The notes under the pieces are model-generated. The model was not told the origin of the DNA, made no database searches, and saw only the letters and a program-made list of their open reading frames with translations. From an uncultured Clostridia bacterium (GTDB lineage Bacteria; Bacillota; Clostridia; Oscillospirales; Acutalibacteraceae), in the NCBI GenBank assembly GCA_947631855.1, contig CANRMX010000013.1, positions 1-48,490 of the forward strand: DNA of 48,490 nucleotides, written 5' to 3'. Each line of letters begins with the position of its first letter. Positions within the stretch are counted from its first letter, which is position 1. Made by a program: the position numbers and the translations under genes. Shown one piece after another: positions 1-48,490 of the stretch.

Positions 1-96
1 GTTTTCACTTCAAAACCCATTCCGCTGCCATAAAACACGATTATTTTCTTTTTGTCCCTATCTGGTATAACTCATGTTTGACAAACCTACAAATTT
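1..96. other. Left-edge AT-rich segment, probable end of an IS beyond the window
   Basis: This stretch lies downstream of the histidine-phosphatase-fold gene and has no coding sequence. Positions 74-91 are an exact reverse-complement match (18 bp) to the outer end of the IS element at 8748-8765. That suggests a related insertion element extends leftward out of the window, although the sequence inside position 74 does not match the intact IS. The identity of that element cannot be determined from what is visible. Confidence 0.5.
74..91 (-). repeat. IS terminal sequence shared with the IS at 8.75 kb
   Basis: Reading the minus strand from position 91 gives TGTAGGTTTGTCAAACAT, identical to plus positions 8748-8765 of the intact IS. 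It ends 5 bp from the stop codon of the neighbouring gene. Inside this 18 bp the two sequences diverge, so the left element is either a different IS with the same tip or a remnant. Confidence 0.6.
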
Positions 97-807
97 TTAT
101 CTCTGCTCCTCCCCGTGCTCCCCATAGGCACGGTCGGCGGCCTCCCGGGCCAGATCCACCAGGAAATGGTCGGGCCGCTCCTGCTCCTCATCGTGGGTGA
201 GCGGCAGCGTGCACACCGCCTCCATCACCATGGAGCGCATCCACAGCCCGGGCGTGATCCGCACCGTGTACCCGCAGCCGGGCTCGCACATCCAGTCGTA
301 GGGCTTCGCCCGCGGGATGCCGTATGCCGCTAGGATGGAAGTCAGCACGCCCGCGTGGGTCACCAGCACCGCCTGGGTCTCTCCCCGGGCCATGAGATTC
401 TGCACCAGCATCTCAAACCCCGCGCAGACCCGCTGCACGAACACCGGGCTGCTCTCGCCGTTGGGCGGTGCGGTCATGCCGCCGCCCTCCAGCCACTGCA
501 AAAAGCCCGGTTCGTTTTTCAGTTCCGCGGCGGTCTTGTTTTCCCAATCGCCGAAATCGCACTCCGCCATCTCGAAGATCACCTCGGGGTCGGCCTCGGG
601 GTAGAGGATCTTCAAGGTATCCACGCACCGGGTGGAGGGGCTGGCGAAGAACTGCGCAGCCTTGGGGTATTCGTATTCCGCTTTCAGCTTGGCCAGCTGC
701 ACGATGCCGCTGGTGCCCAGGGGCGATTCGGTGCGGCCGATGTACCGCCCCTGCAAATTGCCCTCGCAGGGCATATTGCGGATGAGATGGATATAATAGG
801 ATTTCAT
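97..807 (-). CDS. Histidine phosphatase superfamily protein with substituted catalytic His
   Basis: The 236-aa protein has the phosphoglycerate-mutase-like fold signature: an N-terminal segment LIRNMPCEGN (residues 8-17), a GRTESPLG motif (24-31), the conserved Arg of SPSTRCVDT (R60), an acidic residue near E82, and the second catalytic His in VTHAG (H151). In this superfamily the first motif is normally RHG and its His carries the phosphate. Here the aligned position is Asn11, so ordinary phosphatase or mutase chemistry is doubtful. The family covers phosphoglycerate mutases, cobalamin pathway phosphatases and others, and the substrate cannot be assigned. A well-formed promoter precedes it on the minus strand, and it appears monocistronic. 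Confidence 0.8.
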   Translation of the reverse strand: MKSYYIHLIRNMPCEGNLQGRYIGRTESPLGTSGIVQLAKLKAEYEYPKAAQFFASPSTRCVDTLKILYPEADPEVIFEMAECDFGDWENKTAAELKNEPGFLQWLEGGGMTAPPNGESSPVFVQRVCAGFEMLVQNLMARGETQAVLVTHAGVLTSILAAYGIPRAKPYDWMCEPGCGYTVRITPGLWMRSMVMEAVCTLPLTHDEEQERPDHFLVDLAREAADRAYGEHGEEQR

Positions 808-864
808 GGGGCCTCCTTCAAAACCCGCCGTGCTTGCGGCGGGCCGCAGTCTGTCCTACCTGCG

Positions 865-893
865 ATTATACACGGTGAACGCGAAACCGTCAA
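865..893 (-). promoter_or_regulatory. Sigma-A-type promoter for the histidine-phosphatase-fold gene
   Basis: On the minus strand, TTGACG (888-893) and TATAAT (865-870) are separated by 17 bp and read toward the gene starting at 807. A GC hairpin (CCCGCCG/CGGCGGG) lies in the 5' leader. Confidence 0.7.
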
Positions 894-897
894 CCCC

Positions 898-966
898 GCC
901 GCCGAAGCGGCGCGCGCAGCGCGCCCGCCCGGCGAAGCCGGGCCTTCGGCGGCGGCCTGAGGCCGC
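898..966. repeat. Compound inverted repeat (three-way junction) upstream of asnB
   Basis: Outer arms GCCGCCGAAG (898-907) and CTTCGGCGGC (944-953) are perfect complements. They enclose two perfect 7-bp hairpins, at 909-925 with loop GCA and at 927-943 with loop GAA. A further hairpin with loop TGA (952-966) follows immediately. Only one base separates adjacent arms. It lies 5 bp upstream of the -35 box at 888-893. The architecture resembles the structures at 11423-11505 and 15017-15117. Confidence 0.75.
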
Positions 967-1330
967 TTTCACTTCGCGGAGCAAACGCAATTTTCGCTTC
1001 GCGCAAATAGCGTTGCGCAATCCTCGCTTTGCTCGGATAGCGGCGCGTTCTCAATCGCACGGGTACGCAAAAGGGATCAACCCCTATCGCGGAATTTACT
1101 GCGTACTGGAAACGGGTGCGCTTCACTTGACCCAACTGACCGCCATCTCCGCCGGGCCTTCGGCGGCAGGCTGTGCCTGCGTCTACTTCCTCTTGAAAGA
1201 AAAAGCCAGCCTTTTTGAAAAAGAGGCTAAAACCTTTTGCTTGCAAAAGGTTAGCGAAAAACTTTACGTGGCTCGGGGCAAATTGAGCAAAGAACTTTCT
1301 GAACGCGGCCCAATGCGTACAAAATAAAGA
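967..1330. repeat. Non-coding spacer built of dispersed repeats and hairpins
   Basis: No gene is visible here. Positions 981-1015 match, with a few differences, the reverse complement of 43791-43825. The stretch around 1092-1130 matches the reverse complement of roughly 43722-43766. Small hairpins follow: GCAGGC/GCCTGC near 1168-1182, an AGCCTTTTT/AAAGAGGCT pair near 1207-1227, and AACCTTTTGC/GCAAAAGGTT near 1232-1253. The segment near 1260-1300 shares AAAAACTTT and GGCTCGG words with the fabD-fabG repeats. It reads like layered remnants of intergenic repeat families. Confidence 0.55.
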
Positions 1331-1359
1331 TTGGCATTTCCGCGGAAGTGTGGTAGAAT
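1331..1359 (+). promoter_or_regulatory. Promoter of asnB
   Basis: TTGGCA (1331-1336) and TAGAAT (1354-1359) are spaced by 17 bp, with an extended -10 TGG immediately before the -10 box. It is 35 bp upstream of the asnB start codon. Confidence 0.65.
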
Positions 1360-1393
1360 AACACGGATAGAACTTGAAAGGCAGGGAATTTCC

Positions 1394-3223
1394 ATGTGCG
1401 GATTTGTTGGCTACACCGGGAGCCTGGTACAGGAGAAAAGCGTATTGCAGGCCATGACGGACGCCATTGCCCATCGCGGCCCGGACGATGCGGATTACTA
1501 TACCGACGAGGGGATCGCGCTGGGCTTCCGGCGGCTGTCCATCATCGACCTGGCCGGCGGCCGCCAGCCCATCGTCAACGAGGACGGCACCAAGGTGCTG
1601 GTCTTTAACGGCGAGATCTACAACTTCCAGTCCATCCGGGAGGAGCTGCTCAAGGCCGGGCACGTTTTCAAGACCCGTGCGGATTCCGAGGTGCTGCTCC
1701 ACGGCTACGAGGAATACGGCAGCGAATTGCTCAACAAGCTGCGGGGGATGTTCGCTTTCGTCATCTGGGACCGGGAAAAGCAGGAGCTTTTCGGCGCCCG
1801 GGATTTCTTCGGCATCAAGCCGCTGTACTATGCCTGGATGGACGGGGCGTTCCTGTTCGGCTCGGAGATCAAGGCGTTCCTCCAGCATCCCGGCTTCAAG
1901 AAGGAACTGAACACCCGGGCGCTGGAAAATTACCTCTCCTTCCAGTATTCTCCCGGCCCGGAGACCTTCTTCAAAAACGTGTACAAGCTGCCGCCCGCCC
2001 ACTATTTCACCTGCAAGGACGGCAAGCTGACCATCACCCGCTACTGGCTCCCCACCTTCAACGCGGAGGAGGACAAGCCCCTGGAATACTGGGTGGACGC
2101 CATCGAAAAGACCTTTGACGATTCCGTGCGGGCCCACAAGATCAGCGACGTGGAGGTGGGGTCGTTCCTGTCCTCCGGGGTGGATTCCAGCTATGTGGCC
2201 TGCTCCGCCGACGTGGACAAGACCTTCACCGTGGGCTTCGACAACGGCACCAAGTACAACGAGATCAGCTACGCCCAGGAGCTTTCCGAGCTGATCCCCG
2301 TGAAGAACATCAGCAAGGTGATCACGCCGGAAGAATTCTGGGGCAATTTCGGGAAGATCCAGTACCACATGGACGAGCCCCTGGCCGATCCCTCCGCCGT
2401 GGCCCTCTATTTCGTGTGCAACACCGCTGCCAAGCACCTGAAGGTGGTGCTTTCCGGCGAGGGCGCGGACGAGATCTTCGGCGGGTACAATATTTACCGG
2501 GAGCCGCTGGACGTCACCTGGTACGATAAGATTCCCTTCCCCATCCGCCGGCTGATCGGCAAGATCGCCGGGGCGCTGCCGCCCATGCGTGGCCTGAACT
2601 TCCTGGTGCGCAGGGGCAAGCGGATCGAGGAACGCTTCATCGGCAACGCCTATATGTTCACCGAAAAGGAGCGCAAAGCCCTGCTCAACATCGCCACCGA
2701 CGCCCAGGCTCCCGAGGCCCTGACCAAGCCCTATTACGACATGGTGCGGGAGAAGGACCCGGTGACCAAGATGCAGTTTGTGGACCTCAACATGTGGATG
2801 GTGGGGGATATCCTGCTCAAGGCCGACAAGATGAGCATGGCCAATTCGCTGGAGCTGCGGGTGCCTTTCCTGGATAAGGAGATCATGGCGCTGGCCGGGC
2901 GGATTCCCCTGAAATACCGGGTGAACAAGGAAAACACCAAATACGCCATGCGTCAGGCCGCCCACCGCCGGATGCCCGAAAAGTGGAGCACCAAAAAGAA
3001 GCTGGGCTTCCCGGTGCCCACCCGGGTGTGGTTGAAGGAGGACAAATACTACGGCGTGGTCAGCGCCATGTTCCAGAGCGACGCCGCCAAGCGGTTCTTC
3101 CACACGGAGAAGCTCATGAAGCTGCTGGACGACCACCGCGCAGGCAAGGCGGACAACAGCCGCCGGGTCTGGACGGTCTACACCTTCCTGGTGTGGTACG
3201 AGGAATTCTTCGTCAAGCGCTGA
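1394..3223 (+). CDS. asnB: Asparagine synthase (glutamine-hydrolysing)
   Basis: The 609-aa protein converts aspartate to asparagine using ATP and glutamine. The ATG at 1394 is chosen because it places the catalytic Cys at residue 2 (MCGFVGYTG), as required for the N-terminal nucleophile glutaminase domain, and AGGCAGGG lies just upstream. The C-terminal synthetase domain carries the ATP pyrophosphatase loop SSGVDSS near residue 259. Length is normal for the long bacterial AsnB type. The gene stands alone, with its own promoter at 1331-1359 and a strong hairpin after the stop. Whether it serves amino acid supply or another amidotransfer reaction is not shown by context, but domain conservation favours canonical AsnB. 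Confidence 0.95.
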   Translation: MCGFVGYTGSLVQEKSVLQAMTDAIAHRGPDDADYYTDEGIALGFRRLSIIDLAGGRQPIVNEDGTKVLVFNGEIYNFQSIREELLKAGHVFKTRADSEVLLHGYEEYGSELLNKLRGMFAFVIWDREKQELFGARDFFGIKPLYYAWMDGAFLFGSEIKAFLQHPGFKKELNTRALENYLSFQYSPGPETFFKNVYKLPPAHYFTCKDGKLTITRYWLPTFNAEEDKPLEYWVDAIEKTFDDSVRAHKISDVEVGSFLSSGVDSSYVACSADVDKTFTVGFDNGTKYNEISYAQELSELIPVKNISKVITPEEFWGNFGKIQYHMDEPLADPSAVALYFVCNTAAKHLKVVLSGEGADEIFGGYNIYREPLDVTWYDKIPFPIRRLIGKIAGALPPMRGLNFLVRRGKRIEERFIGNAYMFTEKERKALLNIATDAQAPEALTKPYYDMVREKDPVTKMQFVDLNMWMVGDILLKADKMSMANSLELRVPFLDKEIMALAGRIPLKYRVNKENTKYAMRQAAHRRMPEKWSTKKKLGFPVPTRVWLKEDKYYGVVSAMFQSDAAKRFFHTEKLMKLLDDHRAGKADNSRRVWTVYTFLVWYEEFFVKR

Positions 3224-3268
3224 TTTTGGCCCCCCGCTTTTTGCGTTTGTTTCTTCCACTTTTTCGTT

Positions 3269-3299
3269 GCTCTCCCCCGCCCGTAGGGCGGGGGAGAGC
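3269..3299. terminator. Perfect 14-bp hairpin after asnB
   Basis: GCTCTCCCCCGCCC and its exact complement flank a 3-base GTA loop, 45 bp after the asnB stop. It is followed by AATTAATTAAT rather than a pure T tract. It probably terminates asnB and is one of a class of very GC-rich intergenic hairpins in this window. Confidence 0.6.
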
Positions 3300-3370
3300 A
3301 ATTAATTAATGCTCAGAGAAAAAGTAGGCAAAAAAGAACTTTGCTTGGCTTGACCGAACAAAGATAAAGA

Positions 3371-3397
3371 GCCTCCCTGCCCTTCGGGCGGGGAGGC
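3371..3397. terminator. Second GC-rich hairpin between asnB and the convergent GNAT gene
   Basis: GCCTCCCTGCCC pairs (one G-U) with GGGCGGGGAGGC around loop TTC and is followed by AATTATTATA. The words GAGCCTCCCTGCCC upstream and GGCGGGGAGGC downstream recur near 43640-43695. It may serve the minus-strand GNAT gene ending at 3515 or simply be a dispersed repeat. Confidence 0.45.
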
Positions 3398-3514
3398 AAT
3401 TATTATACAGCTTGTCCCGGTCGACATCATCCGGCACAAAGCGTTTGACGCTCTCCAAGCGCCGCACGGCCAGTAGCTACGATCGATTCCGTCTCCTTCT
3501 CCCAAAAACCCCAA

Positions 3515-4015
3515 TTAGTAATCAAATGTGTTTTGGTTCACGTCAATGGTGGTCGACAGCTTTTCGCCCTTATAGGGCTTTCTGATCTCGATCAAGTTCA
3601 AAACCGTGTACCCTTTGGCGCGGAGGAATTGGATCATACCGTTGTTATTAGGATGCACATAGTTATAGACGGTTTCTTCACCTCGGCTTGCGGCAATTTC
3701 CTCGGCCTTTTCAAAGAGCCGCGTGGCCACGCCTTTGCGCCGGTATTCGTTTCGGACGTAGAGGTGCTCCACCCAAAGGCAAGGGCAACCGTCGTCAGTC
3801 CTGCACACGATATAGCCCGCCAAATTGCCTGCGTCCTCTGCGGCAAAGACAGGATACCCGGCCTCCAAAAATTCCAATATCTCCTCCCTGCCCGCTTCCA
3901 AATCCGGCTGCGCTTCGATCCCTTTATAGGCGTGAAGCGTCACCCGAAAATCGGCCACCAAGGGTGCAAGCGTATCTGCCAACTGCCTGTCAACTTGGAT
4001 GATGTTCAAACCCAT
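3515..4015 (-). CDS. GNAT family N-acetyltransferase
   Basis: The 166-aa protein has the acetyl-CoA-binding pattern of GNAT enzymes: VEHLYVRNEYRRKGVA (beta4 and the pyrophosphate-binding Arg/Gly loop, about residues 103-118), then a helix and the late motif MIQFLRAKGY. The substrate is unknown. AGGAGG lies only two bases before the ATG at 4015, so the true start could be the TTG two codons downstream (4009), giving MNIIQV with better spacing. It lies 19 bp after the transglutaminase gene on the same strand and could be the distal gene of the moxR operon. Confidence 0.85.
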   Translation of the reverse strand: MGLNIIQVDRQLADTLAPLVADFRVTLHAYKGIEAQPDLEAGREEILEFLEAGYPVFAAEDAGNLAGYIVCRTDDGCPCLWVEHLYVRNEYRRKGVATRLFEKAEEIAASRGEETVYNYVHPNNNGMIQFLRAKGYTVLNLIEIRKPYKGEKLSTTIDVNQNTFDY

Positions 4016-4034
4016 TTCCTCCTCGTCATACTTT

Positions 4035-6290
4035 TTATTTTCCGCCGAACAGTGCCCGGCCCAGGAATCCCCGGACGAAATACCGCCCCGGGCCCAAGCG
4101 CTTTTTCAGCGCCGCTTCCAGTGTCTGGCAGACCTCTCCCATGCCCCGCACTTCCTCCTCCGTGGGCGGATAGCCGCCGAAGCGCAGGCGATTCATGGTC
4201 CGCCCCACGGCTTCAAAGGTCACTCCCGCCGATGTGCCCACGGCCTCCTCGGCCCGGAGCAGGAACCCGGTGAGGGTCTCGCCGCCCTGGGGCTCCACGT
4301 CCCAGAGGGACAGCTGCCGCAGGATCGCCCGATAGTAGAATTCCGCCCCATCCGCCGGGTCGGGATGGCGGGCCAGCACCGTTTCCGGCCGGTACTGCCG
4401 GGGATAATACCCCATGCCGAAGGCCACGAACACGCCCACGGCGGCCAGCAGCAGGGCAGCGATCCCCGCAGCCGTAAGATCGAATCTCCCGGCGGCCGCG
4501 ATCATCTCCTCCGGCAGGGGCTCTTCCGGCGCGGGAGAGACGCTGGGCTTGGGGGCGGGAGAGCGGGCGGGCTTGGTCTCCGAGGAGAATTCCCGTTCCG
4601 GGATGCGGAACACCGTCCCGGTGAGGGCGTCCACCGGCACCCAGCCGATGTGGGCCAGGTAGATCTCCGTCCAGGCGTGGGCGGTGTACTGGGTGGCAAC
4701 GCACCGGCCCATGGCGGGGTCGTACACCATGGCGTAGCCTGTCACATACCGGGCGGGGACACCGCAGAGGCGGCACATCACCGTGAGGGCCGAGGCGTAG
4801 TAGGTGCAGTAGCCCTGCTTGTCCCGGAGGAACGCCGCCACGAAGTCCTCCTCCGGGTCGGGGTCGCCGGGCGTCAGGGTGTAGGTGCAGGTCTCCTCCA
4901 GATAATCCCGCAGGGCCATGGCCTTGGGGTAGGGGGTCACGCAATCCTCCGTGAGCTCCGCGCACAGCTCCCGCACCCAGTCGGGCACGGTATCGGGCAC
5001 CTGCAAACAGGTTGATTCGATCTCCGCCAGCCGCGCATCCTCCTCCAGAGGGGCGGCGGCCACCAGGTCCATCACGTTGCTGTCGAAGAAGTAATTGACG
5101 GTGTTCCAGGGCTGGGCGGTGAGGGTGAAGGTGTAGCCCGAGCCCGGCGCCGCCGTCAGCCAGGTCTCCCCTTGCAAATCGAAATACACGTCTCCCGTCA
5201 TCGTGGAGCCCGGCTCCACCGAACGGGTGCGGTAGGGCAAAAACAGGGCCTGATTCCCCACCCGGGAGATCACTTCCCCATCCACATCCACAAAGAGCCC
5301 CACACTGCCCGCCGGCACGGATTCCGGCCCCCACAGACCGTAGGCTTCTTGGCGCTCGTTCCGAAACAGCAGGCTCTCCAGCCGGAAGCTGCCCGCACTG
5401 GCCTGGGGCGCGTCCGTCCAGGTGGAGCCGTTGTAGAATTCCATGGCCTCTCCCCGCAGAAGGAAAGGCGTCTCGGTGTCCACCAGGAACAGGATCTCGT
5501 CTCCCGGGTCGATGTTGCCGCCCAGGGTGCCCCGGAGGGGCATCAGCCCCATGCGTCCCATGGAGGTGGCGGGGAATCCCTGCACCGGGCCCCAGTGGTA
5601 GCCCCAATAATCCTGCACGTCCTGCACCAGATGCCGCACCCCGGTGGAATACCACTCCTCGTCGGCGGCGGGGCCGCACAGCAGGCTCAGCCCCAGCACG
5701 GGCAGGGTAAAGAGCAGGGCGATCCCCTGGGCCCGCAGGCGGCGGCTGTCTTTCAAACTCATGCGGGGCAGGCTGACGATCACCCCGGCGGCAAACAGCA
5801 AAAACGGGGCCAGCACCTCCCCCGGGCCGAAGAAGCTCCCGAAGCACACGAAGCCCACCGCCAAAAGGGAAAGCGCCCAGGGGGCCGGGAACCGGTGACA
5901 CAGCAGCCAGAACAGCAGCACCACCGGCAGCAGCACCCAAAAGGCCGCCAGCATCCGTCCCCAGGGCTGGGGATACAGGGCGCTTTCGGGCATCCCGCCC
6001 AGGCACCAGGGGACGAAATCCACGATCCATTCCAACAGGGCCCCGCCCCGGCCAAAGAGAACCAGCGCCAGGCAGGGCAGGCCGAATCCGCCCAGCAGCA
6101 GGGCGGCGGGCAGCCACACCCGCAGGGAGCCCGTGGCGAACACCGCCAGCAGCAGCACCGTCAGCAGCGCCAGCATGAAGGTGGACACTTCCCATCCCAG
6201 GGCCGGGAAGAGCACCATGCCCGCCGCCAGAGAGAACAGCAGGGCGCACAGGAGATCGATGGCGAACAGGGCAGATTTTTCACGATTCAC
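4035..6290 (-). CDS. TgpA-like membrane transglutaminase-domain protein
   Basis: The 751-aa protein begins with a run of hydrophobic segments (about residues 10-190, DUF3488/TgpA_N-like). An extracytoplasmic region follows, then a transglutaminase-like core with the Cys-His-Asp triad at Cys495 (GYCTYYAS), His538 (HAWTE) and Asp554 (VPVDALTG). After that come a Pro/Ser-rich linker, a further membrane segment and a DUF4129-like tail. The GTG start at 6290 overlaps the DUF58 stop (GTGA), which rules out longer in-frame readings through that gene. Such proteins are usually paired with MoxR and DUF58 proteins. Their substrates are poorly known, and a role in cell-envelope protein processing is inference. 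Confidence 0.88.
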   Translation of the reverse strand: MNREKSALFAIDLLCALLFSLAAGMVLFPALGWEVSTFMLALLTVLLLAVFATGSLRVWLPAALLLGGFGLPCLALVLFGRGGALLEWIVDFVPWCLGGMPESALYPQPWGRMLAAFWVLLPVVLLFWLLCHRFPAPWALSLLAVGFVCFGSFFGPGEVLAPFLLFAAGVIVSLPRMSLKDSRRLRAQGIALLFTLPVLGLSLLCGPAADEEWYSTGVRHLVQDVQDYWGYHWGPVQGFPATSMGRMGLMPLRGTLGGNIDPGDEILFLVDTETPFLLRGEAMEFYNGSTWTDAPQASAGSFRLESLLFRNERQEAYGLWGPESVPAGSVGLFVDVDGEVISRVGNQALFLPYRTRSVEPGSTMTGDVYFDLQGETWLTAAPGSGYTFTLTAQPWNTVNYFFDSNVMDLVAAAPLEEDARLAEIESTCLQVPDTVPDWVRELCAELTEDCVTPYPKAMALRDYLEETCTYTLTPGDPDPEEDFVAAFLRDKQGYCTYYASALTVMCRLCGVPARYVTGYAMVYDPAMGRCVATQYTAHAWTEIYLAHIGWVPVDALTGTVFRIPEREFSSETKPARSPAPKPSVSPAPEEPLPEEMIAAAGRFDLTAAGIAALLLAAVGVFVAFGMGYYPRQYRPETVLARHPDPADGAEFYYRAILRQLSLWDVEPQGGETLTGFLLRAEEAVGTSAGVTFEAVGRTMNRLRFGGYPPTEEEVRGMGEVCQTLEAALKKRLGPGRYFVRGFLGRALFGGK

Positions 6291-7468
6291 AGCCGTTCCT
6301 CCTCCGCCCGCCGGGCCAGGAATTCCGTCATCTCCGTCCCGTAGAAGGACGCGGCCCGAAGGTGCCCGGCGGCGGTCTCCGTCCCCTCCGGCAGGGGCTT
6401 CGCCACCCAGTAGAAGCAGGGCACGTCGGCTTCCCGCAGCAGCGCAAGGCTTTGTTCGTCCGGCTCCGCGCCCAGCACATACACACAGGCGGGACGCTCC
6501 GCCTGCATCCACCCGGCCAGGAGCACCGCCAGTTCTTCCCCGTCCTCTCCTGCCCGGAAAGGCAGCAGGGCCAGCCAGCGCAGCAATTCCTGCAAACTCT
6601 GGAGATCGGAGACCGGCTCCGGCTGGGCATAGCCGCTGTCCGGGCACAGGATGCGCACCCGGTCCTGCTGCTGCAAATGGGCCCGCAGCACAGCCGCCGC
6701 GCATTCGGTGATGCGGTCGGCCAATTCGTCCCCGTCCTCCCCGATGGGCCGGGTATCCAGCGCGATCAGGCACCATCCGCCGGAAGGGTCCTCCTGCTGG
6801 CGGGTCATCAGGCTGCCCAACTTCAGGGAGGCCTTCCAATGCACCCGGGCCAGGCTGTCGCCGGGGACGAAGGCCCGCAGGTGGGAAAGCTCCTCCTCCC
6901 CGGTCATCAGCTCCAGCGCCCGGGTGCGGCTCTCCGCCGACGCCGCGGAGGCCGGCAGCGGGAAGGGCAGCAGCCGGGGCGTCACCAGCAGGGTGCGCAG
7001 GCGGTAATAGGGCAGGCGGCGCATATCCAGATGCATGGGCAAAAGGCCGAAGATGTCCTGGATATCCACCCGGGTCATGCCGATTTGATATTCCCCACGG
7101 CGCGGGAGAGCCAGAGGCAGCTCGAAAGCCGCGGACTTCCGGGGCGCCAGTTCGATGGGAATCTCCCGGCAGTCCCGGGGATCGGGCGCGGTGATGCGCA
7201 CCCGCATATGGGTAAAGGGAAAGGGTTTGTCGTTGTAGATGCCCAGATGCAGCGTGACGGTCCTGCCCTTTTCGGCCTCCGGGGCGCTGATCTCCTGGGT
7301 GTAGGAGAAGGACAGCAGCGTCCAGAGATTGAGGCCGAAGGCCGCCGCCAGCGTGAACAGCTGCACCAGCACCAGCAGGAAGCACAGCCGGCTGCCGGTG
7401 TAGAGCCCGGCAGACAGCGCGCCGATCAGCAGCAGATAATAAAAGACCCGATACGCCTTCATGGTCAC
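6287..7468 (-). CDS. DUF58 domain-containing membrane-anchored protein
   Basis: The 393-aa protein has two N-terminal hydrophobic segments (about residues 6-50), a beta-rich middle region, and the DUF58 core with the signature GEEELSHLRAFVPGDSLARV followed by VHWKASLKLGSL. DUF58 is related to von Willebrand A-type folds and normally works with MoxR ATPases. The start overlaps the moxR stop by four bases (ATGA) and its own stop overlaps the transglutaminase start, so the three are translationally coupled. A chaperone or assembly role with the MoxR partner is inferred from the conserved gene trio. Confidence 0.9.
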   Translation of the reverse strand: MTMKAYRVFYYLLLIGALSAGLYTGSRLCFLLVLVQLFTLAAAFGLNLWTLLSFSYTQEISAPEAEKGRTVTLHLGIYNDKPFPFTHMRVRITAPDPRDCREIPIELAPRKSAAFELPLALPRRGEYQIGMTRVDIQDIFGLLPMHLDMRRLPYYRLRTLLVTPRLLPFPLPASAASAESRTRALELMTGEEELSHLRAFVPGDSLARVHWKASLKLGSLMTRQQEDPSGGWCLIALDTRPIGEDGDELADRITECAAAVLRAHLQQQDRVRILCPDSGYAQPEPVSDLQSLQELLRWLALLPFRAGEDGEELAVLLAGWMQAERPACVYVLGAEPDEQSLALLREADVPCFYWVAKPLPEGTETAAGHLRAASFYGTEMTEFLARRAEEERL

Positions 7469-8409
7469 GACACCGCCGGGACTTTCAGCTCCTGCAGGAT
7501 GCTCCGCAGCACCTGCACCGGAGTCTGCTGCTTGAACACCGCCTGGTTTTTCAGGATCAGCCGGTGGGCCAATACGGGCTCCGCCAGGCGCTGCACGTCG
7601 TCGGGCTGGACGAAATCCCGGCCCATCAGGAGGGCATAGGCGCGGGCGGCGTTCATCAGCGCCAGAGAGCCCCGGGGACTGACGCCCAAAGCCACCTGCT
7701 CGTGGCGGCGGCTGGCCTCGGCAATGGCGATGATGTAATCCAGCACGGGCTTCTCGCAGCGCACTTTTTCAAATTCCTTTTGAATTTCCAGCAATTCCTC
7801 GGTACCGGCCACCTGCCGGAGCGTCTCCGGCTGCTCGCCCCGCATCCCCCGCGCCAGAATTTCCCGCTCCTGCACGCGGTCAGGATACCCCAGGGAAATG
7901 CGCATCAGAAAGCGGTCCAGCTGGGCCTCGGGCAGCGGGAAGGTGCCGGTGAGCTCGGCGGGATTCTGGGTGGCCAGCACCATGAACGGCGCGGGCAGAG
8001 GGAAAGTCTCCCCATCGATGGTAACCTGCTTTTCCTGCATGGCCTCCAGCAGGGAAGATTGGGTCTTGGGCCCGGTGCGGTTGATCTCGTCCGCCAGGAC
8101 GATCTGGTGCATCACGCTGCCCATGCGGACGATCCGTTCCCCGGTGGCCGGGTTGAACATGGTGTAGCCCGTCACGTCGGAGGGGGTCACGTCCGGGGTG
8201 AACTGGATGCGGGCGAAACTGCACCCCAAGGATTTCGCCAGCGAGGACACCAGCGTGGTCTTGCCCAAGCCCGGCACGTCCTCGATGAGCACGTGGCCGC
8301 CGCAGACCAGCGCGGTGAGCACCAGGTCTACGGTTTCCTCGCTGCCCACAAAAACCTTTTGGATATTTTCCTTCAGCAGCCCCATGGCCCGGGGCACGAT
8401 CTTCGACAC
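7465..8409 (-). CDS. MoxR-family AAA+ ATPase
   Basis: The 314-aa protein carries a Walker A motif EDVPGLGKTT (about residues 43-52), a Walker B segment LADEINR, and sensor-type LATQNP, matching MoxR ATPases in length and order. MoxR proteins act as ATP-dependent chaperones for envelope or metal-enzyme partners, often with DUF58 proteins. The GTG start at 8409 is preceded by AAGGAGGG at good spacing. It is the first gene of the coupled moxR-DUF58-transglutaminase operon and has its own promoter at 8509-8537. Confidence 0.92.
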   Translation of the reverse strand: MSKIVPRAMGLLKENIQKVFVGSEETVDLVLTALVCGGHVLIEDVPGLGKTTLVSSLAKSLGCSFARIQFTPDVTPSDVTGYTMFNPATGERIVRMGSVMHQIVLADEINRTGPKTQSSLLEAMQEKQVTIDGETFPLPAPFMVLATQNPAELTGTFPLPEAQLDRFLMRISLGYPDRVQEREILARGMRGEQPETLRQVAGTEELLEIQKEFEKVRCEKPVLDYIIAIAEASRRHEQVALGVSPRGSLALMNAARAYALLMGRDFVQPDDVQRLAEPVLAHRLILKNQAVFKQQTPVQVLRSILQELKVPAVS

Positions 8410-8508
8410 AGCGGTCCCTCCTTAGCCGATCAATTCTTTTGTTTGGATTCCCCAGCCCGCCACCTTTCTTCGACGGCAGACTTTCTCCGACGGCAGACTT
8501 CTTCTTAT

Positions 8509-8537
8509 AGTATAGCGTCTTGCCGCCCGAAAATCAA
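8509..8537 (-). promoter_or_regulatory. Promoter of the moxR operon
   Basis: On the minus strand, TTGATT (8532-8537) and TATACT (8509-8514) are separated by 17 bp, about 100 bp upstream of the moxR GTG. Two copies of CGACGGCAGACTT lie in the leader (near 8470 and 8489). Confidence 0.65.
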
Positions 8538-8693
8538 TGACCCGCGTGCAATCCTTTGGTTCACCCGTTCCAACTGCGGGTTATACCCCAGCTTTCCGTG
8601 GCTCTGCCATGCTGGGATAAAGGTCCTCCCCGCCCTACGGACGGGCGACCTGAGGCCGCGTTCACTTGGCCCGACCCAACTTTACTCATAAAC

Positions 8694-8723
8694 TATCCCT
8701 CCGCCCATAAGGATGGAGGGATA
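8694..8723. terminator. Hairpin next to the IS left end
   Basis: TATCCCTCC (8694-8702) pairs perfectly with GGAGGGATA (8715-8723). It may terminate minus-strand transcription leaving the IS transposase gene before the moxR promoter. The spacer from 8540 to here contains no gene. It includes a TGAGGCCGC-TTCACTT word also found near 957-973. Confidence 0.45.
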
Positions 8724-8757
8724 TAACGACTAAACGTACACGGGCAATGTAGGTTTG

Positions 8758-9717
8758 TCAAACATATTGGACAGTAGGAGCAGGAGGAGGAGAGAAGAAA
8801 GAGAGAAGTTTTTGACGGGGAGAAAGCCAGCCAAGAGGACGCATGGGACGGTTGTTGGTGCGATTTTGGTGCGCAGCTAGCTGCGCACCAAAATCAGCTA
8901 GAGAGAAGAAACGGTGAGAATCGTAGAGGAGTTTCTGGTCTTCGCGGTGGCTGCGTTCCACTTTGCCGTTATGCCGCGGGGTGTACGGTCGGATGAGCTT
9001 ATGGCGGATACCGAGAGAGGCTGCCGTAGCCTCAAAGAGAGTGGGCTTATTCCTGTCCCCTCTGGCAAAACGGTTGGTAAACTCAAACCCGTTGTCTGTC
9101 TGGACACATTCCACCTTCACACCGCGCCGTTTGAACCAGGCGACCGTCTTGCGCAGGAAATCGGCGGAGGAATAGGTGCTCTGCTCCGGGTAGGAGCCGA
9201 GATACCGAAGTCGGGAATACTCGTCCATGGCAGTATACTGGAAAAGGCGCTCTTCGGGATTCGCAAGGCAGCGAAGCGGAACGACCTTGACGTCGATCTG
9301 GATCCGCTGACCCGGATGATCCATCTGCTCGTAGGGCTTTGATTTCCGTTTCTCTTTCTTCTGTGGAGGCGGAAACATTTCCAACTTGCGCATGACCCGG
9401 TACAGGCTTTCCGGGCGGTATTTGTAGCCTTTGTCGCGAAGCCTGTACCAGAGTTCGGTCAACCCGAGGTCGGGGTTTCTGCGGCGCATACGCTTGATGA
9501 GCGCGATGTCCTCGGGCGTATGCTCGTTGGGATGGTGATGCGGACGTCTGGACTGGCAGGCGAGAGAAGCGACCGTGCCGTCCCAGCGTTTGAGCCAGAA
9601 GTAGATGTAGGAGGGGGCACGGTTGTACTTCCGGCAGGCCTTGCTGACGCCATATTTCTTTGCAAACAACATTAGGGATTGCCTATACCGCATGTCCTGT
9701 GTTATACTGTTACTCAT
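8758..9717 (-). CDS. IS481-like DDE transposase
   Basis: The 319-aa protein has an N-terminal helix-turn-helix region (about residues 10-45, KKYGVSKACRKYNRAPSYI) and an integrase-core domain. The DDE residues are seen as Asp142 (IQIDVK), Asp208 (QTDNGFEF) and Glu254 (NGKVERSHR). The ATG at 9717 is chosen over an upstream in-frame start because AAAGGAGG lies nine bases before it. Nothing is truncated or frameshifted, so the transposase could be active. A 34-bp perfect palindrome lies within the 3' part of the gene. Confidence 0.92.
   Translation of the reverse strand: MSNSITQDMRYRQSLMLFAKKYGVSKACRKYNRAPSYIYFWLKRWDGTVASLACQSRRPHHHPNEHTPEDIALIKRMRRRNPDLGLTELWYRLRDKGYKYRPESLYRVMRKLEMFPPPQKKEKRKSKPYEQMDHPGQRIQIDVKVVPLRCLANPEERLFQYTAMDEYSRLRYLGSYPEQSTYSSADFLRKTVAWFKRRGVKVECVQTDNGFEFTNRFARGDRNKPTLFEATAASLGIRHKLIRPYTPRHNGKVERSHREDQKLLYDSHRFFSLADFGAQLAAHQNRTNNRPMRPLGWLSPRQKLLSFFSPPPAPTVQYV
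8862..8895. repeat. 34-bp perfect palindrome inside the transposase gene
   Basis: Each 17-base half, GATTTTGGTGCGCAGCT and its exact reverse complement, abuts with no spacer. The coding sense reads DFGAQLAAHQN across it. It can form a cruciform in DNA or a strong hairpin in RNA. Confidence 0.95.
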
Positions 9718-9874
9718 GAAGGGATCGACCTCCTTTGGGTGCGTTGCGGTGTGATAACTCAATGATATCCGATTTGACCGGTTCCTTCTTCTCTTTTTTG
9801 TGAACGTCTTTCCTTCGCTGTCCAATATGTATTGTAGCGCTACACGAAAAAGGGCCGCGGTTCCTTTTCGGCCC

Positions 9875-9904
9875 TTGACACAGCCCCGAGGGCCGTGCTA
9901 TAAT
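9875..9904 (+). promoter_or_regulatory. Promoter of the kinase-GNAT leader transcript
   Basis: Consensus TTGACA (9875-9880) and TATAAT (9899-9904) with an 18-bp spacer, starting 30 bp outside the IS right end. It reads into a roughly 180-nt leader. Confidence 0.85.
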
Positions 9905-9951
9905 CACCAACGAAATGAGATTCTTTGAAACACAGCAGGGAGGTGGACAAA

Positions 9952-10005
9952 ATGACCGGCAGGAACCTGAGAGACAACAGGGCCGTTTTGTCCGCCAAAA
10001 GATGA
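9952..10005 (+). CDS. Putative 17-aa leader peptide
   Basis: An ATG at 9952 preceded by GGGAGGTGG opens a 17-codon frame, MTGRNLRDNRAVLSAKR, ending at TGA 15 bp before a terminator hairpin and 88 bp before the downstream gene. Position, strong ribosome binding site and adjacency to the terminator suggest a leader peptide for attenuation. Translation is not proven and no family is recognised. Confidence 0.5.
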   Translation: MTGRNLRDNRAVLSAKR

Positions 10006-10020
10006 TTGGTAGGATTTTTC

Positions 10021-10055
10021 GCCGCCTCTGGTCTTTCAGGGGCGGCTTTTGTTTT
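10021..10055 (+). terminator. Leader terminator (probable attenuator) before the kinase-GNAT gene
   Basis: GCCGCCTCTG (10021-10030) pairs with CAGGGGCGGC (10037-10046) over 10 bp, allowing two G-U pairs, and is followed by TTTTGTTTT. Since it lies between the promoter and the ATG at 10094, transcription must read through it for the gene to be expressed. Confidence 0.75.
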
Positions 10056-10093
10056 GGGCAAATCAACAGGAAACCACAAAAAGGAGAAATGCT

Positions 10094-11419
10094 ATGGAAT
10101 TGATCTCGCTGGGAAAAGTGACCGTACACCTCCGGGAGCCCCACGATTTTTCGTGGCTCCTGGAACTGGGCGAGCCCTTCGTGGTGTTCGACCAGAACGA
10201 CTCCGGGAATATTTCCTTCGGGGTGGAGAAGGACGGGGAAAGATGCTTCGTGAAATACGCCGGGGCCAGCCCGGAAAACGCGGCGTGGACGCCCCGGCAG
10301 GCCATCGCCGCCCTGCGCAGGGTGGGCGGGCTCTATGAGGACTTGCGGCACCCCGCGCTGATCGAGCAGGTGAAGACGCTGGAAACGCCCCAGGGCTTTG
10401 CCCGGGTGTTCAAATGGGTGGACGGCCAATGCCTGCATCCCCATTGGGAATTTGACCAACGCCCCAAGTACACCCACCCGCTGTCCCCTTATGTGCGCTT
10501 TCGGGGGCTGCCCCTGGCCAAAAAGCGGGCCGCCGCCCAAAGGCTTTTTGATTTTCTGGCGCTGGTGCAGGCAAAGGGGTATCTGCCGGTGGACCTCTAC
10601 GACAGCAGCCTGCTCTACGATTTTGAAACGGATACCCTCACCGTGTGCGACATCGACCTGTTTGAAAAGGGGGATTTCCTGATCAACGACAAAGGAAAGA
10701 GCTGGTTTGGCTCCCAGCGCTTCAAGGCCCCGGAGGAAAACGAGCTGGGGGGACGCATCGACCGGCGCACGGCGGTGTACACGCTGGGGAAGCTCCTGCT
10801 GCTGTTCTTTGCCGGAGAGGAGCATCCCGACCGGGCGCATTGGGAGGAGACCGCCGCTCGCTGGGACGCGGTGCAAAAGGCGGTTTCGCCGGACAAAGCA
10901 GACCGTTTCCCCACGGTGGAGGCTTTCCGGCAAGCCTGGCTGGCCGGAGGGGACGCGCTCTCTGTGGCGGAAGTGCGCAGCCCGGCGGAGAAGATGCAGA
11001 TCGCCCGGGACATTCTGGAGGCGCTCCCCCACTGGTTTGGCGACCCTGCTGGCCGGGAGGGGTATATCCGCGACAGCGCGGACGCGGCCTTTGGGGCGGC
11101 CTTCGAGGATGGCGCTGCCCTGGGCTTCATCGCTCTCCAAGAGACCTCTCCCTGCGCCATGGAGGTGGCGGTGATGGGGGTGCTGGTGGAGCACCACCGC
11201 AGGGGCGTGGGCCGCGCCCTGATGGCATGGGCGGAGGACTTTGCCCGGGCCCGTGGGATGCGGTTTCTCCACCTCAAGACGCTGGACGAAAGCGCACACT
11301 ATCCGCCCTATGATGGCACCCGGGCTTTCTACGCCGCCATGGGATTCCATCCGCTGGCCTGCCTGCCCACCCTGTGGGATGCGGAAAATCCCTGCCTGCT
11401 GATGGTAAAACCGCTCTGA
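10094..11419 (+). CDS. Protein-kinase-like domain fused to GNAT acetyltransferase
   Basis: The 441-aa protein has an N-terminal kinase-like fold: CFVKYAG (Lys54, candidate ATP-binding Lys), VDLYDSSLLYD (Asp167, in place of HRDLKPxNIL), CDIDLF (residues 185-190, in place of DFG), and an activation/APE-like segment with APEE at 212-215 and DRRTAVYTLGKLL. The C-terminal 140 residues form a GNAT domain with GVLVEHHRRGVGRALM and a late FYAAMGFH motif. The catalytic Asp is retained but the Asn and Gly of the kinase motifs are replaced, so kinase activity is uncertain. AAAAAGGAG lies before the ATG. Substrates are unknown; the attenuator-type leader hints at induction by a translation stress. Confidence 0.78.
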   Translation: MELISLGKVTVHLREPHDFSWLLELGEPFVVFDQNDSGNISFGVEKDGERCFVKYAGASPENAAWTPRQAIAALRRVGGLYEDLRHPALIEQVKTLETPQGFARVFKWVDGQCLHPHWEFDQRPKYTHPLSPYVRFRGLPLAKKRAAAQRLFDFLALVQAKGYLPVDLYDSSLLYDFETDTLTVCDIDLFEKGDFLINDKGKSWFGSQRFKAPEENELGGRIDRRTAVYTLGKLLLLFFAGEEHPDRAHWEETAARWDAVQKAVSPDKADRFPTVEAFRQAWLAGGDALSVAEVRSPAEKMQIARDILEALPHWFGDPAGREGYIRDSADAAFGAAFEDGAALGFIALQETSPCAMEVAVMGVLVEHHRRGVGRALMAWAEDFARARGMRFLHLKTLDESAHYPPYDGTRAFYAAMGFHPLACLPTLWDAENPCLLMVKPL

Positions 11420-11422
11420 CCG

Positions 11423-11505
11423 CCCGCCTCGCCGCCCGCGCTGCGCGCGGGCGCTTTCCCTCCGGGAAAGCCGCCGGCCCCAAAGGGGCCGGCGGGCGAG
11501 GCGGG
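11423..11505. repeat. Perfect four-way-junction inverted repeat (cloverleaf-like element)
   Basis: Outer arms CCCGCCTCGCC (11423-11433) and GGCGAGGCGGG (11495-11505) enclose three abutting perfect hairpins. They are at 11434-11452 (7-bp stem, 5-nt loop), 11453-11471 (8-bp stem, loop TCC) and 11472-11494 (10-bp stem, loop AAA). No base is left unpaired at the junction. It lies between the convergent kinase-GNAT and accA genes, 3 bp after the former's stop codon. Confidence 0.85.
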
Positions 11506-11529
11506 GCCGGCGGTTTGCACGCAGGCCCA

Positions 11530-11563
11530 AAAAAGGACGCTTCCCCCAGGAAGCGTCCTTTTT
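11530..11563. terminator. Terminator of the fatty acid operon (bidirectional)
   Basis: AAAAAGGACGCTTCC and GGAAGCGTCCTTTTT form a perfect 15-bp stem with a 4-nt loop, 21 bp beyond the accA stop. T tracts on both strands make it fit for the convergent kinase-GNAT gene as well. Confidence 0.85.
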
Positions 11564-11584
11564 ACACCTGTTCACGGCCCCGCA

Positions 11585-12349
11585 TCAGAACTTGCGGAAC
11601 CGCTCGTACCGCTTGCGCAGCAGCTCCTCTGTGGGCAGGGCCATCAGCTGGGACAGGGTGGCCGCCAGATCCTCCCGCAGGGTCTGGTATACGGTCTCGA
11701 ACTCCTTGTCCTCCGGGATGATCTCCTCCACCACGCCCAGGGACTTCATGTCCTCCGCGGTGATCTTCAGGCACTCCGCCGCGTCCCGCACCCGTTTGGC
11801 GTCTTTCCAGAGGATGCTTGCGCAGCCCTCAGGGGAGATCACCGAGTAGATGGCGTTTTCCAAGATCCACACCCGGTCGGCCAGCGCCAATGCCAGTGCG
11901 CCGCCGCTGCCGCCCTCGCCCACCAGCACCGACACCACCGGCGTTTTGAGGGAGGAAAGCTCCAGCAGGTTTTCCGCGATGGCCTGCCCCTGGCCGCGCT
12001 CCTCCGCGCCCAGCCCGCAGAACGCCCCGGAGGTATCCACAAAGCACACCACCGGCCGCCGGAATTTCTCCGCCTGCTTCATCAGCCGCAGGGATTTGCG
12101 GTAGCCCTCGGGATTGGGGGAGCCGAAATTCCTGCGTACCCGGTCCCGGGTATCGCCGCCCTTTTCCATGCACAGCACCGTCACCGGCTGTCCTTCCAGC
12201 GTGGCGATGCCGCCCACGATGGCGGGATCGTCCCCATACCGGCGGTCGCCGTGCAGCTCGATAAAATCCTCAAAGATGTTTTCAATATAGGAAAGTCCCG
12301 TGGGACGGCCCTTGGCCCGGGCCGCCAGCACCTTGTCATACGCGCTCAC
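11585..12349 (-). CDS. accA: Acetyl-CoA carboxylase carboxyltransferase subunit alpha
   Basis: The 254-aa protein transfers the carboxyl group from biotin to acetyl-CoA together with AccD, forming malonyl-CoA. It shows the crotonase-like carboxyltransferase core: [12 protein letters not shown], then [18 protein letters not shown] and [17 protein letters not shown]. It is shorter than the approximately 320-aa enterobacterial protein, lacking part of the N-terminal helical region, as seen in many Clostridia. Its ATG overlaps the accD stop (ATGA), indicating translational coupling. It is the last gene of the operon and is followed by a strong terminator. Confidence 0.95.
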
Positions 12350-13197
12350 TGGGCGCCGCCCCCTTTCCTGTGCATCCGCAGCAGCTTGCCGATGGTCTCC
12401 CGCTGTTCGCTCCGTGGGACGATCCGGTCCACAAACCCGTGCTCCAGCAGGAATTCCGCCGTCTGGAAGCCCTGGGGCAGCCTCCTGCGGATGGTCTGCT
12501 CGATCACCCTGGGCCCGGCAAAGCCCACCGTGGCCCCGGGCTCCGCCAGGATGATGTCCCCGTCCATGGCGAAGCTGGCCGTCACGCCACCGGTGGTGGG
12601 GTCGGTCAGCACCGAAAGATACAGATTCCCGGCCGCACTGTGCACGCCCAGCGCCGCGCTGGTCTTGGCCATCTGCATCAGGGACAGGATCCCCTCCTGC
12701 ATCCGGGCGCCGCCGGACACCGTGAAGCCCACCACGGGCAGGGATTCCCGGGTGGCCGTCTCAAACAGCCGGGTGATCTTCTCGCCCACCGCCGTGCCCA
12801 TGCTGCCCATCATAAAATTGGGGTCCATGAAAAACACGGCGCAGGGCTCGTTTTCGATGCGGCACCTGCCGCAGATGACGCCCTCCCGCTCCCGGGAGGC
12901 CAGCTTCGCGTTGCGCAGCTTCTGGTCGTATCCCGGAAAGCCCAGTACGTCGTGGCTGCGCAGGTCGCCGAAAAGCTCCTCAAAGCTGTCCTCGTCCGCC
13001 AGATAGGCGATCCGCTCCCGTGGGCTCAGCCGGAAATGGTGGCCGCAGTTGGGGCACGTCCCCAGATTCTCCTGCTGCTCCGTCAGGTCAATCAGCACCC
13101 CGCAGCGGGGACAGGCGTTGCGGATACCCTCCGCTTCGCCGCTATTTTTCTCCAGCTCGTTTTGGGGGGAGCGGAACAGCCCCATCAAATTGACCAT
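12346..13197 (-). CDS. accD: Acetyl-CoA carboxylase carboxyltransferase subunit beta
   Basis: The 283-aa protein is the partner of AccA. The N-terminal zinc ribbon has four cysteines (Cys29, Cys32, Cys48, Cys51; CPRCG and CPNCG), followed by the carboxyltransferase core with [19 protein letters not shown] and [21 protein letters not shown] is well placed before the ATG at 13197. The start lies 36 bp after the accC stop, and the stop overlaps the accA start. Confidence 0.96.
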
Positions 13198-13233
13198 GCA
13201 GAAACCCTCCTCGGGCCCGCGGCTGAGGATCGC

Positions 13234-14550
13234 TTACGCGCCGCCCCGGCCGCTGAGAAAATCGGTATAATAATCGCCCTGGCGGAACCGCTCGTCCCGC
13301 AGGATCTCCAGCTGTTCCTTCACGTTGTTCTTCGGCCCGTCGATGATCAGCTCGCACAGCGCCGACTGCATCTTCCGGATCGCTTCCTCCCGGGTCCAGG
13401 AATAGACGATGATCTTGCCCAGCATGGAGTCGTAATAGGGCGGGATGCTGTACCCCTGATAGAGGAAGGTGTCGAACCGCACCCAGGGCCCGCCCGGCGT
13501 GTGGAGGAATTCCACCCGCCCGGGGCTCAGGGCGTTGATCCTGCACTCGATGGCCGCGCCCTGCACCGCGATGTCGGATTGGTTGAATTCCAGCGGCACG
13601 CCCGCCGCGATGCGGATCTGCCATTTGACGATATCCACCCCGGTCACCATCTCGCTCACGGGGTGCTCCACCTGCAGGCGGGTGTTCATCTCCATAAAAT
13701 AGAACTTCCCGGCATCGTCCATCAAAAATTCCACCGTCCCGGCGTTCACATAGCCCGCCGCCTTTGCGGCCTTTGCCGCCGCCCGATTCAGCGCCCGGCG
13801 GGTCTCCTCGCTCACCGCCGGGGAGGGCGATTCCTCGATGAGCTTCTGGTTGTGCTTCTGGATGGAGCATTCCCGCTCCCCCAGGCACACCACGTTCCCG
13901 TCCTCGTCGGCCAAAAGCTGCACCTCGATGTGCTTGACGGGGCTGAGATATTTCTCCAGATACATGGAGCCGTCGCCGAAAGCGGTCCTGGCTTCGCCGG
14001 AGGCCGTCTCAAAGGCCGCCCGCATGTCCTCCGGGCGCTCCACCAGCCGGATGCCCTTGCCGCCGCCGCCGGCGGTGGCCTTCAGCAGCACCGGGTAGCC
14101 GATCTCCTCCGCCGCCTGCACCGCCTGCTCCCAGCCCGCCAGAATGTCGGTGCCGGGCACCACGGGCACGCCGTTTTCCCGCATCAGCTTCCGCGCCGCG
14201 GATTTTTCCCCCATGGCGGCGATCACCTGGGCCGGCGGCCCGATAAAGGTCACGCCGTATTGCTTGCAGAGCGCTGCGAATTCGGGATTCTCCGCCAGAA
14301 ATCCATAGCCGGGATGGATGGCCTGGGCTCCGGTGGCCAGCGCCGCGCCGATCACCGCCCGGGCGTTCAGATAGCTGTCCTTTGCCCGTGCGCCGCCGAT
14401 GCACACCGCCTGATCCGCCAGCGCCGCGTGGAGAGAATCCCGGTCCGCCTCGGAGAACACCGCCACCGTGGCGATGCCCATTTCCTTACAGGCCCGGATG
14501 ATCCGGATAGCGATCTCTCCGCGGTTGGCTATGAGAATCTTCGTGAACAC
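13234..14550 (-). CDS. accC: Acetyl-CoA carboxylase biotin carboxylase subunit
   Basis: The 438-aa protein carboxylates biotin on AccB using ATP and bicarbonate. It starts with the conserved MFTKILIANRGEIAIRI. It has the ATP-grasp glycine loop KATAGGGGKGIR, the EMNTRLQVEHPVSEMVTG segment with catalytic Glu and Arg, and the C-terminal domain. It sits 14 bp after fabZ in the operon. Slightly shorter than the usual 445-450 aa at the C-terminus, otherwise canonical. Confidence 0.96.
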   Translation of the reverse strand: MFTKILIANRGEIAIRIIRACKEMGIATVAVFSEADRDSLHAALADQAVCIGGARAKDSYLNARAVIGAALATGAQAIHPGYGFLAENPEFAALCKQYGVTFIGPPAQVIAAMGEKSAARKLMRENGVPVVPGTDILAGWEQAVQAAEEIGYPVLLKATAGGGGKGIRLVERPEDMRAAFETASGEARTAFGDGSMYLEKYLSPVKHIEVQLLADEDGNVVCLGERECSIQKHNQKLIEESPSPAVSEETRRALNRAAAKAAKAAGYVNAGTVEFLMDDAGKFYFMEMNTRLQVEHPVSEMVTGVDIVKWQIRIAAGVPLEFNQSDIAVQGAAIECRINALSPGRVEFLHTPGGPWVRFDTFLYQGYSIPPYYDSMLGKIIVYSWTREEAIRKMQSALCELIIDGPKNNVKEQLEILRDERFRQGDYYTDFLSGRGGA

Positions 14551-14564
14551 TTTCCCTCATCCTT

Positions 14565-14990
14565 TCACTGGGCTTGCGGTACGTCCACCAGGGCAAAGGA
14601 AAACTCCGCGCTGACGCACAGCTTCCCGTTGACCTTCCCCGTGCCCCTGGCAAAATAGAAGGGCCCCTTCTGCCGGGTGATCTCGCACTCGGTCTCCAGG
14701 GTATCGCCGGGCTTCACCTGGCCCCGGAACTTCACCTTCTCCAGCCCCGTGAACAGCGGCGTTTTCCCCACGGCGGAATCCGCCAGCAGGATGCACGCCG
14801 ACTGGGCGAGCATTTCGCACTGGATCACGCCCGGCACCACGGGATTCCCCGGGAAATGCCCCTGGAGGAAGTATTCGTCCCCTTTGATGTGGCACTTGCC
14901 GTGGGCTTTGCCGTCCACCAGCTCCACCTCGTCCACCAGCAGCATGGGCTCCCGGTGGGGCAGGATCTTCTTGATCTCTTCCTTGTTCAT
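14565..14990 (-). CDS. fabZ: 3-hydroxyacyl-ACP dehydratase FabZ
   Basis: The 141-aa hot-dog-fold protein dehydrates 3-hydroxyacyl-ACP in the elongation cycle. Catalytic His45 (QGHFPGNPVVPG) and Glu59 (CEMLAQ) are present, along with the N-terminal LPHREPMLLVDEV. The ATG at 14990 follows AAAGGAGCAAAAACC; upstream in-frame starts fall within the hairpin structure at 15017-15117 and are rejected. Its position between accB and accC is typical of clostridial fab operons. Confidence 0.96.
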   Translation of the reverse strand: MNKEEIKKILPHREPMLLVDEVELVDGKAHGKCHIKGDEYFLQGHFPGNPVVPGVIQCEMLAQSACILLADSAVGKTPLFTGLEKVKFRGQVKPGDTLETECEITRQKGPFYFARGTGKVNGKLCVSAEFSFALVDVPQAQ

Positions 14991-15016
14991 GGTTTTTGCT
15001 CCTTTGCGCTCTGCGA

Positions 15017-15117
15017 CTGCCGCGTTTTGCCGCCATCGTCCCCTTTGGGGACGATGGGCAGCGCCGGGCCTGGGGCCCGGCGGCCTCATGCTGCGCATGA
15101 GGCGCAAAACGCGGCAG
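15017..15117. repeat. Four-arm inverted repeat (cloverleaf-like element) inside the fatty acid operon
   Basis: Outer arms CTGCCGCGTTTTGC (15017-15030) and GCAAAACGCGGCAG (15104-15117) are a perfect 14-bp match. Inside are three perfect hairpins: 15033-15057 (11-bp stem, loop TTT), 15062-15082 (9-bp stem, loop TGG) and 15083-15103 (9-bp stem, loop TGC). Only six bases are unpaired. It fills most of the accB-fabZ spacer, ending 6 bp from the accB stop and 26 bp from the fabZ start, and would be transcribed as part of the operon mRNA. Confidence 0.88.
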
Positions 15118-15123
15118 GCCCGC

Positions 15124-15537
15124 CTATACGATCCTGAACAGCGGCTGGCCGTATTCCACGACCTGCCCGTTTTCCGCGCACACTTCCGCCACCGTCCCGT
15201 CCAGCTCGGCGGGGATCTCGTTCATCAGCTTCATGGCCTCGATGATGCACAAAGTGTCGCCCTGACGGATGCGGTCGCCCACCTGCACGAAGGGCTTGCT
15301 GTCCGGGGAGGGCGCCGCATAGAACACCCCCACCGTGGGCGAAGTGATCACCGTGCCCTCGGCCTCCACCGGTGCTTCCGGCGCATGGGCGCTCCTGCTC
15401 TGTGCCGGAGCCTCGCCGTTTGGCGCGGACGCGCCTCTCTCCAGCCGCAGGGAGTTGTCTCCCTCGGTGATCTCCAGGGCCGTCAGCCCCGCTTCTTTCA
15501 TCAGCTCGGCCAGCTGCTTGATCTTCTTGATCTCCAT
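15124..15537 (-). CDS. accB: Biotin carboxyl carrier protein of acetyl-CoA carboxylase
   Basis: The 137-aa protein carries the biotinylation site at Lys103 in EAMKLMNE, within a C-terminal lipoyl-like domain that includes the thumb segment [17 protein letters not shown]. An Ala/Pro-rich linker (about residues 37-60) joins it to the N-terminal helix. It starts 26 bp after the fabF stop. Downstream comes the four-arm repeat before fabZ. Confidence 0.96.
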
Positions 15538-15563
15538 GATATTCTTCCTTCCTCCGGGAATGG

Positions 15564-16811
15564 TCAGTCCGCCACTTTCTTAAATGCCAGATAGGCGTTG
15601 TGGCCGCCGAAGCCCAGCGACGCGGACAGCGCCAGCTCCAGCGGGGCCTCCCGGGCGGTGTTGGGCACATAATCCAGATCACAGGCGGGATCGGGCTCCC
15701 GCAGGCCGATGGTGGGCGGTACCACCGAATCCCGCAGCGCCAGCACGCAGGCGATGGCCTCCACCGCGCCCGCCGCGCCCAGCATGTGGCCGGTCATGGA
15801 TTTGGTGGAGCTGACCAGGCACCGGTGGGCGGCTTCCTCGCCCAAGCCCTTTTTGATGGCCAACGTCTCGCTGGAATCGTTCAAAGGCGTGCCCGTGCCG
15901 TGGGCGTTGATGTACACCCGGGCGGGGTCGGTAAACCCGCCGGCTTCTTCCAGCGCCTGTTTCAGGGCCGCTGCGCCGCCGATGGCCTCCGGGTGGGGCG
16001 CAGTGATGTGGTGTGCGTCGCAGCTGACGCCGTAGCCGCACAGCTCTCCATAGATGGTCGCGCCCCGGGCCTTGGCGTGTTCATATTCCTCCAGCACCAG
16101 CGCGCCGGAACCCTCGCCCATGACGAATCCGCTCCGCCGCGCATCGAAGGGCAGGCAGGCCTCCAGCGGGTCGGTGGCGGTGGACAGGGCCTTCATGTTG
16201 CCGAATCCCGCCACGCCCAACGGGCAGATGGCCGCCTCCGCGCCGCCTGCCACCACCGCGTCCAGATACCCGTGGCGCACCGCCCGATAGGCTTCGCCGA
16301 TGGCGTTGTTGCCGGTGGCGCAGGCCGTCACCGTGGACAGCGCCGCCCCTTGGAAATTGTATTTGATGGCGATCATGCCCGCCGCCATGTTCACGATCAG
16401 CGCCGGGATAAAGAAGGGCGACACCCTGCCCGGCCCCTTTTCCATCAGCACCTGGGTCTGCTGGGAAAAGGTGTTGATCCCGCCGATGCCCGAGCCGAAA
16501 TAGGTGCCGATGCGTTCCGGCGCAGCCGTCCCCACGATACCGCTTTCCTCCACGGCCTGGCTGGCCGCGGCCACGGCGTATTGGGTGAACAGGTCGTGCC
16601 GGCGCACGTCGCCCTTGTCCATGTAGGGCAGGGGATCGAACTCCTTCACCTCCGCGCCCACATGGGCCTTGTATTCCGTGGTATCAAACCGGGTGATGGG
16701 CCCGATGCCGCACCGTCCCGCTTTCAGGCCTTCCCAAAAGCTGGGCACGTCGTTGCCCAGGGGCGTCACGGCCCCCATGCCGGTAATTACAACTCGTCTC
16801 ACGCTTTCCAT
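15564..16811 (-). CDS. fabF: Beta-ketoacyl-ACP synthase II
   Basis: The 415-aa thiolase-fold condensing enzyme elongates acyl-ACP with malonyl-ACP. The Cys-His-His triad is visible in [12 protein letters not shown] (nucleophile Cys), [11 protein letters not shown] and [12 protein letters not shown]. Length and motif order are those of FabF. It lies 24 bp after fabG in the operon. Confidence 0.96.
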
Positions 16812-16835
16812 CTCCTTGCTCCACCTCGATGGGCC

Positions 16836-17573
16836 TCACATGGCCAGGCCGCCGTCCACCCGGATGGTCTCTCCGGTGATGTAGTCCGATTCCGGCGCCG
16901 CCAGGAACAGCGCCACGTTGGCCACGTCCTCCGGCGTTCCCATCTTCTTCATGGGCACCTGCATCAGCAGGGGATTGTCGGCCTTGATGTCCTTGGTCAT
17001 GTCCGTCTCGATAAATCCCGGCGCGATGCAGTTGCAGCACACGCCCCGGCTGCCCAGCTCCTTGGCGATGGACTTGCTCATGGCGATGAGCCCCGCCTTG
17101 GACGCCGCGTAATTCACCTGGCCCGCGTTGCCTACCAGCCCCGCCACCGAAGCAATGTTGATGATCTTCCCCGACCGCTTGCGCATAAAATCCCGATAGC
17201 ACGCCCGGGTCATGTGGAACGCGCCTTTCAGGTTGATGTCCAGCACCATGTCGTAGTCCGCGTCCTTCATGGTCACCATCAGCCCGTCCCGGGTCACGCC
17301 CGCGTTGTTCACCAGAATATCCACCTTGCCCAGGTCGGCGGTCACGGCCTTCACCGTGGCCTCCACGGCCTGCTCGTCCCGCACGTCGCACACATAGGTC
17401 TTCACCCGGCGGCCCATGGCCGCGATCTCCTCCGCCGTGGCCTCTGCGGGCTCCGACGGCCCCACGTACACGATGGCGATATCCGCGCCGTTTTCCGCCA
17501 GCTTCAGCGCGATGGCCTTGCCCAGTCCCTGGGATCCGCCGGTCACCAGCGCGATTTTGTTTTCCAGTTTCAT
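16836..17573 (-). CDS. fabG: 3-oxoacyl-ACP reductase FabG
   Basis: The 245-aa short-chain dehydrogenase reduces 3-oxoacyl-ACP with NADPH. It has the nucleotide-binding loop TGGSQGLGKAIA, the NNAG motif, the catalytic Ser in IASVAG, and the Tyr-x3-Lys motif YAASKAG. It ends with ETIRVDGGLAM, typical of FabG. It sits between fabD and fabF but is separated from fabD by a 274-bp repeat-filled spacer. Confidence 0.95.
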   Translation of the reverse strand: MKLENKIALVTGGSQGLGKAIALKLAENGADIAIVYVGPSEPAEATAEEIAAMGRRVKTYVCDVRDEQAVEATVKAVTADLGKVDILVNNAGVTRDGLMVTMKDADYDMVLDINLKGAFHMTRACYRDFMRKRSGKIINIASVAGLVGNAGQVNYAASKAGLIAMSKSIAKELGSRGVCCNCIAPGFIETDMTKDIKADNPLLMQVPMKKMGTPEDVANVALFLAAPESDYITGETIRVDGGLAM

Positions 17574-17590
17574 AACACATTCTCCTCCTC

Positions 17591-17616
17591 TTCCTTTTTC
17601 TTGAAAGAAAAAGGAA
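17591..17616. repeat. Perfect 12-bp-arm inverted repeat upstream of fabG
   Basis: TTCCTTTTTCTT and AAGAAAAAGGAA flank GA. It lies just upstream of fabG, on the border of the 84-88 bp repeat array; the same AAGAAAAAGGAA arm recurs at about 17777-17788. Confidence 0.7.
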
Positions 17617-17842
17617 GCAAAAAGAACTTTATTTGGCTCGGCTTCAACTCAGCCGAAAAGTCCGCCTTTGCGGTTCTGCCCGTCTTTTCCGAAAGACCGG
17701 GCAAAAAGAACTTTATTTGGCTCGGCTTCAACTCAGCCGAAACGTCCGCCCTTGCGGTTCTGCCCATCTTTTCCGAAAGAAAAAGGAAGCAAAAAGAACT
17801 TTATTTGGCTCGACTTCAACTCAGCCGAAAAGTCCGCTCCTG
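17617..17842. repeat. Three direct repeats (84 and 88 bp period) between fabD and fabG
   Basis: Copies start at 17617, 17701 and 17789, each beginning GCAAAAAGAACTTTATTTGG. Each contains an inner hairpin GGCT-CAACTC-AGCC, extended in copies 1 and 2 to TCGGCT/AGCCGA. Copies 1 and 2 also share a second segment ending TTTTCCGAAAGA; copy 3 is shorter. Related words (AAAGAACTTT followed by TTGGCTYG) occur near 3335-3350 and 1260-1280. No open reading frame of known type is present. Confidence 0.85.
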
Positions 17843-17847
17843 CGCCT

Positions 17848-18750
17848 CTACGCCGTGGCCTCCCGGAGGGTCTTCTCGTCCTCCACCCGGAAAACCTTTG
17901 CCGTGGGGAGCGTCTTGCGGATCAGCCCGCAGAGGGTCTTGCCCGCGCCGCACTCAAAGAAGGTGTCCACGCCCTGGGCCGCCAGCGCCTCCACGGTCTC
18001 TTGCCAGCGCACGGGATTCTGCACCTGGGCGGCCAGGGTGGCCTTCAAATCGTCCCCATAGGGCCGGGCCGTCAGATTCGCATACACCGGTATCTTCGGC
18101 GTCCCCATGGCCACGGTCTCCAGCACCGCTGCCAACTCATCAGACGCCTCCGCCATCAGCGGGGAATGGAACCCGCCGCTCACCGCCAGAGGCACCGCCC
18201 TGCCGCCGGCCTCTGCCACCCGGCCGCAAAACGCCGCCAGCTGAGCCTTTTCTCCGGCCACGGCCACCTGCCCGGGGCAGTTGTAATTCACCGGCCACAC
18301 CTGGGTAAATTCCCCGCAGAGGGCCTCCACGGTGGGGACATCCAGCTTCAGCACCGCCGCCATGGAGCCGGGATGCTTCTCCGCCGCCCGCTGCATGGCC
18401 TGGGCCCGCCTGCACACAAAGGCGAAGCCGTCCTCGTCGGAAAACGCCCCCGCGAAGGTCAGCGCCGCCGCTTCGCCCAGGGAGAATCCCGCCGCGAAGT
18501 CCGGGTGGATGCCCGCCTCCTCCAGCGCCCGGGCCGCCGCCAAGTCCACCGCATACAGGCAGGGCTGGGTGTTGATCGTCACGGAAAGCTCCTCCGCCGT
18601 GCCGGAAAAGCACTGGGCCGAAGTGCCCGGCCGCAGCCGGTCAGTCCCCTCGAACACTGCCCGGGCGGCGGGGCTTATCTCGAACAAAGATTGCCCCATG
18701 CCGGGGTGCTGTGCCCCCTGCCCGGAAAACACAAAGGCTATTTTACCCAT
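17848..18750 (-). CDS. fabD: Malonyl-CoA:ACP transacylase FabD
   Basis: The 300-aa protein loads malonyl groups onto ACP. It starts MGKIAFVFSGQGAQ, with the ATG at 18750 preceded by AAAAGGAG. The nucleophile Ser90 sits in GFSLGEAAA (GHSLGE in most homologues, so Phe replaces the His), and the catalytic His lies in GGFHSPLM near residue 197. Its start overlaps fabK by 13 bp. A 274-bp repeat-containing spacer follows before fabG. Confidence 0.95.
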   Translation of the reverse strand: MGKIAFVFSGQGAQHPGMGQSLFEISPAARAVFEGTDRLRPGTSAQCFSGTAEELSVTINTQPCLYAVDLAAARALEEAGIHPDFAAGFSLGEAAALTFAGAFSDEDGFAFVCRRAQAMQRAAEKHPGSMAAVLKLDVPTVEALCGEFTQVWPVNYNCPGQVAVAGEKAQLAAFCGRVAEAGGRAVPLAVSGGFHSPLMAEASDELAAVLETVAMGTPKIPVYANLTARPYGDDLKATLAAQVQNPVRWQETVEALAAQGVDTFFECGAGKTLCGLIRKTLPTAKVFRVEDEKTLREATA

Positions 18751-19682
18751 TTCGCCGCTCCTTTTAAGACTTCCTCGGCCTCCGCGAACATCTCCTGGAT
18801 GATCTCCGCCGCGGGCTGTTCCCGATCGACCATGCCCGCGATCTGCCCGGCCAGGAAATCCCCGGTCTTCTCGTCGCCCAGCACCGCCGCCCGGTACAGC
18901 GCGCCGCTGCCCAGCTTTTCCAGTTCCTCGTCGCTCATGGTGCTGTACTCGGCCTTTTGATATTCCCGGGCAAAGGCGTTTTTGATCTGCCGCACGGGAT
19001 GCCCCAGCCGCTTGCCCGTCACCATGGTGGCGATGTCGTTGGCTTTCAGCACCTTTTGCTTGTAATTGGGATGGACGCCGCACTCCTCGGCCACCAGGAA
19101 CCGGGTGCCCACCTGCACCCCCACGGCCCCCAGCTGGAATGCCGCCGCGATGCCCCTGCCGTCGCCGATGCCGCCTGCGGCCAGCACGGGCAGGTCGGTG
19201 GCGTCGCACACCTGGGGCACCAGCACCATGGTGGTGAGATCCCCCACGTGCCCGCCGGATTCCCCGCCCTCGGCGATGATGGCGGAAGCGCCCGCCCGGG
19301 TCACCAGCTTGGCCATGGCCACGGAGGCCACCACCGGGACTACCTTGATCCCGGCCTCCCGCCACATAGCCATATATTTCCCGGGATTGCCCGCGCCGGT
19401 GGTCACCACGGCCACCTTCTCCTCGGCGCAGAGCTTCGCCACCTCATCGGCGAAGGGGGACATGAGCATGATGTTCACGCCAAAGGGCTTGTCGGTCAGG
19501 CTGCGGGCCACGTCGATCTCCTGCTTGAGGTGCCCGGCGTCGGCGTTCATGGCCGAGATGATCCCCAGCCCGCCGCCGTTTGAGACTGCCGCGGCCAGCT
19601 TGCCGTCGGAGATCCACGCCATGCCGCCCTGAAAGATGGGATACTCAATCCCCAAAAGCTCACAGATCGGGGTTTTGATCAT
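18738..19682 (-). CDS. fabK: Enoyl-ACP reductase II FabK
   Basis: The 314-aa FMN-dependent TIM-barrel protein performs the last reduction of each elongation cycle. The start MIKTPICELLGIEYPIFQGGMAW and the segments AEGGESGGHVGD and LAAGGIGDGRGIAAAFQLGA are typical of FabK / nitronate-monooxygenase-like enzymes. Operon context settles the role in favour of FabK. No FabI or FabL is seen in the window. Confidence 0.93.
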   Translation of the reverse strand: MIKTPICELLGIEYPIFQGGMAWISDGKLAAAVSNGGGLGIISAMNADAGHLKQEIDVARSLTDKPFGVNIMLMSPFADEVAKLCAEEKVAVVTTGAGNPGKYMAMWREAGIKVVPVVASVAMAKLVTRAGASAIIAEGGESGGHVGDLTTMVLVPQVCDATDLPVLAAGGIGDGRGIAAAFQLGAVGVQVGTRFLVAEECGVHPNYKQKVLKANDIATMVTGKRLGHPVRQIKNAFAREYQKAEYSTMSDEELEKLGSGALYRAAVLGDEKTGDFLAGQIAGMVDREQPAAEIIQEMFAEAEEVLKGAAKWVK

Positions 19683-19724
19683 GATGGATGTGCCTTCTTT
19701 CCAAACAATTTACCGTTTATTCCG

Positions 19725-20042
19725 TCAAATCCTCACCAAAAAGAAACAGACCGCCAGGAGCAGCGTCACCGCGCCCCGGATCAAATGGTGCTGGATGTTC
19801 ACCTTGCCGCCGGCTTTGCCGTTGAGCACCGCCGCCCAGCAGACCGCCGCGCCGCCCACGGTAAACAGAATGGGGGCCGTCGGGAAGATGCCAAAGTATC
19901 CCAGCACCGCGCCCGCCATGGCCAGCAGGCCGCCCAGGGCCATCAGCCGCGGGCCCGCGCCGCCGTCTTTAATGCAGGGCGCCGCCGCGATCAAATGCAG
20001 CACCGCATATAAAGCTGCCACCGTATACAGCACATAGGCCAT
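19725..20042 (-). CDS. Small four-helix membrane protein between fabH and fabK
   Basis: The 105-aa protein consists almost entirely of hydrophobic segments (about residues 3-24, 33-52, 55-72 and 86-104) with no recognised motif. It lies 3 bp after fabH and 42 bp before fabK, so it is almost certainly co-transcribed with them. The slot is where acpP often lies in clostridial fab operons, but this is clearly not an acyl carrier protein: it lacks the DSL phosphopantetheine site. Function unknown. Confidence 0.7.
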   Translation of the reverse strand: MAYVLYTVAALYAVLHLIAAAPCIKDGGAGPRLMALGGLLAMAGAVLGYFGIFPTAPILFTVGGAAVCWAAVLNGKAGGKVNIQHHLIRGAVTLLLAVCFFLVRI

Positions 20043-20045
20043 TGA

Positions 20046-21014
20046 TTACGCCTCCTTTGTCCAGCGGAGCACGCAGGCCGCGCTGGAAAGCCCGCCGCCA
20101 AAGGCCGACAGGACGATCAAATCGCCCGGGGCAAAGAGCCCCTGCCGCGCCAGCTCATCCAGCAGGATGGGCTCACTGGCGGCGGAGGTGTTCCCCACCC
20201 GTTCGATGTTCATATAGAACCGCTCCGGCGGGATCTCGGGGATGCGCCTGCGGGCCTCGTTGATGATGCGGTAATTGGCCTGATGGGGGATCACCGCCTT
20301 CACGTCCTCATAGGCGATACCGGCCTTTGCCACCACCGAGCGGATGTCGTTCACCATGGAGGTCACCGCGAATTTATAGGTCTCCTGGCCCTGCATGTGG
20401 ACGGCGTTCTTTTCTCTTGTGCGCTGATAGAAGGGGGAATTGTCCCAGGCGGTGGGGATGGAGATGATGTCGTCGCCGCCCTTGGTGTGCAGCTCCGAGG
20501 CCAGATATGCGTCCCCCACGCCCAGCACCGCCGCGCCCGCGCCGTCGCCGAAGATGCAGCAGGTGCTGCGGTCGGTCCAATCCAGCAGGCCGCTGATGCG
20601 CTCCGCGCTTACCACCAGCACCTTGCGCACCGTGCCCCGGGCGAAGAACCCCGCCGCCACGTCCAGCCCGAAGACGAACCCCGGGCAGGCCACGTTCATA
20701 TCAAAACAGGGGCAGTGGGCGCCCAGGCCCTGCTGCACCATGCCGCCCAGTCCCGGGGAGATGGTGTCCGCGCTGATGGTGGGCGCGATGATCAGATCCA
20801 GCTCCTCCGGCCGCACCCCGGCGTTTTCCAGCGCCCGCCGGGCGGCTTCGATGCCCATATCGGTCACGCTCTCCGTGGTGCAGACCCTGCGTTCCCGCAC
20901 GCCCACCCGCCGGGTGATCCACTCGTCCGAGGTCTCCACCATGTGGGAGAGGTCGTCGTTGGTGACCACCTTTTCCGGCAGGAAGCTGCCCGTGCCCAAG
21001 ATTTGAAAGCTCAC
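20046..21014 (-). CDS. fabH: Beta-ketoacyl-ACP synthase III
   Basis: The 322-aa protein initiates fatty acid synthesis by condensing an acyl-CoA primer with malonyl-ACP. The Cys-His-Asn triad is Cys110 (NVACPGFVFG), His244 (VIPHQANYR) and Asn275 (GNTSAASEP). The GTG start at 21014 is chosen because CGAGGAGGAAACAAG immediately precedes it and the reading MSFQILGTGSFLPEK matches the family start. It is the first gene of the operon, downstream of a consensus promoter. Confidence 0.95.
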   Translation of the reverse strand: MSFQILGTGSFLPEKVVTNDDLSHMVETSDEWITRRVGVRERRVCTTESVTDMGIEAARRALENAGVRPEELDLIIAPTISADTISPGLGGMVQQGLGAHCPCFDMNVACPGFVFGLDVAAGFFARGTVRKVLVVSAERISGLLDWTDRSTCCIFGDGAGAAVLGVGDAYLASELHTKGGDDIISIPTAWDNSPFYQRTREKNAVHMQGQETYKFAVTSMVNDIRSVVAKAGIAYEDVKAVIPHQANYRIINEARRRIPEIPPERFYMNIERVGNTSAASEPILLDELARQGLFAPGDLIVLSAFGGGLSSAACVLRWTKEA

Positions 21015-21079
21015 CTTGTTTCCTCCTCGTTCCCGGCGCATCTTCGACCCGCCGGGATGCAATAACCCTTAACCTATTT

Positions 21080-21104
21080 ATTGTATCTGAAAAACATGGA
21101 TTTG

Positions 21105-21108
<4 letters not shown>
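21080..21108 (-). promoter_or_regulatory. Promoter of the fab-acc operon
   Basis: On the minus strand, TTGACA (21103-21108) and TACAAT (21080-21085) with a 17-bp spacer. The -35 box overlaps the last codons of the upstream SDR gene. The following segment AGGTTAAGGGTTATTG may hold an operator, but no FapR or FabT consensus could be confirmed. Confidence 0.8.
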
Positions 21109-21830
<722 letters not shown>

Positions 21831-21878
21831 GGGATCGTCCTCCCTTTTCTTTACTCTTTCAGTCCTTTTTGATTCCGC

Positions 21879-22613
21879 TCATTCCCGCCGCTCGAAGTCG
21901 CCCCGGTCGTAGAGCACCGCCGCCAGCGCCGCGATGGGCGCGGTCTCCGTCCGCAGGATACGCGGGCCAAGGGTCAGCAGGGCGGCGCCTTTTTCTTCGG
22001 CCAGCCGGGCCTCCTCCGGCGCGAAGCCACCCTCCGGCCCCACAAATATGTACAGCCTGTCCGCCGGGATTTTGAGGGCCTCCCGCAGGCTTGCACTGCC
22101 GTTCTCGTAAAAAAACAGGATCTTCCCGTCCCTGCCCGCCCTGTCCAAAGCCGTCTCCAGGGGCGCGCAGGGCAACACCTCCGGCACCATGCCCCGGCCG
22201 CTCTGCTGGGCCGCCTCCCGGGCGATCTTCCGCAGGCGGGCGGTCTTCTTCTCCAGCGAGGCCCCGTCGGGCCGGGCCACGCATCGGGCGGTGAGGATGG
22301 GCCAGATCGCCCGCGCCCCCAGCTCCACCGATTTCTGCACCACCGTTTCCAGCTTGTCGCCCTTTGGCCAGCCCATGCACACCGTGACTTCCGTCCTCGG
22401 CTCGCTCACCGTGGGCCGCACCGCGTCCACCCGCACCCACGCGCCGTCTGGGGCGATCTCCGTGACAGTGCAGAAAAAATCCTTTCCCGTGCCTGCGCAG
22501 AGGGTCAGCGTTTCGCCGGACCGCATCCGCAGAGAACGGACGATATGCCGCCCGGTCTCTCCGCCCAGAAAGCAGGCGGCTTCGGGCTCGCGATCCACAA
22601 AAAATCTGGGCAT
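21879..22613 (-). CDS. rsmE: 16S rRNA (uracil1498-N3)-methyltransferase
   Basis: The 244-aa SPOUT-class methyltransferase begins MPRFFVDREP with an N-terminal PUA-like domain. It has the knot motif IFVGPEGGFAPEE, then LGPRILRTETAPIAAL, diagnostic of RsmE. The ATG at 22613 is preceded by AAAGGAGCGAGGAAA; the upstream in-frame ATG codons lack this. It is likely co-transcribed with the SDR gene 48 bp downstream. Confidence 0.93.
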   Translation of the reverse strand: MPRFFVDREPEAACFLGGETGRHIVRSLRMRSGETLTLCAGTGKDFFCTVTEIAPDGAWVRVDAVRPTVSEPRTEVTVCMGWPKGDKLETVVQKSVELGARAIWPILTARCVARPDGASLEKKTARLRKIAREAAQQSGRGMVPEVLPCAPLETALDRAGRDGKILFFYENGSASLREALKIPADRLYIFVGPEGGFAPEEARLAEEKGAALLTLGPRILRTETAPIAALAAVLYDRGDFERRE

Positions 22614-22691
22614 TTTCCTCGCTCCTTTACCCCGCATTGTACTCTTGGGAAAGGGGTTTGTCAATCTTTCCATGTTTTTAACAGGAAGTTC

Positions 22692-22720
22692 ATGACAATT
22701 CCGGCAAGTTGTGCTATACT
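22692..22720 (+). promoter_or_regulatory. Promoter of the lipoprotein/two-component operon
   Basis: ATGACA (22692-22697) and TATACT (22715-22720), 17-bp spacer, with an extended -10 TGC. It is 32 bp upstream of the lipoprotein ATG at 22753. Confidence 0.7.
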
Positions 22721-22752
22721 AATAGGAAATCCTACCAAAAGGGGGTGGCCGG

Positions 22753-24120
22753 ATGCGCAAATGGATCGTTCTGCTGCTGGTGCTGGGGCTCGTCCTGTGC
22801 CTTGCCGGGTGCAGCTTCCCTGCGTTTGATTCCCGCGCCCTCATGGGGCCGCCCACCGCCAACGCCGACCAGCAGGCCATCTACCGGCTGCTGCAGGGGG
22901 CCGGCACCGAGATCGCCTTTGCCTATCCCAAAAACGGCGCCCACCGCTCCGCCATCATCATGGAGGATTTCACCGGCGACGGCCAGCAGGACGCCGTGGG
23001 CTTCTACGTGCCGGAGAACAGCACCGGCAGCGTGGAGGTGCAGTTCCTCTTTAAGCGGGACGACGTGTGGCAGAGCGCCGCCACCTTTAAGAACACCGCC
23101 ACCCAGGTGGACCGGGTCTATTTCTGCGACCTCACCGGCGACGGCGTCAACGATGTGCTCATCGGCTGGGGCAGCACGGTGGGCACCACCGGCCGCACCG
23201 CCGCGGTCAGCCTCTATTGCTTCGATGGCGGCGAGGTGTCCGAAACGCCGCTGGGCACCTACGGCGACATGACCGTCACCGATTTCGATGGCGATGGCGT
23301 CAGCGAGCTCTTCACCGTGGATATGTCCGTCCCGGCCCAGGAGGAGGGGGAGGAATCCACGCCCGCCCGGGCCAGAGTGTACGGCAGCGCAGGCGGCACG
23401 GTGGGGGAACTGTTCGGCTGCGGCGCGGATAATTCCGTTTCCAGCTACCTGGCCGTCACCTTCGGCCCGGTGTTCCACAGCCGACCCGGCGTGGTGGTGG
23501 ACGGTACCAAGGCCGACGGCAGCGTCACCACCCAGATCTTTTACCCCGAGGACGGCCAGTTGATCAACGCCCCGGCGGGCGTCAACACCGACGAATACGC
23601 CAACCCCTTTGCCCGGCCCTTTGCCGCCGGGCTCACCGCCCGGGACATCAACGGCGACGGCATTCTGGAGATCCCCGTGGTCTCCCTGCTGCCCTGCCTG
23701 CCCGAGGACTACACCCCGGATTCCACCAGCTATCAGCTGGCCTGGAGCGACTACCGGCCCGGCGACGCGCCCAAGACCGTCCTGCGCACGCTGGTGAACA
23801 CCACCGAAAACTACTGCTTTGAGATCCCCCTGATCCTGCGGGGGAAGATCACCGCCATAAACGACCCGGCCGCCCGCACCGTCACCTACCGGCAGGTGAA
23901 GACCGTGGATACCGAAGATGGGCCCCAGGCCCGGCTGGGCCCGGCGATCTTTTCCATCCGGGCCTTTGCCCGGAGCGAATGGGAGACCGATCCCGGCGCC
24001 TATGAAATGCTCCTTACCCAAAACGACACCGTTTACGCCATGCGCGTGTATGCCAGCAGCAATTCCCTCCGCAAGGCGGCTTCCAGCGCCGCGGGGACTT
24101 TCCGGCTGCTGAGCGAATAA
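22753..24120 (+). CDS. Lipoprotein with four FG-GAP-like Asp-rich repeats
   Basis: The 455-aa protein has a signal peptide with lipobox LAGC (Cys20). It has four DxxGDGxxD/E calcium-binding-type loops at about residues 72-80 (DFTGDGQQD), 126-134 (DLTGDGVND), 177-185 (DFDGDGVSE) and 298-306 (DINGDGILE), spaced as in FG-GAP/VCBS beta-propeller blades. It is predicted to be exported and membrane-anchored. The response regulator starts 17 bp after its stop, so it may supply a sensory or effector function to that system. No enzymatic motif is visible. Confidence 0.75.
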   Translation: MRKWIVLLLVLGLVLCLAGCSFPAFDSRALMGPPTANADQQAIYRLLQGAGTEIAFAYPKNGAHRSAIIMEDFTGDGQQDAVGFYVPENSTGSVEVQFLFKRDDVWQSAATFKNTATQVDRVYFCDLTGDGVNDVLIGWGSTVGTTGRTAAVSLYCFDGGEVSETPLGTYGDMTVTDFDGDGVSELFTVDMSVPAQEEGEESTPARARVYGSAGGTVGELFGCGADNSVSSYLAVTFGPVFHSRPGVVVDGTKADGSVTTQIFYPEDGQLINAPAGVNTDEYANPFARPFAAGLTARDINGDGILEIPVVSLLPCLPEDYTPDSTSYQLAWSDYRPGDAPKTVLRTLVNTTENYCFEIPLILRGKITAINDPAARTVTYRQVKTVDTEDGPQARLGPAIFSIRAFARSEWETDPGAYEMLLTQNDTVYAMRVYASSNSLRKAASSAAGTFRLLSE

Positions 24121-24137
24121 GAAAGCGAGGAATGACC

Positions 24138-24842
24138 ATGCGGAAGATCTTGGTGGCCGAAGACGAACAGAACATCCGGGAATTTGTGGTGATCAACCTG
24201 GTGCGGGCAGGGTACCAGGTGACGGAAGCTGAGAACGGCGACCAGGCCCTGCAGCTCTACCGGGATCAGGACGGCGGCTTCGATATCGCGATCCTGGACA
24301 TCATGATGCCCGGCCGGAACGACGGCCTGGCCGTCTGCCGGGAGCTCCGGCGGCAGAACAGCTCCATCGGCATCATCCTGCTCAGCGCCCGCACCCAGGA
24401 GATGGACAAGGTCAGCGGCCTGATGATGGGCGCGGACGATTACGTCACCAAGCCCTTCTCTCCTTCCGAGCTGGTGGCCCGGGTGGATGCGGTGTACCGC
24501 CGGGTGGCCCTGGCCAATTCCGCCGACCGCAAACCCATCCGGGACGAGCTGCAGTCCGGGGAATTCACCCTGAACCTCCGCAACCGCTCTTTCCGCAAGG
24601 GGGACAAGCCCATCGAGCTGACCCAGGTGGAGTTCCAGATCATGGAATATTTCTTCTCCAACGCCGGGGTGGCCCTGGGCCGCAGCGACATCCTCAAGCA
24701 CGTGTGGGGGACGAGCTATGTGGGCGAGGAAAAGATCGTGGACGTGAACATCCGGCGGCTGCGCATGAAGGTGGAGGACGTGCCCTCCGATCCCACCCAC
24801 ATCGTCACGGTGTGGGGCCTGGGGTACCGCTGGGATGCGTAA
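24138..24842 (+). CDS. OmpR-family response regulator
   Basis: The 234-aa protein has a receiver domain with acidic pocket AEDE (7-10), phospho-acceptor Asp54 (ILDIMMPG) and Lys105 (VTKPF). A C-terminal winged helix follows (ELTQVEFQIMEYF ... HVWGTSYVGEEKIVDVNIRR). The second ATG (24138) is preferred to the one at 24132 because GCGAGGA then has proper spacing. It forms a pair with the following histidine kinase. Confidence 0.93.
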   Translation: MRKILVAEDEQNIREFVVINLVRAGYQVTEAENGDQALQLYRDQDGGFDIAILDIMMPGRNDGLAVCRELRRQNSSIGIILLSARTQEMDKVSGLMMGADDYVTKPFSPSELVARVDAVYRRVALANSADRKPIRDELQSGEFTLNLRNRSFRKGDKPIELTQVEFQIMEYFFSNAGVALGRSDILKHVWGTSYVGEEKIVDVNIRRLRMKVEDVPSDPTHIVTVWGLGYRWDA

Positions 24843-24875
24843 GCCGCGGGCGATTTTCATGAGGGAGGTGCGCAT

Positions 24876-26357
24876 GTGAAGCTGCGAACGACCAGTATTT
24901 CCAACCGATGGTTCGTCAACACCCTGGGCGCGGTGATCATCGTCCTTTCGGTGTCCATCGTCACCCTGTCCCTCACCGTGCGCAGTTCCACCTATTCGGG
25001 CATCGAGCAGACCCTCACCGGGCGCATGGATGAGCTGCTCAACTGGCTCTCCTCCTCCGGCGGGCAGACCTCCTCCGAATTCATCGCCATCGCCCGGGAT
25101 TATATCGAACAATTCCCCGACAAGAACACCATGGAGATCATGGCCCTTAACCGCAGCGGGCGGATCTTTGTCACCTCCACCGGCTTCGAGCCGGACCAAA
25201 ATCAGGAGATGCCCGACTACGAGCAGGCCCTGCAAAGCCCCACGGATTCCGGCAAATGGGTGGGCAGGCTCAATAACGGGGAAAAGGTCATGGCCATCAC
25301 CCGGGTGGTGCGCAACCGCATGGGCAGCCTGACCGGCTCCGTGCGGTACCTGGTCTCCATGGAAAAGGCCGACGCCCAGACCCAGCGGGTCATTTTGATC
25401 CTCATCGCCGCCGGGGTGTTCATCATGCTGCTGATCACCTTCTCCGGCATCTATTTCATCCGCTCTATCCTCGTCCCGGTGCAGCAGGTCAGCGAGGGCG
25501 CCAAGAAGATCGCCCAGGGGGATTTCGCCGTGCGCATCGCCAAGGCGCGGGACGATGAGCTGGGCCAGCTGTGCGATTCCATCAACGACATGGCCGGGGA
25601 ATTGGCCGCCTCCGAGCAGCTGAAAAACGATTTCATCTCCTCCGTCTCCCACGAGCTGCGCACGCCCCTGACGGCCATCCAGGGCTGGGCGGAGACCCTC
25701 CGGGAAGACCCTGACCCCAAAACTTCGGAGCGTGGCGTGGGCATCATCATCGGGGAGACCGCCCGGCTGTCCGGGCTGGTGGAGGAGCTGCTGGATTTCT
25801 CCCGCCTCCAGGGCGGACGGATGCGCCTGCACGTCTCCCGGCTGGATACGGTGGCCCAGCTGGATGCAGCGGTGTTCCTGTTCACCGACCGTGCCCAGGG
25901 CGAGGGCAAGGAGCTCATCTATGAGGAATGTCCCTCCCTGCCCGCCGTGTATGGCGACGCCGACCGGCTGCGGCAGGTGCTGGTGAACGTGCTGGACAAC
26001 GCCCTGAAATACACCGAAGCCGGGGGCAAGATCACCGTCTCCGCGGCGGAAGCGGCAGGCAAGGTGCGCATCACCATCCGGGACACGGGCTGCGGCATCC
26101 CGGCGGAGCACCTGCCCTTTGTGAAGAAGAAATTCTACAAGGCCAATCAGCTGGTGCGGGGCTCCGGCATCGGGCTGGCGGTGGCCGATGAGATCATCGC
26201 CCTCCATGGCGGCGCGCTGGACGTGGCCAGTGTGGAGGGGGCTGGCACCACCGTGACCGTCACCCTGCCCAGCTGCCGCTGGACGGAGGAGCATCCCGAC
26301 AGCGCCGCGCCGGAAATTCGGAACTACATCGAAGAAAGAAGAGAAGCGAATGGCTAA
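24876..26357 (+). CDS. HAMP-containing sensor histidine kinase
   Basis: The 493-aa membrane kinase has TM1 at about 13-35, an extracytoplasmic domain to about 170, and TM2 at 172-194. It then has a HAMP domain (about 195-247), a HisKA with His259 in SVSHELRTPL, and a HATPase domain with NVLDNALKYT, DTGCGIP and GSGIGLAVADE. The GTG start at 24876 follows GAGGGAGGTG. It is the cognate partner of the response regulator 33 bp upstream. The signal is unknown. Confidence 0.93.
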   Translation: MKLRTTSISNRWFVNTLGAVIIVLSVSIVTLSLTVRSSTYSGIEQTLTGRMDELLNWLSSSGGQTSSEFIAIARDYIEQFPDKNTMEIMALNRSGRIFVTSTGFEPDQNQEMPDYEQALQSPTDSGKWVGRLNNGEKVMAITRVVRNRMGSLTGSVRYLVSMEKADAQTQRVILILIAAGVFIMLLITFSGIYFIRSILVPVQQVSEGAKKIAQGDFAVRIAKARDDELGQLCDSINDMAGELAASEQLKNDFISSVSHELRTPLTAIQGWAETLREDPDPKTSERGVGIIIGETARLSGLVEELLDFSRLQGGRMRLHVSRLDTVAQLDAAVFLFTDRAQGEGKELIYEECPSLPAVYGDADRLRQVLVNVLDNALKYTEAGGKITVSAAEAAGKVRITIRDTGCGIPAEHLPFVKKKFYKANQLVRGSGIGLAVADEIIALHGGALDVASVEGAGTTVTVTLPSCRWTEEHPDSAAPEIRNYIEERREANG

Positions 26358-27288
26358 GAAAATCACCACCATCGGCGGCCAGGCCCTGATGGAAGGCATC
26401 ATGATGGTGGGCCCCACCCGCACGGTGGCGGCCTTCTGCGACAGCCACGGGAACATCTCCACCGAGGAGATCGTCTCCCCACGGCTCACCAAGAAATACC
26501 CCATCCTGGGCAAGCCCTTCATCCGGGGCATTTTCTCCCTGATCGATTCCTACCGGCTGGGCTACAAGGCCCTCTCCCTTTCGGCGGACAAGATCACCGA
26601 GGACACCGGCGAGGAGGAGCTTTCCGGGGTGGACAAGTGGCTCACCGAGCACCTGGGGGACAAGCTCACCGGGATCATCATGGGCGCGGGGGCCGTGCTG
26701 GGGGTGCTGCTGGCAGTCCTGCTGTTCTTCTTCCTGCCCACCGTCCTCTTTAACGGATTGCAGCATCTGGTGCCGGGCGATATCGGCTGGGCCCGCTCCA
26801 TCTTCGAGGGGGTGCTGCGGATCCTGCTGTTCTTGGGCTATGTGGCGCTGATCGCCCGCATCCCCGATATCCGCCGGGTGTTCCAATACCACGGCGCGGA
26901 GCACAAGACCATCTTCTGCTACGAAAACGACCTGCCCCTCACCGTGGAGAACGTGAAAGCCCAGGGCCGGTTCCATCCCCGCTGCGGCACCAGCTTCCTC
27001 ATCCTCATGCTGCTGCTGGGCATCCTCGTGGGCTTCTTCATCCCCTTTTCCAATCCGTTCCTGCGCACCGCCGCGAAGCTGCTGTGTATCCCCATCATCA
27101 TGAACGTGGGCTACGAGGTGCAGAAATTCTGCGCCCGGCGGGATTCCCGCTTCTGCCGCATCCTCACGGCCCCGGGGCTGTGGGTGCAGCGCCTCACCGT
27201 GAAGGAGCCCGACGACAAGATGATCGAGGCCGCCATCGCCGCCATGGAGGCGGTGATCCCGGAGCACGGGGAGGATCTGATCCGGTGA
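26350..27288 (+). CDS. DUF1385 family membrane protein
   Basis: The 312-aa protein begins with the family signature GGQALMEGIMMVGP (about residues 8-21). It has a hydrophobic pair of segments near 105-135, the conserved YHGAEHKTIFCYE region (about 178-190), RFHPRCGTSF, and two further membrane segments. It overlaps the kinase gene by 8 bp and prmC by four bases (GTGA). DUF1385 genes commonly precede prmC and prfA in Firmicutes. The biochemical role is not established. Confidence 0.9.
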   Translation: MAKKITTIGGQALMEGIMMVGPTRTVAAFCDSHGNISTEEIVSPRLTKKYPILGKPFIRGIFSLIDSYRLGYKALSLSADKITEDTGEEELSGVDKWLTEHLGDKLTGIIMGAGAVLGVLLAVLLFFFLPTVLFNGLQHLVPGDIGWARSIFEGVLRILLFLGYVALIARIPDIRRVFQYHGAEHKTIFCYENDLPLTVENVKAQGRFHPRCGTSFLILMLLLGILVGFFIPFSNPFLRTAAKLLCIPIIMNVGYEVQKFCARRDSRFCRILTAPGLWVQRLTVKEPDDKMIEAAIAAMEAVIPEHGEDLIR

Positions 27289-28139
27289 CGTACCGCCAGC
27301 TGTATCTCACCGCCCGCCGCCTGCTGGACAGCGTCGGTATCGACGCGCCCGGGGCGGACGCCGCCCTGCTGCTGGAGCACTTTTTCGGGCTCACCCGGCC
27401 GGGGCTTGCGCTGCACGGGGAGGAAACCCCCACGGCGGAAAAGGAAGCTGCCTTTCTAAAAGCCGCGCACCAGCGGGCCGAGCACCGCCCCCTGCAATAC
27501 ATTTTAGGCCGGTGGGAGTTCATGGGCCTCTCCCTTGCCGTGGGCGAAGGGGTGCTGGTCCCACGGGAGGACACGGGCATTTTGGTGGAGGCCGTGGCCA
27601 ATGCGATCGCCGCCCGGCCCGACGCCGTGGGCGTGGACCTCTGCGCGGGTACCGGCGCGGTGGCTTTGGGGATCGCTTCCCTTGCCCGGCTGCAAGCAGC
27701 GACCTGCGTGGAGATTTCCCCCGCCGCTTTCGCCTATCTGGAAAAGAATCTTGCCGCGTATCCTGAGTACCCCATCCGCGCGGTGCAGGGCGATATCCTG
27801 CGCCCGGAAACGGCTGAATGGTTTGCCGACGGCAGTCTGGATTTTCTGGCCGCCAACCCGCCCTACATCCCCACCGGCGAACTGTGCGCCCTGCAGGCGG
27901 AGGTGCAGAACGAGCCCGCCCTGGCGCTGGACGGCGGCGCAGACGGGCTGCGGTTTTATCGGGCCATTGGGGAGCTGTGGGTGCGGAAAGTGAAACCGGG
28001 CGGCGCGGTGGCCGTGGAGATCGGCGAGGAGCAGGGCCAGGCGGTTGCCAAAATCCTGCAAGCCGCAGGCGTGACGGACATCGAAATATTCAAGGATGGG
28101 GCCGGCCTGCCCCGCTGCGTGGCGGGCAAAGCCCGGTGA
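27285..28139 (+). CDS. prmC: Peptide chain release factor N5-glutamine methyltransferase
   Basis: The 284-aa protein methylates the GGQ glutamine of release factors. The N-terminal helical domain carries VPREDTGILV. The SAM-binding DLCAGTGAVALGIA (about 118-131) and the catalytic NPPY motif (191-194) are present. The GTG start at 27285 overlaps the DUF1385 stop, and longer in-frame extensions into that gene are not credible. prfA does not follow. Confidence 0.93.
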   Translation: MTYRQLYLTARRLLDSVGIDAPGADAALLLEHFFGLTRPGLALHGEETPTAEKEAAFLKAAHQRAEHRPLQYILGRWEFMGLSLAVGEGVLVPREDTGILVEAVANAIAARPDAVGVDLCAGTGAVALGIASLARLQAATCVEISPAAFAYLEKNLAAYPEYPIRAVQGDILRPETAEWFADGSLDFLAANPPYIPTGELCALQAEVQNEPALALDGGADGLRFYRAIGELWVRKVKPGGAVAVEIGEEQGQAVAKILQAAGVTDIEIFKDGAGLPRCVAGKAR

Positions 28140-28150
28140 ATCGAAACTGA

Positions 28151-28186
28151 AAAAGGATGGTACCGCATCAGCCGTACCATCCTTTT
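28151..28186. terminator. Bidirectional terminator between prmC and the GNAT gene
   Basis: AAAAGGATGGTAC and GTACCATCCTTTT form a perfect 13-bp stem with a 10-nt loop and T/A tracts on both sides, between two convergent genes. Confidence 0.9.
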
Positions 28187-28198
28187 GTGTTTCTGCTT

Positions 28199-28687
28199 TC
28201 AACTGCCCGGCGGCGCCCAGGGCTCCATACCAATGGCCCGCATCACCCGCTGCATGGCGAGATTCCGGGCGTTGGTCTCGCAGACTGCCGCCCGGCCCTG
28301 TGCCAAAATATCCCCCACGATGTACGCGCACAGGCACTTGGCCAATCCCCTGCCCCGGGCGTTGGGCCAGGTGCTCACCGCCCGCAGTTCCCAGGCGTCT
28401 CCGGGGAGGAATTCCACGCCCGCCAGCGCCAGCAGCCTGCCGTCCTCCACAAACCCGCAGAGTTTGCCTCTGCCCGTTCCGTCGGCGGGCCAGTCCACAG
28501 GCATGCGCGCCATGGAGATGCCAAAATACGTGTCCGTCTCCCGGTGGACGTTGAACCCAGCCAGGTATTCCCGCAGCAGCTCCCGGTCGCCCGCCGGGTC
28601 CAGCCACCGCACCTGTGGGGCGGGGTGGGGAATCCACCGCCGGATATCGTCGATCCGGCACCAATAGCTTGCTTCAGAATTCGTCAT
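28199..28687 (-). CDS. GNAT-type acetyltransferase
   Basis: The 162-aa protein shows the GNAT core WELRAVSTWPNARGRGLAKCL, where NARGRGLA is the acetyl-CoA loop, followed by CETNARNLAMQRVMRAIGM. The substrate is unknown. Its start overlaps the recX 3' end by 14 bp, so it appears to be the third gene of the recA-recX transcription unit. Confidence 0.85.
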   Translation of the reverse strand: MTNSEASYWCRIDDIRRWIPHPAPQVRWLDPAGDRELLREYLAGFNVHRETDTYFGISMARMPVDWPADGTGRGKLCGFVEDGRLLALAGVEFLPGDAWELRAVSTWPNARGRGLAKCLCAYIVGDILAQGRAAVCETNARNLAMQRVMRAIGMEPWAPPGS

Positions 28688-29291
28688 CGGCCTGCTCCAG
28701 GGCCCGGCGGATCAGCTCATAGGAAAAGCCCAGCCTTTGCAGCGCGGCAAAGGCCCGCCGCTTCACCTTTTCGTCCTCCTGCCAGTGGGCGTATTTCTTT
28801 TCCAGCACGCTGCGGATGTTCTCCAGCGCCGCGTCCTCGCCGCCGTATTCCGCCACCAGTTCGTCGATGAGCCCGCTGTCGATGCCCTTGAGGCGCAGCT
28901 CCTGCCGCACCCGGGCCGCGCCGTACCGTTTGCGCTCAAACAGCTCCCGGGCGTAGTCCCGGGCAAAGCGGTCGTCGTCCACCAGGCCCAGCTCCTCCAT
29001 GCGCTCCGCGGCCGCCCGGGCCGCGTCCTTGTCGATCTGCGCCCACACCAGCTTGTCCCGCAGCTCCTTTTTGGAGTGATTCCGGTGTTCCAGCAGGTAC
29101 AGCGCCTTTTCCTGTGCCCGCCGGGCGTTGGAGGCTTCGAGCAATTCCCGCAGCGCCTCGTCGGTCAGTTCGTCCCCGGGCTTCAGCTTCGCCCGGAGAA
29201 AGACCTCCGTGTCGATCTTCACCGCCGCCTCGCCGTCGATAAACAGCTGGGTCAGCCCCTTGCGCCGGGGCTCCGCCGCCGTCAGCTCCAT
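28674..29291 (-). CDS. recX: Regulatory protein RecX
   Basis: The 205-aa helical protein modulates RecA filaments. RecX repeats are recognisable: ALYLLEHRNHSKKELRDKL, VDDDRFARDYARELFERKRYG and KGIDSGLIDELV. Its ATG overlaps the recA stop (TGATG), so the two are translationally coupled. Confidence 0.92.
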   Translation of the reverse strand: MELTAAEPRRKGLTQLFIDGEAAVKIDTEVFLRAKLKPGDELTDEALRELLEASNARRAQEKALYLLEHRNHSKKELRDKLVWAQIDKDAARAAAERMEELGLVDDDRFARDYARELFERKRYGAARVRQELRLKGIDSGLIDELVAEYGGEDAALENIRSVLEKKYAHWQEDEKVKRRAFAALQRLGFSYELIRRALEQADDEF

Positions 29292-30463
29292 CAGTCGTCA
29301 TCCACCGTGATGTCGATGCTCTGCTTGGCCGCCGCCCGGGTGGTGGGGGTGGGGACGGGGGCTTCTCCGGCCACGGGCTCTACCGGCGCGGCCACGGGGC
29401 TTGCGCCGCCCCTGCCGGGCTTTTCGTAGAGCTTGTCCACGTTGGCCCGCACCTTTTCCTCCACTTCCTGCGCCACCTCGGGATTGTTGGCCAGATAGTC
29501 CTTGCTGTTGTCCCTGCCCTGCCCGATCCTTTGGCCGTTATAGGAGAACCAGGAGCCGCTCTTCTGGATGATATCCAGCTGGACAGCGATATCCAGCAGT
29601 TCACCGGTGCGGGAGATGCCGGTGCCGTACATCACGTCGAATTCCGCCGTGCGGAAGGGCGGGGCGATCTTGTTCTTGACCACCTTGGTGCGGGTGCGCG
29701 CGCCGATGATATCGGTGCCGGACTTGATGACCTCGCCCTTGCGCACCTCGATGCGCACGGAGGAGTAGAATTTCAGCGCCCGGCCGCCGGGAGTGACCTC
29801 GGGGTTGCCGTAGATCACGCCCACCTTTTCCCGCAGCTGATTGATAAAGATGGCCACGCAGTTGGATTTGGAGATTGCGCCCGCCAGCTTGCGCAGGGCC
29901 TGGCTCATCAGCCGGGCCTGCAGGCCCACATGGGTGTCGCCCATCTCCCCTTCGATCTCCGCCCTGGGCACCAGCGCCGCCACGGAGTCCACCACGATCA
30001 CGTCGATGGCGTTGGAGCGCACCAGCGCCTCGGTGATCTCCAGCGCCTGCTCGCCGGTATCGGGCTGGGACACCAGCAGGCTCTCCACGTCCACGCCCAG
30101 GTTCCCGGCGTATACCGGGTCCAGCGCGTGCTCCACGTCGATAAACGCCGCGTTGCCGCCGCGCTTCTGGCCCTCCGCGATGCAGTGCAGGGCCAGAGTG
30201 GTCTTGCCGGAGGATTCCGGCCCGTAGATCTCCACAATGCGGCCCCGGGGCAGACCGCCGATCCCCAGCGCCAGATCCAGCGAAAGGGAGCCGGTGGGGA
30301 TGGCCTCCACGTTGAGGGCCGAATCCTGGCCCAGGCGCATCACCGCGCCCTCGCCAAACTGCTTCTTGATCTGTGCCAGCGCCGTTTCCAGTGCCTTTGC
30401 CTTGGCCTCGGGGTTGCCGTCGGCCGCCCGGGTGCTGACCGGCGCGTTCTTCTTATCCGCCAT
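29291..30463 (-). CDS. recA: Recombinase RecA
   Basis: The 390-aa ATPase catalyses strand exchange and LexA autocleavage. Walker [10 protein letters not shown] lies at 81-89. The core includes [19 protein letters not shown] and the DNA-binding loop region [14 protein letters not shown]. The C-terminal tail is long, Pro/Ala-rich and ends with an acidic DDD. It has its own promoter at 30537-30565 and an upstream DinR-like box, and heads recA-recX-GNAT. Confidence 0.97.
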
Positions 30464-30536
30464 TGTTTCTTGCTCCTTTCATACTCTGGTACCGTCCCGC
30501 CGCCCGGCGGGAGATTTCCAGTTATCGTCTGGGTCT

Positions 30537-30565
30537 ATTATACAGGATTGTTTTGGGAAATGCAA
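30537..30565 (-). promoter_or_regulatory. recA promoter
   Basis: On the minus strand, TTGCAT (30560-30565) and TATAAT (30537-30542), 17-bp spacer, about 74 bp upstream of the recA ATG. Confidence 0.8.
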
Positions 30566-30583
30566 TGGATTTTCGGAAAATTA

Positions 30584-30597
30584 CGAACAAATGTTTA
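30584..30597. promoter_or_regulatory. Candidate LexA/DinR operator upstream of recA
   Basis: CGAACAAATGTTTA fits the Bacillus-type SOS box CGAACRNRYGTTYC at all positions but the last. It lies 19 bp upstream of the recA -35 box, where repressor binding is plausible. Confidence 0.6.
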
Positions 30598-30629
30598 TGA
30601 GAATTTTTAGGCACATTCGTTCGTGACGG

Positions 30630-32168
30630 TCAGATTTCCTCCACCGGCCGCAGGCCCTCGGGGGTCAATTCCAGGAGGACGTCGCACACCTCCCGCAGGT
30701 ACTTCCGGTCGTGGGATACGCTGAGGATCGCCCCGCCGAAACCGCCCAAGATCGAGCGGATCACCGGCCCGGAAAGGGGGCTGAAATTCCGGGTGGGCTC
30801 GTCCAGCAGCAGCACGTTTGCCCCGTCCAAAATCATCTTCAGGAAAAACAGCTTGGCCTTCTGCCCGCCGGAAAGCTCCCCGATGCTGTGGGCGCATTCC
30901 TCCGCCGTGTACTTCATGCTGCCCAGATAGGTCTTCACCCGGGTCAGCTCCTCCTTGAGCCCTGTCCGGGCCAGAAATTCCACCGGGGTCAGGGATTCGT
31001 CCACGGTCTCGCCGTAGTTCTGGGGCATGTAGGCGGCCTTCAGATCGTCCCGGGCCAGCAGCTCCCGGGCGATGCGCCGCAGCAGGGTGGTCTTGCCCAC
31101 GCCGTTGGCCCCCACGATCCCGATGTGCCTTGGCCCGCGGATGTACAGCTTGATCTCCTTGGCCAGCGTCTTGCCGCCCACGGTGAGCCGGGGCAGGGCA
31201 AAGTCCAGCACCACCTTGCCCTCGGGCAGGGCAACAGTCTCGGGGAAGCCGATGAGGATCGCCTCCTCGCTCTCGGGCATCTGGGTCATCTCCTCGTGGG
31301 CCCGGTCCAGCCGGCGCTCCAGGGATTTCACCCCGTGCATCTTCTTTTTTAACAGCCGCCCGCCGCCCGGGTCCGCCCGGGAGATGGTGTTCTGCTCGTG
31401 CTCCACCCGCTGATAGATCTGCCGGAATTTTTCCAGCTTTTCCCGTTCCTCCGCCCGTTCCTTCCGGGCCATCTGCTCCTGATGGGCGAATTTCTCCCTG
31501 CGCTCCTCCGCATACTGCCGGTAGCCCACCCGCGCCAGCGTCCACCGGGGCAGGCGCTTTTTCCGCAGCTGCTCCAGATGCAGGATGCCGTTGGCCGTGT
31601 TTTCCAGCAGCGTCTCGTCGTGGGAGATGTACAGCACCGGCTGGGGGCAGTCCCGGATGAAGCCCTCCAGCCACTCCAGCGTGGGGATGTCCAGATCGTT
31701 GGAGGGCTCGTCCAGCAGGTAGCAGTCCGGAGCCCGGAGGGTCAGCAGGGCCATCCGCAGCTTCACGCTCTCCCCACCGGACAAGGTGCCCATGGGCCGT
31801 GGATCGTAAAACAATTCCGGGGACAGCCGCAGCCGGGCGGCGGTCTCCCCCAAAAGCCGGGGATCGGCGTCCAGAAAGGCCGGCTCCTCGCAGCAGAAGC
31901 TGTACACGCTGGCCGCCCGCTGGGCCCCGGTGAGCTCCTGGGCCAGATAGCCCAGGGTCATGCCGTCCCGCTGAATTTCCCCGCTCCACTCGATATACGC
32001 TTCCACGCCGGGGTCGCCGTAGATCAGCCGGAGCAGGGTGGATTTCCCGTTGCCCTCCTCGCCGATCACCGCGATCTTGTCGCCCGGTCGCAGGGAGAAG
32101 GTGAAGTCCCGCAGCAGGTCGTGCAGGTCTTTTTTGTTGGAAAAAGAAAGATTTTTGATTTGCAGCAT
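30630..32168 (-). CDS. Antibiotic-resistance-type ABC-F ATPase
   Basis: The 512-aa soluble protein has two ABC domains and no membrane segments. The first has Walker A GEEGNGKST (36-44), LSGGESVKLRMALL and YLLDEPSNDLD. The second has GANGVGKTTLL, LSGGQKAKLFFLK and LLLDEPTRNFSPLSG. The long charged linker between them is the part that enters the ribosome in this family. The NFSPLS variant of the second D-loop region is typical of Vga/Lsa/VmlR-like ribosome-protection proteins. The ATG at 32168 follows AGGGAGG. A promoter and terminator-bearing leader upstream support drug-responsive attenuation. Which antibiotic class is involved is unknown. Confidence 0.88.
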   Translation of the reverse strand: MLQIKNLSFSNKKDLHDLLRDFTFSLRPGDKIAVIGEEGNGKSTLLRLIYGDPGVEAYIEWSGEIQRDGMTLGYLAQELTGAQRAASVYSFCCEEPAFLDADPRLLGETAARLRLSPELFYDPRPMGTLSGGESVKLRMALLTLRAPDCYLLDEPSNDLDIPTLEWLEGFIRDCPQPVLYISHDETLLENTANGILHLEQLRKKRLPRWTLARVGYRQYAEERREKFAHQEQMARKERAEEREKLEKFRQIYQRVEHEQNTISRADPGGGRLLKKKMHGVKSLERRLDRAHEEMTQMPESEEAILIGFPETVALPEGKVVLDFALPRLTVGGKTLAKEIKLYIRGPRHIGIVGANGVGKTTLLRRIARELLARDDLKAAYMPQNYGETVDESLTPVEFLARTGLKEELTRVKTYLGSMKYTAEECAHSIGELSGGQKAKLFFLKMILDGANVLLLDEPTRNFSPLSGPVIRSILGGFGGAILSVSHDRKYLREVCDVLLELTPEGLRPVEEI

Positions 32169-32184
32169 ACGCCCTCCCTGATAT

Positions 32185-32218
32185 AAAAAAAGTCTGCCCC
32201 CGCAAAACGGGAACAGAC
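32185..32218 (-). terminator. Leader terminator (probable attenuator) of the ABC-F gene
   Basis: On the minus strand, GTCTGTTCCCG and CGGGGGCAGAC form an 11-bp stem (two G-U pairs) around TTTTG, followed by seven T residues, 17 bp before the ABC-F start codon. It is a textbook intrinsic terminator placed inside the leader. Confidence 0.85.
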
Positions 32219-32400
32219 CGCTTTTCGCTGTTCGAGCAGGCGCGCAGGCACGCGCCGCCGGTTGGAGAGCGACAGGCAGTAAGTCCCGAATCCACAGCAG
32301 GGGAAAGCCCGCGCATCCCGCAGGCAAATGATCCTGTTCTGTTTCATCGATGACTTACTTCCGCATTCTTCCACTTCTTTCAGAGCGATTTCCATTTCCC
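32219..32400 (-). ncRNA. 5' leader of the ABC-F mRNA with possible short upstream ORFs
   Basis: The leader of about 180 nt lies between the promoter and the terminator hairpin. It contains ATGCGGAAGTAA (32365 to 32354, encoding only Met-Arg-Lys) and an ATG at 32347 opening MKQNRIICLRDARAF. Neither has a strong ribosome binding site. Translated leader ORFs with a conditional terminator are the usual control of ARE ABC-F genes; which ORF is used here cannot be decided from sequence. Confidence 0.5.
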
Positions 32401-32429
32401 ATTGTACCCGAATCCTCCGGAAATGTCAA
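32401..32429 (-). promoter_or_regulatory. Promoter of the ABC-F gene
   Basis: On the minus strand, consensus TTGACA (32424-32429) and TACAAT (32401-32406) with a 17-bp spacer. Confidence 0.85.
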
Positions 32430-32550
32430 GGCCTCCCCGGGAAAACCGCCTCCAAAGCGCGGTTCTATTGCACGGAATCACAAAATAAGCCCGCGAAAGG
32501 AATCGAAAATTGGCAGGGGCGTTGAATTTCAAAAAAACCCCGGGGATGTG

Positions 32551-32579
32551 TGGAAATCCCGGCGGAAGTGTGCTAAGAT
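32551..32579 (+). promoter_or_regulatory. Promoter of the PRPP synthetase gene
   Basis: TAAGAT (32574-32579) with extended -10 TGC, and a weak -35 TGGAAA at 17 bp. The segment GGCGGAAGTGTG just before the -10 resembles the asnB promoter (GCGGAAGTGTG). Confidence 0.5.
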
Positions 32580-32665
32580 TATATCCGCAGGGTATGCCCT
32601 GCACGCAGACCGTTGGACAATTTAATAGCGAAGAGTGGCTCGGAGAAAGGAAAGGCCGATATTGT

Positions 32666-33850
32666 ATGGAATCTTCTGCACAGTTCTTTAATCCCGATAC
32701 CCGTGTGGCGCCGTTGGGGCTCGTCTCTCTGGAAGGGGCGTCGGAGCTTTGCGACAAGATCGAAGCCCATCTGCTCCGGTGGGCCCGGGAGGCCGGCATG
32801 GATGTGGAGACCTTTCGGATCAAAAGCAGCTGTCCCCGGTTTTCTTCCGGCGACGGCAAGGGGCTTATCAGCGACACCGTGCGGGGATATGACCTCTACT
32901 TCATCGTGGATGTGGGCAACTACAGCTGCACCTACGACTACTTCGGCTATCAGAACCACATGTCCCCCGACGACCACTATCAGGACCTGAAACGGCTGAT
33001 CCAGGCGGCCAGCGGCAAGGCCCACCGGCTCAACGTCATCATGCCCATCCTCTATGGCGGCCGCCAGCACCGCCGGAACTACCGGGAATCTCTGGACTGC
33101 GCCTGGGCGCTGCAGGAGCTCCACACCATGGGCGTCTCCAATGTGGTGGCCTTTGATGCCCACGACCCCAACGTGCAGAACGCCATCCCGCTGATGGGCT
33201 TCGACAACCTGATGCCCTCCTACCAGGTGCTCAAGGCCATGTTCCGGGCTTTCCCCGATCTCTCCACCGACCGGGACCAGTTCATGGTGGTCAGCCCCGA
33301 CGAGGGCGCGCTGAACCGCAATATGTACTATGCCTCCGTGCTGGGGGTGGAGATGGGCATGTTCTACAAGCGCCGGGATTATTCCCAGGTGGTGGACGGC
33401 CGCAACCCCATTGTGGCCCACGAGTATTTGGGCAGCAGCGTGGAGGGCAAGGACGTGTTTATCTCCGACGACATCATCTCCTCCGGCGAATCCATGCTGG
33501 ACATCGCCTACAGCCTCAAGGAGCGCCGGGCCCGGCGCATCTTCGCCTACGCCACCTACGCCATCTTCACCAAGGGGCTGGAGGCCTTCGACAAGGCGTA
33601 TGCCGACGGCGTCATCGACGGAGTATTCGGCTCCAACCTGACCTACCGCACCGAGGCACTGAAAAACCGCCCCTGGTTCTATGAGGTGGATGTCTCCAAG
33701 TATATCGCCTATTTCATCTCCGCCTTGAATCACGATATCTCCGTCACCTCCCTGGTGGACCCCCACGCGAAGATCGAGGCTCTCCTGGCCAAGCGCCGGG
33801 CAGAGCAGAAGCTGCAGGCCGGCCATCAGCTGAGCTTCGAGAAAGCATAA
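32666..33850 (+). CDS. Ribose-phosphate diphosphokinase (long variant)
   Basis: The 394-aa protein has phosphoribosyltransferase-type features of PRPP synthetase: a ribose-5-phosphate region VVSPDEGALNRN, and the PRPP loop VFISDDIISSGESMLDIA late in the sequence. It would make PRPP from ribose-5-phosphate and ATP. It is about 75 residues longer than classical Prs, and the N-terminal half matches the classical enzyme less clearly. The ATG at 32666 is preferred; upstream in-frame starts precede the promoter. A related phosphoribosyl-transfer role cannot be excluded. Confidence 0.8.
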   Translation: MESSAQFFNPDTRVAPLGLVSLEGASELCDKIEAHLLRWAREAGMDVETFRIKSSCPRFSSGDGKGLISDTVRGYDLYFIVDVGNYSCTYDYFGYQNHMSPDDHYQDLKRLIQAASGKAHRLNVIMPILYGGRQHRRNYRESLDCAWALQELHTMGVSNVVAFDAHDPNVQNAIPLMGFDNLMPSYQVLKAMFRAFPDLSTDRDQFMVVSPDEGALNRNMYYASVLGVEMGMFYKRRDYSQVVDGRNPIVAHEYLGSSVEGKDVFISDDIISSGESMLDIAYSLKERRARRIFAYATYAIFTKGLEAFDKAYADGVIDGVFGSNLTYRTEALKNRPWFYEVDVSKYIAYFISALNHDISVTSLVDPHAKIEALLAKRRAEQKLQAGHQLSFEKA

Positions 33851-33879
33851 ACCGCCGCGAGAGCACATAAAATAGCACG

Positions 33880-34135
33880 GCAAAATCAAACCGATACACA
33901 CCAAATGCAGCGAAGGGAAAAAGTACCCCGCCGCCCGGGCAGCAGAGAAGGATCCCCGGCAATAGCCGGCTGGAAGGGATCCCGGCCCGGACACGAGGGA
34001 AATGCGTCCCGGAGCAGGCGGAGGGAAATATCCGCCCGGCCGCGCGCCGTTATCCGCGAAAAGAGCAAAAAAGCGAAGTGGGACCGCGATCAATCGCCTT
34101 CGCAGACGGGAAAGCCTGTCTGCGGGGGCGTTTTG
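33880..34135 (+). ncRNA. T-box riboswitch of cysS
   Basis: The 325-bp leader before cysS contains the T-box core GAAGTGGGACCGCG (34075-34088), close to the consensus AGGGTGGNACCGCG. Upstream is a Stem I candidate with a GGATCC/GGATCC helix (33949-33983) carrying the conserved GGCTGGAAG segment. A likely specifier TGC (Cys) lies at 34003-34005 after GGGAAA. A terminator follows at 34095-34130. It should sense uncharged tRNA-Cys. The 5' boundary and the specifier are inferred. Confidence 0.85.
34095..34134 (+). terminator. T-box-controlled terminator of cysS
   Basis: CGCCTTCGCAGAC (34095-34107) pairs with GTCTGCGGGGGCG (34118-34130) over 13 bp including two G-U pairs, followed by TTTT. It is immediately 3' of the T-box motif, which would form the competing antiterminator. 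Confidence 0.85.
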
Positions 34136-34175
34136 CATTGGGCCCGCGCAAATCGACACAAAGGAGCGAACAGAA

Positions 34176-35594
34176 ATGGAACTGACAAACACCCTGACCA
34201 TGAAACGCGAGCAGGTGATCCCCCACGAGCCCGGCGTCATCCGCATGTATACCTGTGGGCCCACCGTGTACCACTATGCACACATCGGCAACCTGCGCAG
34301 CTATATCATGGAGGACGTGCTGGAGAAATTCCTGCGGTACGAGGGCTTCCGGGTGGACAGGGTGATGAACATCACCGACGTGGGGCACCTCAGCAGCGAC
34401 GCCGATACCGGCGAGGACAAGATGCTGGCCGGGGCCAAGCGGGAGCACAAGTCCGTGATGGAGATCGCCCGGTTCTATACCGACGCGTTTTTCGCCGACT
34501 GCGAAAAGCTCAACATCCGCCGGCCCGATACCGTGGTGCCCGCCACCAGCCGCATCGCCGATTTCATCCAGATGGTGCAGACCCTGCTGGAAAAGGGCTA
34601 TGCCTATCAGGCGGGCGGCAACGTGTATTTCGACACCGCCAAGCTCAACAACTACTATGTTTTCGGCAATCAAAACCGCGAGGACCTGGCCGTGGGCGTG
34701 CGGGATACCGTGGACGCGGACGCGAACAAGCGCAGCAAGACCGACTTTGTGCTGTGGTTCACCAAGTCCAAGTTTGAAGATCAGGAGCTGAAGTGGGAGA
34801 GCCCCTGGGGATTGGGCTATCCGGGCTGGCACATCGAGTGCTCGGCCATCAGCGTGAAAGAGCTGGGGGAATATCTGGACATCCACTGCGGCGGCATCGA
34901 CAATGCCTTTCCCCACCACACCAACGAGATCGCCCAGAGCGAAGCCTATCTGGGGCATCCCTGGTGCAAATACTGGTTCCACGTCCTGCACCTGAACGAC
35001 GCCCGGGGCAAGATGAGCAAATCCAAGGGGGGCATCCTCACCGTCTCCACCCTGGAGGAAAAGGGCTACGATCCCCTGGCCTACCGGATGTTCTGCCTGC
35101 AGTCCCACTACCGCAAGCCCCTGACCTTCTCCTACGAGAGCCTGGACAACGCCGCCAACGCCTATAAGCGTCTGATCGAGCGGGTGGCCGCCCTCTCCGA
35201 AGAAGGGGAGCCGGACTTGGCCGCCGCCCAGCCCTTTAAGGAGAAATTCCTGGCGGCGCTGGGGGCCGATCTCAACACGTCCCTGGGGCTCACCGTGCTG
35301 TACGATCTGCTGAAATCCGACCTCACCGACGCCACCAAGCGGTATTTGGTGGGGGATTTCGACCAGGTGCTGTCCCTGAGCCTGCTGGAAAAAGCGAAAG
35401 CGGCTGCAAAGCCCGCCGGGGCGGAAGTGCCCGCCGAGCTGGCCGCACAGATCGAAACCCTCCTCGCCCAGCGCGCCGAAGCCCGGAAGAACCGGGATTG
35501 GCCCGCCGCCGACGCCATCCGGGATCAGCTGGCCGCCCTGCACGTGGTGGTGAAGGACACGCCTCAGGGCGTGGAGTGGCATCTGGAAAGATAA
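34176..35594 (+). CDS. cysS: Cysteinyl-tRNA synthetase
   Basis: The 472-aa class I aminoacyl-tRNA synthetase has the zinc and HIGH region CGPTVYHYAHIGNLRSY (about residues 27-43). It also has the WHIECSAIS and GGIDNAFPHHTNEIAQSEA zinc-site region and KMSKSKGG (KMSKS). The ATG at 34176 follows AAAGGAG. Expression is controlled by the T-box leader. It is slightly longer than typical, otherwise canonical. Confidence 0.97.
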   Translation: MELTNTLTMKREQVIPHEPGVIRMYTCGPTVYHYAHIGNLRSYIMEDVLEKFLRYEGFRVDRVMNITDVGHLSSDADTGEDKMLAGAKREHKSVMEIARFYTDAFFADCEKLNIRRPDTVVPATSRIADFIQMVQTLLEKGYAYQAGGNVYFDTAKLNNYYVFGNQNREDLAVGVRDTVDADANKRSKTDFVLWFTKSKFEDQELKWESPWGLGYPGWHIECSAISVKELGEYLDIHCGGIDNAFPHHTNEIAQSEAYLGHPWCKYWFHVLHLNDARGKMSKSKGGILTVSTLEEKGYDPLAYRMFCLQSHYRKPLTFSYESLDNAANAYKRLIERVAALSEEGEPDLAAAQPFKEKFLAALGADLNTSLGLTVLYDLLKSDLTDATKRYLVGDFDQVLSLSLLEKAKAAAKPAGAEVPAELAAQIETLLAQRAEARKNRDWPAADAIRDQLAALHVVVKDTPQGVEWHLER

Positions 35595-35647
35595 GGGGAC
35601 GACCCATATCCCTTTCTATCCATTATCCATCGAAAGGAGAGACCGCC

Positions 35648-36109
35648 ATGGAACTGCGTTTCGTACAAAAAGAAGCCTTTGCCGTGCTGGGCAGGCTGGG
35701 CTCCACCCGGGAGGGCGAGGGCTTCATCCAGCGGCTGTGGCAGGAGGCCAACGACCATTTCCCGGAGATCGAGCCCTTTGTCCGGCGGGCGGCAGACGGG
35801 AGCTTTTCCGGCTTCTGGGGGCTGATGTCCGACGAGGGGATGGGCTTCCTCCCCTGGGAGGAGGACTTCACCCGGGGGCTGTATCTGGCCGGGGCGGAAG
35901 TCTCTCCCGACGCTCAGCCTCCCGAGGGCTGGGTGAAGTGGACGGCGCCCGCTTCGGAATACGCGGTGGCTGCTGCCGGGCCGGAGGCTTTCCGGGAGAC
36001 GCTGGCCGCGCTGGAAGCCCGGGGCCTTGCCCTCTGCGGCGCGGTGTATGATTTCACCGACCCCAAAACCGGGGAAGGTTTCCAGTATTTTCCCATCCGC
36101 AGGCTGTGA
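35648..36109 (+). CDS. GyrI-like / effector-binding-domain protein
   Basis: The 153-aa protein resembles the stand-alone AraC-type effector-binding (GyrI-like) domain: FVQKEAFAVLGRLG at the start, a Trp-rich middle (FSGFWGLMSD), YLAGAEVS, WVKWTAPASEYAVAAAG and the closing FQYFPI. Such proteins bind small hydrophobic ligands; the ligand here is unknown. GAAAGGAG precedes the ATG. It lies 53 bp after cysS and is followed by a terminator. Confidence 0.75.
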   Translation: MELRFVQKEAFAVLGRLGSTREGEGFIQRLWQEANDHFPEIEPFVRRAADGSFSGFWGLMSDEGMGFLPWEEDFTRGLYLAGAEVSPDAQPPEGWVKWTAPASEYAVAAAGPEAFRETLAALEARGLALCGAVYDFTDPKTGEGFQYFPIRRL

Positions 36110-36121
36110 AAAAATCTCTGT

Positions 36122-36158
36122 GCCGCCGGGAGCGCAAGCCCTTGGCGGCCTTTTTCGG
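36122..36158 (+). terminator. Terminator after the GyrI-like gene
   Basis: GCCGCC and GGCGGC form the base of a hairpin that also pairs GGG with CCC, followed by CTTTTTC, 12 bp after the stop. Confidence 0.7.
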
Positions 36159-36201
36159 CAGGTTTCCGAGGCCGGCGGGTGTATGATTTTCTCCCAGGGG
36201 C

Positions 36202-36230
36202 TTTTCAATTGCACCCAAATATGTTAAAAT
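36202..36230 (+). promoter_or_regulatory. Promoter of the yihY-rimO-pgsA group
   Basis: TTTTCA (36202-36207) and TAAAAT (36225-36230), 17-bp spacer, extended -10 TGT, 31 bp upstream of the GTG at 36262. Confidence 0.55.
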
Positions 36231-36261
36231 ACCTCTAACACGGGAGAAAGGAGCGAGGACC

Positions 36262-37134
36262 GTGAAGCTGCTGAAAAAGCACCTCAAATGGTTTTGGGTC
36301 CGCATCGGCGAGGATCGGCTGGATTCCGCCGCGGCCCACGGCGCGTTTTTCATCCTCATCTCCCTGCTGCCCTTTATCGCGCTGCTGCTCACCCTCATGC
36401 AGCGGGTGAACTTCGCCCCGGGCGTCACCCTCATCGAGGCGGCGCTGCGCATCTTCCCGGACGAAGTCGCTCTCTATCTGGAAACGCTCCTGCCCAGCCC
36501 CCTCACCTCCACCGGCATCCTGCCCGTGGCCCTCATCGCCGCGGCCTGGACTTCCTCCAAGGGGATGCAGGCCATCATCAAGGGGCTGGACCACATCTAC
36601 GGCGCCCAGGAGGAGCGCAGCTTTCTCCGGCTGCGGATCGCCTCGCTTTTCTATGTGCTCCTGCTGGCGGTGGTGCTGCTGCTCACCGCCGTGCTGCTGG
36701 TGTTCGGCTCCACCATCTACAATTATCTCCTGTCCCATTCCCCGCCCATCTTTGCCACCCTGCTGATGAATTTCAAATCCCTGGCGGGCTTTGTGCTGCT
36801 GTTTGCGTTCTTCCTCCTGTTCTATTCCTTCCTGCCCCGCCGCCGGCTGAAATTCCGCAGGAATCTGGCGGGGGCCGCTTTCAGCGCGGCGGGCTGGGTG
36901 CTGTTCTCCTTTTTCTTTTCCCTGTTCGTGGAGAATTTCTCCAACTTCTCCGTCTACGGCAGCCTGGCCACGCTGGTCATTCTCATGTATTGGCTGTTCT
37001 TCTGTGTCTATATCATTTTCCTGGGCGCGGAGGTCTGTATGTGGCTGGAGACCGGCGGCATCCAAACGGACTTGAAAAACCTCTGGGCGCGCCTGAAAAA
37101 GCGGCGGGCCCGGGCGAAAAATAACGGAAACTGA
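36262..37134 (+). CDS. YihY/virulence factor BrkB family membrane protein
   Basis: The 290-aa integral membrane protein has about six hydrophobic segments and the family features SAAAHGAFFILISLLPFIAL near the N-terminus and a C-terminal FVENFSNFSVYGSLATLVILM block. The family was once called RNase BN, an assignment since withdrawn; its function remains open. The GTG start is preceded by AAAGGAGCGAGGACC. It lies 37 bp before rimO. Confidence 0.88.
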   Translation: MKLLKKHLKWFWVRIGEDRLDSAAAHGAFFILISLLPFIALLLTLMQRVNFAPGVTLIEAALRIFPDEVALYLETLLPSPLTSTGILPVALIAAAWTSSKGMQAIIKGLDHIYGAQEERSFLRLRIASLFYVLLLAVVLLLTAVLLVFGSTIYNYLLSHSPPIFATLLMNFKSLAGFVLLFAFFLLFYSFLPRRRLKFRRNLAGAAFSAAGWVLFSFFFSLFVENFSNFSVYGSLATLVILMYWLFFCVYIIFLGAEVCMWLETGGIQTDLKNLWARLKKRRARAKNNGN

Positions 37135-37171
37135 AATCACGGGGCTCGCCTCCGGGAAAGAGGGAAAACCT

Positions 37172-38503
37172 ATGTCGATCAAAGTTGGTATGGTCAGCCT
37201 CGGCTGCGCGAAAAATCAGGTGGACGGAGAGGTGCTCATGGCCTCTCTGGAGGCCGCCGGCTTTGAGGCCGTGGACGACGCGGCGCTGGCGGATATCGCC
37301 ATCGTCAACACCTGCGGCTTCATCGAGAGCGCCAAGCGGGAATCCATCGAGGAGATTCTGGAGCTGGCCAGGCTCAAGCAGGAGGGCCGCATCAAAAAGC
37401 TGGTGGTCACCGGCTGTTTGGGAGAGCGGTATCAGGCAGAATTCGCCGCCGAGCTGCCGGAGGTGGACGCGGTGCTGGGTATCGGCGCCAACGGCGAGAT
37501 CGCCGAGCACCTGAAAAAGATGATGGACGGGGAGGCCGTGGCCGTCTTCCCGGACAAGGAAAAAATGCCTCTGTGCGGGGCCCGCAGGCTCTCCACGCCC
37601 AGCTGGTCGGCCTATCTGAAGATCGCCGAGGGCTGCGACAACCGCTGCTCCTACTGCGCCATCCCCATGATCCGCGGCCGGTACCGCAGCCGCACCATGG
37701 AGAGCATCGAGGAGGAGGCCCGTGGGCTCATCGCCGACGGCGCAAAGGAATTGATCCTCATCGCCCAGGACACCAGCCGCTACGGCATCGACCTCTACGG
37801 GGAATATTCCCTGGCCAAGCTCATGGCCCGCCTCTGCACGCTGGACGGCCTCAAATGGCTGCGGGTGCTCTACTGCTACCCAGACGCCATCAACGACGAG
37901 CTGCTGGACGTGATGGCAAACGAAGAAAAGATCGTGAAATACATAGACCTGCCCCTGCAGCACGCCTCCGGGAAAATCTTGAGGGCCATGAACCGCCGGG
38001 GCGACCGGGCGTCCCTGACGGCGCTGCTCCAGAAGATCAGGGACAAGGTGCCCGGCGTGACTCTGCGCACCACCCTCATCACCGGCTTCCCGGGCGAAAC
38101 GGAGGCGGATTTCACCGAGCTGGCCGAGTTTGTCAAGGAGATTCGTTTTGACCGGCTGGGCTGCTTCGCCTATTCCCAGGAGGAGGGCACGCCCGCCGCC
38201 CTGCTGCCGGAGCAGCTGGACGAGGACGTGAAGGAGCGCCGGGCGGAAATTCTCATGGACGCCCAGTCCCGGATCATGGAGGAACAGAACAGTGCCCGGG
38301 TGGGCAAGGTGATCGAGGTGCTCACCGAGGGCTTTGACCGGTACGCCGAGTGCTGGTTTGGCCGTTCCGCCGCCGACGCCCCGGACATCGACGGCAAGGT
38401 CTTCTTCACCGCCGCCGGACGCAGGCCCGGCCTGGGCAGCTTTGTCCGGGTAGAGATCGAGGACTTCATGGACTGCGATCTGGTGGGGAGCATGGTGGAA
38501 TAA
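37172..38503 (+). CDS. rimO: Ribosomal protein S12 methylthiotransferase
   Basis: The 443-aa radical-SAM enzyme methylthiolates an Asp of ribosomal protein S12. The N-terminal [4Fe-4S] cluster cysteines are Cys12, Cys48 and Cys82. The radical-SAM motif CDNRCSYC uses Cys155, Cys159 and Cys162. A C-terminal TRAM-like domain follows. The motif CAIPMIRGRYRSR supports RimO over MiaB. It sits 12 bp before pgsA. Confidence 0.95.
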   Translation: MSIKVGMVSLGCAKNQVDGEVLMASLEAAGFEAVDDAALADIAIVNTCGFIESAKRESIEEILELARLKQEGRIKKLVVTGCLGERYQAEFAAELPEVDAVLGIGANGEIAEHLKKMMDGEAVAVFPDKEKMPLCGARRLSTPSWSAYLKIAEGCDNRCSYCAIPMIRGRYRSRTMESIEEEARGLIADGAKELILIAQDTSRYGIDLYGEYSLAKLMARLCTLDGLKWLRVLYCYPDAINDELLDVMANEEKIVKYIDLPLQHASGKILRAMNRRGDRASLTALLQKIRDKVPGVTLRTTLITGFPGETEADFTELAEFVKEIRFDRLGCFAYSQEEGTPAALLPEQLDEDVKERRAEILMDAQSRIMEEQNSARVGKVIEVLTEGFDRYAECWFGRSAADAPDIDGKVFFTAAGRRPGLGSFVRVEIEDFMDCDLVGSMVE

Positions 38504-38515
38504 GGAGGTCGCCCG

Positions 38516-39091
38516 ATGAAGCTGAATCTTCCCAACAAGCTGACCCTGGCCCGGATCGTTCTGGTGCCGGTGTTCATGGTGTTCGCGGCCCTGTCCCGCT
38601 ACGGTCAGCCGGAATTCGACCCTCTCTGCTCTGTGCTGGCGGGAGTGGTCTTCGGCGCGGCCAGCCTCACCGATTATCTGGACGGGCATATCGCCCGCAG
38701 CCGCCACCTGGTGTCCGATTTCGGCAAATTCACCGACCCGCTGGCGGACAAGATGCTCACCACCGCCGCGCTGATCTACATGACCGTGGACGGCGTGTGC
38801 AGCCCGGTGGTGCTGGCGCTGGTGCTGTTCCGGGAATTCGCCGTGGCCGGGGTGCGGATGCTGGCGGCCTCCCGGCAGACGGTGATCGCCGCCAATCTCT
38901 GGGGCAAGGTGAAGACCGTGATCCAGATGGTGACGGTGCTGTTCTATTATTTCGCCGCCGGCTTTGCGGGCCCCACGGATATTTTCGCCGTGTCCCTGCT
39001 GACGCAGATCCTCTGCTGGGTGGTGGCGGCGGTCACGGTGGTCTCCGGCGTCAAGTATTTGTGGGATAACCGGGACTGCATCCGGCCTTGA
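38516..39091 (+). CDS. pgsA: CDP-diacylglycerol-glycerol-3-phosphate 3-phosphatidyltransferase
   Basis: The 191-aa membrane enzyme makes phosphatidylglycerophosphate. The full CDP-alcohol phosphotransferase motif is present: Asp53, Asp56-Gly57, Ala60-Arg61, Gly70, Asp74 and Asp78. Four or so hydrophobic segments surround it. The N-terminal NLPNKLTLARI is typical of PgsA. AAGGAGGTCGCCCG precedes the ATG. The rimO-pgsA order is common in Firmicutes. Confidence 0.94.
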   Translation: MKLNLPNKLTLARIVLVPVFMVFAALSRYGQPEFDPLCSVLAGVVFGAASLTDYLDGHIARSRHLVSDFGKFTDPLADKMLTTAALIYMTVDGVCSPVVLALVLFREFAVAGVRMLAASRQTVIAANLWGKVKTVIQMVTVLFYYFAAGFAGPTDIFAVSLLTQILCWVVAAVTVVSGVKYLWDNRDCIRP

Positions 39092-39135
39092 AGCCCGGGG
39101 CAGCGTAGAGAACAGGATTCGAGGAGGCTATCACG

Positions 39136-39489
39136 ATGAGAAACAGGATCGCATACTGCGGGCTGGATTGCGAAAAATGCGACGCATATCTTGCGACCAG
39201 GAACGACGACCAAGCGCTGCGTGAAAAAACGGCAAAACTGTGGGCAGAGTTAAACAATGTCCCGATCCTGCCGGAAGATATTCACTGTGAGGGCTGCCGT
39301 GCAAAGGGAACGAAAACCCCATTTTGCGAGAGTGTCTGTGAGATTCGCCAATGCGCGCTGAAAAAGGGCGTTTCCACCTGCGGCGATTGCTCTGATCTTG
39401 AGACCTGCCCAACGGTGGCGCCAATTCTCGCCAATAACCCGGAAGCGCTGAAAAACCTGATTTGCGAGGAGAAATCTGGATGGAACTGA
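39136..39489 (+). CDS. DUF3795 Cys-rich protein
   Basis: The 117-aa protein contains eleven or so cysteines arranged as CGLDCEKCDAY, CEGCRAKG, CESVCEIRQCA, CGDCSDLETC and a late LICEEK, matching the DUF3795 family. Metal or iron-sulfur binding is likely but unproven. GAGGAGG precedes the ATG. It ends 19 bp before the 3'-cassette array running the opposite way. Confidence 0.85.
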   Translation: MRNRIAYCGLDCEKCDAYLATRNDDQALREKTAKLWAELNNVPILPEDIHCEGCRAKGTKTPFCESVCEIRQCALKKGVSTCGDCSDLETCPTVAPILANNPEALKNLICEEKSGWN

Positions 39490-39507
39490 TCATGCAGCCC
39501 ACGGCTT

Positions 39508-39929
39508 TCACGTGCGGACAGGCGTGCCGCCGCCCCTAGGCAGCAGATTGTAATTCCACGGTGGGCACTCGCCGGGCATAGAAACAAACTGCAACCGCAG
39601 GCCACCCCTCTTAGGGGTGGTCTGCTCTAACATTACCCACGTCCCGGTCTTGCCGGCGTGCCGCCGCCCCGAGGCAGCAGATTATAATTCCACGGCGGGC
39701 ATTCGCCGGGCATGGAAACGAACTTCAACCGCAGGCCACCCCCCTTGGGGGTGGCCTGCTCTCATATTATCCTCTTCCCGGTCTAGCAGACGCACCGCCG
39801 CCCCGAGGCAGCAGATTGTAATTCCACGGCGGGCACTCGCCGGGCATACAAACGAACTGCAACCGCAGTCCACCCCTTGGGGGGTGGCCTGCTCTACTAT
39901 TACCCGCGCCCCGGCCTTGCCGAGGTCGC
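39508..39929 (-). repeat. Array of three extra copies of the gerQ-like 3' end (134-136 bp period)
   Basis: Equivalent points lie at 39526, 39660 and 39794, with the gene's own copy at 39930. On the minus strand each unit has a hairpin, an LxFV-type lead-in, then the peptide frame MPGECPPWNYNLLPRGGG with a 5-8 residue variable tail and a stop codon. Frames are 39767-39847 (26 aa), 39633-39713 (26 aa) and 39508-39579 (23 aa). None has a ribosome binding site. Hairpins at about 39866-39893, 39732-39760 and 39597-39625 follow each stop. The differences between frames are nearly all synonymous. Confidence 0.9.
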
Positions 39930-40328
39930 ACCGCCGCCCCGAGGCAGCAAATTGTAATTCCACGGCGGGCACTCACCCGGCATATAGAAATACACAAACT
40001 TCACCGAGAAGATGTCGCAGACGATGAAATTATTCACCGCCTCGTCGTACAGGGTGACGTAGCTGCGCCCCACCAGAAACAGCATCCCCTGCTTGCGGAC
40101 GATCTGCCCGGTGCCGATAAGGAACTCGATCACCACATACTGCCCGATGTTCCGGGCCAAGATCGCCTGCATGGAGCCCCTCAGCTCCGGGGTGTCGAAG
40201 CTCTGCTGGGCCGGGATGTTGATGTTATCCAGCCGCCGGCTGCCGTCGGGGAATTCCTGAAAATCGAAGCGGTCGTACAGTCTTTGCAGGGCGGCGGTGC
40301 GGCCCTGCTGGGCGGAACTCATATCCAT
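39900..40328 (-). CDS. GerQ-like spore coat protein
   Basis: The 142-aa protein has a central conserved domain: LRGSMQAILARNIGQYVVIE, VGRSYVTLYDEAVNNFIVCD and IFSVKFVYFY. It resembles GerQ (YwdL) spore coat proteins, which in Bacillus become cross-linked and are needed for CwlJ-type germination hydrolase function. The ATG at 40328 follows AAAGGAG. It lies 25 bp after a SleB-like gene, matching the functional link. Its C-terminal 27 residues, from MPGECPP on, are the segment repeated downstream three more times. The name is by resemblance only. Confidence 0.7.
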   Translation of the reverse strand: MDMSSAQQGRTAALQRLYDRFDFQEFPDGSRRLDNINIPAQQSFDTPELRGSMQAILARNIGQYVVIEFLIGTGQIVRKQGMLFLVGRSYVTLYDEAVNNFIVCDIFSVKFVYFYMPGECPPWNYNLLPRGGGATSARPGRG

Positions 40329-40353
40329 TGCGCTCTCTCCTTTGGCCGGCGGC

Positions 40354-40797
40354 TCACGTCTCCGCATAGGCCGCCGTGGGGTTATAAAAGCAGTGCTTGC
40401 CGATCCGGACGGCCAATTCCCCCACCATACTCGGGAAAAAGTCCCGGCACTCCTCGGAAAAGGGATTGAAAAACCACAGGGCAAATCCCAGATTCGTCAG
40501 GCGATTGCCCGCCATGGCCCAGTCGGCCACGTCGTATTCCACTTCTGTGGGGCGCATGTTGTAGATATTCTGGGGATTGTACTCCCCGCCCAGCTCCGTG
40601 CGCACGCAGGCAAACTGTCCCGGCTGGAAGATCACCTCCGGGATGGTGTAGAAGTGGCCGTATTCGCCGTAATCCACCTCCACCCGGTTCATGATCACGC
40701 TTGCCACCGCTTTCATGCCGATCTCGCCCTCGCCGCCGGCCTCGCACTGGCAGAGCCGGGCCAGCAGCTCCCGCTGGGAAAAAATGCCCTCCTCCAC
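40354..40797 (-). CDS. SleB-like cell wall hydrolase
   Basis: The 147-aa protein has the SleB/CwlJ hydrolase-2 signature: ELLARLCQCEAGGEGEIGMKAVASVIMNRV with its catalytic Glu, and a late LWFFNP and HCFYNPTAAYA. It has no signal peptide and no peptidoglycan-binding domain, so it is the CwlJ-like short form. The GTG start at 40797 is chosen because AAAAGGGGGC precedes it and the longer reading adds only low-complexity residues. With the GerQ-like gene it suggests a spore cortex lysis pair. Confidence 0.78.
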   Translation of the reverse strand: MEEGIFSQRELLARLCQCEAGGEGEIGMKAVASVIMNRVEVDYGEYGHFYTIPEVIFQPGQFACVRTELGGEYNPQNIYNMRPTEVEYDVADWAMAGNRLTNLGFALWFFNPFSEECRDFFPSMVGELAVRIGKHCFYNPTAAYAET

Positions 40798-40919
40798 GGG
40801 CCCGCCCCCTTTTCCGCTTTTGGGGAAGTATATGCTGCGCCGCTGCCGGGTATGTTGCGCAATTTGCCCGGGTCGATTTTCCCCTCCCCGCCCTTTTTGA
40901 AAAACTTCCGCCAAAACGA

Positions 40920-40948
40920 TTGCTTTCCCCACCCGAAAGGGCTATAAT
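40920..40948 (+). promoter_or_regulatory. Promoter of the flavodiiron gene
   Basis: TTGCTT (40920-40925) and TATAAT (40943-40948), 17-bp spacer, 39 bp upstream of the ATG at 40987. Confidence 0.75.
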
Positions 40949-40986
40949 GGATCGGAGAAAATCCCCTGCTTTTGAAGGAGGCAACC

Positions 40987-42783
40987 ATGAATCCCAACAT
41001 CACGAAAGACGTAAAATATGTAGGCGTCAACGACCACGAGGTGGACCTGTTCGAGGGCCAGTATGTGGTGCCCAACGGCATGGCGTACAATTCCTATGTG
41101 ATCCTGGACGACAAGACCGTGGTGATCGACACGGTGGACAAGCGCTTCCAGCACCAGTGGCTGGATAACGTGGCGGCGGCCCTGGGCGGCAGGAAGCCCG
41201 ATTACCTGCTCATCCAGCACATGGAGCCGGACCACGCCGGGAACATCGCCAACTTTATGAAGGTCTATCCCGACACCCAGGTGGTGGCGTCCGCCAAAGC
41301 CTTTGCCATGATGCAGCAGTTCTTTGGCACGGATTACGCCGACCACCGTCTGGTGGTGAACGAGGGCGATACCCTCTCTCTGGGCGCGCACACCCTCACC
41401 TTTGTGACGGCCCCCATGGTGCACTGGCCGGAGGTCATCGTTTCCTATGATTCCTGCGACAAGATTCTCTTCTCCGCCGACGGCTTCGGCAAATTCGGCG
41501 CCCTGGATGTGGACGAGGAATGGGACTGCGAGGCCCGCCGGTACTATATCGGCATCGTGGGCAAATACGGCGCCCAGGTGCAGCGGCTGCTGAAAAAGGC
41601 CGCCGGGCTGGATATCCAGATCATCTGCCCCACCCACGGCCCGGTGCTCACGGAAGACCTTGGCCACTACATCGGCCTGTACGATACCTGGTCCTCCTAC
41701 GGGGTGGAATCCGAGGGGATCGTCATCGCCTACACCTCGGTCTACGGCCACACCAAAGAGGCGGTGCAGCTGCTGGAAAGCAAGCTGAAAGCCAAGGGCT
41801 GCCCCAAGGTGGTGGTCACCGACCTGGCCCGGGACGACATGGCCGAGGCCGTGGAGGACGCTTTCCGCTACGGCAAGCTGGTGCTGGCCACCACCACCTA
41901 TAATGCGGAAATTTTCCCCTTCATGCGCACCTTTATCGAGCACCTCACCGAGCGCAATTACCAGAACCGCACCGTGGCGCTGATGGAAAACGGCTCCTGG
42001 GCGCCCCAGGCGGCCAAGGTGATGCGCGGCCTGCTGGAGGGCGCAAAGAACATCAATTTCGCCAACCACTCGGTGCACATCCTATCTGCCCTCAACGACG
42101 AGAGCCGGCAGCAGATCGAGGACCTGGCGGAGGAGCTGTGCAAGGATTACCTGGCCCAGGACGGCGAGACCGCCAACAAGCGGGATATGTCCGCCCTGTT
42201 CAAGATCGGCTACGGTCTGTACGTGGTCACCAGCAACGACGGCAAGAAGGATAACGGCCTGATCGTCAACACCGTGACCCAGCTCACCGACAATCCCTAC
42301 CGGGTGGCGGTGAACATCAACAAGGCCAACTACTCCCACCATGTGATCCAGCAGACCGGCGTGCTGAACGTGAACTGCCTGTCCGTGGAAGCGCCCTTCA
42401 AGGTGTTCGAGACCTTCGGCTTCCAGAGCGGCCGGGCGGTGGATAAATTCGCCGGCAGCACGCCCCTGCGCTCCGACAACGGCCTGATCTTCCTGCCCCG
42501 GTACATCAACGCTTTCCTGTCTTTGAAGGTGGAGCAGTATGTGGATCTGGGCACCCACGGGATGTTTATTTGCAGCGTCACCGAGGCCCGGGTGATCTCC
42601 GACGCCGAGACCATGACCTACACCTACTACCAGCAGCACGTCAAGCCCAAGCCCCAGACCGCGGGCAAGAAGGGCTTCGTGTGCAAGATCTGCGGGTACG
42701 TCTATGAGGGCGATGAACTGCCCGAGGATTTCGTCTGCCCCTTGTGCAAGCACGGCGCGGCGGATTTCGAGCCCATCCAGTAA
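40987..42783 (+). CDS. Flavodiiron protein fused to flavin reductase and rubredoxin
   Basis: The 598-aa protein reduces O2 (or NO) to water (or N2O) in anaerobes. Its metallo-beta-lactamase domain has diiron ligands His78, Glu80, Asp82, His83 (HMEPDH), His146, Asp165 and His217. A flavodoxin domain starts with IAYTSVYGHTKEA near 248. A flavin-reductase-like split barrel follows (about 405-540, ALFKIGYGLYVVTS). A C-terminal rubredoxin has CKICGYVYEG and CPLCKHG (about 547-598). The ATG follows AAGGAGGCAACC. The arrangement could pass electrons from NAD(P)H through one polypeptide. Confidence 0.93.
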   Translation: MNPNITKDVKYVGVNDHEVDLFEGQYVVPNGMAYNSYVILDDKTVVIDTVDKRFQHQWLDNVAAALGGRKPDYLLIQHMEPDHAGNIANFMKVYPDTQVVASAKAFAMMQQFFGTDYADHRLVVNEGDTLSLGAHTLTFVTAPMVHWPEVIVSYDSCDKILFSADGFGKFGALDVDEEWDCEARRYYIGIVGKYGAQVQRLLKKAAGLDIQIICPTHGPVLTEDLGHYIGLYDTWSSYGVESEGIVIAYTSVYGHTKEAVQLLESKLKAKGCPKVVVTDLARDDMAEAVEDAFRYGKLVLATTTYNAEIFPFMRTFIEHLTERNYQNRTVALMENGSWAPQAAKVMRGLLEGAKNINFANHSVHILSALNDESRQQIEDLAEELCKDYLAQDGETANKRDMSALFKIGYGLYVVTSNDGKKDNGLIVNTVTQLTDNPYRVAVNINKANYSHHVIQQTGVLNVNCLSVEAPFKVFETFGFQSGRAVDKFAGSTPLRSDNGLIFLPRYINAFLSLKVEQYVDLGTHGMFICSVTEARVISDAETMTYTYYQQHVKPKPQTAGKKGFVCKICGYVYEGDELPEDFVCPLCKHGAADFEPIQ

Positions 42784-42791
42784 AACCCATC

Positions 42792-42831
42792 AAAAATCCC
42801 CTCTGCAGCGCCCGCTGCGGAGGGGATTTTT
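42792..42831 (+). terminator. Terminator of the flavodiiron gene
   Basis: AAAAATCCCCTC and GAGGGGATTTTT with an inner GCAGC/GCTGC stem form a long hairpin ending in T residues, 9 bp after the stop. Confidence 0.92.
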
Positions 42832-42919
42832 GCGCCGCCCGGCCGCCGTTGACACCCGCCCCGGCCCTGTGGTACACTGGGAGCAGACAAACAACACTCA
42901 AGGAAAGGCGGCTGTCAAA

Positions 42920-43594
42920 ATGCAGAAAACGACATTCTCGATGGATTCCAAAACCCTCACGCTGTACGGGCAGCCCGACCCGCAGGTGGTCTTTCTCCAG
43001 CCGGTGGACGACCACGATCAGTCAGGGCTGGACGCCCAGGCCGCTGCTCTGGCACAGCAGGGCAAGAAGCCTTTCCTGCTGTGCGCGTGGAAGATCGACC
43101 GGTGGGGCACGGAGCTTTCACCCTGGAAAGCCCCGGCAGTTTTCGGCGGGGAGGAGTTCGGGGACGGCGCGGCGGAAAGCCTTGCCTGGCTCACCGATTC
43201 GCTGATCCCGGCGCTCACGGCCCGCTGCCGCCTGCCGGAGGAAACGGAATTCGTCCTGGGCGGGTACTCCTTGGCGGGGCTTTTCGCCCTGTGGTGCGGG
43301 TATCAGACCCATCGTTTCCACGGGATCGCGGCGGCTTCTCCCTCGGTGTGGTTTCCCGGCTGGCTGGATTTCGCCCGGAGCCATCCGTTCCTGGCCGCCG
43401 GGGCTTCCCTCAGTCTTGGGGATCGGGAAGCCCGCACCCGCAATCCGGTGCTTGCCACCGTGGCCGACTGCATCCGGGAGCAGCATGCGCTGCTCCAAGC
43501 CCAGGGCGTGGACGCCGTGCTGGCCTGGAACCCGGGCAATCACTTCAAGGAGCCGGAACTCCGCATGGCCAGGGCCTTTGCCCGGTTTCTGTGA
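42920..43594 (+). CDS. Alpha/beta-hydrolase-like esterase
   Basis: The 224-aa protein has a nucleophile elbow GGYSLAGLFALW (Ser as nucleophile, about residue 118), FHGIAAASPSVWFPGW as in Fes/IroE and S-formylglutathione-type esterases, and a late His in WNPGNHFKEPE. Substrate unknown. The ATG at 42920 follows AAGGAAAGGCGG. No signal peptide. The gene stands alone after the flavodiiron gene's terminator. Confidence 0.82.
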   Translation: MQKTTFSMDSKTLTLYGQPDPQVVFLQPVDDHDQSGLDAQAAALAQQGKKPFLLCAWKIDRWGTELSPWKAPAVFGGEEFGDGAAESLAWLTDSLIPALTARCRLPEETEFVLGGYSLAGLFALWCGYQTHRFHGIAAASPSVWFPGWLDFARSHPFLAAGASLSLGDREARTRNPVLATVADCIREQHALLQAQGVDAVLAWNPGNHFKEPELRMARAFARFL

Positions 43595-43669
43595 AAGGCA
43601 GCTTGCTTGTGCCCGCTGACTGTACGACGCCAATGGATAAGAGCCTCCCTGCCCTGTTATTATGATTAT

Positions 43670-43696
43670 GGCCTCCCCGCCGAAGGCGGGGAGGCC
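43670..43696. terminator. Hairpin after the esterase gene
   Basis: GGCCTCCCCGCC and GGCGGGGAGGCC pair perfectly with a GAA loop and are followed by ATATTATATAG. The neighbouring GAGCCTCCCTGCCC (43641-43654) repeats a word from the hairpin at 3371-3397. Confidence 0.6.
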
Positions 43697-43719
43697 ATAT
43701 TATATAGTTTGCCGCCAGT

Positions 43720-43840
43720 ATATGTCAGCGCAGCGCACCGGGTTCCCGCACACAGCAAATTCCGCGCCCCCCCAGCCGTTTCCAGCACGCACAACGCTAT
43801 TTGAGCGTAGCGAAAATTGCGTTTGGCACGCGTCTTGCCC
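43720..43840 (-). repeat. Dispersed repeat shared with the asnB upstream region
   Basis: The reverse complement of 43791-43825 matches 981-1015, and the reverse complement of 43722-43766 matches about 1092-1130, in the same relative order, with point differences and a shorter middle. It holds nested inverted repeats such as CGCTA/TAGCG. No gene is seen in this spacer. Confidence 0.65.
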
Positions 43841-43855
43841 GCAACATCACGTTGC

Positions 43856-45265
43856 CTACTCCGCAATCTCCATATTCATGACGCGGTAACATTCGGCCAC
43901 GGCCGCCCGCAATGCATCCTCGTCCTCAAAAAAGGAGTAAGACAGCGCGCCCAGCTCAGTCTCCAGCGCGGAGCAGATTTTTGCGCTGTCGATCTGCTCC
44001 CGCAGGGTGCAAAACGCCTGATAGTTTTCTGCGGAGAGGTACCACTGCCCGGCGCTGACTGTCACCGGCTCGGCCTCGGTCATCAAGCCCTCGTACACGG
44101 GCACGCACCGGGTTTCCGTCAGCGAAGCGTACAGGCCCGACGACTGCTGGCTCTCCTTGCTCAGCAGCACGTCCAGCAGGAAAAATGCGTCCTTTGGGCG
44201 TTTCGTATTGGCGTTGATCGCAGTCCAGGCATGCACGGTGGCGGTCAGGCCGCCGTTTCGATTATAGATGGGCACCAGGGTCAGAGGTTCTTCCACAATG
44301 CCGGAGGCGCCGGGCTCTGCCGCCGCCAAATACCCGCGGTAGGAATCCTTATCCTCCGCCAACATCGTCCCCATGCTATGGTTGATTCCCTCCAGCCCTA
44401 CGCACATGGGCGCATAAAAATACCGGGGCCCGTCCAGTGCGTACGCCTTGCTGTGGGCCTCTTTGCTCCGGGAGAGCGCGTCATACAAATCGTCTTCCGT
44501 AAACAGCAGCGTTCCCGTGCCCGTCCCCGTGCTGTTGCTTTTCGACAACGGCCCCAGCACGCTGTCCAGGATCCCAAAGTGTGACTGCGATCCGTCCACG
44601 CCAACGGACGCGGTCTCCAGCACGGGATCCCCGCTTTCCAGCATTTCCGCATAGGTCATGGGCTGCGGCGGCGCGGCGTCCTCAGCGGAAAAGACGCTCA
44701 CCGGGAAGGAATAGGCCAACGGCAGGATGCACTGGCCGTACTGCTCATTGCTGCCCGCGGCCATCACTGCCGGGGTCAGTTTCTCCCATTCCATGAATTG
44801 CGCGTCCTCGATGTACGAATCCAGCGAGAGGAACCGCCCGGAAGAAGCGAAGTTATCGGGAAAGCGGAACAAGGCGGCGTTCTCCGGCGTATAGAGGCCA
44901 TCCGAGCCGATCTCCTCCGCCGCGCAAGCCATCAGGAACACGTCCGGCCCGCCGCCTGCCATGATCTCGGTGCGAAGCCGGGTGATGGCGCTGGCGCGTT
45001 CGGTGCTGGGCTCTCCCATGTCGCCCACATCCGGCACATATTCCACCTCCACGTCCTCCGGGCCGCCCAGCTCGACGACCCGCTTCAGAAAGGCATCCAC
45101 CCGCAGCTGGATCAATTGGGCGTCATTCTCCAACACCAGCCCGGAAAGGTCCACGCACACCCGCAGGGGCTTTTTCTCGCCGCTGCATCCGCCCAGCCCG
45201 CCGAAGGACATGAGAGATAGGGCAAGGATGAGAATGATGGACAGAACTCTTTTGACGGTTGACAT
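43856..45265 (-). CDS. Extracellular solute-binding lipoprotein (copy 1)
   Basis: The 469-aa protein has a signal peptide with lipobox LGGC and an ABC-transporter family-1 substrate-binding architecture: LRTEIMAGGGPDVFLM, LDSYIEDAQFMEWEKLTP and the late KRPKDAFFLLDVLLSKESQQ. The ATG at 45265 follows AGGAGGCAATTGT; the upstream in-frame start lacks it. It is a paralogue of the next gene upstream, and both end YRVMNMEIAE. No permease or ATPase genes are adjacent. The ligand is unknown; sugar or oligosaccharide binding is common in the family. Confidence 0.85.
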   Translation of the reverse strand: MSTVKRVLSIILILALSLMSFGGLGGCSGEKKPLRVCVDLSGLVLENDAQLIQLRVDAFLKRVVELGGPEDVEVEYVPDVGDMGEPSTERASAITRLRTEIMAGGGPDVFLMACAAEEIGSDGLYTPENAALFRFPDNFASSGRFLSLDSYIEDAQFMEWEKLTPAVMAAGSNEQYGQCILPLAYSFPVSVFSAEDAAPPQPMTYAEMLESGDPVLETASVGVDGSQSHFGILDSVLGPLSKSNSTGTGTGTLLFTEDDLYDALSRSKEAHSKAYALDGPRYFYAPMCVGLEGINHSMGTMLAEDKDSYRGYLAAAEPGASGIVEEPLTLVPIYNRNGGLTATVHAWTAINANTKRPKDAFFLLDVLLSKESQQSSGLYASLTETRCVPVYEGLMTEAEPVTVSAGQWYLSAENYQAFCTLREQIDSAKICSALETELGALSYSFFEDEDALRAAVAECYRVMNMEIAE

Positions 45266-45335
45266 ACAATTGCCTCCTTTGTGATTTTGTGCTGGATAGC
45301 GCCAGCAAGCCTTAAAGTGCCCGCAGGCTCGCCGC

Positions 45336-46670
45336 CTACTCCGCAATCTCCATATTCATGACGCGGTAGGCTTCGTGGATAATTTCCCCAATGTCGCCCG
45401 AATCATATCCAAAATACACGTTGGAACAATTAGTATACAATTCTGCGAGTTCTTTATCCAAGGTGCCGCTGAAGCGTACAAAGCCGATTCCGTCCCGAAC
45501 CCTGCAAAATTCTTCATAGTTCTCGTCACTCATGAACCAATTGCCATGATAGATCGTGCGGATAGGATCGTCCTCTGTGCCCAGCCCTTCATAGGTGGGG
45601 AACTCATGCCCTTCTGTGATCCAGTTATACAATTCGCTGTACTGCTGGCCCTCTTTGCTCAACAGATAATCCAGCACAAAGAACGCATCCTCCGGCCGCT
45701 TCGTATTGGCGTTGACAGCGGCATAGCTGGTGACCGTTGCGCAATAGCCGCCATCATCGCTGTAAAAAGGAACCATAGTGATGGGGGTGGCCGCGTCTCC
45801 CCAGCTGAAATCGGAAATGTAGCGGGACGGCTCAAAATTGCCTTGAGATGCCCGGGCAATATCATTGGCGTCGTTAAAAGCCACACCCAGGTTTGTCAAA
45901 AAACAATCCGGAATCTGTGAAAGTTCTCCCTTCCTTTCCTTCTCCTCGATGGCCAGCATTGCTTGAAGGTTGTTCTGCAATTCTTCTTCCGTAAAAAGCA
46001 GCTTGGATTCGGCGTAGTCGGCCAATTCCCCCAGCGAATATGCGAAATTAGTTCCCCAAATCGACATTCCCTCGGTGGGCGCAAGGAGATTAGCCGTCAG
46101 TATCTGACTTTGATCGGCGACCATATCCTGCCATGTCAGTATCTGTGACGGCTCATGGGCAACTTCATCCTTTCGATAAACCGTCATCGGCAACGAATAG
46201 GCCATGGGCAGGATCACCTGCCCGTGCTCATTGCGACCAAGTTCCATCACGGATGGGGTCAGCTTCTCCCACTCCATAAACCGGGCATCCTCTATGTAAC
46301 GATCCAAGGGAAGAAACAGATTGTTTTCCATCACGGTTTCCACAAACCGAAACAGCATTTCATTATAGAGGGTACTGCGGCAGTCTACGATAAAGATATC
46401 GGGCCCCTGGCCCGCCATGATCTCTGTCCGCAAGCGTGTCAAAGCCATCTTGCGATCATTTTCTTCTGTTGGGATCAGCTCGATTTCCATATCGGTGGGC
46501 CCACCGCGATCCGCGACCGAGTTTGCCAGCGCCCGTGCCGCCTGCTGAAAATCCTCCTCTCCCATCCAAGGGATATCCACGCACACACGGAGGGGCTGGT
46601 CTTTACCGCAGGACGCAAACAGCATACATACAAATAACACTAAGAGAAGCGCACAAAGCCACTTTTTCAT
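45336..46670 (-). CDS. Extracellular solute-binding lipoprotein (copy 2)
   Basis: The 444-aa protein has lipobox FASC and the same layout as the downstream paralogue: LTRLRTEIMAGQGPDIFIV, LDRYIEDARFMEWEKLTP, NTKRPEDAFFVLDYLLSKEG and C-terminal EAYRVMNMEIAE. The shared 3' ends (about 30 bp identical) and conserved order mark a tandem duplication followed by divergence. The 70-bp gap suggests one transcript. Lower GC than most neighbours. Confidence 0.85.
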   Translation of the reverse strand: MKKWLCALLLVLFVCMLFASCGKDQPLRVCVDIPWMGEEDFQQAARALANSVADRGGPTDMEIELIPTEENDRKMALTRLRTEIMAGQGPDIFIVDCRSTLYNEMLFRFVETVMENNLFLPLDRYIEDARFMEWEKLTPSVMELGRNEHGQVILPMAYSLPMTVYRKDEVAHEPSQILTWQDMVADQSQILTANLLAPTEGMSIWGTNFAYSLGELADYAESKLLFTEEELQNNLQAMLAIEEKERKGELSQIPDCFLTNLGVAFNDANDIARASQGNFEPSRYISDFSWGDAATPITMVPFYSDDGGYCATVTSYAAVNANTKRPEDAFFVLDYLLSKEGQQYSELYNWITEGHEFPTYEGLGTEDDPIRTIYHGNWFMSDENYEEFCRVRDGIGFVRFSGTLDKELAELYTNCSNVYFGYDSGDIGEIIHEAYRVMNMEIAE

Positions 46671-46819
46671 GATTCGTTTCCCCTTTATAGGATCATCTTT
46701 GGAAATCTGAAAATATAAATCATTAAATGAATGTAAAGGCCTAATCAGGAGATCAGACCTTTACGCCAAAAAACTATTCCTACAACCGACTCCCGTTTTT
46801 AAAATAATTTCAATATAAA
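46671..46819. other. AT-rich spacer with an inverted repeat
   Basis: GTAAAGG (46733-46739) and CCTTTAC (46758-46764) frame a possible hairpin upstream of the solute-binding gene and downstream of the small secreted protein gene. It may terminate the latter. No promoter could be assigned with confidence. Confidence 0.4.
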
Positions 46820-47119
46820 TTATTTATATGGACAGAAAGAGGTCGTCTCGTAATCCTTAGAAACAGATCCACAATTGGGACAATCAAACACTCGATACCG
46901 TGTATCTAATGTGTGTGAATGGGTACCAGTGTGGTAAGGACAGCTATCTGCTCGTGTAGAGCGCACATAATGGCTTTCTACATAATAAGTACCACTGCGA
47001 CCACAGCTAGGACAATTTGCATACCCCGTTACATCTGCCGCAGCAGCAGGCACGGCTAGCAGCCCCACGATAACCATGACAGCCAGCAGCAGAGCCAGCA
47101 ATCGCTTCGATTTCATCAT
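46820..47119 (-). CDS. Small secreted Cys-rich zinc-ribbon-like protein
   Basis: The 99-aa protein has a cleavable signal peptide (hydrophobic LLALLLAVMVIVGLLAVPAAAA, about residues 7-28, in two blocks) and a mature part with CPSCG and CPNCG pairs plus further Cys and His residues (SCPYHTGTHSHT). Metal binding is likely. The start at 47119 is preceded by AGGAG at 10-bp spacing. The gene is much more AT-rich than the window average. No family recognised. Confidence 0.65.
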   Translation of the reverse strand: MMKSKRLLALLLAVMVIVGLLAVPAAAADVTGYANCPSCGRSGTYYVESHYVRSTRADSCPYHTGTHSHTLDTRYRVFDCPNCGSVSKDYETTSFCPYK

Positions 47120-47351
47120 AATGATCACACTCCTAAAAAATATTATTGTATTTTCACAGCACCGTACGCTCGCTGGAAATACCAGAAACAAAAAGCAAAA
47201 AAACGAGTTTTTTGTGAAATCTTTTTTGTTCCAAATCACCTTACAGGAAAATATTACCATATCGTCTGCGTGTTGTCAAGTAGTAACTAAGTAATTTTTT
47301 AATATTTTTTGAAATTGCTTATTGAAGATTTATCTAGCGTCGAAAGTCGGC
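47120..47351. other. AT-rich intergenic region
   Basis: No gene is visible. It includes the leader of the small secreted protein gene (TACAAT near 47147-47152 on the minus strand could be its -10 box, without a clear -35) and the region downstream of the xylulokinase stop. Its base composition is strikingly AT-rich beside the GC-rich xylulokinase gene. Confidence 0.4.
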
Positions 47352-48490
47352 CTACAGCGCCGCCAGCCGCCGGAAGTTCTCCCGCAGGGCCGGGTACAGG
47401 GTGCGGTACACCTGGTACACCTGCTCATAGGCGGGCACGTGGTCGGCTGCCGGCTCCTGGGGCGGGTTGTACCGCACGGCGGCGTCGCAGCCGGCCTGCA
47501 CGGTGGGGTAGATCCCCGCGCCCACCCCGGCCAGGATCGCCGCGCCCAGGGCTGGGCCCTCCTTGGAGACGGGGGTGCGCACGGGGCGATCGAACACGTC
47601 CGCCAGCATCTGCCGCCACAGGGGAGACGTCCCGCCGCCGCAGGCCAGCATTTCGTCGGGGTCCGCGCCCAGGACCCGGAGGATCTCCAGACAGTCCCGC
47701 AGGGAATAGGTCACGCCCTCCATCACGGCCCGGAGCAGGTCCCGCTTTTCGTGGATGGCCGACAGCCCGAAGAACACGCCCCGGCAATCGGGATCCAGAT
47801 GGGGCGTGCGCTCGCCCATGAGATAGGGCAGATACAGCAGCCGGTTGCAGCCGATGGGCGACTGCTCCGCCTCCCGATCCAGCAGCACATAGGGGTCGAC
47901 GCCCAGATTCCCGGCGGTCTCCTTTTCGGCGGCGCAGAAGGTATCCCGGAACCACTTGAGGGAAAGCCCTGCGGCTTGGGTCACGCCCATCACGTGCCAT
48001 GCGCCGGGCACGGCGCAGCAGAAGGTATGGACCCGGCCTTTGGGGTCCAGCAGCATTTTGTCGGTGTGGGCGAACACCACCCCCGAGGTGCCGATGGTGG
48101 TAAAGGCCCGGCCATCCCGCACCACGCCGGTGCCTACGGCCGCGGCGGCGTTGTCGCCTGCGCCGCCCACCACGGGCGTGCCGGGGGCCAATCCGGTGAG
48201 CCGGGCGGCCTCCTGGGTGACGGTGCCGGTCACTTCCGGGGATTCGTACACCCGGGCCAGCAGCTTGGGGTCGATATCCAGCAAACCCAGCAATTCGTCG
48301 CTCCACCGGCGATGGGGCACGTCCAGCAGCTGCATGCCGGAGGCGTCGGAGACTTCGGTGGCGAATTCCCCGGTGAGCCGGTAGCGGAGGAAATCCTTGG
48401 GCAGCAGCACATGGGCGCACTGGCGGTAGAGCTCGGGCTGGTGCTTGCGCACCCAGAGCAGCTTGGCGGCGGTGAAGCCGGTCATGGCGG
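47352..48490 (-). CDS. xylB: Xylulokinase, 3' part (5' end outside the window)
   Basis: About 379 C-terminal residues of a FGGY-family carbohydrate kinase are visible. Features include FTAAKLLWVRKHQPELY, GGAGDNAAAAVGTGVV, TTIGTSGVVFAHTD, and the C-terminal ACGGGTSPLWRQMLADVFDRPV with GPALGAAILAGVGAGIY, typical of xylulokinase (D-xylulose + ATP to xylulose 5-phosphate). The gene is open to the window's right edge, so the start lies beyond 48490 and the N-terminal phosphate-binding part is missing only because the window ends. Confidence 0.88.
   Translation of the reverse strand, partial: AMTGFTAAKLLWVRKHQPELYRQCAHVLLPKDFLRYRLTGEFATEVSDASGMQLLDVPHRRWSDELLGLLDIDPKLLARVYESPEVTGTVTQEAARLTGLAPGTPVVGGAGDNAAAAVGTGVVRDGRAFTTIGTSGVVFAHTDKMLLDPKGRVHTFCCAVPGAWHVMGVTQAAGLSLKWFRDTFCAAEKETAGNLGVDPYVLLDREAEQSPIGCNRLLYLPYLMGERTPHLDPDCRGVFFGLSAIHEKRDLLRAVMEGVTYSLRDCLEILRVLGADPDEMLACGGGTSPLWRQMLADVFDRPVRTPVSKEGPALGAAILAGVGAGIYPTVQAGCDAAVRYNPPQEPAADHVPAYEQVYQVYRTLYPALRENFRRLAAL

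Follow-up and report, generated by a model that had tools for sequence, protein, structure and literature searches.

Silent copies of gene ends behind a gerQ-like gene and other genes of an uncultured Clostridia bacterium

Why would copies of a gene's 3' end that lie beyond its stop codon, outside the gene itself, differ from one another mainly at synonymous sites? The question is raised by a stretch of 48,490 nucleotides from an uncultured Clostridia bacterium (hereafter the window), which is contig 13 of a fragmented, 81% complete assembly of 1.84 Mb (G000). The window holds a gerQ-like gene of 142 aa whose end recurs downstream (Table 1), and gene-end copies were also found at other genes and in other species.

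The gerQ-like gene and its array

The gene that hosts the array has matches in all 29 same-genus genomes, its own counted, and its direct upstream neighbour is a Hydrolase_2 gene; this synteny makes a functional link to the lytic enzyme CwlJ possible. None of five aligned family members matched a Pfam family at E ≤ 5, an NCBIfam search at E ≤ 0.001 gave no match, and the family profile found no GerQ chain among PDB sequences at E ≤ 1. The predicted structure, itself of modest confidence (mean pLDDT 60.6, core blocks 67–80), had a single PDB fold match at E ≤ 0.001, namely GerQ 8ZRA (E = 3.5e-4; TM 0.75 by target, 0.43 by query). The filament core of GerQ is described as a fold of helices and five strands (PMC11405398), and with modest confidence the 142-aa protein is predicted to share it while matching no sequence family. 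The array encodes residues 116–142, which lie beyond the last predicted strand (residues 109–115) and the predicted folded core, and pLDDT is below 50 from residue 128 on.

As originally predicted, four gene-end copies lie head-to-tail on the minus strand, at spacings of 136, 134 and 134 bp (TRF score 665, 86% matches). The hairpin behind the stop had been expected to recur three more times; it recurs twice, copy 4 being without one. Hairpin 3 differs from hairpin 2 by one C-G to T-A change that keeps the pairing. By eye, a CGGT that stands inside the gene is also present behind each hairpin, a 4-bp microhomology, and its position in the gene is a possible 5' breakpoint of the unit. The longest exact repeat inside the array is 24 nt, and copies 2–4 have one diverged junction in common. 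Nothing resembling a ribosome binding site is seen by eye ahead of the Met of the extra copies, in agreement with the prediction. Intrinsic terminators were rejected as a full account of the array, as the hairpins fold well and have no T-run. A dispersed mobile repeat carrying the gerQ end was likewise rejected: the unit is restricted to one locus, and only short, chance-level stretches of it were found elsewhere in the 1.84-Mb assembly. At positions 17603–17844 of the window, an 84-bp tandem repeat of 2.8 copies with inverted repeats lies between two minus-strand genes.

Divergence had been described as synonymous-only, which is true of the 18-codon core and untrue of the tail. All four cores encode MPGECPPWNYNLLPRGGG, and each of the eight changed sites is synonymous; the chance of this under neutrality is 1.7e-5 to 6.4e-5 (kappa 1–5), a flattering value because the core was chosen by eye. 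Among the three silent cores, five of five changed sites are synonymous (chance 1.0e-3 to 2.4e-3). When the end is taken as a whole, copies 2 and 3 show six synonymous and two nonsynonymous codon differences, the latter being A>T and S>P in the tail. Copy 4 carries A>V in its tail and terminates early in TGA, and the tail of copy 1 has one additional in-frame codon. The homology begins ahead of the Met, where nonsynonymous differences are present as well (Q/K FV C/S). Nonsynonymous changes and stops, which had been named beforehand as signs of a decaying array, do therefore occur, mostly at the far ends of arrays: in gerQ copy 4, in the last two copies of the G005 array and in a frameshifted UDG copy of G000 (see below). 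The suggestion that the copies are alternative C-terminal cassettes found no support: they are 83–86% identical to the gene and encode one core peptide, and cassettes with different peptides were rejected.

Table 1. Features of the gerQ locus and examples of a hairpin family common in G000. Positions refer to the window unless another locus is named.
Feature	Position	Strand	Remarks
Hydrolase_2 (SleB/CwlJ-type cell wall hydrolase) gene	40354..40797	-	Pfam PF07486, E=2.5e-21 on 40354-40800; start from gene model
Gene with predicted GerQ fold (142 aa), array host	39900..40328	-	same-genus matches; best PDB fold match GerQ 8ZRA
CGGT in gene, possible 5' breakpoint of unit	40003..40006	-	by eye
Copy 1, expressed gene end (27 codons + stop)	39900..39983	-	core ATG at 39983
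Hairpin 1, 3' of stop, no T-run	39865..39892	-	fold z = -2.63
Copy 2, silent end MPGECPPWNYNLLPRGGGASARPGRG and stop, QFVC ahead of Met	39767..39847	-	core ATG at 39847
Hairpin 2	39731..39759	-	fold z = -5.22
Copy 3, silent end MPGECPPWNYNLLPRGGGTPARPGRG and stop, KFVS ahead of Met	39633..39713	-	core ATG at 39713
Hairpin 3	39597..39625	-	fold z = -3.09
Copy 4, silent end, intact core, shortened tail TPVRT and stop, no hairpin behind	39508..39579	-	core ATG at 39579
Hairpin with core CCCCGCC..GGCGGGG	43665-43701		
Hairpin with core CCCCGCC..GGCGGGG	3267-3301		
Hairpin with core CCCCGCC..GGCGGGG	L087 11536-11576		
Hairpin with core CCCCGCC..GGCGGGG	L096 9770-9800		

Gene-end copies at other genes and in other genomes

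We sampled 845 kb (46%) of G000, the window included, called genes by a simple hexamer scheme of our own and looked for copies of each gene end in up to 1.5 kb of the DNA beyond it; the sampled stretches were mostly contig starts and not a random sample. Silent 3'-end copies reaching the stop (15 copies) were found at 10 of 761 genes, nine of them outside the window, and 5'-end copies at two of 761. An eleventh 3'-end case was dropped as weak (L106; 46 nt, 74%, ~1.1 kb away, mismatches 1/2/9). Besides the gerQ-like gene, the ten comprise, by Pfam, an acyltransferase-like gene, a UDG-family gene, an M20-type peptidase, two aldo/keto reductases, an isomerase-like gene, a YmdB-like gene, a methylguanine methyltransferase and one gene with no Pfam family. 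These genes, together with an array at a UDG-type gene of G006, rule out a phenomenon specific to gerQ. A mirror case was seen in G000 (L085, 2208-3237), where the 5' start of a gene is present in about seven copies; the 150-bp unit comprises ~25 codons with the start codon and an upstream GC hairpin, and the copies have synonymous and nonsynonymous differences.

Elsewhere, 3'-end copies were found at one of 360 genes in the G005 sample, which took in the gerQ contig on purpose, and at two of 313 in G022, one of low complexity and the other of 70 nt with mismatches 0/2/1. There were none among 402 genes in 400 kb of G003, a complete, one-contig genome of the same genus, among 115 genes in 149 kb of G028 or among 89 genes sampled in G016. 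G006 had two such genes in 74 kb that included loci known to carry arrays; in 60 kb chosen without knowledge of arrays, the end-copy scan found none and two looser repeat clusters touched a gene end. The gerQ array of G005 has a 94-bp unit made of the last 15 codons and the hairpin, with five extra copies of which the last two are decayed, and the array at the G006 UDG-type gene has a 107-bp unit of two types. Both are independent of the gerQ array in G000.

Other details were observed at gene ends in these genomes. Behind the G006 UDG-type gene (L240), units stand in a-b-a-b order, a higher-order repeat. At a second G006 locus (L232), the last ~50 codons and the hairpin of a minus-strand gene at 619-1461, which we take to be aldolase-like, are present once more at 435-589, with coding differences confined to the first half of the copy, as after partial conversion. 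In G028 (L184, 17385-17710), a 98-bp, three-copy array begins right at a stop codon and is non-coding.

Arrays were rare among orthologues. At the gerQ locus they were present in two of 29 same-genus genomes (G000 and G005), the other 27 loci having none, and at the UDG gene in two of 27 genomes with a match (one of 26 others). No array was found at the methyltransferase gene in 28 other genomes or at the isomerase gene in 10 others; weak hits at the orthologues of these three genes lay away from the gene end or within the following gene. Because few genes were tested and some genomes are repeat-rich, we claim no hotspot at gerQ. Across the family, the gerQ gene was matched in 69 of 250 genomes; TRF detected no gene-end array at 27 new family-level loci (L041–L067, with ~1.5 kb flanks), and an end-copy scan of 10 of the loci L041–L053 gave one weak hit that was not counted (L045; 31 nt, 74%, E = 0.006, 961 nt away). 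A literature search with a few terms and partial coverage found no description of displaced gene-end arrays.

Codon positions, flanking DNA and hairpins

With each gene compared to one of its copies and the results pooled, mismatches numbered 21/9/51 at codon positions 1/2/3 (242/243/247 sites), and 46 codons differed synonymously and 21 nonsynonymously. If the copy were dead and the gene free to change synonymously, position 2 and position 3 changes would be expected at a ratio of at least 1:2; position 2 showed a deficit against this null (P = 0.0012; 0.008 without gerQ). For pairs of silent copies, where the null is equal change at all codon positions, six arrays gave 7/7/27 (P = 4e-4 against 1:1; 0.0096 without gerQ and 0.011 without the G006 UDG array, which contributed 1/1/9). 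These pairs were the two gene-nearest copies per array that passed the scan; this dropped one copy of the G000 UDG array that lies closer to the gene but is weaker (72%), and the pooled counts exclude gerQ copy 4, in which the stop region is missing. Taken together over genes, most of the divergence of the copies falls on third codon positions, also when silent copies are compared with each other. Some arrays look neutral, the exceptions being the L079 pair (1/3/2), the frameshifted UDG copy of G000 and the last two G005 copies. Equal divergence at all positions, the mark of a plain neutral tandem repeat, was not seen over the six arrays together, although single arrays such as L079 do fit it.

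Identity of the coding copies is 97% at L083 and 87% at L090, yet behind the two stops the DNA is unrelated (14/33 and 17/32 matches in forced alignment). Such a pattern fits ends that differ in origin; the gene would have acquired a new end while its former one stayed where it was. One L079 copy is likewise unrelated behind its stop (8/32). Most other copies have the gene's post-stop DNA too (for example gerQ 34/39, UDG 40/40), and since end and following DNA repeat as units at the gerQ, L112 and UDG genes, tandem growth took part. Polarising the changes with orthologues did not show the copies as ancestral or foreign. The isomerase copy has R in SGRHID, as do nine of 10 orthologues (the tenth has C and none K), where the gene has K; the copy branch had 1/0/6 changes versus 1/1/2 on the gene branch, with more synonymous change on the copy branch.

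Within 120 nt of the stop, eight of the 10 displaced-end genes have a hairpin, versus 132 of 355 others with mostly noncoding DNA in that interval (P = 0.008). Among the commonest hairpins in G000 is a REP-like family with the core CCCCGCC..GGCGGGG and variable outer stems, which was not among the commonest in the G003, G005, G022, G006 and G028 samples. All six genomes tested have a ComEC-type gene, and DNA uptake is therefore possible; because the gene is also present where no displaced ends were found, competence does not account for the difference between genomes.

Origin of the copies

Since only one end per chromosome is expressed, the coding-like differences between silent copies mean either that these diverged in different genomes or that the silent copies are themselves selected. 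Of the ideas put forward in the original prediction, the best fit is that homologues replaced the gene end repeatedly, given this silent divergence and the pattern at other genes and species. We hold the chances to be even that the copies are displaced gene ends, that is, divergent alleles that arrived through hairpin-associated duplication or replacement and recombination and were shuffled by unequal exchange. Gene end, stop and hairpin stand in tandem with only the first end inside the gene, and the differences, pooled over genes, are mostly synonymous. Most of this divergence would have arisen while each copy was the expressed end in another strain or species, the donors being presumed. Homologous recombination, by transformation or another route, would then have brought the alleles side by side, with crossovers between gene end and silent end, and unequal exchange may later have lengthened, shortened and reshuffled the arrays. 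The association with hairpins suggests that these may favour the breakpoint or the duplication that starts an array. The copies would have no function of their own and would decay mostly from the far end. As copies 2–4 have a common junction, the array would predate their divergence, and whole arrays, not only genes, would have been exchanged. Counting against displaced ends are the common post-stop DNA of most copies, as plain tandem copies would show, the neutral-looking copies, the presence of ComEC in genomes with no displaced ends and the outcome of polarisation.

Several of these points suit a simpler history, which we consider unlikely: tandem duplication driven by the hairpin or by microhomology, followed by drift in place, the synonymous excess reflecting a small sample and selection on the expressed end. 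The tandem structure is clear, CGGT offers a possible microhomology, and most of the sampled genomes, G028 included, have local repeats between genes (39 in 845 kb of G000, 15 in 400 kb of G022, nine in 149 kb of G028, four in 390 kb of G005, one in 400 kb of G003 and none in 100 kb of G016). However, position 2 changes are too rare both between gene and copy and between silent copies, and the unrelated post-stop sequences at L083 and L090 do not fit. Drift in place explains the silent pairs poorly because, of two copies that lie silent in the same chromosome, at most one could serve as the expressed end.

It is quite unlikely that metagenomic strain variants were strung together in assembly. 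Coding end copies came from fragmented assemblies (G000, G005 and G006), with none in the sampled parts of the one-contig G003 and of G028. Yet the longest exact repeat at gerQ is shorter than usual assembly word lengths (it is 51 nt at the UDG gene and 68 nt at L112), the stretch read contains no Ns, and the junction of copies 2–4 is diverged and common to all three. Multi-copy arrays of 94 and 107 bp also recur in two other assemblies, and G028 has its 98-bp array at a stop, though a non-coding one.

Little probability attaches to selection on the silent copies, as short translated peptides or as ends tested whenever a deletion fuses one to the gene. The coding-like divergence among them would be explained, but by eye the gerQ copies have no RBS-like sequence, copies read at other loci begin mid-gene, none of the unit lengths (134, 94 and 107) is divisible by three, and the copies terminate in stop codons. 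Frequent deletion fusions should, we reason, homogenise the copies too, and the involvement of many unrelated genes is hard to square with such selection.

In pilin-type systems, an expressed gene is accompanied by a tandem series of partial copies that are silent, and a store of cassettes that recombine into the gene and vary its C-terminus would share that layout, but it is very improbable here: switching would alter nothing in the core because the cassettes encode one core peptide, ordinary enzyme genes (UDG-family, methylguanine methyltransferase) have end copies too, and 27 of the 29 gerQ loci have no array. If exchange were common enough to have consequences, the copies should, by the same kind of reasoning, have become alike. 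Silent copies in antigenic variation encode variant peptides, whereas these have an identical 18-residue core, small tail differences and no sign of switching, so that membership in a known silent-cassette system is unlikely.

Displaced gene ends have other parallels elsewhere. In Rhs/CDI genes, a former C-terminal end remains silent downstream of the gene that replaced it, as an orphan tail. The likeness lies in the former end staying silent behind the gene; unlike the ends described here, which encode nearly one peptide and belong to ordinary genes, Rhs/CDI tails are functionally diverse and encode toxin and immunity. Merodiploids of S. pneumoniae arise by tandem duplication when incoming homologous DNA recombines, and alternative pairing with donor DNA gives adjacent copies of a segment that may differ in allele (PMC3784515). 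The duplications described there span ~100–900 kb between repeats, with one 3.3-kb case without flanking repeats (PMC3784515), whereas units here are roughly 100–200 bp, lie at gene ends and usually include a hairpin. As to adjacent alleles of different origin, what we observed is coding-like divergence and the unrelated 3' flanks of L083 and L090, with polarisation giving no clear answer. A donor end could also be inserted, with the old end left downstream, by homology-facilitated illegitimate recombination (PMC3240628), which combines a homologous joint with an illegitimate one; in our case, donor and event are presumed.

A broader proposal is tentative, and we think it possible rather than probable: in several species of one genus (Neglectibacter, judging by named relatives), post-stop hairpins may drive recurrent renewal of gene ends, with the previous end left downstream, such that ~1% of the genes in one genome would keep an archive of their own 3'-end alleles from other strains. 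If the displaced-end explanation is right, non-expressed DNA beside ordinary genes holds several strain-level end alleles in one chromosome, past recombination becomes visible without population data, and silent repeats with an excess of synonymous change are not necessarily translated. If the link to hairpins holds, post-stop hairpins would be breakpoints at which gene ends are renewed, and the archives, if real, would let past recombination be read from one genome alone.
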